A stretch of DNA of 64,000 nt from Bryocella elongata. GTDB taxonomy: Bacteria; Acidobacteriota; Terriglobia; Terriglobales; Acidobacteriaceae. A program made the position numbers and the translations under genes. The stretch lies in NCBI RefSeq assembly GCF_900108185.1, contig NZ_FNVA01000008.1, positions 62,001-126,000 of the forward strand, given 5' to 3'. This document shows, in pieces, positions 1-64,000 of the stretch (position 1 is its first letter; each line of letters begins with the position of its first letter). The notes beneath the pieces were generated by a model that was given only the letters and a program-made list of their open reading frames with translations, was not told the origin of the DNA and did no database searches.

Positions 1-1424
1 CCAGCGTGACGATGCGCAACGTGATGCAGGGAGAAGGTGCGCAGTCCAGGAGTTATGTACCGGCACAGCAGGAGGCGACGAACTTTGAGCGCGACATCCT
101 GAATGCGCGCATCTTTTACATCTATTACGTCACGATCCAAAAGCCTGGAGCGATCGACAAGGGCGAAGAGAGGTTTCGGACAGCTCATCAGGATCTTGCC
201 AAGCTGGCGGAGCTCGTGCAAAGTGAGGCGGCTCTTGCGGAGGTTCGGCCGGCGGTTGCAGAGCTGCAACGGGCGATGACGGCGTATGAGGAGGTTTTGC
301 GGCCGACGCTGGCCATGGTGGCTCGCGGAGAGCGCAGCGGACCCGGTTACGACGCGCAGGTGAAGGAATGGGCTGCCCGGGGTGCGGCATTGATCGCTGC
401 CGCCGAGGCGGTGGAGGGCGAGAGTGCGGGACTCGGGCAGCGGTCGCGCTCCTCCATGGTCGACAGCCTGTCGCACGCGGTTCTATTGGGCGGCGTGAGC
501 TTTACGGTTGGGCTGCTGGTGGCGATTGTCTTTGCGATCTGGCTGACGCGCGGCATCAATGGCAGCCTGAATTCGATCAGCGCGGAGCTTCGGGTGGGCG
601 CCGGCCAGGTCTCGCTGGCGGCTGCGGGCGTCTCGGACGCGAGCCGTGCGCTGGCGCGGGAGACCTCGGAGCAGGCGGCGATGATCGAGGAGACCTCTGC
701 TTCGACGGAAGAGATCAACGCGATGGCGAGGAGGAACGTTACGAGTTCCGGCAATGCTGCGGGGCTGGTGAAGAGCGCAACGGCGAGTTCGGACGAGGCC
801 AGCATGGCGATGCAGGAGTGTGTCGCCGCGATGGACGCGATTGGGCAGTCGAGCCAAAGCATTGCGAAGACGCTGCAGGTGATCGACCAGATTGCGTTCC
901 AGACGAACATCCTGGCGCTGAACGCCGCGGTGGAGGCGGCCCGTGCGGGCGAGGCGGGAAAGGGGTTCGCCGTGGTGGCGGAGGAGGTTCGCAACCTCGC
1001 ACAGCGCTCGGCGAAGGCGGCGGAGGAGATCTCGGAGCTGACGACGCTTTCGGCGAGCAACTCCCATGTGGGCAGCACGAAGATTGCGGCGTTGGTGGAG
1101 TCAGGGCAGAAGGCGAACTCGGCGTTTGCGTCGGTGCGTGGGTTGGTGGAACAGATCTTTCAAGGAAGCACGGAGCAGGGCCGGGGGATCGAGCAGATTG
1201 GGCGGGCGATCCAGAAGATGGAAGGCGTGACGCAGAAGAGTGCGGCCAGTGCGGAGGAGAGTGCGGCGGCAGCGACGCAGTTGACGGCGCAGGCAGAGAT
1301 GCTCGAGGTGCTGGCGGCGCGGCTGGATGAGATGGTGCAGGGGACGCAGGCCGATGGCGGTCAGGTAGGACAGCCGATACGTCGTTCTTTGAGGGCGTTG
1401 ACTCCGGAACCTAGAATGCGCTGA
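1..1424 (+). CDS. Methyl-accepting chemotaxis protein, 5' end cut by the window
   Basis: A chemoreceptor that signals to CheA/CheW. The visible part starts inside a helical periplasmic sensor domain. It is followed by one membrane segment (about residues 157-180 counted from the GTG at 6) and a long coiled-coil signalling domain. That domain contains the conserved hairpin tip with [20 protein letters not shown] and [18 protein letters not shown]. The frame is open to base 1 and the first membrane helix expected for the four-helix-bundle class is missing, so the true start lies upstream of the window. The GTG at 6 is probably internal. I see no clear HAMP domain between the membrane segment and the signalling coil, and no C-terminal CheR/CheB tether pentapeptide. 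The ligand cannot be inferred. Confidence 0.93.
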
Positions 1425-1477
1425 AGATCGATGCGATAGGCGCGAGCTTTAAGCTCGTCCAGAAGCGATCAGCAACT

Positions 1478-1708
1478 TCAAGCGGCTGGTAGCGTGACTT
1501 CGCGCTCCTCCACCCGCCAGGCGGCGAAGCGCAGGGCCTGAGTGATGTCTTCGCGTTCGAGATAGGGATATTCAACGAGGAGAGCTTCGGGCGAGTGTCC
1601 CGCGGCGATCTGTCCGACGATCATGCCGACGGTGACCCGCTGGCCGCGAATGCAGGGGCGACCGCCCATGACCTCGGGATTCTGGGTGATGCGATCGAAT
1701 GGGGTCAT
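1478..1708 (-). CDS. DUF433 domain protein (VapB-type antitoxin-like), 76 aa
   Basis: A small helix-turn-helix-like protein of the DUF433 family, recognised from DRITQNPEVMGGRPCIRGQR near the N terminus and the following VTVGMIVGQIAAGHSPEALL. DUF433 proteins are often antitoxin-like partners of PIN-domain or DUF5615 toxins. No such partner follows here: the gene stands alone between the chemoreceptor and a secreted protein. The ATG at 1708 is preferred because GGAGG lies 6 bases upstream. A longer reading from 1795 adds 29 residues that do not look like this family. Function beyond the family is unknown. Confidence 0.8.
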   Translation of the reverse strand: MTPFDRITQNPEVMGGRPCIRGQRVTVGMIVGQIAAGHSPEALLVEYPYLEREDITQALRFAAWRVEEREVTLPAA

Positions 1709-1778
1709 GACGAACCTCCAGAGGTGCCGGTGGGACGTGGGTAGTGTATCGGAACGGGAGTATCGGCGCGGTAGTCGA

Positions 1779-2129
1779 TCAGTGGGGTACGGCAACGATT
1801 ACAGGGTGACGCATGGAGTGGACGATAGCCGTCTGTGCAGCGCCTTGCCGGAAGGGCTCCGTTGGGCAAACGGTGAAGGTGGCGAAGAGATCGTTGTTTC
1901 CAGCGGCACCTGCGCTCTCGGCCCCGTTCTTTAAACGGTCGACAACTCTATCCCACGAAGGATCGTCGAAGCGGTAGTCCGGCATGAACTCGTGGTGCGT
2001 TCCGATGTGCCAGATGCGGAGCTGGCCGTCTGCGGAGTAGAACCGGGCGCGGCCGTGGAAGGTCTGGCAGGGTTCGGCGGCGTGGAGGGTGACGGCGAAG
2101 AGGCTCAATAGGAGCGCCGCGGTTTTCAT
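1779..2129 (-). CDS. Small secreted protein of unknown function
   Basis: A 116-residue protein starting MKTAALLLSLFAVTLHAAEP, a typical Sec signal peptide with a likely cut after HAA. The mature part is short and soluble and carries two cysteines (in EPCQTF and TVCPTE) that could form a disulphide. The tract GQLRIWHIGTHHEF is histidine and tryptophan containing. I do not recognise a family. It is divergent from the deoxyhypusine-synthase homologue, leaving about 73 bases for both promoters. The ATG at 2129 was chosen because it gives the signal peptide; an open frame upstream to 2258 would run into the neighbouring gene. Confidence 0.6.
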   Translation of the reverse strand: MKTAALLLSLFAVTLHAAEPCQTFHGRARFYSADGQLRIWHIGTHHEFMPDYRFDDPSWDRVVDRLKNGAESAGAAGNNDLFATFTVCPTEPFRQGAAQTAIVHSMRHPVIVAVPH

Positions 2130-2202
2130 GGGGTCGATTGAAACACCAAATTCACAGATTTCCGCGTGGGTACTGGCGAAAAACGCTAAACTGTTAACCG
2201 AT

Positions 2203-3264
2203 ATGGCTACTAAGAAAGAACTTCTCCAGAAGCAGATTGAGCACATCGATATCACCAAGCACGACGTAGTGGCGCTGGTGGATGCGATGGGTTCGATGGC
2301 CTACAGCTCGCGTGATTTGCACCGCGCTGCCACCATTTACGACATGATGCTTCGCGACACGGAGTGCGGCGTCATCCTTTGCCTGGCGGGATCGTTGATC
2401 TCGGCGGGGCTGCAGAAGGTCATCGTCGACCTGGTGCGCAACAACATGGTGGACGCGATTGTGTCCACGGGCGCGAACATCGTCGACCAGGACTTCTTCG
2501 AGGCGCTGGGCTACCGGCACTACATCGCGGGAGATGAGTACAAGTACGGCGCGGGCGACGCTGATCTTCGCGAGCTGATGATCGACCGCATCTATGACAC
2601 GTTCATCGACGAGGAAGAGCTGCGCATTTGTGACGACGTCACGCACCAGATCATCGACTCGCTGGAGCCGAAGGCATACAGCTCGCGTGAGCTGATCAAG
2701 GCGATGGGCGAGTACCTGGTGAAGAACGGCCGCACGCCGGAGCATGGCAACAACGATTCGATCGTGCTGGCGTGCTACGAGAAGGACGTGCCGATCTTCT
2801 GCCCGGCGTTCTCGGACTGCTCGTTTGGCTTCGGAATTGTGGCGCACCAGCATGCTCGCCAGGGCAAGGCGATGGTGTCGATCGACTCCGGCAAGGACTT
2901 TTACGAGCTGACGCAGCTGAAGCTGGCCAACCCGACGACGGGCCTGCTGATGATGGGCGGCGGCGTGCCGAAGAACTTCGCGCAGGACATCGTGGTGGCG
3001 GCGGACATTTTGGGCGTCGAAGCCTCGATGCACAAGTACGCGATCCAGGTGACGGTGGCGGATGCTCGCGACGGCGCGCTTTCGGGGTCGACGCTGAAGG
3101 AAGCTTCGAGCTGGGGCAAGGTCGATCTGACCTTCGAGCAGATGGTGTACGCCGAGGCGACGATGGCGTTCCCGCTGATCGCCGGCTATGCGTGGCACAA
3201 GAAGGCGGCGGCGGCGCGCGAAGGCAAGCGCTTTGCGGCAGTGCTGGAGCCGGTTACGGCTTAG
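2203..3264 (+). CDS. Deoxyhypusine synthase family protein (probable polyamine-forming aminobutyltransferase)
   Basis: A 353-residue member of the NAD-dependent deoxyhypusine synthase family. In eukaryotes and archaea the family moves an aminobutyl group from spermidine to a lysine of eIF5A. The conserved C-terminal motif SSWGK is present, its lysine (K306) matching the catalytic lysine of the eukaryotic enzyme, followed by AEATMAFPLIAGYAW. Other family stretches are CLAGSLISAGLQK and NNDSIVLACYEKDVPIFCPA. Bacteria lack eIF5A, so the bacterial homologues are thought to use free amines as acceptors, for example making homospermidine or related products; the actual substrate here is an inference. 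The ATG at 2203 gives the expected length. No other polyamine gene is adjacent. Confidence 0.88.
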   Translation: MATKKELLQKQIEHIDITKHDVVALVDAMGSMAYSSRDLHRAATIYDMMLRDTECGVILCLAGSLISAGLQKVIVDLVRNNMVDAIVSTGANIVDQDFFEALGYRHYIAGDEYKYGAGDADLRELMIDRIYDTFIDEEELRICDDVTHQIIDSLEPKAYSSRELIKAMGEYLVKNGRTPEHGNNDSIVLACYEKDVPIFCPAFSDCSFGFGIVAHQHARQGKAMVSIDSGKDFYELTQLKLANPTTGLLMMGGGVPKNFAQDIVVAADILGVEASMHKYAIQVTVADARDGALSGSTLKEASSWGKVDLTFEQMVYAEATMAFPLIAGYAWHKKAAAAREGKRFAAVLEPVTA

Positions 3265-3305
3265 GGACGAGGGCCCAGGGTCCAGGGTTCAGGGCCCAGG
3301 GTTCA
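3264..3305. repeat. Degenerate 7-bp tandem repeat, six units
   Basis: Directly after the stop of the deoxyhypusine-synthase homologue the sequence reads as consecutive heptamers GGGACGA, GGGCCCA, GGGTCCA, GGGTTCA, GGGCCCA, GGGTTCA. The whole spacer 3265-3598 (334 bases) holds no convincing gene. It also contains two copies of GAAAATGCTCGGG near 3365 and 3388. Similar period-7 repeats occur in other spacers of this window. Confidence 0.75.
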
Positions 3306-3598
3306 GAGAACGGTGCGGCGGGGCTTTGGCTCCGCCGTTCGTGTGTCTGGGGCTCCGCACTCGAGAGAAAATGCTCGGGACCGATAGTGAAAATGCTCGG
3401 GGCTGTAGAGGGGCGAGGTCTTCAGGTCTCGAGGTGCGAGTTGTGGTGCCTGCCAGCGGCCTGGGAGGCTGTGGGGGCTGATTTCGGTTGAGCTGTGAGG
3501 GCGAGAGCTTTGAGCCACGAGGGAGTGTTGCTGAGGGGATGGTGCGGATCGCCATCGATCTCTTGCAATGCATCTGAATGGGGTAAGGTTAGGTAGCG

Positions 3599-4855
3599 AT
3601 GAGCGAAGTGCGCACCATTCCGACGAGTGTCTCGGCCCTGCTGGGGACGACGGTTGTCGACGCCAGTGGAGTGAAGCTGGGGCGGGTGCGGGATCTTGCC
3701 ATCGATGTGAACCGGGACGGCACCCAGGTGGCCGCGCTGGTGCTGCGGAACCCGCAGATGGGCGGCAAGGATCTGCTGGTGTGGGTCAGTGACCTGAAGA
3801 CTCCGGAGGCGTTGGGTGCGGCGCTGGAGGCCACGGTCAAGCCGGAGCTGCTGATTCGTCCGCACGTCTTCCTGCTGCTGGACTATGACCTGCTCGACCA
3901 GCAGATCATCGATGTGGATGGCCGCAAGGTGGTTCGCGTGAACGATGTGGACCTGGCGTGGCAGCTGAATGGGGCGACGCGGCTGAGTATCGAGGACGTG
4001 GAGGTTGGCAATCGGGGCGCGATCCGGCGGTTGCTCAAGGGGCTTCCGGTCTCGGCGGTGGATGGCTTTACGGGCAAGATGAAGCCGCGGATCATTCCGT
4101 GGAACTGCGTGGATCTAATCGAGCGCGATCCGGCGCGGCGGGTGCGGTTGAAGATCGGGCGCGAGCGGCTGGCCAAGCTGCATCCTTCCGACATCGCGGA
4201 GATTCTCGAAGAGCTGGCTCCGGCGGAGCGCGAGGCGGTGTTCAGCTCGCTGCCGGAGGAGACGGCGGCGGAGACGCTGGAAGAGTTCGAGCCAAAGATG
4301 CAGAAGGAGCTCGTGCAGCGCATGGACTCCGAGCGTGCGGCGGACATCATCGAAGAGATGGACCCGGGCGCGGCGGCCGACCTGCTGAGCGAGCTTTCGG
4401 ACGAGGAGTCCGAGGCCATTCTCGAGGAGATGGAGCCCGAGGAGCGGCAGGACGTTGAAGAGCTGCTGGAGTTTGAGCAGGACACCGCAGCCGGGCAGAT
4501 GACGACGGACTTCCTGAGCGTGCCGAACGAGGCGACGGTGGGTGAAGCGATCGAAGCGCTGCGGACGTTCGAAGGCGATGCCGATACGATCACCGAGGTG
4601 TACCTGACGGACGCTGACGAGAAGCTGATGGGTGTGGTGATGCTGCCGCGGCTGATTCTGGCGAGGCCGGAGACGAAGTTGTCGACCTTGTGGGAGGGCC
4701 ATATTGTGAGCTGTCCGCTGAAGGCGAGCCACAAGCAGGTGGCAGAGCTGTTCGACAAGTACAATTTGCGGTCGCTGCCGGTGGTGGATCATAACGGACA
4801 TCTTGCAGGCGCCATTCACGCGGAGCAGGTGATCGCGCAGCTTCTTGAGGCGTAG
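3599..4855 (+). CDS. PRC-barrel / MgtE N-domain / CBS protein without a channel domain
   Basis: A soluble 418-residue protein. The first 180 residues resemble PRC-barrel modules (SALLGTTVVDASGVKLGRV, then a second barrel-like unit with IIDVDGRKVVRVNDV). Residues about 190-290 are an acidic MgtE_N-type helical repeat (LHPSDIAEILEEL, MDPGAAADLLSELSDEE). Residues about 295-418 form a CBS pair ending SLPVVDHNGHLAGAIHAEQV. In MgtE, the N and CBS domains sense cytoplasmic Mg2+ and gate the pore; here no transmembrane segment follows. The NRAMP-like gene lies downstream on the same strand after one glycosyltransferase gene, so a role as cytoplasmic metal sensor or regulator for that transporter is plausible but inferred. 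Confidence 0.85.
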   Translation: MSEVRTIPTSVSALLGTTVVDASGVKLGRVRDLAIDVNRDGTQVAALVLRNPQMGGKDLLVWVSDLKTPEALGAALEATVKPELLIRPHVFLLLDYDLLDQQIIDVDGRKVVRVNDVDLAWQLNGATRLSIEDVEVGNRGAIRRLLKGLPVSAVDGFTGKMKPRIIPWNCVDLIERDPARRVRLKIGRERLAKLHPSDIAEILEELAPAEREAVFSSLPEETAAETLEEFEPKMQKELVQRMDSERAADIIEEMDPGAAADLLSELSDEESEAILEEMEPEERQDVEELLEFEQDTAAGQMTTDFLSVPNEATVGEAIEALRTFEGDADTITEVYLTDADEKLMGVVMLPRLILARPETKLSTLWEGHIVSCPLKASHKQVAELFDKYNLRSLPVVDHNGHLAGAIHAEQVIAQLLEA

Positions 4856-4891
4856 GGGCGGCAAAGGCCCGGCCCAAGGACATTGCAGAAA

Positions 4892-5944
4892 TTGAAGATT
4901 CTCTACGCAGCTCAGCTCAGCCCCAATGATTCGGCGCAGTATCGCGCGTGGGCTCTGGAGCGGCTGGGACACACGGTCATCACGATCAACGATCTCGTGT
5001 ACCGGCCGGGGAACGAGCTGCTGCGCAAGATCGTCTTCCGGACGCAGATGGGGCCGTGGGTAGGGAAGCTCAACCGGGACATCCTGGCGATGGCCCGCGA
5101 GCACAAGCCTGATGTCTTCTGGGCGGACAAGCTGCTGAGCCTGCAGCCGGCGACGCTGGATGCTCTGCGGGCGATCGGCATCGCGACCGTGAGCTACATG
5201 ATCGATAACGCGTTCGGGCCGAGGCGGGACCCGGGCTGGCGGCTTTACATGCAGTGCATCCCGCACTTCGACCTGCATGCCACGCAGCGCGACCAGAATG
5301 TGCTGGACTACGAGGCGCGTGGGGCGCGGGATGTGATCAAGATTCAGACGGCGTATGAGCCGACCATTCACTTTCCTGCGCCTGCGAGGTGGAACGAGCG
5401 CATGCGCGATCGCGGAGTGTCATTCATCGGGACGCCGTATGACCAGCGGGCGGAGTTCCTGACGCGTCTGTGGCGTGAGTATGGTGTGCCGGTGGCGATC
5501 TCGGGCAACTGGATGTGGAGGGAGCAGCTCGATCCCGAGGCGCTGGCTGCGTTATTTACGGGAGCGGAGCTGTATGGCATCGACTACCGCGAAGCCATCT
5601 GGCGGTCGAAGATCAACCTGAGCTTTCTGACGCACTCGAACCAGGACGAGTTCGTACACAAGAGCTTTGAGATTGCAGCGTGTGGGGGCTTTCTGCTGGC
5701 GGAGCGATCCCCAGGGCATCTGGCCAGGTTTGTGGAGGACGAGGAAGCTGTGTTCTTTTCGGACTTCGATGAGTGTCTGGCGAAGATCCGACGTTACCTG
5801 CCGGACGTGGAGGCGCGCGAGCGCATCGCACGGGCGGGTTGCGAGCGGGCCCAGCGCAGCGGCTACAGCAACGATGCGCAGGTGGCGTTGATCCTGGATC
5901 GCATCTCGCCGCTGGTGGCGAAGACGGGTAGCTTGCGGCCGTAA
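4892..5944 (+). CDS. CgeB-like glycosyltransferase
   Basis: A cytoplasmic GT-B type glycosyltransferase of the CgeB/DUF3880 kind, about 350 residues. It begins KILYAAQLSPNDSAQYRAWA. The C-terminal half has a glycosyl-transferase group 1 pattern: KINLSFLTHSNQ, then VHKSFEIAACGGFLLAERSPG, where the E of SFEIAACGG occupies the usual nucleotide-sugar-binding position. Acceptor and donor are unknown. There is no ATG. TTG at 4892 gives the family-like start MKILYAA and lies 11 bases after AAGGA; TTG at 4883, in frame, sits only 2 bases after that site. It follows the PRC/MgtE_N gene by 36 bases and could be co-transcribed with it. Confidence 0.82.
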   Translation: MKILYAAQLSPNDSAQYRAWALERLGHTVITINDLVYRPGNELLRKIVFRTQMGPWVGKLNRDILAMAREHKPDVFWADKLLSLQPATLDALRAIGIATVSYMIDNAFGPRRDPGWRLYMQCIPHFDLHATQRDQNVLDYEARGARDVIKIQTAYEPTIHFPAPARWNERMRDRGVSFIGTPYDQRAEFLTRLWREYGVPVAISGNWMWREQLDPEALAALFTGAELYGIDYREAIWRSKINLSFLTHSNQDEFVHKSFEIAACGGFLLAERSPGHLARFVEDEEAVFFSDFDECLAKIRRYLPDVEARERIARAGCERAQRSGYSNDAQVALILDRISPLVAKTGSLRP

Positions 5945-6206
5945 CCAAATGTTCAAACGGGCATGTGGAAAGACGGTCCCGGAGTGTCCCCAGTGGGGGG
6001 CGGAGCAGTTAGTCTAGGGGGAGCGTCCTCGCGGCGCATCCTATTCCATTGATTCGGCCCCAAGCGGCATCGCTGGCTGCGGGTCTCCCCAGGAGAGGCG
6101 CTTCCATGCAGTTCAGCCGCTCGATGCATCGCTTGTGTCCCACGGTCTCGGCCGCGGCGCGGTCGCGCGTCGGTTCGGGGCTGGCGCAGGAGAGCCGGGT
6201 GCGCGT

Positions 6207-7469
6207 ATGAGCTTCTGGAAGCGCTGGCGGATCAGCATCATGCTCTTCTTCGCTGTCCTGGGGCCGGGATTCATCACGGCGAACGTGGACAACGATGCGG
6301 GCGGCATCTTCACGTACTCGCAGGCGGGTGCGCAGTATGGCTACCACCTGCTGTGGACGATGCTGCCGATCACGATCGCGCTGATCGTGGTGCAGGAGAT
6401 GTGCGCGCGCATGGGCGCGGTGACGGGCAAGGGCCTGTCGGACCTGATCCGCGAAGAGTTCGGCCTGCGGCTCACCTTCATCATGATGGTGCTGCTGGTC
6501 ATTGTGAACTTCACGAACGTGATCGCGGAGTTTGCCGGCATCGCGGAGAGCGCGCAGCTGTTCGCGGTGCCGAAGATCATCAGCGTGCCCGTGTGCGGGT
6601 TTGCAGTGTGGCTGCTGGTGGTGAAGGGGAACTACAAGTCGGTCGAGAAGATCTTCCTGGTCGCGAGCCTGCTGTACTTCTCGTACATCATTGCGGGCGT
6701 GCTGGCGCATCCGGACTGGAAGCACGCGATGATGCAGACGATCACGCTGCCGCCGCGGTCGATCTGGAAGGACCACAACTACGTCTACATGACGGTGGGT
6801 GTGATCGGCACGACGATTACGCCGTGGATGCAGTTCTACCTGCAGTCATCGGTGGTGGAGAAGGGCGTCACGGTGAAGCAGTACAAGGCTTCGCGGCTGG
6901 ACGTCATCGTGGGCTCGATCTTCACGGACGTGGTGGCGTGGTTCATCATCGTGGCGTGTGCGGGGACGCTGTACGCGCATGGCGTGCGGAACATTGCCAG
7001 CGGAGCGGATGCTGCTGCGGCGATGAAGCCCTTTGCAGAGCGGTATGCTCCGATCCTGTTTGCGGCGGGGCTGTTCAACGCGTCATTCTTCGCGGCTTCG
7101 ATTCTTCCGCTCTCGACGACCTATGCGGTGTGCGAGGGGCTGGGCTTTGAGAGCGGCGTGAACCGGACGTTCAAGCAGGCTCCGTTCTTCTACTGGCTGT
7201 ACACGCTGCTGATTGTGGCGGGCGGCGCGGTGGTGATCCTGCTGAAGCCGGATGACCAGGTGCCGATCACGATCCTGTCTCAGGTGCTGGACGGTGTGCT
7301 GCTGCCGTTCGTGCTGTACTTCATGCTCAAGCTGACCAATAACAAGGAGCTGATGGGCAAGTACACGAACTCGCGGGGGTTCAATGGGATTGCGTGGGCT
7401 ACGTCGATTATTGTGATGGGACTGACAGCGGTGGGGATGTGGCAGACGTTGTCGTCGCTGAAGCACTGA
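6207..7469 (+). CDS. NRAMP-like divalent metal transporter with altered metal-site motifs
   Basis: A polytopic membrane protein of 420 residues with about 11 hydrophobic segments and the NRAMP layout (GPGFITANVD in TM1, MCARMGAVTGKGLSDLIRE after TM2). The canonical metal-binding motif DPGN of TM1 reads DNDAGG (residues 28-33). The TM6 motif usually written MPH reads ITPW (204-207) before the family-like FYLQS. Because residues that select Mn/Fe are changed, substrate may differ from MntH; Mg2+ or another ion is possible. The ATG at 6207 was chosen with AGGAGAG about 12 bases upstream; an upstream GTG at 6135 adds residues lacking family character. The 262-base leader 5945-6206 holds no riboswitch I can recognise. 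Confidence 0.87.
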   Translation: MSFWKRWRISIMLFFAVLGPGFITANVDNDAGGIFTYSQAGAQYGYHLLWTMLPITIALIVVQEMCARMGAVTGKGLSDLIREEFGLRLTFIMMVLLVIVNFTNVIAEFAGIAESAQLFAVPKIISVPVCGFAVWLLVVKGNYKSVEKIFLVASLLYFSYIIAGVLAHPDWKHAMMQTITLPPRSIWKDHNYVYMTVGVIGTTITPWMQFYLQSSVVEKGVTVKQYKASRLDVIVGSIFTDVVAWFIIVACAGTLYAHGVRNIASGADAAAAMKPFAERYAPILFAAGLFNASFFAASILPLSTTYAVCEGLGFESGVNRTFKQAPFFYWLYTLLIVAGGAVVILLKPDDQVPITILSQVLDGVLLPFVLYFMLKLTNNKELMGKYTNSRGFNGIAWATSIIVMGLTAVGMWQTLSSLKH

Positions 7470-7548
7470 AAGTAGTAGCGCCGGGATTCTGGCGGATGAT
7501 AGGAACAGCGTTTATAAGGAGTAATGCGATAGTCCGTCTGGCCCGTCG

Positions 7549-7980
7549 CTAGTGACCTAGCGTCTTGATTTCGATGACTACATCATTGTCTAGCGTGACC
7601 CGCAGACGATAGCGGCCTCTGCCGTGTGGATGGTACTTCCAGACCTCACGCTTTCGCGTTTTAAGCAGGTTGTTGTCCATTGATGAGGGCAGCCCGATAG
7701 AGTCCCGTACCTGCTCGGCTGTCTCACCTTGCCAGAGGGTCTTCGACATGATGTGCTGAACTACGGATTCGTCTCCGTACTTCCCGCGCAGATACGCTAG
7801 CCGCTTTGCCCGCTTCGCAATTTTGACCCAAACCATGCAGACAATAACCAGAATCGCGGCGACTACGGCGCCGGTGAAACCGAGGCTGTCAACGACCTTC
7901 GATACGGCGAGGACGACCGCTCCAATCACTATGAGAACAGCGAGACCGGCGAACTCTTTCCCGACTTTCCGCCTAGCCAT
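7549..7980 (-). CDS. Small membrane protein with BamE-like C-terminal region
   Basis: A 143-residue protein starting MARRKVGKEF. It has two adjacent hydrophobic segments (about residues 10-48) and a cytoplasmic or periplasmic tail. The tail contains TLWQGETAEQVRDSIGLPSS followed by EVWKYHPHGRGRYRLRVTLD, a layout reminiscent of BamE/DUF2845 domains (a short helix-turn-helix entry then a strand with W-Y). The ATG at 7980 overlaps the last 8 bases of the upstream DUF4236 gene, so translation is probably coupled. By hand count over single lines the GC here is near 53 percent, lower than much of the window. Function unknown. Confidence 0.65.
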   Translation of the reverse strand: MARRKVGKEFAGLAVLIVIGAVVLAVSKVVDSLGFTGAVVAAILVIVCMVWVKIAKRAKRLAYLRGKYGDESVVQHIMSKTLWQGETAEQVRDSIGLPSSMDNNLLKTRKREVWKYHPHGRGRYRLRVTLDNDVVIEIKTLGH

Positions 7981-9127
7981 TGGCGACCGCCTCAAATGAC
8001 GATGTGAAGTTGTTCAGCGATTCGAGGAAAGTTATCAAGCGTTGAGGGTTAGAGAAGTGAAACTCTTCCCACAGTCCGCTGTCGTTCTTCAGTGTCACCT
8101 GGATGTACTGTGCGATGGGTATTTGGTAGTTGTTCGCAAACCGCTTGTCACGGCTTCCGTCCTTATTGCATTTCGCCCAGGTCTGACCGATAACCTTCGC
8201 GTCGGACGGGACGTTGTCTTCCTCTTGAAATTGGACCAGCGATGCTCTCCCCTTCATATCGTGGTATTCGATGAGGGAGAAGGCTTCCCGCGCCGTCCTG
8301 TATACGATGAAACCCGGATAGAAGAAGAAGCTGCCGCCCTTGGCATTGCGGATGTGAGGGACTTTCTCATCCCACTCGATTAGGTCACAGCTTGCGAGGT
8401 TGAACTTCACTCGCTCGCGTTCAATCCTGGAATTAGCAATCGTGCGTTCGTGATACTGGTCTGTCGCCTGCCTCGTCTTCACATCCCAGATGGAATTGCA
8501 CTCACAGAGCGCGGAGAAATCGTCCTTGAGCAGGTAGTAAAGGTTTGCCTGTTCCTTCTCTATCTCGATATGTGTCGCGATTGTCGAGAGCCTTAGCTGT
8601 TCTTCCAACTCAGTAACCTTATCGGTCGCGGTCCCGGCTTCTGCCCGGCGCTTCTCGAAGGCGGATTTGAATACGCGTTTGAAAAGAAAGCCGGTGTCCC
8701 ACTTGTCGAAGCGGCTAACCGCTTCAATCTTCTCTGTGAGTGCGGAGTCCAGGTCTCGGCTGATTTCGTCTCGCTGTTTGGAAGCGGTTTGAATCAGGCG
8801 CTTGAGGTCCTTCAGCGTCTCGCTGGTGAGCAGCTCTGTGCTCGCGCTGTGGATGTGCTCGACAGGGGCAGTGTTTGTGAATTGCGGTAGGGATTGCTGG
8901 GGGAGATTGGAGGGCAAGTCAATCGACGGCCTTCCGTTTGAAGGCAGAGATTCGTGATGACGGTAGGAAATGCCAGTCCCAGGAATCGAAAGCGTCTCGG
9001 TGACACCATGAGGGCCGACGTTCAACGTGAGGGGCGAGCCGCCGATGCTGGCACTCAGTCCCCGGCTAGAAAGGCTTAGGCGCAGACCAGGCACAACAGT
9101 GAATGACTGACGAAACCGCCAACTCAT
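7973..9127 (-). CDS. DUF4236 domain protein with coiled-coil middle
   Basis: A 384-residue soluble protein. The N-terminal 55 residues match the DUF4236 pattern: MSWRFRQSFTVVPGLRLSLS, then GLSASIGG and GTGISYR. The middle (about 90-260) is charged and helical with likely coiled coil (SKQRDEISRDLDSALTEKIE). The C-terminal third contains aromatic-rich strands (GGSFFFYPGFIVY, WEEFHFSNPQRLITFLESL) without a domain I can name. DUF4236 modules occur as N-terminal caps on diverse bacterial proteins and have no established biochemical role. ATG at 9127 has GGAG upstream at good spacing. It is coupled to the small membrane protein downstream; the pair has lower GC than flanking genes and may be a later arrival. 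Confidence 0.72.
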   Translation of the reverse strand: MSWRFRQSFTVVPGLRLSLSSRGLSASIGGSPLTLNVGPHGVTETLSIPGTGISYRHHESLPSNGRPSIDLPSNLPQQSLPQFTNTAPVEHIHSASTELLTSETLKDLKRLIQTASKQRDEISRDLDSALTEKIEAVSRFDKWDTGFLFKRVFKSAFEKRRAEAGTATDKVTELEEQLRLSTIATHIEIEKEQANLYYLLKDDFSALCECNSIWDVKTRQATDQYHERTIANSRIERERVKFNLASCDLIEWDEKVPHIRNAKGGSFFFYPGFIVYRTAREAFSLIEYHDMKGRASLVQFQEEDNVPSDAKVIGQTWAKCNKDGSRDKRFANNYQIPIAQYIQVTLKNDSGLWEEFHFSNPQRLITFLESLNNFTSSFEAVANG

Positions 9128-9258
9128 GAGAAAGCTCCGCTTAGAGTGATGACCGCCATTATCCAATGACGCGACCACTTCGGCCAACAACTTCCTCCGA
9201 AAGCATTCTCGACTTTGGTCCTGATAAGTCGGCTTAGCGGAAGTGATTGCTATGCAAG

Positions 9259-9298
9259 CCCGGGTCCCTTGAGGGACCCGGGGCACCCGGATTGTGCA
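9259..9298. repeat. Palindromic element A with GGGGCACCCGG tail
   Basis: A perfect 10-bp stem CCCGGGTCCC, loop TTGA, GGGACCCGGG (9259-9282), running into GCACCCGGATTGTG. It lies between the DUF4236 gene and the Nudix gene. The tail following the hairpin is shared with elements near 10840, 19040 and 45820. Confidence 0.75.
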
Positions 9299-9308
9299 GG
9301 GTGTGGAG

Positions 9309-9830
9309 TTACTGCGGGAGGAGTTTGCCTTCGGCGAGTTCCTGGATGAGGGTGAGGTCAGCGGCGAGGAAGTCGAAGCCGGGGAGGCTTGTGAGGGGTG
9401 TCCATTGCATGGCTTCGAAGATGCGGTTTTCCATCTCGCCGTCCCAGCGGCTGAGGGTGAAGAACTGGATTTCGATCTCGCGGCCGTTGCGGTAGGCGTG
9501 GCGGACGGTGGTGACCAGCTCGCCGATGGTGGCGGTGATGCCCAGCTCCTCGGTCAGCTCGCGGACGAGGGCTTCTTCGGGGGTCTCGCCGGGTTCGATC
9601 TTGCCGCCGGGGAACTCCCATTTGAGTCCCATGGGCTGTTCTGCCTTGCGCTGGCAGATGAAGACCTCGCGCTCCGCGGCCTGGCCGCGCACGATGATCG
9701 CCGCGACGACCCGTCGAAGGGTCTTCGGCGGCGGCCGGCGGTTTCCCTGCAGTTTGCGGATCGACTCCTTCAAGGCTCCTCGAATCAACGGCAACGACCC
9801 ACCCGTCGCCACGCGGCATATTCGCCGCAT
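9309..9830 (-). CDS. Nudix hydrolase (MutT-like)
   Basis: A Nudix pyrophosphohydrolase, probably cleaving oxidised or non-canonical (d)NTPs. The Nudix box is complete: GGKIEPGETPEEALVREL continuing TEELGI, matching GX5EX7REUXEEXGU. Before it is the strand VVAAIIVRG and QRKAEQPMGLKWEFPGG, typical of the MutT/CTP pyrophosphohydrolase group. The C terminus ends WTPLTSLPGFDFLAADLTLI, as in NudG/MutT-type proteins. The ATG at 9830 gives 173 residues, with about 40 ahead of the Nudix domain; no good Shine-Dalgarno is visible, and a TTG at 9947 would lengthen it. It is on the same strand as the HAD phosphatase upstream. Confidence 0.85.
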   Translation of the reverse strand: MRRICRVATGGSLPLIRGALKESIRKLQGNRRPPPKTLRRVVAAIIVRGQAAEREVFICQRKAEQPMGLKWEFPGGKIEPGETPEEALVRELTEELGITATIGELVTTVRHAYRNGREIEIQFFTLSRWDGEMENRIFEAMQWTPLTSLPGFDFLAADLTLIQELAEGKLLPQ

Positions 9831-9953
9831 GGACAGGAGGGTATCACCCAGCTTCCCATTGACGCGTGCCTCCCGGCAAGCGGCTGTATCGGTTGACGAA
9901 CCTGGAGGCGCATTGGATTGCCGGGGCGAGCGATAACCGCGGCCCAATTTGTG

Positions 9954-10715
9954 TCAGAGCGAGGGCTTTACGGAGTCGGGCCAGAAGACGCTCCAGCCGC
10001 TTTCGGCGCTGCGGCGCTGGAGTTCGGCGGAGGGGTTTACCGGGAATGGTCCGCGCGCGATCGCCAGCATCGCGTAGTCGTGGACGGAGTTGCCGAAGAC
10101 GACGTCCGGCGCGGTGATGCCCATCCGCTTGAGCGAGGCGACCTTGCCGGCGTCGGTGGGTACGTCGATGAGGCGGCTGGTGGCGATGGCGGCGTTACCC
10201 TCTCCCTCGGTCTCCACGCAGGCGGCGAGGACGCGTTCGGGCGGAATGCCGAAGCGCTTTACGCCTTCTTCGATGACCCAGTCACAGGTGGAGCTGACGG
10301 CCCAGATCTCGACGCCGGTGCGCTGCAGGTCGGCGAGGAGGCCGGCCATTTCAGGGAAGATGTTCTTCTCGATTCGTTCGGCGAAGAAGGTGGCGGCGGC
10401 GCGGCGCATCTCGGCCACGGGGATACCTTCGTAGACCTGGACCATTTCGCCGCAGATGGCGAGCTCGGAGACCTGGCCGGCGTTGTAGCCGTCATAGCGG
10501 CCCTTGAGCCAGGCGGTCTTTTCGGCGCTCAGGAGGCCGTTCTCCATCGTCCACCACATGAAGGTGGAGCCCGCGTCGCCGGACCAGAGGGTGCCGTCGC
10601 AGTCGAAGACGGCGAGGCGCGGTTTGAGGGCGTGGACGTTCTGCAGGAAGTCTACGGTGGAGAGGACTTTGGGCTGGCCTGAGGCGATGAGGGACGAGGC
10701 GGCGTGTTCGGACAA
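9954..10715 (-). CDS. HAD-superfamily phosphatase (phosphoserine-phosphatase-like)
   Basis: A cytoplasmic HAD hydrolase, about 253 residues. Motif I is FDCDGT (nucleophile and acid/base Asp), motif II lies in WAVSSTCDWV, and motif IV in VVFGNSVHDYAML. A helical cap insertion follows motif I, as in the SerB-like HAD-IB group. The substrate is unknown. No ATG suits the family start; TTG at 10715 gives SEHAASSL and has CAGGAG nine bases upstream, so it is preferred. The frame remains open far upstream to 11234, but that part overlaps a palindromic element, tandem repeats and the uronate isomerase start. Confidence 0.8.
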   Translation of the reverse strand: MSEHAASSLIASGQPKVLSTVDFLQNVHALKPRLAVFDCDGTLWSGDAGSTFMWWTMENGLLSAEKTAWLKGRYDGYNAGQVSELAICGEMVQVYEGIPVAEMRRAAATFFAERIEKNIFPEMAGLLADLQRTGVEIWAVSSTCDWVIEEGVKRFGIPPERVLAACVETEGEGNAAIATSRLIDVPTDAGKVASLKRMGITAPDVVFGNSVHDYAMLAIARGPFPVNPSAELQRRSAESGWSVFWPDSVKPSL

Positions 10716-10821
10716 GGTGCGGAGCTCCTGCGCGGCGATGGGCCGTACGGTGTAGTAGATCAGGTTGGGGCGTTGGCTCCAAGGGGAGTTGGACCGAGCA
10801 GGCTGGCCGAAGTCCTCCGAC

Positions 10822-10858
10822 CCCACCTCTGAAGCGAGAGGTGGGCACCTGATTCGTG
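10822..10858. repeat. Palindromic element B
   Basis: Stem CCCACCTCT, loop GAAGCG, AGAGGTGGG, then GCACCTGATTCGTG. Same architecture and similar tail as element A. It lies in the 349-base spacer 10716-11064 between the HAD phosphatase and uxaC, together with the 7-bp repeats; no gene is visible there. Confidence 0.7.
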
Positions 10859-10876
10859 AGGGAAGGAACGTCCGAT

Positions 10877-10911
10877 CGAGTTTGGAGCTGGGAGTCAGGA
10901 GCTGGGAGTTG
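10877..10911. repeat. Degenerate 7-bp tandem repeat
   Basis: Consecutive heptamers CGAGTTT, GGAGCTG, GGAGTCA, GGAGCTG, GGAGTTG, trailing into AGGTTCA. They lie 150 bases upstream of uxaC. The units resemble those at 58466-58507. Confidence 0.75.
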
Positions 10912-11064
10912 AGGTTCAGGCGCCAGATCCCAGGGGTCCAGATTCCGGTCGGAGCGGTGGAAGCTGTATGGCGGATTTCAGGGCTGCCTGACCGATGTTG
11001 GAGCAGTCTGATAGGCTTTCGAAGCGTAGCGGTGTGAATCCCGCGCTTTGAAGGAACGTCTGCC

Positions 11065-12462
11065 ATGCTGAACCCGAACCGCCTTTTTCCTGCGGCAAGC
11101 GCCGCCCGTGCTGTTGCCATCAAGCTGTATGAGACCGTGAAGGACGCGCCGATCCTGAGCCCGCATGGGCACACCGATCCGAGCTGGTTTGCGGAGAATA
11201 AGCCCTTCCCGAACCCGGCCAAGCTGTTGATCACGCCGGACCACTACATCTTCCGGATGTTGTACTCGCAGGGCGTGAGCCTGGAGTCGCTGGGTGTGCC
11301 GCAGCTGGACGGCAAGGAGTCGGCCGATCCGCGCGAGGTCTGGCGGATCTTCGCGAAGCACTACTACCTGTTCCGTGGCACGCCGACACGGCAGTGGGTG
11401 GACTACACGTTCGAGAACGAGTTTGGGCTGACGGATCGGCTGAACGAGCATAACGCCGACGAGTACTACGACATCATCGACCGCAAGCTGCAGACGCCGG
11501 AGTTTTTGCCGCGGGCGCTGTTTGAGCGGTTCCGGATCGAGGCACTGGCGACGACGGATGCGGCCTTCGACACGCTGGAGTATCACAAGCAGATTCGCGA
11601 GTCGGGCTGGGGCGGGCGGGTGCTGCCGACCTTCCGTCCGGATGCGGTGATCGACGCAGAGTACAGCGGGTTCCAGGACAATCTGAAGAAGCTTGCGGAG
11701 TCGGCGAACGAGGATGTGTCGACGTGGAAGGGCTACCTGACCGCGCTTCGCAAGCGGCGGCGGTTCTTTATCGAGAACGGAGCGACGGCGACCGACCATG
11801 GTCACTTGACGGCGCTGACGGCTGACCTTTCGCTGCTCGATGCGGAAGCGCTGTACGAGCGGATTTATACCGGCAAGATGAACCCGGGCGATGTGGAGTT
11901 GTTCCAGGCGCAGATGCTGACGGAGATGGCTGGCATGAGCGTCGAGGACGGCCTGACGATGCAACTGCATCCGGGGTCGGTGCGCAACCACAACCTGAAG
12001 GTCTACGAGAAGTTCGGGCGCGACAAGGGAGCGGATATCCCGAGCCCGACGGAGTATGTGCGCAGCCTGAAGCCGCTGCTGGACAAGTACGGCAACGAAC
12101 CCAACTTCACGTTCATTGTGTTCACGCTGGATGAGTCGACGTTCTCGCGCGAGCTGGCTCCGCTGGCTGGGCATTATCCGTGCCTGCGGCTGGGTCCACC
12201 GTGGTGGTTCCATGACTCGCCCGAGGGCATGATGCGGTTCCGCGAGACGGCGACGGAGACGGCAGGGTTCTACAACACGGTGGGCTTCAACGATGACACG
12301 CGGGCGTTCCTGTCGATCCCGGCGCGGCATGATGTGGCTCGCCGCATCGACTGCGCTTTCCTGGGACGGCTGGTGGCGGAGCACTCGATCGATGAGGATG
12401 AGGCATTCGAGTTGATCCACGAGCTGACGGTGAACCTGGTGAAGAAGGCGTATAAGCTGTAG
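11065..12462 (+). CDS. uxaC: Uronate isomerase (glucuronate/galacturonate isomerase)
   Basis: A 465-residue UxaC. It interconverts D-glucuronate with D-fructuronate and D-galacturonate with D-tagaturonate, the entry step of hexuronate catabolism. Family features: the metal-binding SPHGHTDPSW near residue 32, FRIEALATTDAAFDTLEYH, GLTMQLHPGSVRNHN, LGPPWWFHDSPEGMMRFRE, and C-terminal TVGFNDDTRAFLSIPARHDV. Length and domain order are normal. The ATG at 11065 follows GAAGGAA. No regulator is adjacent. Further downstream in the same orientation lie a LarA-like enzyme, uxaE, gntK and an SDR, which could process its products. It is followed by AGC..GTT repeats and a strong hairpin terminator. Confidence 0.95.
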   Translation: MLNPNRLFPAASAARAVAIKLYETVKDAPILSPHGHTDPSWFAENKPFPNPAKLLITPDHYIFRMLYSQGVSLESLGVPQLDGKESADPREVWRIFAKHYYLFRGTPTRQWVDYTFENEFGLTDRLNEHNADEYYDIIDRKLQTPEFLPRALFERFRIEALATTDAAFDTLEYHKQIRESGWGGRVLPTFRPDAVIDAEYSGFQDNLKKLAESANEDVSTWKGYLTALRKRRRFFIENGATATDHGHLTALTADLSLLDAEALYERIYTGKMNPGDVELFQAQMLTEMAGMSVEDGLTMQLHPGSVRNHNLKVYEKFGRDKGADIPSPTEYVRSLKPLLDKYGNEPNFTFIVFTLDESTFSRELAPLAGHYPCLRLGPPWWFHDSPEGMMRFRETATETAGFYNTVGFNDDTRAFLSIPARHDVARRIDCAFLGRLVAEHSIDEDEAFELIHELTVNLVKKAYKL

Positions 12463-12535
12463 CGCTTCGCGGCTAGCAAGTTAGCGGCTTTGCCGTCAGC
12501 GCTTCGCGTTAGCGGGCTCGCGGCTGGCGCGTTGT
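12461..12535. repeat. AGC...GTT imperfect repeat cluster
   Basis: Between uxaC and its terminator lie short units beginning AGC and mostly ending GTT or close to it, such as AGCGCTTCGCGTT, AGCAAGTT and AGCGGCTTTGCCGTC. A second cluster built from similar units lies at 44929-45018. Confidence 0.6.
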
Positions 12536-12546
12536 GGAGAGCTAAG

Positions 12547-12581
12547 AAAGGACCGCCGGTGATCCCGGCGGTCCTTTTGCT
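12547..12581. terminator. Intrinsic terminator, probably bidirectional
   Basis: A perfect 13-bp stem AAAGGACCGCCGG with loop TGATC and its complement, followed on the plus strand by a T-rich run (TTTTGCTTTT). Its A-rich left flank also gives a T run on the minus strand. It separates convergent uxaC and the small protein gene at 12595. Confidence 0.85.
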
Positions 12582-12594
12582 TTTCTGGGTTCGC

Positions 12595-13026
12595 TTAGTG
12601 CTTGAGGTACGGCGCGGCGGCGAGGAGCTGCTCTTTGGCATAACCGAGGGCACTTGCGCCTTCGACGGCGCTATCGTCTTCGGGAGCGTAGAGCAGGGAC
12701 GGCGTGGATGCGGCGAGAGCCGAGGCAGCCATGATCACGCACGCCATCTCTTCCATGGAGCTGCCCCAGACGAACGTGACGACGCTATCGAAGGGCTTTA
12801 CGCGCGGGGCGAGGTAGGTGAACTCCTCGGCGATCTGGTCCTTGGGGTGGAGGTAGTACTCGAAGCCCGATGCGTGGCCGTTGAGCTGGCAGGGCAGGAA
12901 GCCAGTGAAGGTGAAGGGATCGAAGTCGGTGTCGAGGCTGACGGCGAAGCCTGCCGCGGTGATGGCGGTCTGCCACTGCGCGGGCGTGGGCATGGCGGAG
13001 CGCTCGAGGAAGACGTAGATCTCCAT
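12595..13026 (-). CDS. Conserved-looking hypothetical protein, about 143 aa
   Basis: A small soluble protein starting MEIYVFLERSAMPTPAQWQT. The pattern GFAVSLDTDFDPFTFTGFLP followed by GHASGFEYYL suggests an alpha/beta fold of the kind found in short bacterial proteins of unknown role. The C-terminal half is alanine-rich and helical. No signal peptide, membrane segment or catalytic motif is recognised. The ATG at 13026 is preferred over that at 13032, because CAGG lies about eight bases before it. It is convergent with uxaC across the terminator. Function unknown. Confidence 0.6.
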   Translation of the reverse strand: MEIYVFLERSAMPTPAQWQTAITAAGFAVSLDTDFDPFTFTGFLPCQLNGHASGFEYYLHPKDQIAEEFTYLAPRVKPFDSVVTFVWGSSMEEMACVIMAASALAASTPSLLYAPEDDSAVEGASALGYAKEQLLAAAPYLKH

Positions 13027-13069
13027 GGACATGACCTGAGGCTAAATGAATTGCCCGCGGGTCGCCGCG

Positions 13070-13948
13070 CTATGGGGCCTGGTACAAGCGTACGTAGTCC
13101 ACCAGCATCTCACCTTGCTTCGGCGTGGTGGCGTCGGTGGGGCCAGCGAACCCCTGCGTGCCGATGGCGAAGTTGAGGATGACGAAGAAGGGATGGTCGT
13201 AGACCCAGGTGGCGCCGGTCGGGAGGCTATCGGGCGTGACGACCAGGTAGGGATGCGAAGGGTCGTCGCGGTAGAACTCCATGCGGTTGGGTGACCAGGT
13301 CATGCCATAGGTATGAAAGCGGCGATCGTCGATCTTGCCTCCATGAGGAAAGGTGAAGGTGGAGCCGACGCCGTGGGAGCCGGAGTAGCCCGGTCCGTGG
13401 ACGGTGGAGGAGGTGGCGGTCGCGGTGTAGGACTGCACCCACTCCATGATGTCCTGCTCGCCGCAGCGGGGCCAGGAGGCGGTGGCGTGGTCGTTGCCGA
13501 GGAGCCAGAAGGCGGGCCAGAAGCCGTTGCCCGAGGTCATGCGTATGCGGGCTTCGACGCGGCCGTAGAGCAGCTCATGCTTGCCGAAGGAGTTGAGGCG
13601 GGCGGAGCTCCAGCCGGCGGAGGAGTGGATGGCACGGATCACCAGGTGACCGTGGCCGTCCTCAAAGGTGTTGGGCTTGCCGGCGCTGCAGGGAGCGGTG
13701 GAGCTGCCGGGCAGGCAATAGGTCTGGGCTTCATGGTTGGAACTGGGGCCGGGACCTTGTTCGAAGTTCCAGTCGGTCTGGCTGGGCAGGGAGTGGGCTG
13801 GGCCGTTGAACTCGTCGCTCCAGAGGAGCTTGTAGCTGGCCTGTGGGGCGGCGGTGCGAGGTTTGGCGCTCTGACCGGGGACAGGGCTGGCGAGACCGAG
13901 CAGGACGAAGAGCAGGGTTTCAAAGGAAAAACGATTGCCTTGAAGCAT
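13070..13948 (-). CDS. Secreted glycoside hydrolase family 16 (beta-glucanase-like)
   Basis: A 292-residue secreted GH16, expected to cut beta-1,3 or mixed-linkage glucans. The N terminus MLQGNRFSFETLLFVLLGLA is a signal peptide. The mature enzyme has the GH16 core: LLWSDEFNGP, YGRVEARIRM, GFWPAFWLL, the catalytic segment GEQDIMEWVQ and FHTYGMTWSP. The nucleophile (E164), central Asp (D166) and acid/base (E169) are all present. The residue after the nucleophile, usually Ile or Leu, is Gln. Four cysteines occur, two flanking an insertion near residue 80. The ATG at 13948 was chosen for the signal peptide. Near uronate and GH3 genes, it fits polysaccharide use. Confidence 0.88.
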   Translation of the reverse strand: MLQGNRFSFETLLFVLLGLASPVPGQSAKPRTAAPQASYKLLWSDEFNGPAHSLPSQTDWNFEQGPGPSSNHEAQTYCLPGSSTAPCSAGKPNTFEDGHGHLVIRAIHSSAGWSSARLNSFGKHELLYGRVEARIRMTSGNGFWPAFWLLGNDHATASWPRCGEQDIMEWVQSYTATATSSTVHGPGYSGSHGVGSTFTFPHGGKIDDRRFHTYGMTWSPNRMEFYRDDPSHPYLVVTPDSLPTGATWVYDHPFFVILNFAIGTQGFAGPTDATTPKQGEMLVDYVRLYQAP

Positions 13949-14063
13949 TGCGGGCCATGCTACCGGGAGGTTTCGATGCGGGCAAGCTGCGAAAGAGCCG
14001 GTTGAGAGGCACGTTAGGGGAGGATGGAGCGGCACGGGATCGCGAGGGCGGGAAAAGGAGGAT

Positions 14064-15686
14064 ATGCTGATCGGCATGAATATGCTGAATCGTCGCGAAG
14101 CTCTGAAGCTCGGCTCGGCTGCTCTTGGAGCGGCGGTTGTCTCCTCTGCGGGTGAGGCCGCCGCGCTGCCGGTGGAACGATCTCCCGAGGTGGCACGGTG
14201 GGAGATCTTTCACTACACGGTGCGTGGGCCGGCGGAGGGCAATCCGTTTGTTGACGTCGAGCTCAAGGCCGCCTTCCGGCAGGGGCATCGCGAGGTTGAG
14301 GTCACAGGCTTCTACGACGGAGCAGGCGTGTACATGGTCCGCTTCATGCCGGACACGGTGGGCGAGTGGAGTTTCACGACGCGGAGCAACGTGAAGGAGC
14401 TCGATGGCCGCAGTGGAACATTTCGAGTGGTGGAGGCAAAGCCCGGCGTGCATGGACCGGTGCGCGTGGCCAATACACATCACTTTGCGTATGAGGACGG
14501 AACGCCGTATTTTCCGTTTGGAACAACGAGCTACGCGTGGGTGCACCAGAGCGAGGCTTTGCAGGAAGAGACGCTACACACGCTGAAGGGTGCGCCGTTC
14601 AACAAGATTCGGATGTGTGTGTTCCCGAAGCACTATGAATACAACCACAACGAGCCTCCGTTCTATCCGTTCCCGCACACGGGGGCGAAGCCGGGCGATG
14701 CTGACTGGAAGAACGACTTTACGCGGTTCAATCCGGAGTTCTTCGAGCACATTGAGCACAGGCTGGCGGATCTGCAGGCGTTGAACATTGAGGCGGACCT
14801 GATCCTGTTTCATCCGTACGACCGGTGGGGTTATCAGTCGATGCCTGCCGATGTGGATGATCGCTATCTGCGTTACGTGTTGGCGCGGTTCAGTGCGTTC
14901 CGCAACGTGTGGTGGTCGATGGCGAACGAGTATGACCTGATGAAGGCGAAGCGGACGAGCGACTTCGACCGGCTGTTTCACATTGTGGAGATGGAGGATC
15001 CGTATGCGCATCTGCGGTCGATTCACTACTCGGTGGTGGCGTATGACTACTCGCGGCCGTGGGTGACGCATGGCTGCATGCAGTCGGCGAAGTTCGATGT
15101 GGCGACGCTGTATCTCGCGGACTGGCGGAAGCCGGTGCTGTTTGACGAGGTGCAGTACGAGGGCAATCTGAACAAGCGCTGGGGGAACTTGTCGGGCGAT
15201 GAGATGACGCGGCGTTTCTGGCTGGGCGTGATCAACGGCTGCTATGTGACGCACGGCGAGACGCTGCTGGATGCTGACTCGGAGATGAGCGAGAACACCA
15301 CGCCGACGTTGTGGTGGTCGCATGGCGGCACGCTGAAGGGCACGAGCCCGGCGCAGATCGCGTTTCTGCGAAGGCTGGTTGAGGAGAGCGCGAAGAGCAG
15401 CGGTGGGGTGGTGGTTCGGGCTGGGCTGGAGGCTGACGCGAAGCCTTACTACCTGAACGCCACGGCTTACGAGCAGGATAAGAAGACCGCGCGCACGATC
15501 CTCTACTTCTTCGACGACCATGCGCCGATCTGGTATGAGTTTCCTCTGCCGGCGGGGACGTTCAAGGCGGAGTACATCGATCCCATGGAGATGACGATCA
15601 CTCCGGTTGGAGGAACGCACACGGGGAAGGCTACGATCCGGCTGAGTGGCAAGCCGTTTCGGGGGATGCGGTTTACGGCGGTCTAG
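14064..15686 (+). CDS. Exported DUF5060/DUF4038-type glycoside hydrolase
   Basis: A 540-residue enzyme with a twin-arginine signal (NRREALKLGSAALGAAVV), so probably exported folded. Residues about 45-125 form a DUF5060-type beta domain (EIFHYTVRGPAEGNPFVDV). Next comes a TIM-barrel of the DUF4038 kind (GTPYFPFGTTSYAWVHQS) and a C-terminal DUF5605-like beta domain (YYLNATAYEQDKKTARTILY). Likely catalytic glutamates are in WWSMANEYD and VLFDEVQYEG, in the clan GH-A arrangement. The substrate is unknown; relatives occur in plant-polysaccharide loci. Three ATGs are possible (14064, 14076, 14082); AAGGAGG ends at 14061, too close to the first, so 14076 may be the real start. Confidence 0.83.
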   Translation: MLIGMNMLNRREALKLGSAALGAAVVSSAGEAAALPVERSPEVARWEIFHYTVRGPAEGNPFVDVELKAAFRQGHREVEVTGFYDGAGVYMVRFMPDTVGEWSFTTRSNVKELDGRSGTFRVVEAKPGVHGPVRVANTHHFAYEDGTPYFPFGTTSYAWVHQSEALQEETLHTLKGAPFNKIRMCVFPKHYEYNHNEPPFYPFPHTGAKPGDADWKNDFTRFNPEFFEHIEHRLADLQALNIEADLILFHPYDRWGYQSMPADVDDRYLRYVLARFSAFRNVWWSMANEYDLMKAKRTSDFDRLFHIVEMEDPYAHLRSIHYSVVAYDYSRPWVTHGCMQSAKFDVATLYLADWRKPVLFDEVQYEGNLNKRWGNLSGDEMTRRFWLGVINGCYVTHGETLLDADSEMSENTTPTLWWSHGGTLKGTSPAQIAFLRRLVEESAKSSGGVVVRAGLEADAKPYYLNATAYEQDKKTARTILYFFDDHAPIWYEFPLPAGTFKAEYIDPMEMTITPVGGTHTGKATIRLSGKPFRGMRFTAV

Positions 15687-16039
15687 ATTGCTTTGTCGAA
15701 CTGGATGTTTGCAACGGGCGACGGCGCCGCCGGTCGCAGCTTTGCCAGGACGTTGCCGGTCACGTCGGTGCCGCCGCGAAGGTTCTTCGCGAGGACCATG
15801 GGCGTGTAAATGAAGCCGAACGGGATTCCCCACCAGCCCGCGACGAGTGTGAGCAGGGTCCAGGGAAGGCCTTGTGTTGTGGCGCTCTCACCCGCGCGAA
15901 TGAACTGAAGGGGAGCATTGCGTCGAAAGGTCACGAAGACCAGGGACACAACGAACTGGTAGACAACGAAGCGGCCGCCGCGGTTGATCTCGTCCGCGAC
16001 TTCGGACGCTGGGCGTTTGAACAGGTCTTCGGCTTTCAT
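15683..16039 (-). CDS. Small two-helix membrane protein
   Basis: A 118-residue protein starting MKAEDLFKRPASEVADEINR. It has a hydrophobic segment at about 24-40 (FVVYQFVVSLVFVTF) and another at about 58-82 (LPWTLLTLVAGWWGIPFGFI), with a short soluble tail. The loop between them carries FRRNAPLQFIRAGES. I do not recognise a named family. Its stop overlaps the stop of the DUF5060 glycosidase by 4 bases (convergent). Function unknown. Confidence 0.6.
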   Translation of the reverse strand: MKAEDLFKRPASEVADEINRGGRFVVYQFVVSLVFVTFRRNAPLQFIRAGESATTQGLPWTLLTLVAGWWGIPFGFIYTPMVLAKNLRGGTDVTGNVLAKLRPAAPSPVANIQFDKAI

Positions 16040-16106
16040 GCTCTGGGAGCCTTGGCGTGGAATGGTTTTGGGTATCGTAACCCGAAACTGTGCCGCGAGA
16101 GTGAAC

Positions 16107-16262
16107 TTACCTCTCGCCCCAGTGGCTGGAGCGGATGGTCGACCAGGTGCGCCATTTGCTGAGCGGGTTGCCGTCGCTGGGTTTTAACGGCGAGCGGACT
16201 GCGATGGCGAGGCGCGAGAGGTTCTGGCCGAGGAGGAAGATCATCCAGGCGAGGAGCTTCAT
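16107..16262 (-). CDS. Possible 51-aa membrane peptide
   Basis: Starts MKLLAWMIFLLGQNLSRLAI and continues with a short basic tail ending SSHWGER. One hydrophobic helix then positive charge would suit a small inner-membrane peptide. It lies on the same strand just after the small membrane protein start region, but no Shine-Dalgarno is visible before the ATG. This is a weak call. Confidence 0.3.
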   Translation of the reverse strand: MKLLAWMIFLLGQNLSRLAIAVRSPLKPSDGNPLSKWRTWSTIRSSHWGER

Positions 16263-16396
16263 GGAGGAGATTATAGGGGCCACAAGTAGCGGGGTAAGCG
16301 CAGTGTTGGCGTGCTTGAGGGCTGTTGGGCGGCTCTTGGACCGTTGGATGACTTGATCGCGATAGGATGTTCGCAACTCCACGCCGAGGTGTACGG

Positions 16397-17671
16397 ATGC
16401 GCCGTGTTGTTCGAGTGACTACCCGTGTTGCCGGTTGGACGCTGCTGACGCTGGTGGTGGTGTTCCTCGTGCTTTGTACCGTGGGGGAGATTCGGCAGCG
16501 GGTGCTGGTGCATCGGGCGAAGGCGCTGATGTTGGATATTCAGTCACTACAGGACCACAAGAGCACGTGGGCGGATGCGCAGCGGCTGATGACGAAGTGG
16601 GGGAAGTGGGGGCGGTACGAGGGGAGTTGTACGGCGGTGGACTGCATGTATGTGGTCAAGGTGACGGCATACCCTCCGTACAACGATCAAGGGCCGACGA
16701 GACTGGAAATGCTCTGGTTTCGTCTTGAGCTTCTGCGGGTTAGCCCGTTGCAAATCGGCGATGGGCTGATGGAAATGACCGGAATGTTCCTCGTGCAGGA
16801 TGGTGTGGTTCGGAGGAAAGGATTGGTGCTGTACGCGGAGTCTTCGTCTGTGCGTACCGTCTTGAATCTCTCGAGTCCTGATGAAGGATCATCCCTCGGG
16901 TTTATCGTGCAGGTCTCAGAGAGAGGATCGCTGGAGGGGAGGGGTGAAGATGCTTATCAAGCTGCAAGTCACCCGAACATGGCTGTAACCTCGCATCCGT
17001 GCGAGGGGTGCGCACACGTAAGGGCCACGTTAGCCTCAGGCAGCGACGCTGATTTCAAGACGATCAGCACGTTCCGCTTCGATTGCTTAACAGGATGGAG
17101 CCCGTGTAAGTCGCTGGACCAGTTCGTGCAGAGTGCCGACCTCTGGCGCCATGAAAATCAGTTTGGCTGGGATCTGCCGGGTGACGAGATGTATGAGCAG
17201 GATCCAACATCCAAGTGTGATGTTCCGCTAGAGGCTCGTGCGCGCGACGCCAAGAACATAGCCGTCGTTGAGGCGTTGGACGATTCTTCGGCACCTTACC
17301 TGAGCAGCGAACTCAACGCTTACTCCACAGGTGTGTTAGTTCGAGCGACTTCCATACTAAGGGAAGCCCGAAGTCTTCAGGGCAGGATCATTCCGCTGAG
17401 TACGATAGGGCGGCGGAATACCCGCCAGCCCGGGTTGCCGGTGAGCATGCGGAAAGGCGAACGATACGCTCTGCTCTTCACCGAATGGACATCGAGGCAG
17501 GGAAGCTACGGCGAAGGCGACCTGGAGCCGTGCGAAGTGATCCCTTGGAGCGCAGAGGCGGGTGTCTCGATTTCCAAAGGGATGGCGCTCCGTGATCCGA
17601 TTCGGGGGGCAGAGCCTGCGGCGCTGATCTATGACTTCGTTCGAGACCCACTTTGGTCGGATCACTTCTGA
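16397..17671 (+). CDS. Membrane-anchored hypothetical protein, 424 aa
   Basis: An N-terminal anchor (VAGWTLLTLVVVFLVLCTV, about residues 11-30) follows a basic start MRRVVRVTTR, so the large domain should lie outside the cytoplasm. The soluble part has several cysteines, including SCTAVDC near residue 79 and HPCEGCAHVRA near 215, suggesting disulphides. The middle is a beta-rich region around ESSSVRTVLNLSSPDE. The C-terminal part (RKGERYALLFTEWTSRQGSY) resembles small extracellular beta domains. No catalytic motif is recognised. The ATG at 16397 has GAGGTG six bases upstream and is preferred to that at 16367. It lies 27 bases before the LarA-like gene and may be co-transcribed. Function unknown. 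Confidence 0.6.
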   Translation: MRRVVRVTTRVAGWTLLTLVVVFLVLCTVGEIRQRVLVHRAKALMLDIQSLQDHKSTWADAQRLMTKWGKWGRYEGSCTAVDCMYVVKVTAYPPYNDQGPTRLEMLWFRLELLRVSPLQIGDGLMEMTGMFLVQDGVVRRKGLVLYAESSSVRTVLNLSSPDEGSSLGFIVQVSERGSLEGRGEDAYQAASHPNMAVTSHPCEGCAHVRATLASGSDADFKTISTFRFDCLTGWSPCKSLDQFVQSADLWRHENQFGWDLPGDEMYEQDPTSKCDVPLEARARDAKNIAVVEALDDSSAPYLSSELNAYSTGVLVRATSILREARSLQGRIIPLSTIGRRNTRQPGLPVSMRKGERYALLFTEWTSRQGSYGEGDLEPCEVIPWSAEAGVSISKGMALRDPIRGAEPAALIYDFVRDPLWSDHF

Positions 17672-17698
17672 GACACATGCTTCTACAATGGATGTGGT

Positions 17699-18976
17699 AT
17701 GAGCCTACTGTTTGCTGCTGGATCGCCTACTACGGAACTTTCTCTGGATGAAACGCGTGCGGCGCTCAACGAAGCGTTTGCGAAGCTGGGTGCGCGGAAG
17801 AAGGTGCTTGCGGTTCCGCCGGACTTTACGCGGTTTCACTCCAAGAGCGGTGTGCTGACGGAGATGGCTTGGGAGTACTACGGGGACGCGCTGACCGATG
17901 TGTTGCCGGCGCTGGGTACGCATACGGCGATGACCGACGAGCAGCTGACGACGATGTTCGGCGCGGTGCCGAAGTCGCTATTCCGGGTACACAACTGGCG
18001 GGATGATATTGTGACGCTCGGCGAGATTCCGAGCGAGTTCATGCTCGAGGTGTCCGAGGGCAAGCTGGACTACACGTGGCCGGCGCAGGTGAACAAGCTG
18101 CTCCGCGATGGTGGCTTCGACCTGATTCTTTCCGTGGGGCAGGTGGTGCCGCATGAGGTGGTGGGCATGGCCAACGGGAGCAAGAACATCTTCGTGGGCA
18201 CGGGCGGCGTGATGGGGATTCATCGTTCGCACTTCCTGGGTGCTGTGTATGGAATGGAGCGCATGATGGGCCGCGCGGACACGCCGGTGCGCCGTGTGCT
18301 GGACTATGCGAGCGAGCACTTCGGCGACCAGATGCCACCGATCGTGTACATCCAGACGGTGGTGAACAAGAACGATAAGGGCGAGCTGGTGTTGCGGGGG
18401 CTGTACATCGGGGAAGGCACGGAGCCGTTTGAGAAGGCGGCGGCGCTGAGCCTGGAGTGCAACTTCCTGATGATGGATCGCGAGATCAAGAAGGCGGTGG
18501 TCTTCCTCGACCCGCATGAGTTCCACTCGACGTGGCTGGGGAACAAGAGTGTGTATCGCACGCGCATGGCGCTGGCGGATGACGCGGAGCTGATCGTGCT
18601 GGCGCCGGGCGTGCATGAGTTCGGCGAAGACAAGAAGATCGATGAGCTGATCCGGCGCTATGGGTACTGCGGCACGCCGAAGACGCTGGAGTATGTGAAG
18701 ACGGATCCGGAGCTGGCGGGGAATTTGTCAGCGGCGGCGCACCTGATTCATGGATCGAGCGAGGGGCGGTTTACGATCCGCTACTGCCCGGGCCACCTGA
18801 CGCGCGAGGAGATCGAGAGCGTGCACTTCGAGTACGGCGACCTGGCCGAGTACACCGCAAAGTACAACCCCGATGTGCTGAAGGATGGGTGGAACGTGGT
18901 GGATGGGGAAGAGATCTTTTATATCTCGAACCCGGGGCTGGGGCTTTGGGCGTATCGGGGACGGTTCAAGGATTAG
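17699..18976 (+). CDS. LarA-superfamily nickel-pincer racemase/epimerase (LarA homologue)
   Basis: A 425-residue member of the lactate racemase family, which uses a nickel-pincer nucleotide to racemise or epimerise 2-hydroxyacids. Positions matching known LarA residues are present: two His at H98 (RVHNW) and H152 (VPHEVV), the pincer-anchoring lysine K162 (NGSKNIF) and the Ni-ligand H178 (GIHRSH). The spacings H152-K162 (10) and K162-H178 (16) equal those of LarA (174-184-200). The lactate-carboxylate Arg that follows His in GTHR of LarA is Thr here (GTHTAMT), arguing against lactate. Characterised relatives include D-gluconate 2-epimerases, which fits the neighbouring uxaE, gntK and SDR genes. 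LarB/C/E cofactor genes are not in this window. Confidence 0.82.
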   Translation: MSLLFAAGSPTTELSLDETRAALNEAFAKLGARKKVLAVPPDFTRFHSKSGVLTEMAWEYYGDALTDVLPALGTHTAMTDEQLTTMFGAVPKSLFRVHNWRDDIVTLGEIPSEFMLEVSEGKLDYTWPAQVNKLLRDGGFDLILSVGQVVPHEVVGMANGSKNIFVGTGGVMGIHRSHFLGAVYGMERMMGRADTPVRRVLDYASEHFGDQMPPIVYIQTVVNKNDKGELVLRGLYIGEGTEPFEKAAALSLECNFLMMDREIKKAVVFLDPHEFHSTWLGNKSVYRTRMALADDAELIVLAPGVHEFGEDKKIDELIRRYGYCGTPKTLEYVKTDPELAGNLSAAAHLIHGSSEGRFTIRYCPGHLTREEIESVHFEYGDLAEYTAKYNPDVLKDGWNVVDGEEIFYISNPGLGLWAYRGRFKD

Positions 18977-19017
18977 TGAGTCGAGGGCAGTAAGTAGAGA
19001 GTAGAGGGCTGCTTGCT

Positions 19018-19056
19018 AGCCCACATCTCTTCGAGATATGGGGCACCCGGTTGGTG
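19018..19056. repeat. Palindromic element C with GGGGCACCCGG tail
   Basis: CCCACATCTC, short loop TTC, GAGATATGGGG, then GCACCCGGTTGGTG. It lies between the LarA-like gene and marR, just after a less regular 7-bp repeat (18978-19012, with GTAGAGA and GTAGAGG). Same tail as elements A and E. Confidence 0.7.
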
Positions 19057-19072
19057 CTGATCCTATGCGTGG

Positions 19073-19543
19073 CTACTGCTGGAGGGCGTCGGCGAAGCGG
19101 CGCATGAGGCGGACTAAGTCGTCGAGGTCATCGGGTTCCCAGGTTTTGAAGATGACTCGACCGAGGCGTTCGCGGGCGGCGTCTACGAGGTTCGTCATGG
19201 CCTTGCCCTTAGGCGTGATGGCGGCTTCACGGACGCGGCGGTCGGACTTGCTGGGCTGGCGTTTGACGAGGCCTAGCTCTTCGAGTTTGGCGACCTGGCG
19301 GCTGACGGTGGTGTAGTCGCGGCCGGCGCGGTAGGCGAGATCGACGACGCCGATGGGGCCGAAGCGTTCGACTCCGACAAGCAGGGGAAATAGGGCGCGA
19401 TCGAGCGGGATGCCTGCTTCGCGGATGAGGACTTCATCGCGCTGAGGCTTGTTCATGGCGCTGACGATGTCGAGTGTGGCGCGGTGCAGCTCGCGCAGCT
19501 GGGTGGAAATATGTGTAGTTTGCACGTTTTTTCTTGACGCCAT
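19073..19543 (-). CDS. MarR-family transcriptional regulator
   Basis: A 156-residue winged-helix repressor. The recognition region GPIGVVDLAYRAGRDYTTVS and wing KRQPSKSDRRVREAAITPKG match MarR proteins. The helices before and after form the dimerisation part. It is divergent from the quinone oxidoreductase gene, the usual layout for a MarR repressor controlling a redox or detoxification enzyme. The inverted repeat between them is a likely operator. The ATG at 19543 has GGAGG six bases upstream. The inducer is unknown; related regulators respond to phenolics, quinones or oxidants. Confidence 0.88.
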   Translation of the reverse strand: MASRKNVQTTHISTQLRELHRATLDIVSAMNKPQRDEVLIREAGIPLDRALFPLLVGVERFGPIGVVDLAYRAGRDYTTVSRQVAKLEELGLVKRQPSKSDRRVREAAITPKGKAMTNLVDAARERLGRVIFKTWEPDDLDDLVRLMRRFADALQQ

Positions 19544-19557
19544 GCAGGGCCTCCGAT

Positions 19558-19578
19558 ATATGTGCATTGTACACATAT
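19558..19578. promoter_or_regulatory. Probable MarR operator
   Basis: An inverted repeat ATATGTG, seven bases, CACATAT, centred in the 57-base gap between marR and the quinone oxidoreductase gene. A related half-site (AATATGTGTAG) lies inside the start of marR near 19508. Size and position fit autoregulation and repression of the divergent gene; binding is inferred. Confidence 0.65.
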
Positions 19579-19600
19579 TGACGTGAAGAGGAGACGTGCG

Positions 19601-20626
19601 ATGAAGGCTGCGATTGTTCAGGGAGCGGGGCAGACGCCGGTGTATGGCGAGTTTGCGGAGCCAGTGGTGCGGGAAGGGCAGGAACTCATTACGGTGACGG
19701 CGTCGTCGATGAGCCATGTGACGAAGAGCCGGGCGGCTGGGTCGCATTACAGCTCGGCAGGGGAGTATCCCTTCGTGGCAGGGATTGATGGGGTGGGGAG
19801 GCTGGCGAGCGGAAAGCGAGTGTATTTCGTGATGCCTCGCGCGCCGTTTGGTGCGATGGCGGAGCGGGTGGTGGTGCGGCCGGAACAGTGCATTGCGCTG
19901 CCGGATGAGCTGGATGACGTGACGGCGGCGGCGATTGCGAATCCTGGGATGTCGGCGTGGGCGGCGTATCGGGAGCGGGCGCGGCTGAAGGTTGGAGAGA
20001 CGGTACTGGTGAATGGAGCGACGGGCACGGCGGGGCGGCTGGCGGTGCAGATTGCGAAGTGGATGGGAGCGAAGAAGGTGATTGCAACGGGGCGTAATGA
20101 GGAGGCTCTGCGCGAGGTGGCGGGGTTGGGGGCCGACGTTGTGATTCCGCTATCTGGAGAGCATGGGCATGGGACCCCACCCTTCGACGGTGGGGCTGTC
20201 GAAGGATGGGCCACCCAAGGATCGGAGCTGAGTCTGGAGGAGACGCTCAAGGAGCAGTTTGCTGAGGGTGTGGATGTGGTGCTGGACTATCTGTGGGGTG
20301 AGAGTGCGCGGACGGTGCTGATTGCTGCGGCCAAGGAGGCTCCAGAGGCGGTGCCGATCCGGTTTGTGCACATCGGGTCGGTGGGTGGGGCGGAGGTGTC
20401 GTTGCCGGGTGCGGTGCTTCGGTCGTCGGCGATTGAGCTGATGGGGTGCGGGATTGGGAGTATACCGATGGAGAGGCTGGTGGCTTCGGTGCGTGAGCTG
20501 ATGCAGGCCGCGGTGCCTGCTGGGCTGAAGATTGCGACGACTCCTTTGCCGCTCTCGAGCGTGGAGCGAGGCTGGCCTTTGGATGACAGCAGGAAGCGGA
20601 CCGTGTTCCTGATGAGTCCCTCGTAG
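19601..20626 (+). CDS. MDR-family quinone oxidoreductase / zinc-free alcohol dehydrogenase, with an internal repeat insert
   Basis: A 341-residue medium-chain reductase. It begins MKAAIVQGAGQTPVYGEFAE. The NAD(P)-binding fold is at about 138-200 (VGETVLVNGATGTAGRLAVQ, then KKVIATGR). The zinc ligands of true alcohol dehydrogenases are not apparent, as in quinone oxidoreductases. Residues about 187-207 (SGEHGHGTPPFDGGAVEG and on) are Gly/Pro-rich, do not look like the family, and coincide with a palindromic DNA element. Either side, GLGADVVIPL and LKEQFAEGVDVVLDYLWG would join as in ordinary relatives. GAGGAG lies before the ATG at 19601. Expression is probably set by the divergent MarR. Confidence 0.88.
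   Translation: MKAAIVQGAGQTPVYGEFAEPVVREGQELITVTASSMSHVTKSRAAGSHYSSAGEYPFVAGIDGVGRLASGKRVYFVMPRAPFGAMAERVVVRPEQCIALPDELDDVTAAAIANPGMSAWAAYRERARLKVGETVLVNGATGTAGRLAVQIAKWMGAKKVIATGRNEEALREVAGLGADVVIPLSGEHGHGTPPFDGGAVEGWATQGSELSLEETLKEQFAEGVDVVLDYLWGESARTVLIAAAKEAPEAVPIRFVHIGSVGGAEVSLPGAVLRSSAIELMGCGIGSIPMERLVASVRELMQAAVPAGLKIATTPLPLSSVERGWPLDDSRKRTVFLMSPS
20164..20222. repeat. Palindromic element D inside a coding sequence
   Basis: CCCACCCTTCGAC, loop GGTGGGGCT, GTCGAAGGATGGG (one mismatch in 13), followed by CCACCCAAGGATCGG. Within the quinone oxidoreductase gene it keeps the frame and encodes about 20 residues. The hairpin-plus-CACCC layout resembles elements A, B, C and E, with a more diverged tail. 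Confidence 0.7.
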
Positions 20627-20779
20627 GGCCGTGGATCGACGGGGGAGCTGCTAATTTTCGACCTGTCTGACTCTCCCATTGCGCGGTCTGACTGCGTGGG
20701 CATATTCTGGAGAGCGTTGCTCTCGTGGCCCTGGCCCTTCGGGCCTCGTCTCAAGTTTTGATTCAGCAGGAGAATTGGT

Positions 20780-22042
20780 ATGGCGGAAGCATTGAAGCTG
20801 CCGAAGTACAGCATCGGCACGGGTGATCGTTTTGCGCATCAGGCGAAGGCGCAGTTAGCGGCGGTGATGAAGGCGGCGGAGCAGGGCGTCGACATCGCGA
20901 TCGTATGGAACAAGTCGAACCGCGAGCACATGATCATCGGCACGGAGCCCACACAGACGCGCGAGGCTGCGGATGCTGCGGTGAAGGAGCTGGGCTTCAA
21001 GGGCCAGTACTTCCTGGATGCCGATCACATCACGCTGAAGACGGTGGACCGCTTCCTGGCGCCCTGCGACTTCTACACGATCGATGTGGCAGAAGAGATT
21101 GGCAAGCCCGCGGCTGAGGCTGATGTCGAGGCGTTCGTGGCGGCGCATCCGGAGCTGGTGGGCGAGGTTCGCATCCCGCGCATCGCCGAGCCGTTCAAGA
21201 CCGATGTGGCGTTTGTGAAGGGCGTGGCGAACAAGTTCCTGGCGGCGGTGAAGGATGCGGGCAAGATCTATCGCCACATTCTGGAAGCGAAGGGCGAAGG
21301 CAAGTTTGTGGCGGAGGTTTCGATGGACGAGACCGACCTGCCGCAGACGCCAGTGGAGCTGCTGATTATCCTTGCTGCGATTGCGGATGAGAAGATTCCG
21401 ATCCAGACGATTGCTCCGAAGTTTACGGGCCGCTTCAACAAGGGTGTGGACTACGTCGGCGATGTGCCGCAGTTCACGAAGGAGTTCGAGGAAGACCTGG
21501 CGGCGATCGACTTTGCGATCAAGCGCTATGGGCTGCCGGACAATCTCAAGCTGAGCGTGCACTCGGGCTCGGACAAGTTCTCGATCTACAAGGCGATCCA
21601 CACGGCGATCACGAAGTTCGACGCGGGCGTTCATCTGAAGACTGCGGGCACGACGTGGCTCGAAGAGCTCATTGGCCTGGCTGAGGCTGGTGGTGAAGGC
21701 CTGGCGATCGCGAAGGAAGTGTATGCGGAGGCCTTTGCTCATGCGGAGGAGCTTTGCAAGCCGTATGCGACGGTGATCGACATCGACTATGCGAAGCTGC
21801 CGAGCGTGGAAGAGGTGAATGGCTGGACGAGCGAGCAGTACACGAGCGCGCTGCGTCATGACCAGTCGAACCCGGCTTACAACTCGAGCTTCCGCCAGCT
21901 GCTGCATGTGGGCTTCAAGGTTGCGGCGAAGATGGGCGACAAGTACCTGAAGGCGCTGGAGGCGAATGAGGATGTGGTCGCGAAGAACGTGACGACCAAC
22001 ATCTACGATCGTCATATTGTGCCGGTGTTCCTGGGTAAGTAA
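20780..22042 (+). CDS. uxaE: Tagaturonate epimerase (UxaE family)
   Basis: A 420-residue protein recognised as the UxaE family. In Thermotoga, UxaE interconverts D-tagaturonate and D-fructuronate, joining galacturonate breakdown to the glucuronate branch. Sequence landmarks are KYSIGTGDRFAHQAKAQLAA at the N terminus, YFLDADHITLKTVDRFLAPC, FVAEVSMDETDLPQTPVELL, IQTIAPKFTGRFNKGVDYVG, LKLSVHSGSDKFSIYKAIH, and a C-terminal YDRHIVPVFLGK. Several conserved acidic and His residues (DADH, HSGSDK) could bind a metal. It starts at an ATG after CAGGAGAA. It precedes gntK and an SDR on the same strand, and with uxaC upstream forms a hexuronate route. Confidence 0.88.
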   Translation: MAEALKLPKYSIGTGDRFAHQAKAQLAAVMKAAEQGVDIAIVWNKSNREHMIIGTEPTQTREAADAAVKELGFKGQYFLDADHITLKTVDRFLAPCDFYTIDVAEEIGKPAAEADVEAFVAAHPELVGEVRIPRIAEPFKTDVAFVKGVANKFLAAVKDAGKIYRHILEAKGEGKFVAEVSMDETDLPQTPVELLIILAAIADEKIPIQTIAPKFTGRFNKGVDYVGDVPQFTKEFEEDLAAIDFAIKRYGLPDNLKLSVHSGSDKFSIYKAIHTAITKFDAGVHLKTAGTTWLEELIGLAEAGGEGLAIAKEVYAEAFAHAEELCKPYATVIDIDYAKLPSVEEVNGWTSEQYTSALRHDQSNPAYNSSFRQLLHVGFKVAAKMGDKYLKALEANEDVVAKNVTTNIYDRHIVPVFLGK

Positions 22043-22049
22043 GCACGGG

Positions 22050-22079
22050 ACGGCGCGCTGCTTTCACGGGGCGCGCCGT
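22050..22079 (+). terminator. Hairpin after uxaE
   Basis: Stem ACGGCGCGC, 12-base loop, GCGCGCCGT, eight bases after the uxaE stop. There is only a weak T run (TTGCC), so it may be a partial terminator or an RNA-stabilising hairpin. Confidence 0.5.
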
Positions 22080-22191
22080 TGCCTGTCTGGAGCTTGTTGT
22101 TGCTCCGAACTTTTTCCTTGCCAACTTTGCGATTTCTTGGTGTCATCCTGAGCGCGGGGAAGGTCTTTCTTCATAGGCGTTGGAGCTTTGC

Positions 22192-22719
22192 ATGATTGTC
22201 ATCCTGATGGGAGTCACGGGCAGCGGCAAGAGCACGATCGGTACGCTCATTGCGGAGCGGCTGGGGACGGTGTTTGCCGATGCGGATGACTACCACCCCA
22301 AGGCGAACAAGGACAAGATGGCGGCGGGGCATCCGTTGAATGATGACGACCGTCAGCCGTGGCTGGAAGAGTTGAACCGCGTGATGCGCGGCTGGCAAGA
22401 GAGCGGCAAGGGTGGTGTGCTGGCCTGCTCTGCGCTGAAGGAGAAGTACCGCGTGACCCTGGCCGCGGGTCTGCCTGAGGGGCAGCTTCACTTCGTGTGG
22501 CTGGATGGAGCGAAGGAGCTCATCGCGGATCGGCTGGCGCAGCGCAAGCATGAATACATGAACCCCAACCTGCTCGCGAGCCAGATTGCGACGCTGGAGC
22601 CTCCTGCGGATGCGCTGCACGTGATCAACGACCGTGCACCCGAGGTGGTGGCGGATGAGATTTTGAGCAAGTTGGGTGCGGAGGGTACCTCAGCGGCTAA
22701 AGCCGCGACCTCTTCTTGA
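22192..22719 (+). CDS. gntK: Gluconokinase
   Basis: A 175-residue P-loop sugar-acid kinase that converts D-gluconate to 6-phosphogluconate. It has Walker A GVTGSGKST at residues 7-15, then FADADDYHPKANKDKMAAGH (substrate-binding, typical GntK), LNDDDRQPWLEELN, LACSALKEKYRVTL and the LID-like MNPNLLASQIATLEPP. ATG at 22192 has GGAG six bases upstream. The last residues (EGTSAAKAATSS) are encoded by an intergenic-type repeat, so the natural C terminus was probably shorter. Between uxaE and the SDR, it would feed the pentose-phosphate or Entner-Doudoroff routes. Confidence 0.93.
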   Translation: MIVILMGVTGSGKSTIGTLIAERLGTVFADADDYHPKANKDKMAAGHPLNDDDRQPWLEELNRVMRGWQESGKGGVLACSALKEKYRVTLAAGLPEGQLHFVWLDGAKELIADRLAQRKHEYMNPNLLASQIATLEPPADALHVINDRAPEVVADEILSKLGAEGTSAAKAATSS

Positions 22720-22762
22720 GCTTTTACGGCACGGCTGAAGCCGTGCCCTTAACAAAAGCATG
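22684..22762. repeat. Twin-hairpin repeat covering the end of gntK
   Basis: Two palindromes in tandem: GCGGCTAAAGCCGC near 22693-22706, and the perfect GGCACGGCT GA AGCCGTGCC at 22728-22747, followed by CTTAACAAAAGCA. The first encodes the last residues of GntK; the second may act as a terminator. The form is that of a dispersed genomic repeat, which needs a genome search to confirm. Confidence 0.6.
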
Positions 22763-22796
22763 ATTTGTTCCGACATCTAAGGAGTGAGTAACAGCG

Positions 22797-23573
22797 ATGG
22801 CAAAGAATCTCTTCGATCTGACCGGCAAAGTTGCCGTTGTGGTGGGTGGTACCTCGGGTATTGGGCTCGCGATGTCGATTGGCCTGGCTGAGGCTGGTGC
22901 TGCCGTCGTGGCGACATCGCGTCGCGCGGAGCAGGTGGAAGAGGCCGCGAAGGCGATCGAAGCTGCCGGCGGCAAGACGCTTCGCCTGACCTCCGACGTG
23001 GCTGATCGCACCACACTGCAGACGCTGTGCGATGAGACGATCAAGGAGTTCGGGAAGGTCGATATCCTGATCAACTGCGCGGGCCGCATCAAGCGTGCGT
23101 CCACCCTCGACTTTCCGGAGGAAGAGTGGAACGCGATCATGGACACGAACGTGACCGGAACGCTGCGCGCGTGCCAGATTTTCGGCAAGGTGATGCTGGA
23201 GCAGGGCTTCGGGAAGATCATCAACATCGCTTCGCTGAACACGTTTGTGTCGCTGAAGGAAGTGACGGCGTATGCGTGCTCGAAGGCGGCGGTGGGTGCG
23301 CTGACGAAGTCGCTGGCGGTGGAGTGGAGCTCGAAGGGCGTGACGGTGAATGCGATCGCTCCGGGTGTGTTCCGGACGGCGCTGAACCAGAAGCTGCTGG
23401 ATGAGAGCGATCGTGGCAAAGAGCTGCTGATGCGCACCCCGATGGCTCGGTTTGGCAAGACCGAGGAGCTGGTGGGTTCTGCGGTCTATCTGGCATCTGA
23501 CGCCAGCTCGTTCGTGACCGGCGAGATCATCGTGGTGGATGGTGGGTTCCTGGCTAGCGGCGTGAATCAGTAG
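22797..23573 (+). CDS. SDR-family dehydrogenase (gluconate/uronate-type)
   Basis: A 258-residue classical short-chain dehydrogenase. It has the cofactor motif GGTSGIGLAM, the NCAG motif in VDILINCAGR, the catalytic Ser in INIASLNTF, YACSK (Tyr and Lys) and the C-terminal VTGEIIVVDGGF. The overall pattern is closest to gluconate 5-dehydrogenase and KduD-like enzymes. In this neighbourhood it could reduce fructuronate to mannonate, or act on a keto-gluconate; the sequence alone does not decide. AAGGAG precedes the ATG. It lies 77 bases after gntK, separated by the twin-hairpin repeat. Confidence 0.85.
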   Translation: MAKNLFDLTGKVAVVVGGTSGIGLAMSIGLAEAGAAVVATSRRAEQVEEAAKAIEAAGGKTLRLTSDVADRTTLQTLCDETIKEFGKVDILINCAGRIKRASTLDFPEEEWNAIMDTNVTGTLRACQIFGKVMLEQGFGKIINIASLNTFVSLKEVTAYACSKAAVGALTKSLAVEWSSKGVTVNAIAPGVFRTALNQKLLDESDRGKELLMRTPMARFGKTEELVGSAVYLASDASSFVTGEIIVVDGGFLASGVNQ

Positions 23574-23580
23574 GGGAGAT

Positions 23581-23615
23581 GCGAGCTTCTCGCTCCTAGC
23601 TTCTGGCTCCCAGCT
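23581..23615. repeat. Degenerate 7-bp tandem repeat
   Basis: Units GCGAGCT, TCTCGCT, CCTAGCT, TCTGGCT, CCCAGCT, each ending GCT, start eight bases after the SDR stop. Read on the other strand they are AGCTGGG-like, as in the repeat upstream of uxaC. The rest of 23616-23868 shows no gene. Confidence 0.75.
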
Positions 23616-23868
23616 TTAGAATCCCGATTTCGAGGGCCGTGTGCAGAGGATGCATGCGGCCCTTGGTGTTTGTGGCGAAAGATAAGGAGAGGTGCGGTTG
23701 TCTCGCTTGCCGAGATGTCCGCAACCCGATAGCCTGTAGCCACACTTGCAGCGATGTTCCCCCGGGCTGGTCTGGATTCTTCAGGCCTCATGAAGGCTTC
23801 ATGCTTTCCGGGGAGAGGTGTATCGCGCGGGTGCCATCTGGATTTTGAGGTCGAAGGAGAGCGCAGGA

Positions 23869-25539
23869 ATGAAGCTGACTCGTCGTGGATTCACGCGGCT
23901 GTGTGGTGGTGCGGTGGTGGCGAATGGTTTGCTGCACAGCTGGCCGATGGAGGCCGATGTCGCGGGCGGGACGAGCCCGCTGACGTCGAAGACGCTGACG
24001 GAGCTCTCGGACATGATCCATGCGAAGCAGGTGACGTCGACGCAGCTGGTGAAGGCGTTCCTGGAGCGCATGAACGCGATCAATCCCAAGGTGAACGCGA
24101 TCGTCACCGTGATGGGCCGAGAGGCGCTGGCGCAGGCCGAGGTGCTGGATGCGGAGCAGAAGGCCGGCAAGTTCCGCGGGCCGCTGCACGGTATTCCGCT
24201 GGCGCTGAAGGACAACATCGACACGGCCGGCACGCGGACGACGGCGGCGAGCCCGATGTTCAAGGACCGCATCCCCACTGAGGATGCCGCGATTGTCGCG
24301 AAGCTGAAGAAGAGCGGCGCGATCATCATCGCGAAGGCGAACCTGCATGAGTTCGCGATTGGCTGCACGGGCGATATCTCGTACTTTGGCCCCGCGCGCA
24401 ATCCGTGGGCGCTGGATCACATCACGGGTGGATCGTCGTCGGGCTCGGCCGCTTCGCTGGCGGCATATCTTGTACCCGGTGCGCTGGGTACGGATACGGG
24501 TGGGAGCATCCGTTGCCCGAGCGCATGGTGCGGCACGGTGGGCTTGATGCCGACGATTGGCCTGGTATCGATTCGCGGCATCATCCCTTGCCGGGCATCG
24601 GCGGATCACTGTGGTCCGATGGCGCGCACGGTTGAGGACGTGGCGCTGATGCTGGGGCAGATGGCGGGCTATGACCCGCTGGACATCTATAGCGTGCCGA
24701 GTACGCCAGTCGACTACGTGAAGGAGATGCATCAGCCGGTGAAGACGCTGCGTATTGGCACACCGCAGAGCTACTACGATCACGTCGACCCGGAAATCGA
24801 CGCGGCGGTGAAGGCTGCGCTCGAGGTGCTGAAGGGCCTTACTGCGGGTGTGACGTCCGAAGCTCCCTTGTGGGAGGGGCTGATCGGCGACACCACGGGC
24901 GAGCAGGAGGAGTACCACCACGAGCTGATCGAGAAGTACGGCATCAACTACATGGGACCGGATCGCACACGTTTTGCGGCGATGGAGAACCCGGCGCCGG
25001 GTACGAGATTTGCGACGGCGATGGAGAGCGTGAAGGCGCATGAGCAGCTGGCGACGACGCGGCGGATGATCGATTCGCACTTCACCAACTTCGATGTGGT
25101 GGTGGTGCCGACGACACCGATGCAGGCGGGGAAGATCAACGACTCACTGGCGCAGCAGAACCGCAGCGGCCCGCCGACGGGCAAGGTCTACAACTGGTTC
25201 GAGACGGGCGGCGGCTGCACGAACACGCGTGCGTTCGACCTGTTTGGTGTGCCGGCGATCTCGCTACCTTGCGGCTTTACGAAGGCGGGGTTGCCGATTG
25301 GGCTGATGATCGCGGCGCCGCACTTCCAGGAGGGCAGGGTGCTGGCGCTGGCGTATGCGTACCAGCAGGCGACGGACTGGCACAAGCGGGTGCCGACGCT
25401 GACGGCGGAGACGCCCGTGCCCCCGATCATTGAAGGAGCTCCGGCACCTGGGGCTGGTGGCGGCCGCACTCCTGCTGCGCCTGCGGCAGCTCCGGCCCCC
25501 GGCGAAGAGAAGCCGGGAGCGACGGAGAAGCCCAGCTAG
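23869..25539 (+). CDS. Tat-exported amidase-signature hydrolase
   Basis: A 556-residue amidase-signature enzyme, hydrolysing a C-N amide bond of unknown substrate. The N terminus MKLTRRGFTRLCGGAVVANG is a twin-arginine signal. The catalytic triad is visible: K114 (LALKDN), S189 (GGSSSGS) and nucleophile S213 (TDTGGSIRCP). Family stretches GPLHGIPLALKDNIDTAGTR and TFFDVVVVPTTP-like FDVVVVPTTPMQAG are present. The C-terminal 45 residues are a low-complexity Pro/Ala tail (PAAPAAAPAPGEEKPG), which may tether or space the enzyme in the wall or periplasm. Start: ATG at 23869 after GAAGGAGA. Its link to the surrounding carbohydrate genes is unclear. Confidence 0.88.
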   Translation: MKLTRRGFTRLCGGAVVANGLLHSWPMEADVAGGTSPLTSKTLTELSDMIHAKQVTSTQLVKAFLERMNAINPKVNAIVTVMGREALAQAEVLDAEQKAGKFRGPLHGIPLALKDNIDTAGTRTTAASPMFKDRIPTEDAAIVAKLKKSGAIIIAKANLHEFAIGCTGDISYFGPARNPWALDHITGGSSSGSAASLAAYLVPGALGTDTGGSIRCPSAWCGTVGLMPTIGLVSIRGIIPCRASADHCGPMARTVEDVALMLGQMAGYDPLDIYSVPSTPVDYVKEMHQPVKTLRIGTPQSYYDHVDPEIDAAVKAALEVLKGLTAGVTSEAPLWEGLIGDTTGEQEEYHHELIEKYGINYMGPDRTRFAAMENPAPGTRFATAMESVKAHEQLATTRRMIDSHFTNFDVVVVPTTPMQAGKINDSLAQQNRSGPPTGKVYNWFETGGGCTNTRAFDLFGVPAISLPCGFTKAGLPIGLMIAAPHFQEGRVLALAYAYQQATDWHKRVPTLTAETPVPPIIEGAPAPGAGGGRTPAAPAAAPAPGEEKPGATEKPS

Positions 25540-25574
25540 GAATTGTCGTCAACGGCCATCAACGGAAGACCTCT

Positions 25575-25604
25575 CGCGCCTCGACAGTTCGCTGTCGAGG
25601 CGCG
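25575..25604. terminator. 13-bp hairpin with TTCG loop after the amidase
   Basis: Perfect stem CGCGCCTCGACAG, loop TTCG, CTGTCGAGGCGCG. The UUCG tetraloop makes it very stable in RNA. No T run follows on either side, so it may be a processing or stability element as much as a terminator. Confidence 0.55.
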
Positions 25605-25668
25605 ATGACTTGTGGGGGTGACTTACGAGGTCGGCAGCGGATCGTGCGGCCTGTGTATCATTGCGGGC

Positions 25669-27852
25669 ATGCCTTGGTTTTCTCTCCCACGTGTCGTGCC
25701 CGTGCTCTCATTAAGCGTTTGTCTTGGGTGTTTGAGCGCGCAGCAGCCTGCAAAGCCCAACGTGCAGCCATGGATGAACAAGGCTCTTGCGCCGGAGAAG
25801 CGCGCCGAGCTTGTGCTCAAGGAGATGACGCTCGACGAGAAGATCGGATTGCTGCATGGCGAAGGCATGCGGGACTGGCAAGGGATGTCGCCCGCGATCA
25901 AGGCGCTGCAGTACATGTCGAATGGCGGGGCGGGGTTTGTGCTGGGCGTGCCGCGGCTGGGGATCCCGGTGATCCAGCAGAGCGACGCGGCGTATGGCGT
26001 GCGTGCGAGCGCAAGCAACGGGCGCTACTCGACGGCACTGCCTTCGAACCTGGGCTCGACGGCCAGCTGGGATCCGGAGGCGGCCTGCGCGTATGGAGCG
26101 CTGATCGGGCAGGAGCTGCGGGCGCAGGGCTACAACATGACGCTGGGTGGTGGCGTGAACATCACCCGCGATCCACGCAACGGACGCACCTTCGAGTACA
26201 TGGGCGAAGATCCGGTACTGGCGGGTACCATGGGCGGCGCTCGCATACGCTGCGAAGGCGAGCAGCACGTGATCTCCGACATCAAGCACTATGCCTTCAA
26301 TGGGCAGGAGAGCGGGCGGCAGGAGGTTGACTCGCTGATCGGCGAACGGGCGGCGCATGAGAGTGATCTGCTCGCGTTCGAGATTGGCGTGCGGGAGGGC
26401 CATCCCAACGCTGTGATGTGCAGCTACAACGGGGTGGACGGCAAGTACGCGTGCGAGAGTCCGTGGCTGCTGACCGAGGTGCTGCGCAAGGAGTGGGGCT
26501 TCAAGGGATTTGTCGTTTCGGACTGGGCGGCGACGCACTCGACGGTGGCGGCTTCGGCTGCGGGGTTGGACCAGGAGCAGCCGCTCGACGAGTTCTTCGG
26601 GCCCGCGCTGAAGAAGGCCGTTGAGAGTGGTCAGGTTCCGATGGCGCAGCTGGATGGGCACGTGCTGCATGTGCTGCAAGCGGAGTTTGCTTCAGGCATT
26701 GTGGACGATCCGGTGGTGAAGTCGGTCGTCGATGTGAAGCATGGCTTCGAGGTGGCGCGGCGCACGGAGGAGCAGAGCGCGGTGCTGCTGAAGAACGCAG
26801 GCGGTGTGTTGCCGCTGGACCGTGCCGCACTGCGTTCGGTGGCGGTGATCGGGATGCATGCGGATACGGGGATGATCTCGGGTGGTGGGTCGGCGCAGGT
26901 GGACCCTCCGGGTGAGCCTGCGGGGCGCCGCTGGAAGGCGCATGTGTGGTTTCCGACTTCTCCTCTGCTGGCGCTGAAGGCGAAGGCTCCTCAGGCGCAG
27001 TTCAGCTTTGCCTCGGGTGAGAACAACGCCGAAGCTGTGGCGCAGGCTCAGCGGGCTGAGGTGGCGATTGTCTTTGCGCACCAGTGGGAGTCGGAGGACT
27101 ATGACCTGCCGAACCTGTCGCTGCCGGATGGACAGGACAAGCTGATTGCAGCTGTGGCGGCAGCGAATCCGCGCACGATTGTTGTGCTGGAGACTGGAAG
27201 TGCGGTGACGATGCCCTGGCTCGCGAAGACTCCTGCGGTACTGGAGGCGTGGTTTGCCGGAAGCTCGGGCGCGGATGCGGTGGCGAACCTTCTCTTTGGT
27301 GACGTAAATCCTTCGGGCAAGCTGCCGATGACCTTTCCGATGAACGAGAGCGAGCTGCCGCGGGCGGCGATTGCGAAGCCTCCGCCTCCGGTGGTGAACG
27401 GCACGCTGAGCTTCAAGGTGGACTACAACATCGAGGGGGCAGCGGTCGGGTACAAGTGGTACGAGTCGAAGAACAGGCCGGTGCTGTTTCCGTTCGGCTT
27501 CGGGCTGTCGTATACGAGCTTTCGCTATGAGGATCTGCATGTGAGCGAGGATGGGTTGCTGGCGACGCTGACTCTGACGAACACGGGCAGTCGCAAGGGC
27601 GCGGAGGTTGCGCAGGTGTATGCGTGGATTCCGAGCTCTGCCGGAGAGCCGTGGAAGCGGCTGGTGGGCTGGCAGAAGGTGGAGCTGGCGCCGGGTGAAA
27701 AGCGCGTGCTGAAGATCAGGCTCGAGCGCTCGGCGATGAGTGTTTGGGATGAGGGTGCGAAGAAGTGGAACCAGCCCGCGGGTGTGTATCGCGTGGCGGC
27801 GGGGCCGAGTTCGGCGGAGCTGCCGCTGAAGGCGGAGTTCTCGGTGCGATAG
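25669..27852 (+). CDS. Secreted glycoside hydrolase family 3 (beta-glucosidase-like)
   Basis: A 727-residue GH3 enzyme removing terminal beta-linked glucose or xylose from oligosaccharides. It has a signal peptide (VVPVLSLSVCLGCLSAQQ). The N-terminal barrel contains MTLDEKIGLLHG, NITRDPRNGRTFEYMGEDP, IKHYAFNGQESGR and nucleophile D285 in GFVVSDW. The C-terminal alpha/beta domain has AVLLKNAGGVLPLD and VNPSGKLPMTFP, and the end is a fibronectin-like module (VAQVYAWIPSSAGEPWKRL). Length and order are normal. The cysteine in the signal region (CLGCLS) might make it a lipoprotein. ATG at 25669 was preferred over the upstream GTG at 25612 because it gives a clean signal peptide. Confidence 0.92.
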   Translation: MPWFSLPRVVPVLSLSVCLGCLSAQQPAKPNVQPWMNKALAPEKRAELVLKEMTLDEKIGLLHGEGMRDWQGMSPAIKALQYMSNGGAGFVLGVPRLGIPVIQQSDAAYGVRASASNGRYSTALPSNLGSTASWDPEAACAYGALIGQELRAQGYNMTLGGGVNITRDPRNGRTFEYMGEDPVLAGTMGGARIRCEGEQHVISDIKHYAFNGQESGRQEVDSLIGERAAHESDLLAFEIGVREGHPNAVMCSYNGVDGKYACESPWLLTEVLRKEWGFKGFVVSDWAATHSTVAASAAGLDQEQPLDEFFGPALKKAVESGQVPMAQLDGHVLHVLQAEFASGIVDDPVVKSVVDVKHGFEVARRTEEQSAVLLKNAGGVLPLDRAALRSVAVIGMHADTGMISGGGSAQVDPPGEPAGRRWKAHVWFPTSPLLALKAKAPQAQFSFASGENNAEAVAQAQRAEVAIVFAHQWESEDYDLPNLSLPDGQDKLIAAVAAANPRTIVVLETGSAVTMPWLAKTPAVLEAWFAGSSGADAVANLLFGDVNPSGKLPMTFPMNESELPRAAIAKPPPPVVNGTLSFKVDYNIEGAAVGYKWYESKNRPVLFPFGFGLSYTSFRYEDLHVSEDGLLATLTLTNTGSRKGAEVAQVYAWIPSSAGEPWKRLVGWQKVELAPGEKRVLKIRLERSAMSVWDEGAKKWNQPAGVYRVAAGPSSAELPLKAEFSVR

Positions 27853-27987
27853 GGCTTACGGCCTTCGGGGCGTTGCCTTGATTGGCGAGGGTTTCTGTAG
27901 AGCGATGAGGTTTGAGGTCGCCCGCTGCGCGGACGCTGAGCTGCGAGCGAGGTGGCTCAGAGTCCTTCACAGCTCCGTCCGTCGCGG

Positions 27988-29571
27988 CTAGTGGGCGCCG
28001 GCTGGGCCCTTGCCGGGCTTTACCTTCTTGAAGAACCAGACCACGATCACGCAGAAGAAGCAGAGCAGCGAGAGCCAGCGGAAGACGTCGATGAAGCTCC
28101 AGAGTGAGGCCTGCTGCTCCAGTGAGCGGTAGAGCGTTGCCTGCGCCGGAGCGGTGGCGTTGGCTGCCCCGTAGCTTCCTGAGAGGAAGCCGGTGAGCGC
28201 GTGGAGCTGGGTGCCGAGGCCGACGCTTTGTGAGTTGCTCAGGATCTCGTTCTGGTGGACATCGGAGCGGCGGGTGAGCAGCGTTGTGGCGATGGAGATG
28301 CCGATGGAGCCGCCGATGTTCCGCATCAGGTTGAAGACGCCGCTGGCGTTGCCGATCTGGTCGTTTTTCAGCGTGCCGTAGGCGGCGGTGGAGATGGGCA
28401 CGAAGACGAAGCTGAGGCCGAAGCCGGTGATGAGGATGGGCAGGAAGAGCGTCGTCGGCGAGATGTCGGTGGTGATGGAGCCGAAGTAGAGCGTGGTCGA
28501 GCCAAAGACGACGAAGCCGAAGGTCAGCAGGTAGCGCGGGTCGATCTTGTTGCTGAGGTAGCCAATGACGGGCATACCGCAGATCGCGCCGAGGCCACGC
28601 GGAGCGACGACAAGTCCAGCGGTGAAGGCGGTGTAGCCGAGCAACTCCTGGTAGAAGAGCGGCAGCACGGTGACGGTGGAGTAGATGCCGATGCCGAAGA
28701 GGAAGATCAGGATGGAGCCGAGGAGAAAGTTGCGATCCTTGAGGACCTTGAGGTCGACGAGGGCGTCCTTGTGTGTCCAGGAGCGGTATGTGAACCAGGC
28801 GAAGCTGGCGATGAGTGCGACGGCGGCGTAGCGGATCCATGTCGCGCCAAACCAGTCGTCCTCCTGGCCCTTGTCGAGGATGACCTGGAGGGCCCCGGTC
28901 CAGACGACGAGGGTGGCAAAGCTGATGGTGTCGAACTTTGGCGCTTTGGCCTGCTTGATGTACGCCGGGTCGTGGACGAAGCGGTTGATCATGTAGAGCG
29001 CAAGCAGGCCGATGGGGATGTTGATGTAGAAGGCGTAGCGCCAGGAGTAGGTGTCGGTGAGCCAGCCGCCGAGGGTTGGTCCGAGGACGGGGGCCACGAC
29101 GACGCCGAAGGCGAAGACGGCCATGGCCGCACCGCGCTTGGCGGGTGGGAAGCTCTCAAGGAGGATGGCCTGGGACAGAGGCTGCAGCGCTCCGCCGCCG
29201 GCTCCTTGGACGACGCGGGCCAGCAGGATGAAGCCCAGCGAAGGGGCGGCTCCACAGGCGAAGCTGGAGATGGTGAAGATGAGGACGCAGGTCATCAGGA
29301 AGCGCTTGCGGCCGAACTTCATCGAGAACCAGTTGGAGGCCGGCAGGATGATGGCGTTGGCGACCAGGTAGCTGGTGAGCACCCATGTGGCTTCGTCATT
29401 GGAGGCGGAGAGCGAACCGGCGATGTAGGGCAGCGCCACCGAGGCGATGGCGGTGTCGAGCACCTCCATGAACGTCGCGAGCATGACCGAGGCTGCGATG
29501 AGCCACGGATTTACGCCCTGCGCGGCGAGCTGGGACTGGTCTGGAGGAGCGGTTGCGCTAGCTGCAGCCAT
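27988..29571 (-). CDS. DHA2-family (EmrB/QacA-type) multidrug efflux transporter
   Basis: A 14-helix major facilitator protein of 527 residues in the inner membrane, exporting drugs or other amphiphiles with proton exchange. The DHA2 features are ATFMEVLDTAIASVALPYIA in helix 1, WVLTSYLVANAIILPASNWF, FGRKRFLMTC, and the motif C-like GPTLGGWLTD with SWRYAFYINIPIGL. There is no adjacent EmrA membrane-fusion protein or TolC gene. Neighbours on both sides are separately oriented or spaced by more than 100 bases, so it is probably a single-gene unit. Substrate unknown. Confidence 0.92.
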   Translation of the reverse strand: MAAASATAPPDQSQLAAQGVNPWLIAASVMLATFMEVLDTAIASVALPYIAGSLSASNDEATWVLTSYLVANAIILPASNWFSMKFGRKRFLMTCVLIFTISSFACGAAPSLGFILLARVVQGAGGGALQPLSQAILLESFPPAKRGAAMAVFAFGVVVAPVLGPTLGGWLTDTYSWRYAFYINIPIGLLALYMINRFVHDPAYIKQAKAPKFDTISFATLVVWTGALQVILDKGQEDDWFGATWIRYAAVALIASFAWFTYRSWTHKDALVDLKVLKDRNFLLGSILIFLFGIGIYSTVTVLPLFYQELLGYTAFTAGLVVAPRGLGAICGMPVIGYLSNKIDPRYLLTFGFVVFGSTTLYFGSITTDISPTTLFLPILITGFGLSFVFVPISTAAYGTLKNDQIGNASGVFNLMRNIGGSIGISIATTLLTRRSDVHQNEILSNSQSVGLGTQLHALTGFLSGSYGAANATAPAQATLYRSLEQQASLWSFIDVFRWLSLLCFFCVIVVWFFKKVKPGKGPAGAH

Positions 29572-29701
29572 GGGTGACTGGGCATCTCCGGTTCATTGGG
29601 TTGGAGGGGCACGACCTGATCTCCAGTTGGATGCGGAGCTCGGGAAGAGGACTCGGGGAGCGTGAACTTCGAAGGGCCCAATCTTGTAGAAGAGCAGTGG
29701 T

Positions 29702-30895
29702 TTATGGACGGACGACAACCGGCTGGATCGGAAATCGCCGTTTCAGTCGAAGCAAGGGAGCCTGCATGAGCTCAAACAATAGCAGCGCAGCGGCAAAACT
29801 GAGTACGACGAGCAGGACGAAGCGTGCGGCGAGGAAGGGTGCACTCCCACTGGGAGCGATGTAACCGGCGATCTTGTTCGTCGAATGCTGGAGGAGTGGT
29901 GAAAGGACAAAGATGCCGTAGCTGAATCTTCCGATGTAGTTCAACGGAGGCCGTCCGAGGGCGCGGCGAAGAGGGCCATCCTCGAGCGCGAGTCCGAGGA
30001 GAGCGGCGGCTGCGATTCCGGCGGAAGGAATTCCGAACAGGAACATGGGCCGGGAGTTTCGCGCAAAGTGCCCGCCGAGGACTCCTGCCAGGTAGAAGCC
30101 CGCCAGGCCGGTGATGAGCAGGATCGGCAGACGGGATACGAGTCGTCGATGCCAGGAAAAGCCCGGAGCGAGGTACACCATGCCACCGAGACCAAAGACA
30201 GAAGCGTAGGTGAGTGGGAACTGGTCGAAGACGTGATTGCGGACCATCGGCCCGAGAAAGGGCAGTCCCCAGACGGCCCAGCAGAAGGCGACGGAGACGA
30301 GGGTGAGTCCTGCGGCGAGCTTCATGGCGCTGCGCCGGGCATTGACGGTGAGCATGAGCAGCGGCCACGCGCAGGCGAGCTGGAAGAGGATTGCGACCAT
30401 CCAGAGGTGGCCGATCGGCAGAGGCGATGGCTGCTGGCTGGCGGGCTCGGTGAGGAAGGGGAGATTCTGCAGAAACCAGGCGTAGAGCTTGAGCGGGCCT
30501 ACGTCGGCGAGCCGGGTGCCGCGGGCGACGGCAAGCGCGGTCGCGACGAGCAGCACGAGGTAGTAGAGCGGGAAGAGGCGGATCGCCCGGCGGGCGTAGA
30601 AGTTCCGGAGCCAGTGCGCAGGGTGCAGGCCGTCGGGCTGGTGCAGCGTCTCCCAGAGACCGCCGGTGAGCAGATAGCCGGAGAGCGTGAGGAAGACAAG
30701 GCCCGCAGCCCAGAAGGGGCTGGCGACGGTCTGAAGGAGCGGGTGTCCGGAGGTTCCGTCGGCGAGCGGTCCGCAGGTCCCAATGAAGAGCAGGCCCAGT
30801 ACCGCGAGGCCGCGCATGCCGTCGAGCGCGGGATCACGGTTCACACTTCGGGGGTTGGCTGCGGTCCGCTGCGGGGCCCAGTCAAGAGTCGCCAT
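29702..30895 (-). CDS. Acyltransferase family 3 membrane protein
   Basis: A 397-residue integral membrane O-acyltransferase (OafA/AT3 family) that transfers acyl groups, often acetyl, to surface glycans. Features are the start PALDGMRGLAVLGLLFIGTC, an early basic segment YARRAIRLFPLYYLVLL containing the family R-x-x-R, and WMVAILFQLACAWPLL. About ten hydrophobic helices follow. No SGNH domain is attached. It lies on the same strand as the deacetylase/ATP-grasp pair upstream, suggesting a group for modifying surface polysaccharides or small glycoconjugates. The acceptor is unknown. Confidence 0.85.
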   Translation of the reverse strand: MATLDWAPQRTAANPRSVNRDPALDGMRGLAVLGLLFIGTCGPLADGTSGHPLLQTVASPFWAAGLVFLTLSGYLLTGGLWETLHQPDGLHPAHWLRNFYARRAIRLFPLYYLVLLVATALAVARGTRLADVGPLKLYAWFLQNLPFLTEPASQQPSPLPIGHLWMVAILFQLACAWPLLMLTVNARRSAMKLAAGLTLVSVAFCWAVWGLPFLGPMVRNHVFDQFPLTYASVFGLGGMVYLAPGFSWHRRLVSRLPILLITGLAGFYLAGVLGGHFARNSRPMFLFGIPSAGIAAAALLGLALEDGPLRRALGRPPLNYIGRFSYGIFVLSPLLQHSTNKIAGYIAPSGSAPFLAARFVLLVVLSFAAALLLFELMQAPLLRLKRRFPIQPVVVRP

Positions 30896-31084
30896 AGGTG
30901 ATTTGAGATACGGGGCTTCAAGTGGGATATGGGGCGAGGGCCGGAGACGTAAGCGCAGAATGCCATTCCGGACACACGCAGTTCTGAGTTGTCTCCCATG
31001 AGATGCATCTTTGGACAGGGACGCGACGGGACGGGGCGCGCAACGACCGATTTCCGGCCCGGCAGCCTGAGTGCGGAGGGCTGA

Positions 31085-32785
31085 TTAGCTCTGAAGCTGC
31101 TGCGCAGCGTCGCGGATGCGCTGATAGCAGAGCTGAAACTCGGACAGGTCGCCGCCGTAGGGGTCGGAGATCTCGAGCGGCCCGGAGGGGTCGGCAGCTC
31201 CCAGAAAGGCAGCCCGTGCGAGAAGGCTGGGATCGAGAGCGCGGAGTGAGAGCCAGTTCTGGCGGTCGAAGAGGAGGATCATGTCCACGGAACGGGCTTC
31301 GTCCAGCGTCAGGACGGCGGAGCGGTGGGGCTCGAGGTCGACCCCGAACGCGGCAGCCGCGGTGACGGCGTTCCGTGGCGAGCGTCGACCGGGCAAGGGG
31401 AGGAAGCCCCGGCTGAGGATCGTCCGGCCGGAGGACTCCAGCAGCTGCGCCGCGAAGGGGCTGCGGCAGATGTTGCCGTGGCAGCAGACGGCGATGGTCT
31501 TCGAGGTTGCGAAGAGCAGGCGCAGGCGTCGCTGGCGTTGCTGCCGGTAGGGGCTGAGCATCTTGAGGACGCGAAAGAGCTTTTCTTCGAGATACTGCCC
31601 GAGGTCCTGCCATGCCGGCCGCGGGTCGCGGAGCTGGAAGGTGTCGCTGCGCTCGCGGAGGGTGACGATGTTCCAGAGCTCGGACGCGATGGCGGCGAAG
31701 GTACGGGTCTGGAGCTCGGGGTTGCGTTTGTCGGCGCGAAGATTGGCGAGGAACCACTGGATATCGGTCGACCAGTGGCGACAGTAGATGTTGTTGCGAT
31801 AGGTCTGCGGCGCGGGCCGCACGCCCTCCAGGAGCAGACGCACGAGGTGCAGTGGGAAGTCGACGCCGGCGGCGACGCTGAGCGCCAACGAGCCCCAGAA
31901 GCGGGCGTTGATCTCGACCAGAATCCAGCGGCCGTCGGAGGTGTTGCGCTTGAACTCCACCATGGCGACGCCGGTGTAGTCCATCGAGCGCATCATCTTC
32001 CGGGTCGCTTCGAGCATGGCGGGTTCGAGGGGAACGCAGCGGCGGTAGGAGCTTCCGCCGCCCTGAATCGGCTCGTGGACGCGCTCGTGCTGGAAGGCCA
32101 GCAGGATTTCTCCGTGATCGCAGAGGACCTCGACGCCGACGCCAACGCCGATGAAGTTCTCCTGTGCAAGCACGGGGCCCGAACGCAACATCTCGAGAGC
32201 GACTTCGCGGGTCTCGGGCTCGCTGCGAACCTTGTGGACGCGGCGGCGGTGGAAGGGATCCTGCTCGGTGGCCGAGGTGGTGGGCTTGAGGACGAGCGGG
32301 TAACCGAAGCCAGCGGCGGCCTGCAAGGCCTGGTCGACGGTGTCAACGTGTTGCTGCCGGGGAACCGGAACTCCATGCGACGCGCCGAGCTCCCAGGTGA
32401 GGTTCTTGTCCGCGCAGAGGCGGTAGGTCTCGTCGGGAAGAAGGTAGACGCGGGTCAACGGCTCGAAGCGGTTGCGCTTCAGCTGCAGCGGGAGCGCGCT
32501 CTGGTCGTTGGTGGGGAGGACGAGGTCGATGCGGAAGTCGCGGATGAGGGCTTCGAGGGCAGTAATCCACGGAGCCTCGTCGCCGCGCTCGAACGCCGGG
32601 AGACGGTGAACGCGGTGCAGATACAGGGAGGATAGGGTGGGGAGATCGTAGGCACACCACGCCGCATGGACCTCGTAACCTGCTGCTCCCAGGGAGCGGA
32701 CCACCGAAAGAAAGGACTTGGTGTCATCTCCCAGGACGAGAATGCGGCGCGGCTGCGTGCGCATGTTCAGTGCCGGAGTGCTCAA
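31085..32785 (-). CDS. ATP-grasp ligase fused to a low-molecular-weight protein-tyrosine phosphatase
   Basis: A 566-residue two-domain protein. Residues 12-410 form an ATP-grasp enzyme (PLVLKPTTSATE, GVEVLCDHGEILLAF, RWILVEINARFWGSLAL), which would ligate a carboxylate to an amine, thiol or similar. Residues 428-566 form an LMW-PTP: CX5R loop CHGNICR (C435 to R441) followed by SP, and general acid D541 in ISDPYGG. Both active sites look intact. The start TTG at 32785 overlaps the deacetylase stop (TTGA) with GGAAGG upstream; an ATG at 32764 is possible. The fusion suggests the ligation product or a tyrosine-phosphorylated glycan-export factor is dephosphorylated in the same pathway; this is inference. 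Confidence 0.85.
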   Translation of the reverse strand: MSTPALNMRTQPRRILVLGDDTKSFLSVVRSLGAAGYEVHAAWCAYDLPTLSSLYLHRVHRLPAFERGDEAPWITALEALIRDFRIDLVLPTNDQSALPLQLKRNRFEPLTRVYLLPDETYRLCADKNLTWELGASHGVPVPRQQHVDTVDQALQAAAGFGYPLVLKPTTSATEQDPFHRRRVHKVRSEPETREVALEMLRSGPVLAQENFIGVGVGVEVLCDHGEILLAFQHERVHEPIQGGGSSYRRCVPLEPAMLEATRKMMRSMDYTGVAMVEFKRNTSDGRWILVEINARFWGSLALSVAAGVDFPLHLVRLLLEGVRPAPQTYRNNIYCRHWSTDIQWFLANLRADKRNPELQTRTFAAIASELWNIVTLRERSDTFQLRDPRPAWQDLGQYLEEKLFRVLKMLSPYRQQRQRRLRLLFATSKTIAVCCHGNICRSPFAAQLLESSGRTILSRGFLPLPGRRSPRNAVTAAAAFGVDLEPHRSAVLTLDEARSVDMILLFDRQNWLSLRALDPSLLARAAFLGAADPSGPLEISDPYGGDLSEFQLCYQRIRDAAQQLQS

Positions 32786-33798
32786 AGCCGGGACCTTCCG
32801 GTGGACGCCAGCGATGCCAGTCGGAAGCGGAACAGGGGACCTAGCGATCTGTCGATCGCCTCGCGGCGAACGTCCATGGGATTGGCCGACGGCAGAGAGT
32901 TGGTTCCTCCATAGAAGGAAAAGGCGATCTCAAAGCCGGCGTTGCGGGCGGCCTTCTGCGTTTCGCCGTTGAAGGCGGTCGTGCTTCCGACCGGATAGGC
33001 GATCGACCGGGTGGGACGGCCCAGCTCGTGGTCGAGGATGGCGCGGGAGGTGGCGCACTCTTCCGACTGCCCGGCCGGGGACAGCTTGGTCAGGATGGGG
33101 TGGGTGTGGGTGTGGGCGCCAAAGTTCATGCCGGCCTGTTGCATGATGCGCGCTTCGTCCCACGTGAGGAAGGCGCGCTCGGAGCTGGTCGAGGGGCGGG
33201 ACGAGCCGCAGGCGCGCTCCAGTTCCTCGAGAAAGCGCGACGGGGTGTCCATCGCGGGACTCTTGAAGAGGTTGAGGATCTCCCGGATGGCGACCTCGCG
33301 CTGGGAACCCGCAAGGTCGAACTCTCGGGGTTCCGGGTACGTGAGTGTGATGCGGGGGCGGGTCGAGGACTTGACGAGGTAGGCGATCGAGTCCCACCAA
33401 GGGACGTTCCCGGTGCCGACGAAGGCCGTAGGCAGGAAGAACGTAGCCGGGACCTGGTGGCGGGTGAGAACGGGGAAGGCCTCGTCGAAGTTATCGCGAT
33501 AGCCGTCGTCGAAGGTGAGGAGGATCGAGGTTTCGTTGGCCGTCGTCGCGCCGAGGAGGAGCTCCAGCGCCGCATCGAGGGAGACGATGGGGAAGCGCTG
33601 CTTGAGGAAGGCGACGTGCTCGTCAAACTCCGCGGTGCTGCAGGAGAAGAGCCCGGAGTCGTATGGGGTGGCCGCCGCGTCGCCCACGCGATGCAGATTC
33701 AGGACGAGCAGTGCGGGCAGGGTATGGCGGGATTCGAGGAGCCGCGTTACTCCGGCTGATGCAGCCAGCCGGGCCACAAGCTCTTTCTTTCCAGCCAT
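32782..33798 (-). CDS. Polysaccharide deacetylase (NodB-domain)
   Basis: A 338-residue metal-dependent deacetylase of carbohydrate esterase family 4 type. The NodB core is visible: catalytic and metal Asp in LLTFDDGYRDN, the two metal histidines in FGAHTHTHPIL, and IAYPVGSTTAFN. There is an extra N-terminal helix segment (KKELVARLAASAGVTRLLES) of the sort found in O-antigen or capsule-associated members, and no clear signal peptide. It overlaps the downstream ATP-grasp/phosphatase gene by 4 bases, so the two are translated together. A likely role is removal of N- or O-acetyl groups from a glycan or lipid-linked sugar. Confidence 0.88.
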   Translation of the reverse strand: MAGKKELVARLAASAGVTRLLESRHTLPALLVLNLHRVGDAAATPYDSGLFSCSTAEFDEHVAFLKQRFPIVSLDAALELLLGATTANETSILLTFDDGYRDNFDEAFPVLTRHQVPATFFLPTAFVGTGNVPWWDSIAYLVKSSTRPRITLTYPEPREFDLAGSQREVAIREILNLFKSPAMDTPSRFLEELERACGSSRPSTSSERAFLTWDEARIMQQAGMNFGAHTHTHPILTKLSPAGQSEECATSRAILDHELGRPTRSIAYPVGSTTAFNGETQKAARNAGFEIAFSFYGGTNSLPSANPMDVRREAIDRSLGPLFRFRLASLASTGRSRL

Positions 33799-33955
33799 CT
33801 CGCAGTCACCTCTCGGAAGCCCTAGGAATGACTATACGTGGGGTGTCGTGGAGTCGTGCGGGCGGTGCGGATGGGGCTGACGGAGGTGAAATCGGGTCGC
33901 GATATTCTCTGGTGGCGAGGGAGTTCGGGGTGTAGGGAAATGTTTGTCATGAAAG

Positions 33956-33984
33956 TTGACAATAACTCACTCACATGCGAGACT
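33956..33984 (+). promoter_or_regulatory. Candidate sigma-70-type promoter for dnaK
   Basis: TTGACA at 33956-33961 and GAGACT at 33979-33984 with 17-base spacing, about 75 bases before the dnaK start. The -10 match is poor (3 of 6). I do not see a canonical HspR-binding HAIR inverted repeat here. Confidence 0.35.
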
Positions 33985-34058
33985 GGTGAAGTCACGAATT
34001 CCTCGGATCCCGCATCCGAGCTAGTAGCAGGACCCGAACAGGGCCAGGAGATCAGAGC

Positions 34059-35966
<1,908 letters not shown>

Positions 35967-36032
35967 CACCGATCCGCTCGCCAGGTTTGTACAATTGGGC
36001 CTCGCTCAAATGCACAAATTTCAGGAGGCCGC

Positions 36033-36212
36033 TTGTACAGACCTGGCGAAATCGTTCCGTACACCGGGATCTATCTGTTGATCAGCCCTAAGGGAGTGCA
36101 TCTCGAAGAGATTTCGTTCGAGGCTGGGGAGCAGTTTCCGCAAAGCGATGTCCTGCGCAGTGTTTACAGGCTCGCCAAGCGCCCCAAGGTCGCGAAGGAA
36201 TCGCTGAGCTGA
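36033..36212 (+). CDS. Small 59-aa protein (YjzC-like start)
   Basis: A short open frame starting at TTG with AGGAGG four bases upstream. It reads MYRPGEIVPYTGIYLLISPK at the N terminus and goes on to HLEEISFEAGEQFPQ. The YRPGEIVPxSGIY type of start is found in many short bacterial proteins of unknown role (YjzC-like). The lysine- and arginine-rich end (RLAKRPKVAKESLS) is soluble. It lies 66 bases after dnaK. Strong ribosome site and family-like start make it likely real despite its size. Confidence 0.7.
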   Translation: MYRPGEIVPYTGIYLLISPKGVHLEEISFEAGEQFPQSDVLRSVYRLAKRPKVAKESLS

Positions 36213-36567
36213 AAGAACCAAACGGCCATCTGGTGCGTAGTACGAGTAACAGTCGAGGAGGAGCTTTGCAGACGTTGCAAAGATCCTCCTCGTTGCATCA
36301 GGGGGTTGGATTCCATGTTCTGGGGCTATGAGTTCGCACTTCTGCTTAGCATCGCGCTGGTGATCCGGATGCGGAGTTATCTCGGGGAAAGGCAGCCTGC
36401 GCGCGCGGCGAGACGGAGCGATCCAGCTTCTGATCGCGCGGTGAGCAGAGCCAGGAACAATTCCGAGACGGCTTGTGGGTTGCGGCATCGGATAGAGAGT
36501 GGCGGACTCAGTGCGCGGAACGATCCGGCTGGATCAGGGTTTGAGGAAGCAGGACGGGATTCAGTCG

Positions 36568-36607
36568 GCAGCGAAGAACTAAGCAGCGAAGAACTAAGCC
36601 GCGAAGG
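36568..36607. repeat. 15-bp tandem repeat in a gene-poor spacer
   Basis: GCAGCGAAGAACTAA occurs twice in a row (36568-36582, 36583-36597), followed by the partial copy GCCGCGAAGG. It lies in 36213-36677, 465 bases in which I see no convincing gene. An open frame from 36306 with a hydrophobic start (FALLLSIALVI) runs through it into the next gene, but the repeat argues that this is not coding. Confidence 0.7.
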
Positions 36608-36677
36608 GCGCGAGCCACGTTCCGCGGAGCAGGAAGCGCAGCAAGGCAGGACGCAGAAACCGGAAGGGGTGGGTACC

Positions 36678-36950
36678 ATGGCAAACATCAACGAGCAGGG
36701 CAACGGCGATCGCAACAACGGTATGGATCACGCCTGGCCGGGACACGTCGACTATCGCCTGGGATTTGGCAGCGAGCAGGTAAGCGATGTGATGTGGCGC
36801 TGCCGCGTGCTGCGTGCCGGCAAGTTGTACAGCACCTCATTGTTTGCCACGAAAGACGAGGCCGATGAGTTCGCGAAGAGGCTCGGCGAGAGCGAGCCGG
36901 ACAAGATGTTCAATGTCGAGGCGATCAAGGCCGCGAGTGTGTGGAACTGA
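36678..36950 (+). CDS. Small hypothetical protein, 90 aa
   Basis: A soluble 90-residue protein starting MANINEQGNGDRNNGMDHAW, with an ordered part VMWRCRVLRAGKLYSTSLFA and KDEADEFAKRLGESEPDKMF that suggests a beta-hairpin followed by a helix. No family is recognised. The start at 36678 is preceded by GGAAGGGG; a longer frame starts at 36306 but crosses a tandem repeat. It ends three bases before the Fpg/Nei gene, so the two are probably co-transcribed and the small protein might be translated as leader of that unit. Confidence 0.6.
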   Translation: MANINEQGNGDRNNGMDHAWPGHVDYRLGFGSEQVSDVMWRCRVLRAGKLYSTSLFATKDEADEFAKRLGESEPDKMFNVEAIKAASVWN

Positions 36951-36953
36951 CAG

Positions 36954-37904
36954 GTGCCTGAAGGAAACGAGATTCACCGGTGGGCGGAGCGACATCGCTC
37001 CGCCTTTGTCGGTAAGAAGATGCATGTGGAGAGCCCCAACGGCCGCACCGAGGATACGGAGCGGTTGGATGGTCGCGTGCTGGAGAAGGTGCTCGCGCAT
37101 GGCAAGCACCTGGGCTACGTCTTCGGCAAAGACCGGATTCTGCATGTGCACCTGGGGCGCTATGGCGACTGGACTGAGGGCCAGATGCCGCTGGCGGAGG
37201 TGAAGGGCGTGCTGCGGCTGCGGATGTGGCGGGCTGGAGCACGGGCCCGCGTGGACCAGGCGGAGGCGACGACGAGGCACGGCTGGTACTCGAGCGATGA
37301 TGGCTCCAGCACGGTGGCTCCAGAGAACGTGGACTGGCTGGAGCTGCGCGGAGCGTCCGACTGCAGTGTGTGGACGGATGCGCAGTGGGAGCAGCTGATC
37401 GAGCGGCTGGGGCCGGATCCTTTGGGCTCTACTGGAGAACCTGCCGGTGATGTGCCTGACGATCCTGGGCCTGCATTCGAGCGCATCGCGAAGACGAAGA
37501 AGCCGATCTGCGTACTGCTGATGGAGCAGGATGTGATCGCGGGCATTGGCAATATCTATCGGGCGGAGCTGCTGTATCGTGAGCGGCTGAACCCGATGAC
37601 GCCGGGGAACGAGGTTCCTGTGGCGAGCTTGAAGCGGATATGGAAGGATTCGATTCCGCTGATGAAAGCGGGCATGGTCGACCGGCGGATTATCACGACG
37701 CGGCCAAAGGACCGCCCGACGAAGAAGGCAGGACTTCCGCTGAAGGAAGAGGCGCATTATGTCTACCGGAGGCACGGCAAGCCGTGCTTCGTCTGTGGGA
37801 CGAAGGTGCTGAAGACGGACATTGCAGGCCGGACGTTGTACTGGTGCCCGGTGTGCCAGCAAGGACCACACGCTGACCGCGAGGTCGGCGTAGCAGTACA
37901 GTAA
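36954..37904 (+). CDS. Fpg/Nei-family DNA glycosylase-AP lyase
   Basis: A 316-residue base-excision repair enzyme that removes oxidised bases and cuts the strand. It starts at GTG, giving [20 protein letters not shown]; the N-terminal Pro and Glu after Met removal are the catalytic residues. Mid-protein [20 protein letters not shown] is the helix-two-turn-helix DNA-binding part. The C-terminal zinc finger is complete: CFVCG and, 16 residues on, CPVCQ. The MPEGxxIHR start is that of Nei-like (endonuclease VIII-type) actinobacterial and acidobacterial members rather than classical MutM. It lies 11 bases upstream of dnaJ, hinting at heat-shock co-expression. Confidence 0.88.
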
Positions 37905-37915
37905 GTGAGACGACT

Positions 37916-39154
37916 ATGGCGGCAAACCAACAGAAGGACTACTACGGCGTACTTGGGGTGAAGAAGGCGGCCTCGCAGGATGAGATCCGCAAGGCCTTCC
38001 GGAAGCTCGCGCGGAAGTACCACCCGGATGTGAATCCGGGCGACAAGAAGGCTGAGGAGAAGTTCAAAGAGATCTCGGAAGCCAACGAGGTGCTGAGCGA
38101 CGAGAAGAAGCGGAAGATCTTCGATCAGCTGGGCTTCTACTCCGACAACATCGACCCTGCGACGGCCGAAGCGTATGCGCGTTCGGGCGGCGCTGCTGCT
38201 GCGAATGCTTACGGCGCGGCCGGAGCGCAGGGCGGGCAGGGAATGCCGTTCGACTTCAACGGCTTCGACTTCTCGGGATTTTCGGGTGGAGGAACGGGGA
38301 GGCAGAGCTCCAACGAGGGATTCGGCGGAAGCTTCCGCGATGTCTTCGGCAGCATGTTTTCGGGTGGCGGCGCCCGGCAGCCACGCGGGCCGCAGCCGGG
38401 CACGGATCTCGAGTACCAGGTCGAGGTCGACTTCTGGACGGCGATTCGCGGCGGCGAGGCGCGGCTGGAGATCCAGCGCCAGGAGCAGTGCCCGACCTGC
38501 AAAGGGCGCGCCGTGACGGGCGGCAGCATGGAGTGCCCGGAGTGCCATGGCTCCGGCCAGGTGACCCAGATGGGCGGCCGGATGAAGTTCAACATCCAGT
38601 GCCCGCAGTGCGGCGGCACGGGGAAGGTGCAGCACAGCTGCTCGACCTGCAGCGGCGCGGGTGTGGTCACACGCAAGGAGCCGCTGACCTTCCGCATCAA
38701 AGCCGGTACGCGTGACGGTCAACGGATTCGGCTCGCGGGCAAGGGCAATGCCGGGACGGAAGGCGCTTCTGCCGGCGACCTGTACCTGATCATCAAGGTC
38801 GAGCAGCACAAGTTCTTCCGCCGGGTCGGCGATGACATCCACATCACGGTCCCGGTGACGGTGATGGAGTCCGCACTGGGCGCGAAGATTGACGTGCCGA
38901 CGATCGATGGGACGGGCGCGGAGGTGGGACGCTCGCAGCTGAAGATTCCGCCCGGAACGCAGACGGGGCAGAAGCTGCGGATGCGCGAAAAGGGCGTGCC
39001 GAATGCGACGCATGAGGGTGTTCGGGGCGATCAGATCGTCGAGGTAAAGATCGTGGTGCCGAAGGTGCAGGACGAGCGCTCGAAGGAGATCCTCCGCGAG
39101 CTGCAGAAGCTCAATCCGGAAGATCCTCGCGAAGAGATGCTGACGAGTGTCTGA
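37916..39154 (+). CDS. dnaJ: Chaperone DnaJ
   Basis: A 412-residue Hsp40 that stimulates the DnaK ATPase. N-terminal J domain with [20 protein letters not shown] and the HPD motif in [10 protein letters not shown] long Gly/Phe/Ala-rich linker (about 85-160) follows, then four zinc-binding repeats ([32 protein letters not shown]) and a C-terminal substrate domain ending RREE-like [10 protein letters not shown]. All DnaJ modules are complete. It starts 11 bases after the DNA glycosylase and is followed by a strong terminator. Likely controlled with dnaK by the HspR protein encoded at 40747, though no operator is recognised. Confidence 0.95.
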
Positions 39155-39167
39155 TTACGCATCCAAT

Positions 39168-39205
39168 ACGGGAAGGGGAGAGCAACTCCCCTTCCCGTTC
39201 TATTT
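39168..39205 (+). terminator. Intrinsic terminator of the dnaJ unit
   Basis: Perfect 13-bp stem ACGGGAAGGGGAG, loop AGCAA, CTCCCCTTCCCGT, then TCTATTT. It lies 13 bases after the dnaJ stop. Confidence 0.85.
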
Positions 39206-39222
39206 GGGCTAAGGTCTCTGAT

Positions 39223-39666
39223 ATGTCGAGAAAGCATCTTCGGACTGCTGCCATCGCACTTTGCCTTGCGACTCCGGGCCTTCTGGCATCAGGGCTTCTG
39301 TCGGGTTGCCGGAGCGGCTGTGTAAGCCGGGAGTCATCGGAGTACCCATCACCCGATGGGAAGATCAAGGCCGTGCTCTACGAGAAGGAGTGCGGCGACC
39401 CCAGTGCTGCCACGACCACGATTGCGCTGCTGCAGCCCGGTGCCGTCTTCTCGCCGGACAAGATCGAGGAGTCCGAGATCGTGTATGCCGCGGACTCGAA
39501 CCACGGGGATGCTGGCACCGATGCAAAGGGCATGCTGAAGATGACGGTGAAGTGGAGCGATGCGGAGCACCTCGTGGTGGTGACGGCGCCGAGCGCGCGG
39601 AACTTCGTTCTGAAGATGCAGCATGGGCCGACGCAGATCAGCTACACATTGCCATTGATGAACTAG
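39223..39666 (+). CDS. Putative lipoprotein, 147 aa
   Basis: Signal sequence with lipobox: ALCLATPGLLASGLLSGC, cleavage before C29, so probably membrane-anchored by lipid. The mature part has EYPSPDGKIKAVLYEKECGD, a pattern like the DUF5412 family of small bacterial lipoproteins, then ATTTIALLQPG and KMTVKWSDAEHLVVVTAPS. Two further cysteines follow the lipobox. Function unknown. It is an independent gene after the dnaJ terminator and is convergent with the SDR gene, their stops 3 bases apart. Confidence 0.7.
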   Translation: MSRKHLRTAAIALCLATPGLLASGLLSGCRSGCVSRESSEYPSPDGKIKAVLYEKECGDPSAATTTIALLQPGAVFSPDKIEESEIVYAADSNHGDAGTDAKGMLKMTVKWSDAEHLVVVTAPSARNFVLKMQHGPTQISYTLPLMN

Positions 39667-39669
39667 TGT

Positions 39670-40695
39670 CTAGTCTTTGAGCGCAACGGCAGGCGCCTTG
39701 GGAAGCACGAAGCGATTGGTCAAGGCGTTGGCCAGCTGCGTGGTTTCGGGGAAGACGCCCGCGGTGCGGGCCATCAACCAGGCCTGCGGGCTGATGGTGA
39801 TCTCGGCGCGACCCGACATGGTGGCGCGATAGATGCAGTTGGCTGCATGCTTCGCCGTCACGGAGACGACGGGAAGCGTGGCTGCGAGGTTGAACCACTT
39901 CTTCTCGCCCTTCACGTCACCGACGAACTGCGCGTGGGCTTCGCCGCCGGTGCGCATCAGGCCGGGGCAGACGGTGGTGACGCGGATGCCCTTCTCGCGA
40001 ATCTCGGCGTGCAGGCCTTCGCTGAAGCCCACCAGCGCAAACTTCGCGGCGGAATAAGGAAGCATGTGGGGCACGGCCATCTTGCCGCCGATGGAGGCGA
40101 TGTTGACGATGCGGGCACGGGTGCGGCTGCCGGCACCCGATACGTTGATTGCGCGCTGGGTGCGCATGTACGGCAGGGCCGCCCAGGTGGCGTAGAGCGC
40201 GGCGAGGAAGTTGACCTTCATGGAGCGCTCGAAGGCCTCAAGGGTCTGGGACTCGATGGGGCCGACCTCGATGATGCCGGCGTTGTTGACGAGGATGTCG
40301 ATGCGTCCGAAGTGGCTGATGGTCTCGGCGACCATGCGCTCGCACTCGGAGCGCTCGGAGAGGTCTGCGGGGATGAGATAGAAGTCCTCCGCGCGCAAGT
40401 GCGTGTGCTCGGCGAGGAGCTGCGCCTGGGCCTTCTCCAGCTCGGCGCGGTTGCGCGAGGCGAGCGCGAGACGGATCTTGTTGCGGGCGAAGCGGGACGC
40501 GATGGCGAGGCCGAGGCCGCGCGATCCGCCGGTAACAAGGACGACGGAGCCATCCGCCAGCGGACGGGAGCGCAGGGCCTTGAAGGCCAGACCCGCGATG
40601 ACGGTTCCGCCGACGACGGCTCCTGCGACACCGGCGCCGGTGATGGCGGCCCCGGCCATGGCGACGGACTTCAGCAACGTGATTGCGTTCTTCAT
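39670..40695 (-). CDS. Membrane-anchored SDR dehydrogenase
   Basis: A 341-residue short-chain dehydrogenase with a Gly/Ala-rich hydrophobic N terminus (residues about 11-37, GAAITGAGVAGAVVGGTVIA) that should anchor it in the membrane. Then TGGSRGLGLAIASRFARN (cofactor site, Arg suggests NADP), NNAG in VNNAGIIEVG, catalytic Ser in IASIGG, and YSAAK. The C-terminal extension KAPAVALKD is short. Substrate is unknown; similar membrane SDRs act on lipids or ketosteroids. It diverges from hspR with 51 bases between the starts, so it may be under HspR control. Confidence 0.85.
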   Translation of the reverse strand: MKNAITLLKSVAMAGAAITGAGVAGAVVGGTVIAGLAFKALRSRPLADGSVVLVTGGSRGLGLAIASRFARNKIRLALASRNRAELEKAQAQLLAEHTHLRAEDFYLIPADLSERSECERMVAETISHFGRIDILVNNAGIIEVGPIESQTLEAFERSMKVNFLAALYATWAALPYMRTQRAINVSGAGSRTRARIVNIASIGGKMAVPHMLPYSAAKFALVGFSEGLHAEIREKGIRVTTVCPGLMRTGGEAHAQFVGDVKGEKKWFNLAATLPVVSVTAKHAANCIYRATMSGRAEITISPQAWLMARTAGVFPETTQLANALTNRFVLPKAPAVALKD

Positions 40696-40746
40696 GCGTC
40701 TATTAGGATGCGGCAAAGCAGGCCCGGGCGGTATATCCTTTTCGCG

Positions 40747-41157
40747 ATGGCGACTCGACGTAAATCCAAGGGCGCGTACATGATCTCGGCGGTGGCCGAG
40801 ATGTATGCGATTCATCCGCAGACGCTGCGGCTGTACGAGCGTGAAGGTTTGTTGCGCCCATCGCGCTCCGATGGCAACACTCGGCTCTATACAGATGAGG
40901 ACCTGGAGCGGCTGGAGTTCATCCTGAACCTGGCACGCGATCTGGGCGTGAACATCGCGGGCATCGCGGTGGTGCTGCAGATGCGCGAACGCATGGAAGA
41001 GATGAACCGGCAGATGCAGGGGTTCGTGGACTACGTGCGCACGGAGATGCTGGCGCGGATGCAACAGGCGCAGAATCCTCCGGGGCTGGTGCCGGTGAAG
41101 CGGCCCATTGCGGTGGTGACGAAGGCGCCGGCGGCGACGCGGAAGAAAAGCAGCTAG
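40747..41157 (+). CDS. hspR: HspR-type MerR-family heat-shock repressor
   Basis: A 136-residue MerR-type regulator. The DNA-binding part has AYMISAVAEMYAIHPQTLRL followed by YEREGLLRPSRSDGNTRLYT and EDLERLEFILNLARDLGVNI, the hallmark of HspR, which represses dnaK operons in actinobacteria and others and uses DnaK as a co-repressor. The C-terminal helix and basic tail (PAATRKKSS) follow. ATG at 40747 fits known N termini; no Shine-Dalgarno is evident, so the message may be leaderless or weakly translated. The stop overlaps the LprI-domain gene by 4 bases. A broken copy of its 3' end lies at 42371. Confidence 0.85.
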   Translation: MATRRKSKGAYMISAVAEMYAIHPQTLRLYEREGLLRPSRSDGNTRLYTDEDLERLEFILNLARDLGVNIAGIAVVLQMRERMEEMNRQMQGFVDYVRTEMLARMQQAQNPPGLVPVKRPIAVVTKAPAATRKKSS

Positions 41158-42233
41158 TTCCTGTCTTTGCAGGATGGGGCGAAGTCGTTGCGAGGTGGGA
41201 GCAGCGCGGGCAGGTCCTGGGTGCGTAACGCCGGATTCATCGCAGGCTTCAGGTCTGCCCACGAGGCGCAGACGGTTGGGGCTCCCAGCGCCCAGGGGCC
41301 AACCTCGTAGGGATTGAAGGTGATCATCAGGCCGGAGTTGGAGAGCGTCCATTCTGAGGTGCTGGCGAGCTCATCCGTCGTCGAGCCATTGAGGGATTTG
41401 TCATCGGCGCCGCTGTCTTGAATCCTGGCCTTTAAGCGCGACACCAGAAGAGTGACGACCTTGGCTCGCGCGGCATTGTCATTGCTGAGGACGTCCTGAA
41501 CCTGGACCAGCCGGCGTTGTTCCAGCCACCAAAGGAGGCTCACTCGGCTTTCCTGCGGGTGCGCCGCACCGTATCCGTAGGTCGCGACCGAAAAGGAGAC
41601 ATCGATCATGTGCTGGTTTGCGGCGAGCAGGTCGTAGTCGATGTCGATCGTCCCTCCGCCGCAGTCGTAGCTGGCGAAGTCGACCGGAGGCTTCTTGTCA
41701 TCATCCTGGGCGAGATTGAGGGCGGCCTTGTATGCCGCGGCGTTCCATGCGGCGGCATTGGGTGTGGAGGCGTCCATCTGCGGCCAGGAGAACTCGCAGG
41801 TGCCGAAGCCGGGATCGTTGGGGGCGAGTGTCTCTCCGCTCTCCTTCTTGTAGCCGAATGCTGCGCGGGGATAGAAGACTGAGCTGCCATCTCCGGCTCG
41901 CACAGGGGCAAGATTTTCTAAGCGGCTCTGGTAGGCGTTGGATAGGCAGGTCTCGATCTTGAAGTCCTCTGGTGAAGCAGGCAGAGGGCAGGACTGATCG
42001 AGCCAGCGCAGCCACGCGCGTTGATCGTCGCGAACCTCTCCAGCAGCCCTGGGGGAAAGCTGCTGGAGCAGTGTCTTGTAGCCGACAGCGATCTTTGTGT
42101 CGAGATCGGAGAGCCTCGGATCCGCGCAGATGGCCTTTTCGCGTGGCGACTTGGCGAGTTTGCAGTCGAAACTGGCGGCGTGCGCTGATGTCCAAGCGGC
42201 GAGGGCTAGTACAAGAAGGGCGAAGCGGCGCAT
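41154..42233 (-). CDS. Secreted protein with LprI-type (DUF1311) domain
   Basis: A 359-residue exported protein: signal peptide MRRFALLVLALAAWTSAHAA, then an LprI/DUF1311 domain (SFDCKLAKSPREKAICADP, LDTKIAVGYKTLLQQL, QRAWLRWLDQSC) with paired cysteines, as in lysozyme-inhibitor-like proteins. The C-terminal half (IDIDYDLLAANQHMIDVSFS and NSGLMITFNPYEVGPWALGA) resembles the RsiV/DUF3298 beta domain, which in other proteins also binds lysozyme. So a role in lysozyme or wall-stress sensing is plausible. It is flanked by hspR on one side and a partial hspR copy on the other. Confidence 0.75.
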   Translation of the reverse strand: MRRFALLVLALAAWTSAHAASFDCKLAKSPREKAICADPRLSDLDTKIAVGYKTLLQQLSPRAAGEVRDDQRAWLRWLDQSCPLPASPEDFKIETCLSNAYQSRLENLAPVRAGDGSSVFYPRAAFGYKKESGETLAPNDPGFGTCEFSWPQMDASTPNAAAWNAAAYKAALNLAQDDDKKPPVDFASYDCGGGTIDIDYDLLAANQHMIDVSFSVATYGYGAAHPQESRVSLLWWLEQRRLVQVQDVLSNDNAARAKVVTLLVSRLKARIQDSGADDKSLNGSTTDELASTSEWTLSNSGLMITFNPYEVGPWALGAPTVCASWADLKPAMNPALRTQDLPALLPPRNDFAPSCKDRN

Positions 42234-42370
42234 GCTGGGTGTCTCTCCGTGGGCAGCGGTTGCGGCAGGCCTACTTTACACCGCATGAGACGCTCCATCG
42301 CGATCCTGGCATGAACATCGCCGGAAAATGCCCGGAGGCAGGGAAGAGAATCACCGGTTGATGCATATCT

Positions 42371-42503
42371 TTGTGGGCTACGTGCGCACAGAGATGCTGG
42401 CAAGGATGCCGCAGGCGCAGAACGGTACGGACTGACGCCGGTGAAGCGGTCGCTTGCCGTGGTGACGAAGGCTTCGGCGGAGACGCCGCGGAAGAAGAGC
42501 TGA
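42371..42503 (+). pseudogene. Decayed partial copy of the 3' end of hspR
   Basis: The stretch is clearly related to about 41027-41158, the end of hspR: both contain CTACGTGCGCAC, GAGATGCTGG, CAGGCGCAGAA, CGGTGAAGCGG and GTGGTGACGAAGG in the same order, and both run into related sequence after the stop. The copy lacks the DNA-binding part and has a small deletion with an in-frame TGA after CGGTACGGAC, so it cannot make the protein. Together with the parent it brackets the LprI gene in direct orientation. Confidence 0.8.
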
Positions 42504-42549
42504 TTGCTACTGTCTTGCCCGGGCTCAGACGCAGAGCGGAAGCTGCAAC

Positions 42550-43617
42550 TTAGGGTGCGGGGTTGAGGTCCGTGGTCTGCTGTGCGAGCGTGAGGCGCGA
42601 GCGGCCGTTCAGGCGGCGTGCGATTCGCGCTCCTACGCGAATGAACGGAGCCTCGATCAGGTGATAGAGCAGATAGCAGGATGCTGTCAGCGTGACGAAA
42701 AAGACGAGTGTCCGCTCGACCGTGCCGCCTCTTGGCCAGTAGTGCATCGCGACCGCCAGGCAAGGGATGTGGGCGAGATAGATGCTGTAGGAGTACCGCG
42801 CGATGATCGCCGAAGCGTTTCGGATGACGGCGGATTGCATCTCCCGAAAGTGAGGAAGGCTAAGGCCCAGGAGGAGGCACAGGATCCAGCCTCCGCGAAT
42901 GGAATTTTGCTGCTTCGATCCCCAGGTGTTCACCGCAAGAACGAGGGCGACCACCCATGGCGGAAAGAGGAACGATGGAAGCAACTTTCTTTCCCTCTGA
43001 AACAGGACGTACGCCATCGCTCCAGGAAGGAACAGGCCTCCGCAGAACAGCAGGCTTGTATTGATGGCAGGCAGTTGGGTATAGGCGGTAAGGCAGAGCA
43101 GAGCATCGAGTACAAGCAGCGGCCAAAGCAAACGATGAGCCCGGACGTAGGCGAAGAGAAAGGGGAGCAGAACGTACATCTGCATCTCGACTGGAAGCGA
43201 CCATGAGGCGCCTACGACGTTGGCACCGAAGACGAGATTGAAGACGAGCAGAATGTTTGCGAGGACTTCCTTGCGCCTTGGCGCGAAGTAGCGGAAGTCG
43301 AAGGCATAGTATGGCGAGGCCGCGATGTGCAGGCCCAGATACAGGCCGAACACGACCGCCCACAGCGGCCAGAGCCTGAAGATCCTGCGCAAATAGAAAC
43401 TCAGCGTATCTGCGTCCCGCTGCAAAGACCACATGAGCACCAAGGTGGTGTGGACGAAGAAGATGCAGACGCCCAGGATGCCGAAGAACCAAATGTCATA
43501 GCCGAGGACCCTGGGGCGGTGAGCATAGCCGGAGGCGTGCGAAATGACAACCAGAGCGACCGCAAACGAACGAACAAAATCCAAGTTGACAAGCGGGCCG
43601 GTCTGCTCTTTGGGCAT
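42550..43617 (-). CDS. Acyltransferase family 3 membrane protein
   Basis: A 355-residue AT3-family membrane acyltransferase. It begins MPKEQTGPLVNLDFVRSFAV and has VVISHASGYAHRP near the catalytic His of the family, FYLRRIFRLWPLWAVVF containing R-x-x-R-x-x-P, SWSLPVEMQMYVLLP and about ten membrane helices. The C-terminal tail is basic. Target unknown; it may decorate a lipid or glycan. The ATG at 43617 is preferred; the open frame continues upstream to 43731. It diverges from the HpnI-like gene. Confidence 0.83.
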   Translation of the reverse strand: MPKEQTGPLVNLDFVRSFAVALVVISHASGYAHRPRVLGYDIWFFGILGVCIFFVHTTLVLMWSLQRDADTLSFYLRRIFRLWPLWAVVFGLYLGLHIAASPYYAFDFRYFAPRRKEVLANILLVFNLVFGANVVGASWSLPVEMQMYVLLPFLFAYVRAHRLLWPLLVLDALLCLTAYTQLPAINTSLLFCGGLFLPGAMAYVLFQRERKLLPSFLFPPWVVALVLAVNTWGSKQQNSIRGGWILCLLLGLSLPHFREMQSAVIRNASAIIARYSYSIYLAHIPCLAVAMHYWPRGGTVERTLVFFVTLTASCYLLYHLIEAPFIRVGARIARRLNGRSRLTLAQQTTDLNPAP

Positions 43618-43741
43618 GGGCCTTATCGTAGCAACTGTTCTTGCCAGCCTCCAGTATCGGATTGAGGAGAGACAACTTCGATACACTAACCAAGGGCCGC
43701 CTCCATAAATTCTGGATGCGGGAAACCTCATAATTCTTCGG

Positions 43742-44926
43742 ATGCAGATTCTCCTACATGTCCTCTATTGGGTGGCGCTGGTTGGCAGCGTGACCTCTTC
43801 CATCTACTGCGGCATGGTGCTGGTGGCGGCGATCCGCTTTGGCATCAGGAAGCAGCGCGAGGAGCACGCCCCCGCGACGTATCTTCCTCCCGTCAGCGTG
43901 CTGAAGCCGCTGCATGGCACCGAGGAGGGGCTCGAGCGCAACCTCGAGACGTTCTTCGAGCAGCAGTATCCCGCTGACTTCGAGCTGCTGTTCTGCGCAC
44001 GACAGCCGACCGATGAGGGACTGCAGCTGGCGCAGCGGGTGGGCCAACGGTATCCGCAGGTGCAGGCGCGTTACGTCACCTGCGGCGAACCGATGCCGAA
44101 GTTCCATAATGCCAAGGTGTATTCGCTGGCCAAGCTGGACTCCGTCGCGAAGTACGCGACGTACGTGACCAGCGATGCGGATGTGCGGGTGCAGCCGAAC
44201 TATCTTGAGCGGTTGGTGCAGATGCTGGCCGACCCCAAGATGATGCTGGCCTCCTGCCTGTACCTGGGGACGGCGCATGAGGGCGCGGGCTTCTCGTCGC
44301 AGCTGGATGCGGTGGGCAAGAGCGTGGAGATGAGCTCGGGCGTACTGGTGGCGACGATGTTGGAAGGCACGAAGTTTGCGCTGGGCGCGACTCAGGTGCT
44401 GCGCAAGGAAGGTTTCCAGCTCGTTGGCGGGTTCGATGAGCTGGGCCAGTTCTATGCGGACGACTTTGTGCTGGGCAATCGCCTGGCGACCAAGGGCTAT
44501 GGCGTGCGTATGGCGTCGCACACGATTCGCCTGATGGTGCAGGACTCTCCCTTCTGGCTGAGCTTCCGCAACCAGCTCCGCTGGATGCAGAGCACGCGGC
44601 GCTCGCGACCATGGGGACACCTGGGCACGGGGCTCACGTTTGCGATGCCGTTTGGGATGATGGGGCTGGTGTGGGGACTGCTCTCCGGCCATGCAGCACT
44701 GGGCGTGATGTGGCTGCTGCTGATGGCTGCGAACCGCGTGGTGCTCGCGGGCGCGGTTCTTGGAGTGCTGGCCGATAACAAGTGGCTTAAGCACACACTG
44801 CTCTACCCCCTGCGCGACTTGTTGGGTGGCGTGCTGTGGGCTGCCAGCTATGGTGGTGAGAACTTTTACTATCGCGGCAAGGTTTATAAGCTGAAGGACG
44901 GCGGTCGAGTGGAAGAGCCCAGCTAG
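43742..44926 (+). CDS. HpnI-like family 21 glycosyltransferase
   Basis: A 394-residue membrane-bound GT-A glycosyltransferase like ceramide glucosyltransferase and HpnI, which adds N-acetylglucosamine to bacteriohopanetetrol. It has an N-terminal membrane helix, VSVLKPLHGTEEGLERNLET, VTSDADVRVQPNYL (D-x-D), DDFVLGNRLA, the processive-type NQLRWMQSTR (QxxRW), and C-terminal helices with YPLRDLLGGVLWAASYGGE, close to HpnI relatives. No HpnK deacetylase or other hopanoid gene is adjacent, so the lipid acceptor is inferred. ATG at 43742. The GT83 pair lies downstream on the opposite strand. Confidence 0.82.
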   Translation: MQILLHVLYWVALVGSVTSSIYCGMVLVAAIRFGIRKQREEHAPATYLPPVSVLKPLHGTEEGLERNLETFFEQQYPADFELLFCARQPTDEGLQLAQRVGQRYPQVQARYVTCGEPMPKFHNAKVYSLAKLDSVAKYATYVTSDADVRVQPNYLERLVQMLADPKMMLASCLYLGTAHEGAGFSSQLDAVGKSVEMSSGVLVATMLEGTKFALGATQVLRKEGFQLVGGFDELGQFYADDFVLGNRLATKGYGVRMASHTIRLMVQDSPFWLSFRNQLRWMQSTRRSRPWGHLGTGLTFAMPFGMMGLVWGLLSGHAALGVMWLLLMAANRVVLAGAVLGVLADNKWLKHTLLYPLRDLLGGVLWAASYGGENFYYRGKVYKLKDGGRVEEPS

Positions 44927-44928
44927 CA

Positions 44929-45018
44929 GCGGCTTCGCCGTTAGCGCTTCGCGGTAGCCCTGCGGGTTAGCGCCTTCGGCGTTAGCTGGTCGGCGAGTCC
45001 GCGGGTTAGCGGGTTAGC
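44929..45018. repeat. AGC...GTT imperfect repeat cluster
   Basis: The spacer between the convergent HpnI-like and GT83 genes consists of units such as AGCGGCTTCGCCGTT, AGCGCCTTCGGCGTT, AGCCCTGCGGGTT and AGCGGGTT. The same kind of units occurs after uxaC at 12461. Several contain small self-complementary GCGCCTTCGGCG cores. Confidence 0.65.
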
Positions 45019-45021
45019 AGG

Positions 45022-47037
45022 TCAGTGGCTGCAGAGGTTGGGTTGGCTGGCCTTGGTCGCTTGTCCGGGCGCGCTGTTGCGGAGGATGGTCTTGCCTCCG
45101 CTGTCGGCTACCTTGTAGACCGGGCCTTGCTGGCAAAGCTGCGGCACGCGTTGATCGGGGTGGTAGGTGAGCACGTAGACACGCGTGCGATTGTGCCACC
45201 ACTGCATCAGGTCATCGTCTGTCAGGAAGATGGGGCGGGCATCCGGCCAGAAGCTGCCGAACCATGGGCCGTTGATGCGGCCATTGACGAGCAGTACGGG
45301 ATTGTTCAAGTAGAAGAGCAGCGAGGAGCCGGAGGTCAGTTCGCCGTCGATGAGCACGGGCGTCTTCTGTGCCGGATCGTCGCTTAGGATGGCTTCGGCG
45401 AGGTCCTTGGAGCCGAGGATGGGATAGAAGCGCGCGAGGCCCTCGTGCGCGGCCATCAGGACGATGGTCATGGCACCGGCGACGGCGAGGTTCGCGGCGA
45501 AGGGAAAGCCTTTGCGGCGGACGAGATAAGCGATCGGGCCGAGCGCCAGCATGCCCAGAGAGACCGCGAGGAGCGGCCCGCGGAAGAAGCCCATCGCACT
45601 GCCGGTGAGATCGAAGACGTGGCCCAGCGACAGGTTGTACAGCTCCGGGTTGGAGCTGAGGGCATCGTTCAGCGTGAGCCCGGGCTTGGGTGCGGGAGAG
45701 ATGATCGCCAGGATTCCGCAGATGAGGAAGAGGATGGTACCCAACGGTACCAGCATGTAGAGCGCGCCGCGCAGGGCCTGGGCGTATGGGGCCGTGCGAT
45801 CCAACGTCTCAGAATCGAGACGTGGGGCACCCGGATCGTGGGTACGCTTGCGGTCGGCTGCGGCGAGCAGACCACCTGCGAGCAGAGCGAGCGCGGGAAT
45901 CGCGGGCAGGTGGTAGTACTCCTGCCGCGAGGAGACGGTGAAGAAGCCAAGCACGATGCCGGCCCAGAGCATGCAGGTGAGTGCAGCCTCGTGGCGGACT
46001 GCGGTGAGCCGCTCCTGCAGAGAGTTCTCGTGGCTGGCGTGGAGGTCGGAGTCGAAGCGGACGGCGGTGTCCTGCGGTGCGCGCAGGGTGCGCCACGCGT
46101 TGCGCAGAGCCGCGGGGAGGAACGCGGCCCACGGGATGAGCCAAAGGAAGAGCAGCAGCCAGAAGAGCGGGATGGGTACCTGGCCGTAGTCGTGCGGGAT
46201 GCGTTTGCCGAGGAAGCGGGCCACGTGCTCGTTGTAGAGATAGAACCACGCCCAGCCAGCGCGGGCGGGCAGGCCAAGTCCCGCGGGCATCGCTACGGGA
46301 GGATTGCGAAGCGCGGCGAGGATGTGCCACGGCGCGGCAACGACGAGGAACGCGAGCGTTGCGGGGACCACACTGAGCCTTGCGAGCAGCTTCAGGCGCC
46401 GCGTGAACGCGAGGTACAGCAGCACGAAGCCCACCGGGAAGACGAGGCCGATGAGGCCCTTGGTGAGCACATCGATGCCCATGACGGCGCCGAAGCCGAG
46501 CATGGGGACGATGGCCGAGCGGGCCTCGCGCAGGCGATCGAGCGCGATGAGGAAGAGGTGTATGGCAAGCGTCATCCACAGCGCGAGCAGGATGTCGGGG
46601 ATGTAGAAGCGCGTGTAGAGATAGGGGCCGATGGAGGTCGCGACGGCAAGTGCAGCGTAGAGGCCGCCGCGGTCGGGTGCGTCCTGTGGCGAGAGGCCGG
46701 CGAAGAAGCGGATGCCCAGCGCATAGACCGCGAAGAGCAGCAGGAGCACGCCAAGCGCGAGCGGAAGACGCGCAGCCCAGTCATGCTGGCCGAAGATCTT
46801 CATCGAGCCGGCAGCCATCCAGTACATGAGGGGCGGCTTGTCGAAGAAGCGGATGCCATCGATGTACGGGGTGACGTAGTCGTGACGGCCGAGCATCTCG
46901 CGCGCGATCTGCGTGTAGACGGAGTCGACGTCGTCGAGCAGGCCGGGGCTGAAGAGCCCGCCGAGCTGCAGCACACCCCATACGCAGGTGAGCAACGCAA
47001 GAGAGGGCCAGCGCCAGCGGCGCTGAGGGAGGGTCAT
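45022..47037 (-). CDS. ArnT-like family 83 glycosyltransferase (second of a tandem pair)
   Basis: A 671-residue polytopic GT-C transferase of the ArnT/PMT family, which uses polyprenyl-phosphate sugars on the outer face of the membrane. Early catalytic motif LLDDVDSVYTQIAREMLGRH, then DKPPLMYWMAAGSMKIFG, PDILLALWMTLAIHLFL and VLTKGLIGLVFPVGFVLLYL. The C-terminal third is a periplasmic region. A short block near residues 400-417 (THDPGAPRLDSETLD) coincides with a palindromic DNA element. Its ATG overlaps the stop of the upstream paralogue by 4 bases. Acceptor (lipid A, protein or hopanoid) is unknown. Confidence 0.88.
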   Translation of the reverse strand: MTLPQRRWRWPSLALLTCVWGVLQLGGLFSPGLLDDVDSVYTQIAREMLGRHDYVTPYIDGIRFFDKPPLMYWMAAGSMKIFGQHDWAARLPLALGVLLLLFAVYALGIRFFAGLSPQDAPDRGGLYAALAVATSIGPYLYTRFYIPDILLALWMTLAIHLFLIALDRLREARSAIVPMLGFGAVMGIDVLTKGLIGLVFPVGFVLLYLAFTRRLKLLARLSVVPATLAFLVVAAPWHILAALRNPPVAMPAGLGLPARAGWAWFYLYNEHVARFLGKRIPHDYGQVPIPLFWLLLFLWLIPWAAFLPAALRNAWRTLRAPQDTAVRFDSDLHASHENSLQERLTAVRHEAALTCMLWAGIVLGFFTVSSRQEYYHLPAIPALALLAGGLLAAADRKRTHDPGAPRLDSETLDRTAPYAQALRGALYMLVPLGTILFLICGILAIISPAPKPGLTLNDALSSNPELYNLSLGHVFDLTGSAMGFFRGPLLAVSLGMLALGPIAYLVRRKGFPFAANLAVAGAMTIVLMAAHEGLARFYPILGSKDLAEAILSDDPAQKTPVLIDGELTSGSSLLFYLNNPVLLVNGRINGPWFGSFWPDARPIFLTDDDLMQWWHNRTRVYVLTYHPDQRVPQLCQQGPVYKVADSGGKTILRNSAPGQATKASQPNLCSH
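45801..45845. repeat. Palindromic element E inside the GT83 gene
   Basis: ACGTCTC, loop AGAATC, GAGACGT, then GGGGCACCCGGATCGTG on the plus strand, antisense to the gene. The tail matches elements A and C. The frame of the glycosyltransferase is kept. Confidence 0.7.
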
Positions 47038-49040
47038 GGAGTGCTCCGGAGGACAGGCTGAGCTTCGGCTATGCGGCCCAGCGTTGTCAATGAGGCTTGC
47101 GTCGAGGGCGTCGCGAGAGGACGGTCGGTGTAGAGGCTCTTGCTGGATTCGGTCATGAGGAGGTAGCGCGGGCTGAGGCGCAGCGCCTCCACGTGGGTCT
47201 GCTCGCCGTCGGGGACAAACAGAATCTTGCGGTTGCCGGTTCCCCAGGTGGACTTCAGCTGGTCGTGTGTCAGGAAGACCGGAGCTGCATCGGGAAGGGT
47301 GCTGCCAAAGAGCATGGAGGTCGAGCGGCCATCGACGAGGAGGACATGTTGATCGAGGTAGTAGGGAATCGACGAGCCTCCGGCCTGGTCGCCGAAGAGC
47401 ATGACCTGGGTCTTTGGCTCGATCTGATGGGCTTGCTGCAGCTCGCGGATGCTCTGTGCGAAGTCATAGGAGGAAAGCAGTGGAGCGAAGCGGACGAACG
47501 CAACGTGCGCGGCGATGAGGATGGCGCTGCTGGTGAGCGTGACCGCGATGAGTGAGGCGGTGCGCTTCGTACGCACATGGAGCCAGAGTGCGACGGCCGG
47601 GCCGAGGGCAAAGGAAGTTGCGGCGACCAGGGCTGGAAGGCGCAGCGCAGCAAAGGCTCCGGCGGTGAGGTCGAAGAAGTGTGACATGGAGAGCGTGTAG
47701 CCGCCTACGTCGCGGCGGGCCATCAAGGCGCCGATGTCGCTGGTTGCCGTTGCATGACGTGAGGTCCAGAGCGCATAGCCGAGGATAGCTGCCGCGGCTG
47801 CTCCGAAGATAACGAAGAGTGCGTGCGCGGCGAAGAGTGCTCTCACTCCGAGGGAGCGCGGTCTATGTGCCATGCTGCGCGAGAGTGGCGCGGTGAGAAG
47901 CATCAGTATAGGCACATAGGCGGGAAGCGTGTAGTACTCCTGGTTGGTCGAGAAGGCGAAGAAGACGAGCACCAGTGCGGCGTAGATCGTGAGCAGGGCT
48001 TCGGTGCGCCGGGTGAAGCTGGGCTCGTTGGCGGGCGCGCGCTTGTGGCGGGCAAGTTGAAAGCGGGAGAGTTCGTGTTCGCGAGCATCGGTGGCTGCGT
48101 TGCGCTCTCGCCACCAGAGGAGCAACGAAGCGGGAGCGAAGAGGCTCCAGGGGAAGAGCCAGACGAGGTGCAGCAGCCAGTAGGCCAGCGCGGGGAGCTT
48201 GTTGTAGTCGCGCGGCTGGCGCTGGCCGATGTAGCGCAGGAAGTGCTCGTTGACGAAGTAGAACCAAAGGAATCCGTGCTGGCCGGGGCGCTCGGGATAG
48301 CGCAGGGCTGCGAGCACATGCCAGGGTGCGGCGATGGCGAGGAACAGCAGCAGGCCCGAGCCGAGCTTGAGGCGATAGAGCCTCGTGAAGTCGCGCGTGA
48401 TGGCGAGGTAGAGCAGGGCAGCTCCACCGACGAAGACCAGCGCGACGAGGCCCTTGGTCAACACTGCGAGCGCAAGCATGACCCAAGCGGCGTAGGCGTG
48501 GAGACGCGGCGTGCGGCAACCCGAGTCTATCGCGCGCAGGAAGAGGTAGAGCGTGAGCGCGAGGAGGAGTGAGAGCAGAGCGTCGGGGATAAAGACCCGC
48601 GTGAAGAGGAAGACGCCAAAGCTGGTGAGCGTCGCCAGGCCTGCGAGCAGCCCGACGAGCTCTCCCCAGGCGAGACGCGACCATTGCCACCCGAGCAAGG
48701 CGAGCCCAAGGATCGTCAGCGCGAGAGGCAGATGCACGGCGAGAGCGCCATTGCCGAACAAGTGCAGGCTGAGCGCGGTGAGCCAGTACGGCAGAGGGGC
48801 TTTCTCGAGATAGGGCACGCCGTCGACGTGCAGGATGACGAAGTCGTGCGTGCGCAGCATGGCCTGTGCGGCTTGTGCGTGCGTGGCATCGGCATCGTCG
48901 AGCAGAGGGGGTGTCCGCACCGCGGCAGCGTAGATCGCTGCCCACAGCAGGAGCAGAAACACCAGGTTTCGCCAGGACGCTGACCCTGGAGTCGAGCGCG
49001 AGGTTGTGTTCAGGGGGCTTTCGAGGCCGTTTGTCGCCAT
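47034..49040 (-). CDS. ArnT-like family 83 glycosyltransferase (first of a tandem pair)
   Basis: A 668-residue GT-C membrane transferase, paralogous to its downstream neighbour. Shared features include the catalytic-loop pattern LLDDADATHAQAAQAMLRTH, LEKAPLPYWLTALSLHLFG, PDALLSLLLALTLYLFLRAI, VLTKGLVALVFVGGAALLYL, WFYFVNEHFLRYIGQRQPRD and a periplasmic C-terminal domain with GSSIPYYLDQHVLLVDGR. The two genes overlap by 4 bases (ATGA) and are surely co-translated; they may act on different steps or as a pair. A long unrelated N-terminal leader (MATNGLESPLNTTSRS) precedes the first helix. Divergent from ppx. Confidence 0.88.
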   Translation of the reverse strand: MATNGLESPLNTTSRSTPGSASWRNLVFLLLLWAAIYAAAVRTPPLLDDADATHAQAAQAMLRTHDFVILHVDGVPYLEKAPLPYWLTALSLHLFGNGALAVHLPLALTILGLALLGWQWSRLAWGELVGLLAGLATLTSFGVFLFTRVFIPDALLSLLLALTLYLFLRAIDSGCRTPRLHAYAAWVMLALAVLTKGLVALVFVGGAALLYLAITRDFTRLYRLKLGSGLLLFLAIAAPWHVLAALRYPERPGQHGFLWFYFVNEHFLRYIGQRQPRDYNKLPALAYWLLHLVWLFPWSLFAPASLLLWWRERNAATDAREHELSRFQLARHKRAPANEPSFTRRTEALLTIYAALVLVFFAFSTNQEYYTLPAYVPILMLLTAPLSRSMAHRPRSLGVRALFAAHALFVIFGAAAAAILGYALWTSRHATATSDIGALMARRDVGGYTLSMSHFFDLTAGAFAALRLPALVAATSFALGPAVALWLHVRTKRTASLIAVTLTSSAILIAAHVAFVRFAPLLSSYDFAQSIRELQQAHQIEPKTQVMLFGDQAGGSSIPYYLDQHVLLVDGRSTSMLFGSTLPDAAPVFLTHDQLKSTWGTGNRKILFVPDGEQTHVEALRLSPRYLLMTESSKSLYTDRPLATPSTQASLTTLGRIAEAQPVLRSTP

Positions 49041-49264
49041 GCTCCGTCACGTGTGCCGCGAGCGAGCCAAGAAGGTTCGCGGGCCCTCGCGGCGGGAGAT
49101 CTGCGGCCTCTTTTAGGATATCGGAGTCGGCGGGCGAAGTTGGAGATCGATCGAGGCGTTGCTGATATCGAACAGCTGCGGATCCGGGCCACAGGTTCGC
49201 CACGGCTTCCATGTATCTTGCTTATGAGCCGGATGAACCTCTCCGGCGGGGGACTGTCCTCTCT

Positions 49265-50827
49265 ATGCCCACCTTTGCGGCCATCGATATCGGTTCGAAC
49301 TCCTGCAGGCTTGCGATTGCCTCGGTGCAACAGCACCGGTTGAAGATGCTTTACGAGGAGCGTGAGGTGGTTCGGCTGGGCGCGAGCGTCTTCGAGACGG
49401 GAATGATCTCGCCCGAAGCGATGGACCTGACGATCAAGGCGCTGAAGCGGTTTCAGAAGGCGACCCAGACGCATGTCGTCGACCGCGTGCGTGTGGTGGC
49501 TACCAGTGCCATGCGCGATGCGCGCAACTCGGAGGCCTTCCGGGCGTGGGTGAAGAGCACGACGGGCTGGAACGTCGAGGTCATCTCCGGTTTGGAAGAG
49601 GGGCGTCTCATCCATCTTGGCGTGGTGACGCATGAGCCAGGCGCCAAGGGCCGGTGCCTGATGATCGATCTCGGCGGCGGAAGCTGCGAGGTCACGCTCT
49701 CCGAGGCGGGCCGGATCAGGTCCATGGTGAGCATGCCACTGGGAGCGGTGCGATTGCAGCAGGAGTTCATGCACACGGACCCTCCGGGCAAGGAAGAGAT
49801 CGCGGGCCTGCGGAAGTACATCGGGCGGGAGCTGGAGCGTGGTGAGCGCAGGCTGGGGCAGCCGCGGGTGGCGCTGGTGATCGCGACCTCGGGCACGGCC
49901 TCGGCGCTGGCTGAGGCGAGCCGATCGATTGCAGCATCGGCCGCGAAGGGAAAGAAGCGGGCGCTGACTGCGGCTGCGCGGGCCAAGGCCGACATCGTTC
50001 CGACGGCACACGTGCGGCTGGTTGCGGACCAGCTGATGAAGATGACCAACGAGCAGCGCGCGAACTTCCCGGGCATCGGGCCGAAGCGCTCGGAGATCAT
50101 CGTCGGCGGCGCGCAGGTGTACGCGATGCTGCTGGAGCGCTTCGCTCTGAAGGGCTTCCGTTATTCGGCACGGAGCCTGCGCGATGGTGTGCTGGCGCAG
50201 ATGCTCGCGGACGTCGATACGCGTGCGAGTGTGCATCGCACGGTGGAGAACGAGCGGCGCGAAGGTGTGCTGCAGCTATGCAAGCGCTACGGGGTGGACG
50301 CGCGCAAGCAGGAGGCCGAGCGTGTGCAGGTGTCACAGCTGTTCGATCAGCTGCAGCGCGTGCATGAGCTTCCCGACGACTACAAGACGTGGCTGGAAGC
50401 CGCGGCGATGATGCAGAACGTGGGCAAGTACATGAACCACCAGGGGCATCATCGGCACACGCAGTACATCATCGCGAACTCCGATATCTTCGGCTTCTCG
50501 CCGGAGCAGCGCGCGATCGTGGCCGCGATTGCGCGCTACCAGGGCAAGAGCCGTCCGGACTCGATGGACAGGCCCATGCGTGCGATTCCCCTCGATGAGC
50601 ACACGCATGTCGCACGCGCGGTGATGCTGCTGCGTCTGGTGCAGGCTCTCAACCAGGATCAGGCCACGGCGGCGCTGCGGATGACGGCGCGAGTGTATCC
50701 AAAGCGTGTCATCCTCGAGATCCACGGCGCCCGCGGGGGAGCAGAGCTCGAGCAGTGGTCGCTGCGCAAGGAAGCGGATTACTTCCTGGAGGTCTTCCGC
50801 CGCGCACTCTTCGTCGAGGTAGCGTAG
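49265..50827 (+). CDS. Ppx/GppA-family phosphatase (exopolyphosphatase or pppGppase)
   Basis: A 520-residue phosphatase cutting inorganic polyphosphate or pppGpp. The actin-like ATPase fold is clear: FAAIDIGSNSCRLAIASVQQ, RVVATSAMRDARNSEAF, VISGLEEGRLIHLGV, and LMIDLGGGSCEV. An Ala/Lys-rich insertion (about 205-235) is unusual. The C-terminal HD-like domain has HHRHTQYIIANSDIFGFSPE. The ATG at 49265 gives the family start; an upstream ATG at 49211 adds 18 residues. Its 3' end overlaps the convergent SixA gene by 49 bases. Confidence 0.9.
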   Translation: MPTFAAIDIGSNSCRLAIASVQQHRLKMLYEEREVVRLGASVFETGMISPEAMDLTIKALKRFQKATQTHVVDRVRVVATSAMRDARNSEAFRAWVKSTTGWNVEVISGLEEGRLIHLGVVTHEPGAKGRCLMIDLGGGSCEVTLSEAGRIRSMVSMPLGAVRLQQEFMHTDPPGKEEIAGLRKYIGRELERGERRLGQPRVALVIATSGTASALAEASRSIAASAAKGKKRALTAAARAKADIVPTAHVRLVADQLMKMTNEQRANFPGIGPKRSEIIVGGAQVYAMLLERFALKGFRYSARSLRDGVLAQMLADVDTRASVHRTVENERREGVLQLCKRYGVDARKQEAERVQVSQLFDQLQRVHELPDDYKTWLEAAAMMQNVGKYMNHQGHHRHTQYIIANSDIFGFSPEQRAIVAAIARYQGKSRPDSMDRPMRAIPLDEHTHVARAVMLLRLVQALNQDQATAALRMTARVYPKRVILEIHGARGGAELEQWSLRKEADYFLEVFRRALFVEVA

Positions 50828-51318
50828 AGCGCGGCGACGACGCGAGGATCGAGCAGCCACTGCAGCGTGGCCTGGCCGCGCTGCAGGGAGATGCGGCCGA
50901 TGGTGCCCTTGCGCAGCCGTACCGGCGCGGTGGTGCGCTCGCCGTTCGGGCCCACGAGGAGCTGTCCGACGAACGAGGTGATGTTGGGGTTGTGGCCCAC
51001 GACCAGTACGTTCTCATAGGCGGAGCACTCGCGCAGCAGCCGCTGGAACTGGTCGAAGGTTGCAGACGGATCGAGCGCCGTCGAGCGCAGGACCTTGGCC
51101 TCGTAGCCGGTCTCTGTGCCTACGAGCTGTGCGGTCTGCAGGCTGCGCTTGAGGGGGCTGGAGATCACCATGTCGAAGCTGACCTTGAGCGAGTTCAGCA
51201 CGTAGGCCAGCTGCAGGGAGTGGCGTTTGCCTTCCTTATCCAGCGGACGCCGGGTGTCGAGCAAAGGATTCAGGCGGCGCACACCGGCGCTCGCATGTCG
51301 AAGCATGTACAGATTCAT
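50779..51318 (-). CDS. SixA-like histidine phosphatase
   Basis: A 179-residue RHG-type phosphatase. It starts MNLYMLRHASAGVRR, where LRHA carries the catalytic His. Then SSPLKRSLQTAQLVG and VLVVGHNPNITSFVGQLL with the second His follow, as in phosphohistidine phosphatase SixA. The C terminus is basic (SARRKTSRK). Substrates may be phosphohistidine proteins or small phosphates. It is convergent with ppx, overlapping it by 49 bases, and its ATG overlaps the stop of a tiny upstream gene by 3-4 bases. Confidence 0.85.
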   Translation of the reverse strand: MNLYMLRHASAGVRRLNPLLDTRRPLDKEGKRHSLQLAYVLNSLKVSFDMVISSPLKRSLQTAQLVGTETGYEAKVLRSTALDPSATFDQFQRLLRECSAYENVLVVGHNPNITSFVGQLLVGPNGERTTAPVRLRKGTIGRISLQRGQATLQWLLDPRVVAALYATSTKSARRKTSRK

Positions 51319-51491
51319 CGTGTCTTGTTCTCTGCAGTCGCCGAGGTGTTGGGCTCAGCGGCTGGGGGTTGATCCGGTTGGAAGATGCCGGGATCGGGCT
51401 CCGGCAGCGAGGGCGCTGCTGGCTCGGGATCGGGCAGGGCATCTGTGGGCAGATGCGGCGCGGGACGTCCGGTCTCGAAATCGTCGCTCAT
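51315..51491 (-). CDS. 58-aa acidic proline-rich peptide coupled to sixA
   Basis: Reads MSDDFETGRPAPHLPTDALP and continues with Pro/Glu/Ala repeats (DPEPAAPSLPEPDP) to a short basic end. It has a strong GAGGAG before its ATG at 51491, and its stop overlaps the sixA start (ATGA), both signs of a real coupled gene. Probably unstructured; no family recognised. It may only serve to set up translation of sixA. Below the size cut-off of many gene finders. Confidence 0.6.
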   Translation of the reverse strand: MSDDFETGRPAPHLPTDALPDPEPAAPSLPEPDPGIFQPDQPPAAEPNTSATAENKTR

Positions 51492-51597
51492 GCTCTCCTC
51501 GACCGCAATTTGCTGGCTGGGCCGCAGGGATGAGGCCGATTCGCTGCGGCTCCTGACTCTCCATTCTACCGCTGCATGGCGTTAAACGTGACCGCGA

Positions 51598-52248
51598 TCA
51601 CAGCCGCACCCAAAGCTCGGTGTAGAGCAGCCCGCCGAGACGCTCCTGTCGTTCGATGCGTGCGAAGCCTGCAGCGGCGAGTGCTTGTTGCGGGTCAGGG
51701 AGATGCGTGACGCGCAGTCCAGTGAGCATGCGGAAGGCGAGGTACAGCGTACGGACGTAGAGCGCCCCGAAGAAGCCCAGCACGGGAGATTGCGGCACCT
51801 CGAAGTCCGACACCACCCAGAGGCAGCCGGGCTGTACCTGTGCGGCGAGCCGTTGCGTGAGTTCATCGACCTGCTGCTGGGTGAGGCAGTCGAGCAGAAA
51901 GTGGGTGGCGATAAGGTCCGTTTGTGGAGGCGCGTCAGCCTCGAGCGCGGAGGTGCGGAGCGTGTGGAGCCTCGCGCCGGCGGCCGGGCTGGTGCGCAGG
52001 CAACGAGCGCGAAGCAGGTCGAGCATCTTCGCGCTGATGTCGATGGCAGTTGCGTGCAGCGCAGGGTTCTGCGTCATCAGCCGGGCGAGAAAGCGGCCGT
52101 CGCCATCGCCGAGGACCAGGGCATTCGTGCGGTCCTGCAAGCGGGGCAGAAGGTGGAAGCGGACCTGCTCGAGCAGGCGGCCGAGGGCAAGGTACTCCGA
52201 CCAGCGATAGAGGTGCGCGATACGGTCGAAGTTCGGCTGGGAGTCCAT
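51598..52248 (-). CDS. Class I SAM-dependent methyltransferase
   Basis: A 216-residue methyltransferase with the Rossmann-type SAM motif VLGDGDGRFLARLM (motif I), TAIDISAKMLDLLRAR (motif II), DLIATHFLLDCLTQQQVDEL (motif IV) and a C-terminal strand. The glycine-rich loop has GDGDG in place of GxGxG. The C-terminal half carries a hydrophobic, amphipathic stretch (VLGFFGALYVRTLYLAFRML), suggesting it touches the membrane and methylates a lipid or quinone-like acceptor. Ten bases after the membrane-protein gene upstream, so likely co-transcribed with it. Confidence 0.8.
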   Translation of the reverse strand: MDSQPNFDRIAHLYRWSEYLALGRLLEQVRFHLLPRLQDRTNALVLGDGDGRFLARLMTQNPALHATAIDISAKMLDLLRARCLRTSPAAGARLHTLRTSALEADAPPQTDLIATHFLLDCLTQQQVDELTQRLAAQVQPGCLWVVSDFEVPQSPVLGFFGALYVRTLYLAFRMLTGLRVTHLPDPQQALAAAGFARIERQERLGGLLYTELWVRL

Positions 52249-52258
52249 AAGGAACGTT

Positions 52259-53248
52259 CTATCGCGCCAGTACGCGCAGCAGGGGAGCGGCGAACGGCAG
52301 CGTCACCAGTGGCGTGAGGAGGGCGAAGTCCGCCAGGGCGCGCAGCGTGGTGGGAGCGAAGCGATGCCGTACGCGGTGCAGGAGGAGCAGCAACGAGAGG
52401 CTTAATCCGCAGGTGAGCGGAGCGAGGAGGCTCGAACGCTCGAGGGCACCTGCGGAGCGTGAGGCGAGGTTCCGGGAGACGATGTCCAGTGAGATGGCCA
52501 ATGCGACGCACAGCACGACCGCGGCGGAGGCCAGCGGCTGAAGGTGCCGGACTGCAATGGCTGCTCCGGAGAACATGCGGGGGCGCTTGCCTCCAGAGCT
52601 TGCCCGGACGGGGTGATGCTGAGGGGGCGTGCAGGATTCCCAGGAGAGCAGGAAGAGGCAGTTTGCTGCGCTCATGACGGCACAGGAGAGCATGGAGACC
52701 GCGATGACGCCTGGGTTGGCTCCGGCGAATGCGGCTGGGAGCCCGACAGCTAGCGCGAAGAAGGGCCCGACGGCGAACTCCTTGGGCAAGCGCGCCGGGC
52801 TGCGGCTGGTGTGGATGACGCCGAGCCAGACAGCGAGAGTGAAGCCCAAGGCGAAGTATGCGTGCAGCAGGGGGTGGGGCATCAGCGCCAGTGCGATTGC
52901 GAGGGTGGGGATCGCGACGGCGATGGCCGTGAGGAAGCCTCGGCGATGGCGCGCGTGGAAGAGGTGCCTGGCTTCGAGTGCCGCGTCGACACCGCGGAAC
53001 GCGGCACGAGCGTCGAGGAGGCGGTCTCCAGCGTAGAGAATCCATACGGCCAGAAACATGGCGGACAGGGTCGCGGCGGTGGTGGGAACGCCAGCGATAT
53101 GTGCGAGGAACCAGACCCACAGCGTCGCGACGCAGGGAGCGTCGAGTGAGAGCAGGTGCCAGCGTTCCAGAACCGACACGCGCAGTGGGGCCGATTGCGT
53201 GGATACGCGAAGCTGGCTGGCCGGAGGATAGAGGGCGCGTGTGTTCAA
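52259..53248 (-). CDS. Polytopic membrane protein, UbiA-like features
   Basis: A 329-residue protein with about eight hydrophobic segments. The loop after the second segment reads LYAGDRLLDARAAF, reminiscent of the Asp-rich first motif of UbiA prenyltransferases, but the second Asp motif is not evident, so this is only a hint. A further loop carries SWESCTPPQHHPVRASSGGK. Starts at TTG 53248; GTG 53179 is another option. It is followed ten bases later by a methyltransferase, a pairing that would suit lipid or quinone modification. Family not certain. Confidence 0.6.
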   Translation of the reverse strand: MNTRALYPPASQLRVSTQSAPLRVSVLERWHLLSLDAPCVATLWVWFLAHIAGVPTTAATLSAMFLAVWILYAGDRLLDARAAFRGVDAALEARHLFHARHRRGFLTAIAVAIPTLAIALALMPHPLLHAYFALGFTLAVWLGVIHTSRSPARLPKEFAVGPFFALAVGLPAAFAGANPGVIAVSMLSCAVMSAANCLFLLSWESCTPPQHHPVRASSGGKRPRMFSGAAIAVRHLQPLASAAVVLCVALAISLDIVSRNLASRSAGALERSSLLAPLTCGLSLSLLLLLHRVRHRFAPTTLRALADFALLTPLVTLPFAAPLLRVLAR

Positions 53249-53314
53249 AGGCCTGCTTCTATTTCAACCTGTCGCGCGACGGTTGTCATGCTTTCGCGCA
53301 TATGCTGCCGGCCG

Positions 53315-55297
53315 TCACGCCTCTCCGTGGGTGCGGAACTTGGGCAGTTCGCCAGCGACGCCGTCGATCACGGTCGCGCGGTCCTCTTCAAGCTCCGGTT
53401 CGAGCGCGGTGAAATCGTCGTCAGGGATGAGAGTCGTATGGGGCACAGGCTGTGTCGCGCGGCACCACAGGCCGGGATCGATCTCGGGGAAGATGCTGTC
53501 GCGTTCTTCGATGCCAGCTAGCCGTGTGAGCTGCGCTTCCGTGAGATCGACGCCCTCCGCGAGGACGCGGAGCATCGACCGCAGCTCTTCAAACTCACCG
53601 AAGTGGCCCCGGAAGCGTTGCTCGGCGTAGTCCCGGGCCGCGCCGGTGGTGATGAGGAACTGCCAGTCCGAGGATTCGAGCAGGAGCAGCTCACGGCAGA
53701 GCTGCTGCAGGACGCGGTGGTGCATCTCGCGTTGAGGACCAGCGACACGGCCGGGACCGGCTTCGCAGATCTCACGGACTGCTACCTCAGCGGCATAGAG
53801 CTCACGATAGGTCCACTCGGTTTCGGTGTTGAGCCATACCTGGTGATTGCCGCCGGCGCCCCAGCTTCCCTCGTGCATCTGGATGGTCGCTGCCGGCTTG
53901 TCGCGATCGAGGTAGCTGGAGCCGGAGACCAGCTCCAGGCCGGTGGGCTCGGTGTGGAGGATGCGTGCGACCTCTTCCAGCCACTGTGGGCCTTCGAACC
54001 ACCAGTGGCCGAAGAGCTCTGCGTCGAACGGCGCAGAGAGCACCGGTGGCACGCCGTCGTTGAAGGCTGGCTCCAGCGTCTTCCAGACGAGATCTACGAA
54101 GTGCGAGGCGTGGCTGTGGATGCGTTCCTTCGCCGCTTCGGGGTCATAGGGCTGCTTGTCCGCAATGTCGACGCCCGCGCCGGTGACGCGCCAGTAGCGG
54201 TGCCCGCCGGGCCAACGCTTCTTGTGAAAGTCGAGGTACATCGCATCGCCGGGATAGCCGTTGTCGCTGGACCATACCTGGAGGCCGGTGCGCGGGTCGC
54301 GGGGAAAGACGGCGACTGGGCTGTGTCCTTGCCCGGCGCTTCCGACGTAGTACGGCTGGTAGAGCCTGCGGTGCGGCGCCTGGGCGAGGCGCCGGGAGTT
54401 GCCGACTGCCGAAGGCCGGCTGGACCTTGCTGCAGCGGCAGCGCCCTCGCCACGGACCGCGTCGACGCGGGCGGAGGGTTCTTCGACGATGTGTGAATCC
54501 ACGAGGAAGAACTCGAGGCCGCTCTCGCCGAGGATCTCCTCGATGCCGAGTCGCGAGAACGCGGGGCCGAATGGCTGGCCATCTGCACGCGCGACAGGGA
54601 AGGCCCACTCGCCTGCGGGGCGATAGCCACACTCGGGAATCCACATGCCGCGCGGTGTCAGGCCAAGATGGCGCTCATGGGCTTGGATGGCGAGCCGGAC
54701 CTGGGCACGGAGGCTCTCCTCCGTTCCGAGCAAGGGAAGGTAGCCGTGCGTCGCCGCGCAGGTGAGGATCTCCAGCGAGCCGCGCTCATGGAAGCGCCGG
54801 AAGCCTTCGTGGATTCGCCCGCCGAGCTCTTGAAACTGTTCGAGGCCCGCGGCGAAGAAGCGCTGCCAGTAACGCGCGGTGACGGCGTAGGCGTGCTCGT
54901 GGTTCGAGAGGAAGAAGGACTCATCCTCGCGAGCGGCGCTGATCTTGCGCTCGAGGTAGCGAGGGAACTCGGCCTGAAAAAACGGGTGCGCCAGCTGTTC
55001 CAGCAGGATGGGCGAGAGGTTGAGATTGCACTTGAGCGCGATGCCGTCGCGGTCGAGGTTCTCGAGCATCCGCAGCAGGGGCAGATACGTCTCTGCAGCT
55101 GCTTCGTGCAGCCACTCCATGCCGTGGGGCCAGGTGCCATGGTTCACCACCCACGGGAGATGAGCGTGCAGGGTGAAGCTCAGGTAGCCGCGGCTGCCGG
55201 TTTCCGATTCGATCTCAGGGTCGTGCAGGTGCAAGGCAGCAGGTTCCTTCCGAGGTTGTAAGGAGCTTCCATGCAGCAGCCTGAATGGCGCAATCAT
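53315..55297 (-). CDS. GH57-type 1,4-alpha-glucan branching enzyme (DUF1957)
   Basis: A 660-residue GH57 enzyme making alpha-1,6 branches in glycogen or acting as an alpha-glucan transferase. The core has YLSFTLHAHLPWVVNHG, nucleophile E222 in GMWIPECGYRPAGEW, acid/base D425 in SAPFDAELFGHWW and a C-terminal helical domain with EGSWGAGGNHQVWLNTETEW. About 35 residues ahead of the barrel start and an insertion near 280-310 (EGAAAAARSSRPSAVGNSRR) are extra. Other glycogen genes are absent from the window. Upstream spacer 55298-55661 shows no gene. Confidence 0.9.
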   Translation of the reverse strand: MIAPFRLLHGSSLQPRKEPAALHLHDPEIESETGSRGYLSFTLHAHLPWVVNHGTWPHGMEWLHEAAAETYLPLLRMLENLDRDGIALKCNLNLSPILLEQLAHPFFQAEFPRYLERKISAAREDESFFLSNHEHAYAVTARYWQRFFAAGLEQFQELGGRIHEGFRRFHERGSLEILTCAATHGYLPLLGTEESLRAQVRLAIQAHERHLGLTPRGMWIPECGYRPAGEWAFPVARADGQPFGPAFSRLGIEEILGESGLEFFLVDSHIVEEPSARVDAVRGEGAAAAARSSRPSAVGNSRRLAQAPHRRLYQPYYVGSAGQGHSPVAVFPRDPRTGLQVWSSDNGYPGDAMYLDFHKKRWPGGHRYWRVTGAGVDIADKQPYDPEAAKERIHSHASHFVDLVWKTLEPAFNDGVPPVLSAPFDAELFGHWWFEGPQWLEEVARILHTEPTGLELVSGSSYLDRDKPAATIQMHEGSWGAGGNHQVWLNTETEWTYRELYAAEVAVREICEAGPGRVAGPQREMHHRVLQQLCRELLLLESSDWQFLITTGAARDYAEQRFRGHFGEFEELRSMLRVLAEGVDLTEAQLTRLAGIEERDSIFPEIDPGLWCRATQPVPHTTLIPDDDFTALEPELEEDRATVIDGVAGELPKFRTHGEA

Positions 55298-55661
55298 GCA
55301 GGGCTGGAGTGTCAGCTTCGAGCAGTCCCTGTTGTGCGTCGTTGAAAGCCTGCCGCGTTACCTGTCGCTTGGATGCGTCTTGCGCCGATTACGTCGCGTG
55401 CGATTGCACGAAGCGTTGGGCATCTTCCGGGCCCCACGATGGCCGATGCCCGGGCGATGCTACTGAGAAAGGAGACAGCGAGTTGCGCAGGCTGAGATTC
55501 TTATCAGGCTGCGGATCTCTCACTGGCCCGTGACAAAGCAACGCGGAGATACCCATACGCCGATATCGACACGCCAATGTCTTAAGAGACGCACAGGCCG
55601 GGTCCTGTGTCACGTAAAGTCGTGCGCTGATCGCTCAGTCTTTCGAGAAATCTTCGCAGAA

Positions 55662-55708
55662 AGGGAAAAACTCCACATCCGAAACTTGTTCAGCCCCGGA
55701 TGTGGAGT
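55662..55708 (-). terminator. Intrinsic terminator of the BON-domain gene
   Basis: Read on the minus strand: stem CTCCACATCCG, 15-base loop, CGGATGTGGAG, then TTTTTCCC. It lies 16 bases after the BON-protein stop codon and points in its direction. Confidence 0.85.
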
Positions 55709-55723
55709 GGTGACGGCAATACG

Positions 55724-56830
55724 TTAGCGTGGCTGAAGGGTTGGCTCCGACGGGGCAGCGTCGGGGTTCTGGTCGGGATAGGGGACTTCGGTTGTCTGGA
55801 CGGCGATCGGGTCGATGGTGTGGAAGTGCAGCACCGTCTCGGACGGGATACTGACCTGCTGACCACGTGTTACGCCCTGGACCACAGCGCCGCCACCGCC
55901 GCCTGCGGCGGCTCCGATGGCAGCACCCTTGCCTCCGCCGAAGATGCCGCCGAGGATGGCTCCAACGGCGGCGCCCCCGCCGATCTTCTCGGCCGTGTTC
56001 TTTCCGCGGCCCTTGCCCTCGACGCTGTAGGCATCGGTGACGACGTGGACCCGCTCGCCGCGAATGCGGATGGAGTCAAGCGTGAGGGACAGCAGGGAGT
56101 TGCCTTTGTAGTGGCCTGCGTCCTTCGCGTCGGTGACGGTGCCGGTGACGGCGGACCCTGCAGGAATCGCGAGCATGCCATCGGCGTCGACCTCATGCGT
56201 CACGACGCCGTGGAAGGTCGTGCCGGGCTGGGTGGTCTCGCTGCTGAGGGACTCGGTGATGCGGATGGGGATCACGCGGCCTGCGGCGACGTGAACCGTC
56301 TTCACGAGGGGCTGCTGCGGCGCCGAGGCGACCAGGGCCGGAGGCAGCGGCTGCGGAAGCGGCTGATGGTTCGCAATGGCGGCGCGCTCGGCCGGGGTGG
56401 TGGGGCGCGGCATCGGCGGAGGCGCCGGCGATGCGCTGGAGCTGGAAGCGGCGGGGGCGGCCTCGGTGATGGTGGGAGCCACGGCCACGCCGGCGACGGT
56501 CATGCTGTCCACGACCTCCTTCACGCCTGCCACGCGCGCTGCATCCTGCGCCGCGACCTGCTTGGCGGTGTCATCGCTGACGTTGCCCGTGAGGGTCACG
56601 ATGCCACCCTGCACGGCTACCTGCACAGGCTGCTTGCCGATGACCGCGTCTGCGCTGAGCGCGGACTGCACGTTCGTGGTCAGCGTCGCGTCGTCGATGG
56701 GCTTTTTCGTGCAGCCGGTGACGAGCATCGCCAACGCAGCGGGAAGCGCCACGGCGGTGAGGGTTCGACGTACGCTTGCGGTGCGGTGCATCGGCAGGAA
56801 CGAGTGAGGAAGGGCAGTCTTCAATGTCAT
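55724..56830 (-). CDS. BON-domain lipoprotein with glycine-zipper C terminus
   Basis: A 368-residue exported lipoprotein: signal with lipobox LAMLVTGC. A BON domain follows (DDATLTTNVQSALSADAVIG, GIVTLTGNVSD), a fold that binds phospholipids in the envelope. Then a Pro/Ala linker and a beta-barrel-like part (VHVAAGRVIPIRITESLSSE, IPAGSAVTGTVTDAKDA). Residues about 290-325 are a glycine zipper (GGGAAVGAILGGIFGGGKGA), which can insert in or span membranes. Likely involved in outer-membrane integrity. ATG at 56830. The 452-base region upstream (56831-57282) has no gene I can support. Confidence 0.82.
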   Translation of the reverse strand: MTLKTALPHSFLPMHRTASVRRTLTAVALPAALAMLVTGCTKKPIDDATLTTNVQSALSADAVIGKQPVQVAVQGGIVTLTGNVSDDTAKQVAAQDAARVAGVKEVVDSMTVAGVAVAPTITEAAPAASSSSASPAPPPMPRPTTPAERAAIANHQPLPQPLPPALVASAPQQPLVKTVHVAAGRVIPIRITESLSSETTQPGTTFHGVVTHEVDADGMLAIPAGSAVTGTVTDAKDAGHYKGNSLLSLTLDSIRIRGERVHVVTDAYSVEGKGRGKNTAEKIGGGAAVGAILGGIFGGGKGAAIGAAAGGGGGAVVQGVTRGQQVSIPSETVLHFHTIDPIAVQTTEVPYPDQNPDAAPSEPTLQPR

Positions 56831-57282
56831 AGGCAACGATCTCCAGCGGAAGTCCGGATGGTACCGCGCGGCTGCGCGGCCTGATTCTCCGATGAGGAAT
56901 AGGATGCTCCAACGATGAGAAAGCCGCTACCTCCGGAATGATGATTTTGTGCCTCGAATCTCAGCCCGTGACTCACCTGGGCCGATCCGGGAGCCAGTGG
57001 GCCAAACCGAATAGCTACGGGTACGGCGTCCATTGCGGGTTCCGGGCATCCAAAGACGTGTCTTTGGGCATCCAGAGAATGGCGGGTGAGATGCGGTGCT
57101 TTCTACGACCGGTCGCGCTGTCACCGCCGGGTGTCTCCGCGGTGACGTATGCTGGTGGTCAACCTTCGGGGGACCGGGCCAGCGGGATGTGCATCTCATA
57201 GGCAGCACAGGGCGTCGGCCACACGTGGCCGAACGCGGACAAAGGTTTCGCAGCAAAATTTTGTAGCAGATGGAGGACTCGA

Positions 57283-57708
57283 ATGGCTGACAACGATAAC
57301 GGAGTGGGCAACTTCGGCTGGTTCCTGGCGGGTCTGGGGATTGGCGCCCTGGTGGGTGTACTGTATGCGCCCAAGTCCGGCAAAGAGACGCGCGATGACC
57401 TCGTAGCCGGCGCGCTCGAAGCGAAGGATCGCGCCAACCAGGCGTATGCCCAGGGCCGCGAACAGGTAGGGCAGTATGTTGCCCAGGGTCGCGAACAGGT
57501 GACCCAGTACGTAGCGCAGGGCAAGCAGAAGGCCAGCGAGTACGTGGAGAAGGGCACCGAGTTTTACGACAAGGGCAAGACTCAGCTGTCGCAGTATGTC
57601 GAGAAGGGCAAGGGCGTGATCCAGAACCAGGCCGATGCCGTGAACGAAGCGGTGCAGGCGGGCAAGGAAGCGTACGTCGCCAAGACCAGCGAGATCGCAG
57701 AGAGCTAA
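57283..57708 (+). CDS. YtxH-domain stress protein
   Basis: A 141-residue protein with a YtxH-type N terminus: one membrane helix (FGWFLAGLGIGALVGVLYAP) followed by KSGKETRDDL. The rest is a charged helix built of tandem units such as AQGREQVGQYV, AQGREQVTQYV and AQGKQKASEYV, with an 11-residue period typical of amphipathic or LEA-like stress proteins. GGAGG precedes the ATG. Such proteins are usually general-stress induced. The next gene on the strand encodes a DUF948 protein, a partner often seen with YtxH. Confidence 0.85.
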   Translation: MADNDNGVGNFGWFLAGLGIGALVGVLYAPKSGKETRDDLVAGALEAKDRANQAYAQGREQVGQYVAQGREQVTQYVAQGKQKASEYVEKGTEFYDKGKTQLSQYVEKGKGVIQNQADAVNEAVQAGKEAYVAKTSEIAES

Positions 57709-57739
57709 GATCCGGCTCTGGTGGGATTCAGGACTGCGA

Positions 57740-57766
57740 GGGCCGGGCGGCAAGTCCGGCCCTTCG
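57740..57766 (+). terminator. Hairpin after the YtxH gene
   Basis: Stem GGGCCGG, nine-base loop, CCGGCCC, then TTCGT. Starts 32 bases after the stop. Short T run, so moderate strength. Confidence 0.55.
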
Positions 57767-57784
57767 TCATGAGCGCCTGGCGTG

Positions 57785-57809
57785 GCCCATCTGCTGTCCG
57801 CAGATGGGC
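57785..57809. repeat. Perfect 10-bp palindromic hairpin
   Basis: GCCCATCTGC, loop TGTCC, GCAGATGGGC, in the gap between the YtxH and DUF948 genes. Stem form resembles the other palindromic elements but the GGGGCACCCGG tail is absent. Confidence 0.6.
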
Positions 57810-57886
57810 GACAATAGGAAGAACGTACCGGGTGGCGTGGTCGCACCCAAAGCATTGCAGGATCAGCTGAGAAGGAGCTATTGGAG

Positions 57887-58438
57887 ATGCTGGAAGTGAA
57901 CAGTGTGGCGATGGTGATGCTGCAGGTGGAATCCCACCGCGACGTGCACTGGGCGAGCGTCTTTGTGGGGCTGATTGCGCTGGCTCTGTGGTTTCAAGCC
58001 GCAGGCGTGGTCGCGGTGGCGTTTTATGCGTACCGCTTCCTGCAGCGGCTGGACAAACTCGGCAACTCCTTAGAGCAGAGGACCGTCCCGATCCTCGAGA
58101 AGACGAATCTGATGCTGGAGGACCTCGCTCCGAAGGTTCGCACGATCAGCGAGAACGTGGAGCAGCTGAGCTACACGGCTCGCGAAAAGGTGGATGAGCT
58201 GGGCGTGACGTTGACGCAGGTCAATCGCACAGTGGAAGAGATCAACGCGCGTACCCGGGTGCAGGTCGCCCGTGCCGATGCCATCGTTACCGACGCCATG
58301 GAAGCGACCGAGGACATCTCCGCCACGGTGCAGCAGGGGATTCGGATGCCGCTGCGTCAGGTGGTCGGTCTGGTGGCGGGAGTGAAGGCCGGAATCGAGA
58401 CGCTGATCTCCCGGTTCCCCTTCGGATCGCGAGACTAG
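57887..58438 (+). CDS. DUF948-type membrane protein
   Basis: A 183-residue protein with one N-terminal membrane helix (VGLIALALWFQAAGVVAVAF) and a long coiled-coil tail (LDKLGNSLEQRTVPILEKTN, LGVTLTQVNRTVEEINARTR) like DUF948 proteins, which are related to methyl-accepting coiled coils and stress proteins. The end (GLVAGVKAGIETLISRFPFG) is amphipathic. AAGGAG lies nine bases before the ATG at 57887; a TTG at 57881 is less likely. Probably acts with the YtxH protein in envelope stress. Confidence 0.82.
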   Translation: MLEVNSVAMVMLQVESHRDVHWASVFVGLIALALWFQAAGVVAVAFYAYRFLQRLDKLGNSLEQRTVPILEKTNLMLEDLAPKVRTISENVEQLSYTAREKVDELGVTLTQVNRTVEEINARTRVQVARADAIVTDAMEATEDISATVQQGIRMPLRQVVGLVAGVKAGIETLISRFPFGSRD

Positions 58439-58465
58439 GCCGGAAGTTTCAAGAGAAGGATTGAT

Positions 58466-58507
58466 CGAGTTTCGAGTTTCGGGTTTCGGGCTGGGAGCTG
58501 CGAGTTG
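58466..58507. repeat. Degenerate 7-bp tandem repeat, six units
   Basis: Consecutive CGAGTTT, CGAGTTT, CGGGTTT, CGGGCTG, GGAGCTG, CGAGTTG between the DUF948 gene and the convergent mnmA. The same unit types appear upstream of uxaC. Confidence 0.8.
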
Positions 58508-58556
58508 TTGCAGGTCGCTCCGGAGCTCGAAGCCCGATTATCTTTGTCGATGAGAC

Positions 58557-59759
58557 TTAGAAGATCCAGCCGCCGCCCACGACATCGTCTCCGTCATAGA
58601 AGACGGCAGACTGGCCGGGCGTGATGGCTCGCTGCGGTTCGTCAAAGGTCGCTTCGATCTCATCCTCACCGATGACACGCAGCGTGGCCCAGGCGGGCTC
58701 GTGGCGATGGCGGATCTTGATGGTCACGCGAATCGGCTCGGCGGGCGCGGCGATTGCGATCCAATTCAGCCGGTTCGCTCGCAGGGTGCAGGACATCAGC
58801 GCTTCGCCTGCGCCGATCTCGACCTTGTGCGAGTCGGGATGAATCTTGAGCACGTAAAGCGGGTCCGCGCTGGCGATGCCAATGCCCTTGCGCTGGCCCA
58901 CGGTGAAGCTGTGGATGCCGGCGTGGGCGCCCATGACCTCGCCGTTTTCGGCTACAAGCTCGCCGGAGCTGTCTGGCATGGTGCGGCCCTGTTCTTCGAG
59001 ATAAGCCTGGAGGAAGGTTGAGTAGCTTCCGCCGGGGATGAAGCAGATCTCCTGGGAGTCGGGCTTCTGCGCGAGCTCGAGGCCCTGCTCGGCGGCGAGG
59101 GCGCGGACGGCGGGCTTCTGCATCTCGCCCAGCGGAAAGAGTGTGCGCGAGAGCTGGGCCTGCGTCAGTCCGAAGAGGAAGTAGGTCTGGTCCTTGGTCT
59201 TGTCGGCGGGGCGGGAGAGGATCCAGCGGCCACGCTCGGCGTCATAGCGATTGCGGGCGTAGTGCCCGGTGGCGATGCGCTCGGCTCCGATCTGGCGGGC
59301 GGTCAGCAGAAGCTGGTCGAACTTGAGGTGGTTGTTGCACAACGTGCAGGGGATTGGCGTGCGCCCGGCGAGGTACTCGTCGACGAAGGGGCGGACGACC
59401 TCGTCCTCGAACCGCTGCTGCGCGTTGACGAGGTAATAGGGGATGCCGAGCTGCTCGGCGACACGGCGTGCGTCATAGACATCGTCGATGGAGCAGCAGC
59501 GGCCCTGTGATGTTTCGGGAAGTCCGTGACGGCCGGCAAGGCGGCGCTGGTTCCAGAGCTGCAAGGTCAGCCCGATGACGGGCGCTCCGGTGGCCTGCAG
59601 CATTCCTGCGACGGTGGAGGAGTCCACGCCGCCCGACATGGCGATCGCGACCGGAGCGTCGAGTGAGGCGTCGGGCGCAAGCAGGTCCGTCGAGACGCAG
59701 TCCGGCGCCGCCGCGATGTCGGCGATGTCTGGTATCGAGATGGAGCAATCGAGCGGCAT
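58557..59759 (-). CDS. mnmA: tRNA 2-thiouridine(34) synthase MnmA
   Basis: A 400-residue tRNA-specific thiouridylase that puts sulphur on U34 of Lys, Glu and Gln tRNAs. The ATP-binding P-loop is AIAMSGGVDSSTVAGML. The catalytic cysteines are C141 (PCTLCNNHLKF) and C239 (SQEICFIPGG). Further landmarks are KTKDQTYFLFGLTQAQLSRT and SFTVGQRKGIGIA, then a C-terminal barrel. A 35-residue leader precedes the usual start of the fold. Full length. Divergent from the MFS transporter. Confidence 0.96.
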   Translation of the reverse strand: MPLDCSISIPDIADIAAAPDCVSTDLLAPDASLDAPVAIAMSGGVDSSTVAGMLQATGAPVIGLTLQLWNQRRLAGRHGLPETSQGRCCSIDDVYDARRVAEQLGIPYYLVNAQQRFEDEVVRPFVDEYLAGRTPIPCTLCNNHLKFDQLLLTARQIGAERIATGHYARNRYDAERGRWILSRPADKTKDQTYFLFGLTQAQLSRTLFPLGEMQKPAVRALAAEQGLELAQKPDSQEICFIPGGSYSTFLQAYLEEQGRTMPDSSGELVAENGEVMGAHAGIHSFTVGQRKGIGIASADPLYVLKIHPDSHKVEIGAGEALMSCTLRANRLNWIAIAAPAEPIRVTIKIRHRHEPAWATLRVIGEDEIEATFDEPQRAITPGQSAVFYDGDDVVGGGWIF

Positions 59760-59899
59760 CGTCCCAGCCTCTATGATAGTCCGCTTGGCAGGACAAGAGG
59801 GACTTCGGCATCTGCCTGTCCCTGACAGTCGGGATCGGTCTGACAGGATCGGTCAGAGGTGTGTACACTCAAATCGGTTTCTTCCCGCCCCTGCGCACC

Positions 59900-61144
59900 A
59901 TGGACAATGCTTCGCCCCACAAGATGACCGGACGATGGGCCCTTGTTTTTCTAGGGGTTGCGTGTGCTGTCGGGGTCGCGTCGATTTACTACAACCAGCC
60001 GCTGCTGCTGGTGATGGGCGCGAGCTTCGGTTCCGCGCCGCGGGAGATGGGCTTTGTCGCCGTCGCCACGCAGGTGGGTTACGCCGTCGGGCTGCTGTTC
60101 TTCGTGCCGCTCGGGGATGTGGCCGAGCGCCGCGCGCTGATGGCCCGGATGTATGCCGGTGTTTCTCTGGCTTTGGTGTTGGCGGCGTTCGCGCAAAACC
60201 TGATCTGGATGATCGTGGCCAGTGCCCTGATTGGCGTGCTGGCGTCGGTGACTCATGTGGCTTTGCCGATGGCCCCCGACCTGGTGCCACCGGAGCGTCG
60301 CGGCCATGCCATTGGCTCCGTGATGACTGGCTTGCTGCTGGGAGTGCTTCTCGCGCGCACCTTCGCGGGCTGGCTGGCGAGGTTGTCCAACTGGCGGGCG
60401 GTCTTCCTGGTCGCTGCGTTGTTGAATATGGCCTTTGTGCCGATCGTGCTGAAGTACATGCCTCGGGTGGTGCCACGTGAGCCGCTCACCTACAGCCACG
60501 CGATGCGTTCGTTGTGGACACTGGTGAGGACCAAGCCGCTGCTTCGGGAAGCCAGCATGCTCGGCGCTTTGACCTTCGGTTCCTTCAGCTGTTTCTGGAC
60601 GACCCTCGCATTCATGCTGGAGGAGCACCACCACCTGGGACCTGCCGTGGCGGGGACCTTTGGGCTGGTCGGAGCTGCGGGTGCGTTCGTCGCTCCTATC
60701 GCGGGTAAGCTGGCCGACAAGCGTGGAACGCGCGTGGTGGTTACCGTGGCGGGCATTGTTCTCACGGGAAGCTATCTGTGGCTGTGGCTGGTCGAGAAGC
60801 CCCACGTTTCGATGATGGTGCACATGGTCGCGCTCTTCATCGGTGTCATCGCACTCGATACGGGAGCGCAGATGATGCAGATTGCCAACCAGACCCGGAT
60901 CTTCGGGCTGGGCTCGGAGTATCGCAGCCGCCTCAACACGATCTACATGACGATGTACTTTGCGGGTGGAGCGGTGGGCTCGGCGCTGGCTTCGCAGGCG
61001 TGGTCGCGGTGGGGCTGGGATGGTGTCTGCCTGCTCGCGCTGGGGCTGATCGGCATGGCCGGGTTTGTGCACCTCACCGGCTACAGCCGCACTCATGCCG
61101 AAGCGCTGATGAAGGTTTCGCGTCATGAGCAGGAGCCGGCGTGA
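59900..61144 (+). CDS. Major facilitator superfamily transporter
   Basis: A 12-helix MFS protein of 414 residues. It has IYYNQPLLLVMGASFG in helix 1, the A-like loop PLGDVAERRALMARMY, and LVPPERRGHAIGSVMTGLLL near the middle, as in YnfM/Bcr-like drug or metabolite exporters with NQPLL in helix 1. Substrate unknown. ATG at 59900 was chosen, though no Shine-Dalgarno is apparent; a GTG at 59861 adds 13 residues. The 430-base region after it (61145-61574) contains no gene but a long palindrome. Confidence 0.85.
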   Translation: MDNASPHKMTGRWALVFLGVACAVGVASIYYNQPLLLVMGASFGSAPREMGFVAVATQVGYAVGLLFFVPLGDVAERRALMARMYAGVSLALVLAAFAQNLIWMIVASALIGVLASVTHVALPMAPDLVPPERRGHAIGSVMTGLLLGVLLARTFAGWLARLSNWRAVFLVAALLNMAFVPIVLKYMPRVVPREPLTYSHAMRSLWTLVRTKPLLREASMLGALTFGSFSCFWTTLAFMLEEHHHLGPAVAGTFGLVGAAGAFVAPIAGKLADKRGTRVVVTVAGIVLTGSYLWLWLVEKPHVSMMVHMVALFIGVIALDTGAQMMQIANQTRIFGLGSEYRSRLNTIYMTMYFAGGAVGSALASQAWSRWGWDGVCLLALGLIGMAGFVHLTGYSRTHAEALMKVSRHEQEPA

Positions 61145-61509
61145 CGGCCGCACACAGCGATGGCTGAGAGCTCAACAGCTTTCGTGCGCGGCGTCCAGTC
61201 CCAAAGAGAAACACACGCGATGGCACGAAAATCTGATTTGCTTCTACTGAAAACATTCGCCTTAGCGCCGATAGAAGTGTTGGCGATTGAGACACCAACT
61301 TAGAGTCTTGTGGCGCAGTGTTCTGCAGGCCGTTCTTTGACCTTCCGACCTGTGCGGGCTTTTTGAACTGCTCTGTCAGATCTGCCGGGCCGGTGTTGCA
61401 CCTACCATCCCTGCGCAACAAAGCTTCGTAACACCGGCCCTGCATCAACTCCCTCCCGCGGTGTGACCTGAACCGGGCGCAACGAAGACGATGGCTTACA
61501 AGACTTCTC

Positions 61510-61545
61510 ATAGGTGGTGCAGAGCTGCAGCTCTGCACCACCTAT
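61510..61545. repeat. Perfect 36-bp palindrome without a loop
   Basis: ATAGGTGGTGCAGAGCTG followed directly by its exact complement (18 + 18). It sits 30 bases from the stop of the histidine kinase and between convergent genes. In RNA the middle cannot fold without a small loop, but a long hairpin could end transcription from either side; no T run is visible. Confidence 0.75.
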
Positions 61546-61574
61546 TCCTGTCTGCAGGGTTGCAGATCGGTCGC

Positions 61575-62936
61575 TTAGTACGCGAACCTGATGCGAACCG
61601 TTAGACCCGTGGTGTTGGAACGGTTGGCCAGGGTGATTGAGCCGCCATGGAGCTCTGCGACGCGGCGCGAGATGGAGAGCCCGAGGCCTCCTCCGGCATG
61701 CTCATGCTCGCGGACCTGCGAGACGCGGTAGAAGGGATCGCAAAGGAAGGGCAGCACTTCTTCGGGCACGCCCGGGCCCTGGTCGGTTACGACGATCTCA
61801 CATCCAGAACCTCCCACGAGTCGGCCCACCGCGATCTCTACTGTAGTGTGGGGAGCGGTGTGGCGGAGTGCATTGCGAACGACGTTCTCGATGGCGGAGC
61901 GAAGCAGCCCGGCATCACCGCGCACGAGGCATCGCTGTGGCGCTCGCACGGTGACGAGCTTGGGCTCGCGATTGGCCTCGCGCTGGGCTTCGAAGGTGGC
62001 ATCCCGCGCGATGCTTTCGACCATTGCGGCGAGGTCAACTTCAGCAAGATGCGCACGCGGAGGCTGCAGGTCAAGCCTTGTCAGCAGCAGGATGTGGCCG
62101 ATCATCTCGTTCATGCGTTCGACGTCGGCCTCCATCTGCGGAAGCACATCGGTAGCGCCGCGGCGCAGCAGTTCGAGAGAGACGGACATGCGCGTGAGCG
62201 GCGAGCGGAGCTCGTGGGAGATGTCTGCCAGCAGCTCCTGGCGCTTTTCGATGAGCAACTCCATGCGCTCGGCCATCTGGTCGAAGGCACGTGCGGTGTC
62301 GGCGAGCTCGTCGTTCCTCGGGGCCACAGCCGGCATCACGCGAGTGCGGAGGTCGCCGCCAGCAAGGCGCAAAGCGCCTGCCTGGATGGCACGCACGGGC
62401 TCGACGATGTGCCGCGTGAGGATGACACAGAACCCAGCAGCGATGAGCACTGCGAGCAGCGTTCGTGTGAGTACCGGAAAGGCCACGGTGCCATCGATGA
62501 AGCCCTGCATGGGGTGCGCCTGCATGACGAAGAGGAAGTGGTGACCGTTGTATTCCAAAGGGGTTGCCGCGCCCCAGATGCGGCCGAGGTGGAAGACCGG
62601 CCCGTGCTCCCACTCGCTTGCAGCGATGAGCCAACGCAGCGTTGGTGTCAGTGGACGGTTGAGGACGTCGTGATGCTGTTCGTCGAGCAGGTGCGCGTCG
62701 AGTGCGGAAGAGTCGCGCAGTGTGTCGAGGTAGCGCGCGAGCGCAGCATCGCCACCAGTCTCGTAGAAGTCCACCGCGCTGTGTGCATAGAGGCCCTGAG
62801 TGAGACGCATCCAACGGCGGCCGAGCGGCTGCGCGCCGGTGAAGACGGTGAGAAGGAATACGAGCAGCCCACCGACGATCAAGGTGAGCCAGAACCAGCC
62901 GAAGATCTTCGCGTAGAGCGAGCTCAACAGTCTCAT
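61575..62936 (-). CDS. CpxA-type sensor histidine kinase
   Basis: A 453-residue inner-membrane kinase. Membrane helices at about 11-33 and 155-175 enclose a periplasmic sensor. A HAMP domain (RHIVEPVRAIQAGALRLAGG) follows, then the H box with H241 in ADISHELRSPLTRM, N box in NVVRNALRHT, G1 and G2 in DQGPGVPEE and AGGGLGLSIS. The arrangement fits CpxA-like envelope-stress sensors. Its ATG overlaps the response-regulator stop by 4 bases. The partner gene divergent from the operon is probably its periplasmic target or inhibitor. Confidence 0.9.
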   Translation of the reverse strand: MRLLSSLYAKIFGWFWLTLIVGGLLVFLLTVFTGAQPLGRRWMRLTQGLYAHSAVDFYETGGDAALARYLDTLRDSSALDAHLLDEQHHDVLNRPLTPTLRWLIAASEWEHGPVFHLGRIWGAATPLEYNGHHFLFVMQAHPMQGFIDGTVAFPVLTRTLLAVLIAAGFCVILTRHIVEPVRAIQAGALRLAGGDLRTRVMPAVAPRNDELADTARAFDQMAERMELLIEKRQELLADISHELRSPLTRMSVSLELLRRGATDVLPQMEADVERMNEMIGHILLLTRLDLQPPRAHLAEVDLAAMVESIARDATFEAQREANREPKLVTVRAPQRCLVRGDAGLLRSAIENVVRNALRHTAPHTTVEIAVGRLVGGSGCEIVVTDQGPGVPEEVLPFLCDPFYRVSQVREHEHAGGGLGLSISRRVAELHGGSITLANRSNTTGLTVRIRFAY

Positions 62937-63670
62937 GCGCTGTCCCCTGCGGTGTAGATGTAGCCCGAGCCGCGCAGGCTCTGGATACGTTCCTTATCCT
63001 GCCACGTGGCTCCAAGCTTCCTGCGCAGGTTGCTGATGTGGTTATCGACGCTTCGGTCGAAGGCCCCAATGGTGCGGCCCAGGCAAGCTTCGGCGATCTC
63101 GTCGCGCGTGACCACGCGACCGAAGGACTTGACCAGGAGAAGAAGGATTTCGAACTCGGTTCCGGTCAGTGTGATGTCTTCGCCATCGCGACGGACGAGG
63201 CGCGGCCCGGGATCGATCTCAAGGTCCCCAAGCTTAACCAGCTGCGGCGACGCCGGCGTTGCCATGCGTCGCTTGAGGACGGAGCGCATGCGCGCCAGCA
63301 GCTCACGCACGTGGAAGGGCTTAGGAAGGTAGTCGTCGGCGCCTGCTTCGAGGCCGTGGATGCGGTCCTTTTCGTCGCCACGCGCGGTGAGCATGATGAC
63401 GGGGACCTCGGAGGTGGTGCGGAGCTTCTTCAGGAGCACGCGGCCATCGCCGCCGGGCAGCATGACGTCGAGGACAAGTAGGTCATAGGGCTCGGTGATG
63501 GCGCGCTCGAGGCCATCTGGCGCCGTATGCGCGAGCGCGACCTCGTAGCCTTCGAGACGCAGCAGTCGCTCGAGCGATGAGCACAAGGCGCGGTCGTCGT
63601 CGATGATGAGTACACGCGGTAACGCCGTGACGTTTCTTTGTGGTTCCACTGGCTGCGACGTCGGGCTCAT
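62933..63670 (-). CDS. OmpR-family response regulator
   Basis: A 245-residue two-component regulator. Receiver domain: acidic pair in LIIDDDRALC, phospho-acceptor D68 in LLVLDVMLPGGDG, conserved Thr in MLTARGD and Lys in LPKPFHVREL. The C-terminal winged helix has LTGTEFEILLLLVKSFGRVV, VDNHISNLRRKLG and IQSLRGSGYIY. Linked to the downstream kinase by a 4-base overlap, as CpxR/CpxA. It should control the divergent secreted protein at 63866 and perhaps others. Confidence 0.93.
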   Translation of the reverse strand: MSPTSQPVEPQRNVTALPRVLIIDDDRALCSSLERLLRLEGYEVALAHTAPDGLERAITEPYDLLVLDVMLPGGDGRVLLKKLRTTSEVPVIMLTARGDEKDRIHGLEAGADDYLPKPFHVRELLARMRSVLKRRMATPASPQLVKLGDLEIDPGPRLVRRDGEDITLTGTEFEILLLLVKSFGRVVTRDEIAEACLGRTIGAFDRSVDNHISNLRRKLGATWQDKERIQSLRGSGYIYTAGDSA

Positions 63671-63865
63671 CCCTTCAGTCTCCCATCACGGGAGCGGGCG
63701 CGCGCTCCCGATTTGTAAGGAACTGCATGCCTCGAGGGTCGCACACGGGGCGGTTCGCACGCTGACACTTCCATACATCGCGGGCTGCACAACTCGTGTT
63801 CTTCTCACCATGGACAGAGTGCCGGAGCTGAATCCGGCGTCACCATTCGGGAGGAAGGGAGAATC

Positions 63866-64000
63866 ATGAATCGTACCGCTATCACCATCGCATGCGCCGG
63901 GGCCGTTGTGGCCACGGCCGTCTTCGCCGCTGGCGCCCAGGAGCCCGGGGCTCGCGCCCAGGAGTTCGTCCTGCGCCGCATGGAACATCGCCTCGGATTG
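63866..64000 (+). CDS. Secreted protein, CpxP/Spy-like, 3' end cut by the window
   Basis: The first 45 codons read MNRTAITIACAGAVVATAVF and on through AAGAQEPGARAQEF to MEHRLGL, a clear signal peptide then a charged helix start. GGGAGGAAGGGAG precedes the ATG. Its position, divergent from a CpxR/CpxA-like pair across a 195-base gap, suggests a CpxP/Spy (LTxxQ) family periplasmic protein; the family motif would lie beyond the window, so this is inference. Confidence 0.6.
   Translation, partial: MNRTAITIACAGAVVATAVFAAGAQEPGARAQEFVLRRMEHRLGL

Follow-up and report, generated by a model that had tools for sequence, protein, structure and literature searches.

LMW-PTPs (PF01451) of the Wzb, AmsI and VpsU type are small, single-domain phosphatases that are as a rule encoded together with their kinase. 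In Vibrio cholerae, VpsU is reported to dephosphorylate the BY-kinase VpsO and to promote polysaccharide production (PMC7485978). The protein analysed here shares with this group the C-X5-R-S and D-P-Y motifs, an exopolysaccharide context in its relatives and the presence of BY-kinases in its genome; unlike them, its phosphatase domain sits C-terminally in an ATP-grasp protein, on a contig without a kinase match. The N-terminal domain is best matched by the profiles of PRK12767-like ligases ('carbamoyl phosphate synthase-like') and ATPgrasp_Ter, with 2pn1 as a solved relative and a fold near PylC among others, but the PRK12767-like score of 63.6 bits is far below the NCBIfam equivalog cut-off of 390. 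Many relatives lie among genes of the exosortase A (XrtA/PEP-CTERM) exopolysaccharide kind, from clusters with representatives that match TIGR03108, TIGR03097, TIGR03100, TIGR03101 and TIGR03099, whereas the protein itself matches no exosortase-system family (among 25 of its 27 NCBIfam matches) and the exosortases of its own genome are on other contigs. None of its Pfam matches listed or of the same 25 NCBIfam matches covers both domains. The adjacent deacetylase shares the Polysacc_deac_1 domain and the metal site with CE4 enzymes of the PgaB/NodB kind, but falls far short of the equivalog cut-offs for PgaB and NodB. No description of an ATP-grasp/LMW-PTP fusion was found in the literature searched (open-licence PubMed Central) or in the available parts of PMC7314104 and PMC11631085. 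As detailed below, the fusion protein is one of a widespread family, and its gene often has that of a sugar deacetylase as a neighbour.

A NodB gene followed by an ATP-grasp/LMW-PTP fusion

The window is the whole stretch of 64,000 nucleotides from Bryocella elongata that was analysed (contig NZ_FNVA01000008.1, positions 62,001 to 126,000), and the features concerned, in window positions, are as follows.

32782 to 33798, minus strand: NodB/CE4-type polysaccharide deacetylase (P0002), 338 residues, Pfam PF01522 match
32782 to 32785, minus strand: TTGA overlap of the NodB stop and the fusion start, applying only with the TTG start
31085 to 32785, minus strand: ATP-grasp/LMW-PTP fusion (P0001), 566 residues from TTG or 559 from the ATG at 32764
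31589 to 32749, minus strand: ATP-grasp ligase domain, residues ~13-399 (profile, alignment, fold match)
31505 to 31624, minus strand: helical linker joining the two domains, residues ~388-427 (secondary structure of the model)
31094 to 31495, minus strand: LMW-PTP domain, residues 431-564 (Pfam LMWPc, PF01451)
31460 to 31483, minus strand: phosphatase loop C435-HGNIC-R441-S442, C-X5-R-S (sequence and alignment)
31151 to 31165, minus strand: general-acid loop D541-P-Y-G-G (sequence and alignment)
29702 to 30895, minus strand: AT3 acyltransferase (P0003), 397 residues, Acyl_transf_3 match

The coordinates and strand in the preliminary description proved correct on rechecking, as did its reading of a single open reading frame joining an ATP-grasp ligase to a phosphatase with complete CX5R and DPYGG sites, which Pfam matches and a residue check support. 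The NodB gene immediately precedes the fusion on the same strand. The four-base overlap described earlier depends on the start codon: it applies if the TTG, closely preceded by GGAAGG, is used, but with the ATG chosen by the gene caller, 21 bases further into the gene, a gap of 17 bases results. A fusion start codon overlapping the NodB stop is present in 9 of the 15 related loci with an upstream NodB gene.

P0001 exceeds the Pfam cut-offs of ATPgrasp_Ter (E 3.5e-11) and CPSase_L_D2 (E 3.6e-7). An AlphaFold2 model of the fusion is confident over both domains (mean pLDDT 93.7, pTM 0.88). A fold search retrieved 2pn1 (Z 27.6, rmsd 3.1, 297 residues aligned) and PylC 4ffr (Z 27.0); its rows span residues 9-403, so that it is barely informative on the phosphatase part. 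E277, E291, N293 and R295 are kept in all 60 fused relatives, and K167 and K127 in 59/59 and 58/58 once gaps are set aside; we take K127, K167, E277, E291 and N293 to be the ATP-/Mg-binding positions of the superfamily. The predicted fold and this Lys, Glu and Asn set thus point to a genuine ATP-grasp domain. Since ATP-grasp folds serve many reactions, the fold does not by itself imply that an amide is made.

The LMWPc match (E 1.3e-17) reaches 64.8 bits against a cut-off of 23.2. C435, G437, N438, R441 and S442 of the phosphatase loop are each kept in 60/60 relatives, as are D541 and P542, and Tyr or Phe follows the D-P pair in 57/60. The profile, the C-X5-R-S loop and the general-acid Asp are all present, consistent with an LMW-PTP. 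By sequence, the best solved matches of the domain are AmsI (4d74) and Wzb (2fek), a likeness that makes a BY-kinase seem a likelier target than a sugar or lipid phosphate. An arginine phosphatase of the YwlE type was set aside: the fusion loop has Ile at a position where YwlE presumably has Thr.

P0002 matches Polysacc_deac_1 (E 4.3e-25) and has the catalytic Asp and the Asp-His-His metal site (D97, D98, H229, H233). These residues recur in the NodB proteins adjoining ATP-grasp relatives (D97 and D98 in 21/22, H229 in 22/22, H233 in 21/22). Inspection by eye revealed no obvious signal peptide in P0002, and it is therefore probably cytoplasmic.

The gene order was compared with that of related loci, in which genes were called with our own simple caller. 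The immediate upstream co-directional gene encodes a NodB in 15 of 58 fusion loci (shuffle mean 2.4; none of 2000 shuffles as high), two of the 60 (L136 and L147) being left out since the caller did not place their fusion in the main cluster. Downstream NodB genes are not above chance (3 observed, shuffle mean 2.5), and 18/60 loci have a NodB immediately adjacent to the fusion. Because 4 of the 20 unfused loci likewise have NodB as their immediate upstream gene, the linkage is to this kind of ATP-grasp rather than to the fusion per se. A 328-residue gene adjoining the L115 fusion, in a cluster that also includes L112, L114 and L138, looks NodB-like by eye; it was excluded from the NodB counts because it has no Pfam match up to E 1.

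The AT3 gene (Acyl_transf_3, E 9.7e-20) is indeed the next on the strand, starting 189 bases downstream of the fusion. No promoter- or terminator-like site was found in this gap, so co-transcription may be possible. Of the three genes proposed to occur together, NodB and the fusion are linked as above; P0003 has no phmmer match in the best 80 related loci (E 1e-4), which rules out AT3 as a conserved member of the unit. Three of these 80 loci have another AT3-looking protein, judged by eye.

Distribution and ancestry of the fusion family

In a many-species scan, 60 of the best 80 loci, under eleven phylum labels, encode both domains in a single open reading frame; the 80 are the best matches to the full-length query, and 60/80 is not a prevalence. 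One locus with the domains in different frames (L168) was scored as unfused; another with its ATP-grasp region in two frames (L120) was scored as fused, since a single frame takes in the phosphatase together with some of the ATP-grasp. Some phylum labels may reflect mis-binned MAGs, as L117 and L133 are near-identical yet differ in phylum label and L165, labelled Bacteroidota, falls among Pseudomonadales rows in the tree. The fusion thus recurs in many species with both active sites kept, and neither of the outcomes that the preliminary description had named as fatal, a fusion found only here or a domain lacking activity in all relatives, holds. No other protein with both domains was found among 60 other sampled relatives or in a phylum sample of 396 genomes including the organism's own, where up to three candidates per genome were scored from matches to E 1e-8.

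Within the family, the window's fusion groups with that of Singulisphaera (L120) with a support of 89 in a quick tree in which L120 fills 45% of columns. Starred groupings of 12 and 14 rows enclose the two, and the acidobacterial fusions L127, L130, L169 and L171 fall outside. (Alignment A2 leaves out seven of the 60 fused relatives: L120, L126, L145, L149, L154, L165 and L173.) DnaK, searched in 50 of the 60 fusion loci (a different 50 from those of the exosortase and kinase searches below), ranks the acidobacterial genomes nearest (L130 82%, L127 81%, L169 80%, and L171 87% over a 245-residue fragment). This disagreement between the fusion tree and DnaK disfavours vertical descent from an acidobacterial fusion. 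Among the retrieved loci and 61 genomes in which P0002 relatives were compared, the NodB closest to P0002 is, in the retrieved loci, the one beside the closest fusion, that of Singulisphaera. The NodB-fusion pair in the window was therefore likely acquired by transfer, judging from sequence relationships, its closest pair being that of Singulisphaera and not an acidobacterial one. A scan of viral contigs with P0001, sensitive to close relatives only, gave no match.

Kinases, phosphatases and exosortases in the fusion genomes

The preliminary description had noted the lack of a kinase, which is true locally but not of the genome. No match to the BY-kinase family TIGR01007 or to Wza (Poly_export, PF02563) is found on the window's contig (C16); the genome has 10 TIGR01007 matches, four over the cut-off, and seven PF02563 matches, all over the cut-off, and every one is on another contig. 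The four BY-kinases carry 5-8 Tyr within their last 60 residues. A BY-kinase with a tyrosine-rich tail, as expected for a Wzb-type phosphatase, is hence present in the genome and absent from the locus. The fusion is the only PF01451 match in the B. elongata genome; two CpsB-type (PHP-type) matches, 5-6 kb from two of the four BY-kinases and not near the remaining two, rule out that LMW-PTP is the sole type of tyrosine phosphatase present. The exosortase-linked BY-kinase, on contig C7, has neither an LMWPc nor a CpsB-type match beside it. In a genome-wide search, exosortase matches were at C7:45951 and C15:194320, and none lies beside the fusion. The locus therefore stands alone, with the kinase, Wza and exosortase matches all on other contigs, which counts against the reading that we favour below.

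Many relatives have an exopolysaccharide or exosortase setting. A gene from a cluster with a representative matching an XrtA-system NCBIfam family is present at 36/60 fusion loci, including 26 of 30 in a large, mainly proteobacterial clade; XrtA-named families also occur at 7/20 unfused loci, and at 4/10 loci in the window's own tree neighbourhood. Of the 60 fusion loci, the first 50 supplied the genomes for the exosortase, LMWPc and kinase searches. Exosortase TIGR02602 is present in 37/50 (a raw rate, from fusion genomes only), and 17/50 have an exosortase no more than 50 kb away from the fusion. A TIGR03018 kinase match shares the fusion's contig at a distance of at most 50 kb in 21/50, 14 of them over the cut-off; this raw rate counts matches with E under 1e-25, including those below the TIGR03018 cut-off. 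Both 50-kb counts score G455, in which the fusion's place was unassigned, as without a neighbour. The second gene downstream of the fusion is kinase-like, under the cut-off, in L127 and L130, two MAGs of Acidobacteriaceae. More than one LMWPc match was found in 46/50 fusion genomes, which as a rule therefore offer other candidate phosphatases besides the fusion; the notion that it is always the sole LMW-PTP fails, with a single LMWPc match in only 4/50.

Possible roles of the fused phosphatase

We favour, tentatively and at a little under even chances, a reading in which the NodB-fusion pair works in the cytoplasm as a module that decorates an exported polysaccharide, and the attached phosphatase has a BY-kinase as its target. 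NodB would deacetylate an N-acetylated sugar in a precursor carried on a nucleotide or a lipid and so free an amine; the ATP-grasp domain would activate a carboxylate by way of an acyl phosphate and join it to this amine; and the LMW-PTP domain would dephosphorylate the tyrosine-rich tail of the BY-kinase governing polymer length and export. The ligase probably adds groups to a sugar polymer of the cell surface. With the LMW-PTP fused to the ligase, decoration and export control would reside on one protein. The likeliest target in the organism's own genome would be the exosortase-linked BY-kinase on contig C7, acted on in trans. Four points of this proposal are conjectural: that an amide is formed, which substrate is used, that a kinase is the target, and that decoration is coupled to export.

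A less probable alternative is that two independent activities were joined for co-expression only, the ligase decorating the polymer and the phosphatase serving general tyrosine dephosphorylation with no mechanical coupling. ATP-grasp and LMW-PTP are also encoded by adjacent separate genes in several clusters (solo LMW-PTP genes lie directly beside ATP-grasp genes in L083, L089 and L090), and the fused label changes nine times on the ATP-grasp tree, at least five of them forced by starred branches; joined and separate forms thus both work. That the fusion is the sole LMW-PTP match of its genome also suits a general role. Against this, the fusion persists although the sequences have diverged widely, the two domain hits lying 23-65 residues apart in 57/60 relatives, and the model is confident across both domains.

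We consider it quite unlikely that the phosphatase domain acts on the ligase's small molecule, a sugar- or lipid-phosphate intermediate, so that the three activities form one linear pathway. Two domains in one chain with NodB linked would allow a natural hand-on of the intermediate, and of the compact pathway proposed earlier, deacetylation followed by ligation on a glycan does fit the gene pair. The dephosphorylation step fares less well: the best sequence matches are protein tyrosine phosphatases, and an aromatic residue nearly always follows D-P. An LMW-PTP domain joined to a GT4 glycosyltransferase (L076) and the solo genes beside ATP-grasps also better fit a portable regulator. A non-enzymatic ATP-grasp sensor, switching the phosphatase on or off upon binding ATP and precursor, would agree with the confident domain arrangement and with the regulatory nature of related LMW-PTPs but is very improbable, since its Lys, Glu and Asn residues are kept in 58-60 of 60 (gaps aside) as expected of catalysis, and several of the 20 unfused loci have no phosphatase hit at all.

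Our preferred reading of a decoration module with a kinase-directed phosphatase admits a stricter form, which we regard as rather unlikely: a single-protein checkpoint in which the phosphatase is gated directly by whether the amino-sugar ligase is occupied or turning over, so that the BY-kinase would be reset only after proper decoration of the repeat unit. We know of no described counterpart to quality control that ties export to glycan modification in this way. If it were true, the checkpoint would be spread over many phyla, partly via exchange of the NodB-fusion cassette. How decoration is matched to export is poorly understood in bacteria, and the fusion makes such a link directly testable. 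In B. elongata it is a candidate phosphatase for the exosortase-linked BY-kinase, and under the model, proteins that at present carry only the annotation 'ATP-grasp domain-containing' would receive a name that reflects their function.

Gene layout and predicted structure of the fusion

The window, from a genome of 5.67 Mb, carries the fusion gene on its minus strand; the gene next after AT3, also on that strand, encodes an MFS transporter. Genes called with a simple caller of our own were as follows:

33798-32782, minus strand: NodB-type polysaccharide deacetylase (NodB), 338 aa
32785-31085, minus strand: ATP-grasp/LMW-PTP fusion, 566 aa; in order, ATP-grasp ligase (about residues 13-399), helical linker, LMW-PTP (residues 431-564)
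30895-29702, minus strand: acyltransferase 3 (AT3), 189 bases after the fusion gene

The stop codon of NodB overlaps the TTG start of the fusion, with four bases in common; an alternative ATG start, seven codons further in, leaves a 17-base gap. No promoter- or terminator-like sites were found between the three genes. The AlphaFold2 model of the fusion, built on a 54-sequence alignment, had a mean pLDDT of 93.7 and a pTM of 0.88. The closest fold to the ATP-grasp part is 2pn1 (Z 27.6, rmsd 3.1, 297 aligned), with which PylC (Z 27.0) and PurK-like enzymes tie, and Foldseek hits include L-amino acid ligases; the reaction is not given by the fold alone. AmsI and Wzb are the best sequence matches of the phosphatase part.

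Distribution and history of the fusion

A collection of 84,980 species, with one genome per species, was scanned with an alignment of ATP-grasp relatives. Both domains occurred in one ORF in 60 of the best 80 loci, so the architecture is more than a chance occurrence. The 60 loci are labelled Pseudomonadota, Acidobacteriota, Planctomycetota, Nitrospirota, Myxococcota, Gemmatimonadota, Poribacteria, Krumholzibacteriota, Calditrichota, Rokuibacteriota, and Bacteroidota, among which a few labels may be wrong, many of the genomes being MAGs. Neither 60 other sampled relatives nor a 396-genome sample from the phylum showed a further fusion. The catalytic residues of both domains are retained in the relatives (58-60 of 60, all ungapped rows): phosphatase Cys435, Gly437, Asn438, Arg441, Ser442, and Asp541 and ATP-grasp Glu277, Glu291, Asn293, and Arg295 were each found in 60/60, and ATP-grasp Lys167 and Lys127 in 59/59 and 58/58 with gapped rows set aside. 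Three Vibrio alfacsensis plasmids (NZ_CP140104.1 68054-69748, and two more) carry a relative with 32% identity over 97% of the fusion, annotated only as ATP-grasp domain-containing protein. Searches of the open-licence literature yielded no description of such a fusion.

Separate genes for the parts are present in relatives of the phylum, ordered ATP-grasp then LMW-PTP (L083), the reverse (L090), or LMW-PTP, ATP-grasp, NodB (L089). A further arrangement consists of NodB, an unfused ATP-grasp gene, and a GT4 glycosyltransferase with a C-terminal LMW-PTP (L076, and by similarity L078 and L075). The GT4 fusion lies at L076 10570-12471 (Pfam) and L078 8630-10540 (by similarity); more than one glycan enzyme seems to have been joined to LMW-PTPs.

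A quick tree built from 100 ATP-grasp rows pairs the window protein with that of Singulisphaera L120 (support 89) inside a starred 12-row set from several phyla and places the acidobacterial fusions L127, L130, L169, and L171 elsewhere. On this tree the fused label has to change nine times, and starred branches force at least five of these changes. The phosphatase tree is poorly resolved, yet gives the same nearest row. The best relative of the window NodB among the fetched loci (40% identical) adjoins the L120 fusion; together with the tree placement, this indicates that the NodB-fusion pair probably moved together between phyla. Among 50 named genomes compared, the DnaK nearest to that of the window genome came from acidobacterial MAGs (80-82%, plus 87% over a fragment), which makes the source probably an acidobacterium close to Acidobacteriaceae. 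L120 9995-11148 has two frames within the ATP-grasp part, reflecting a sequencing error or a decayed gene.

NodB linkage and exopolysaccharide surroundings

In 15/58 fusion loci the gene directly upstream, and in the same direction, is NodB (mean 2.4, maximum 8 in 2000 shuffles), and in 9 of the 15 a start codon that overlaps its stop is available; downstream NodB, in 3 loci, is at chance level by shuffling. NodB also stands immediately upstream in 4/20 unfused loci; the link is therefore to this type of ATP-grasp enzyme, with or without the phosphatase. A 328-aa protein adjoining one fusion (L115 9031-10017, of a cluster with members in L112, L114, and L138) matched nothing in Pfam up to E 1, though its start looks deacetylase-like by eye.

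Genes of clusters whose representative matches an XrtA-named NCBIfam family (amidotransferase, O-ligase-like, hydrolases 1 and 2, PLP decarboxylase, FemAB) were present in 36/60 fusion loci versus 7/20 unfused loci, with 26/30 in a large, mainly proteobacterial clade and 4/10 among the tree neighbours of the window protein. Of the fusion loci, 51/60 carry a cluster of the glycosyltransferase, flippase, amidotransferase, or O-ligase-like kind; each cluster name is the match of one representative, and some glycosyltransferase names come from weaker matches or reading. One protein family encoded close to the fusion (L123 2990-3613; about 250 aa), found in 9 fusion loci and often before exosortase-A hydrolases, had no Pfam or NCBIfam match for its representative.

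Among 50 of the fusion genomes, counted without matched control genomes, 37 contain a TIGR02602 exosortase (36 over cut-off). On the fusion's contig and within 50 kb, an exosortase lies in at least 17/50 and a TIGR03018 kinase match in at least 21/50 (14 over cut-off), lower bounds since many contigs are short. More than one LMWPc match was found in 46/50.

Kinases of the window's genome and proposed function

The setting had been described as kinase-free, which stands locally, on the fusion's contig, but not for the genome: four BY-kinases exceed the TIGR01007 cut-off, every one with a tyrosine-rich tail. The fusion is the genome's only LMWPc match. Two CpsB-type phosphatase matches (contigs C9:88244 and C4:380588) each lie 5-6 kb from a BY-kinase; the own-genome search placed neither an LMWPc nor a CpsB match close to the other two kinases, one of which belongs to the following compact locus:

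L192 9241-19176 (contig C7): exosortase/exopolysaccharide locus with exosortase, export protein, GNVR protein, ATPase, and BY-kinase; by reading, also sugar transferases

None of the genome's LMWPc, CpsB, or close window-NodB matches falls in this locus, and the fusion and the exosortases are on different contigs.

Known ATP-grasp ligases couple a carboxylate to an amine or another nucleophile. With a deacetylase and such a ligase paired, NodB would expose an amine, at which the ligase would form an amide. An LMW-PTP of Vibrio cholerae is known to dephosphorylate a BY-kinase and to promote polysaccharide output (PMC7485978). Given this precedent, the BY-kinase/exosortase context, and the NodB link, our best reading, at somewhat below even chances, is that the fusion may join a decorating enzyme to an export-control phosphatase.
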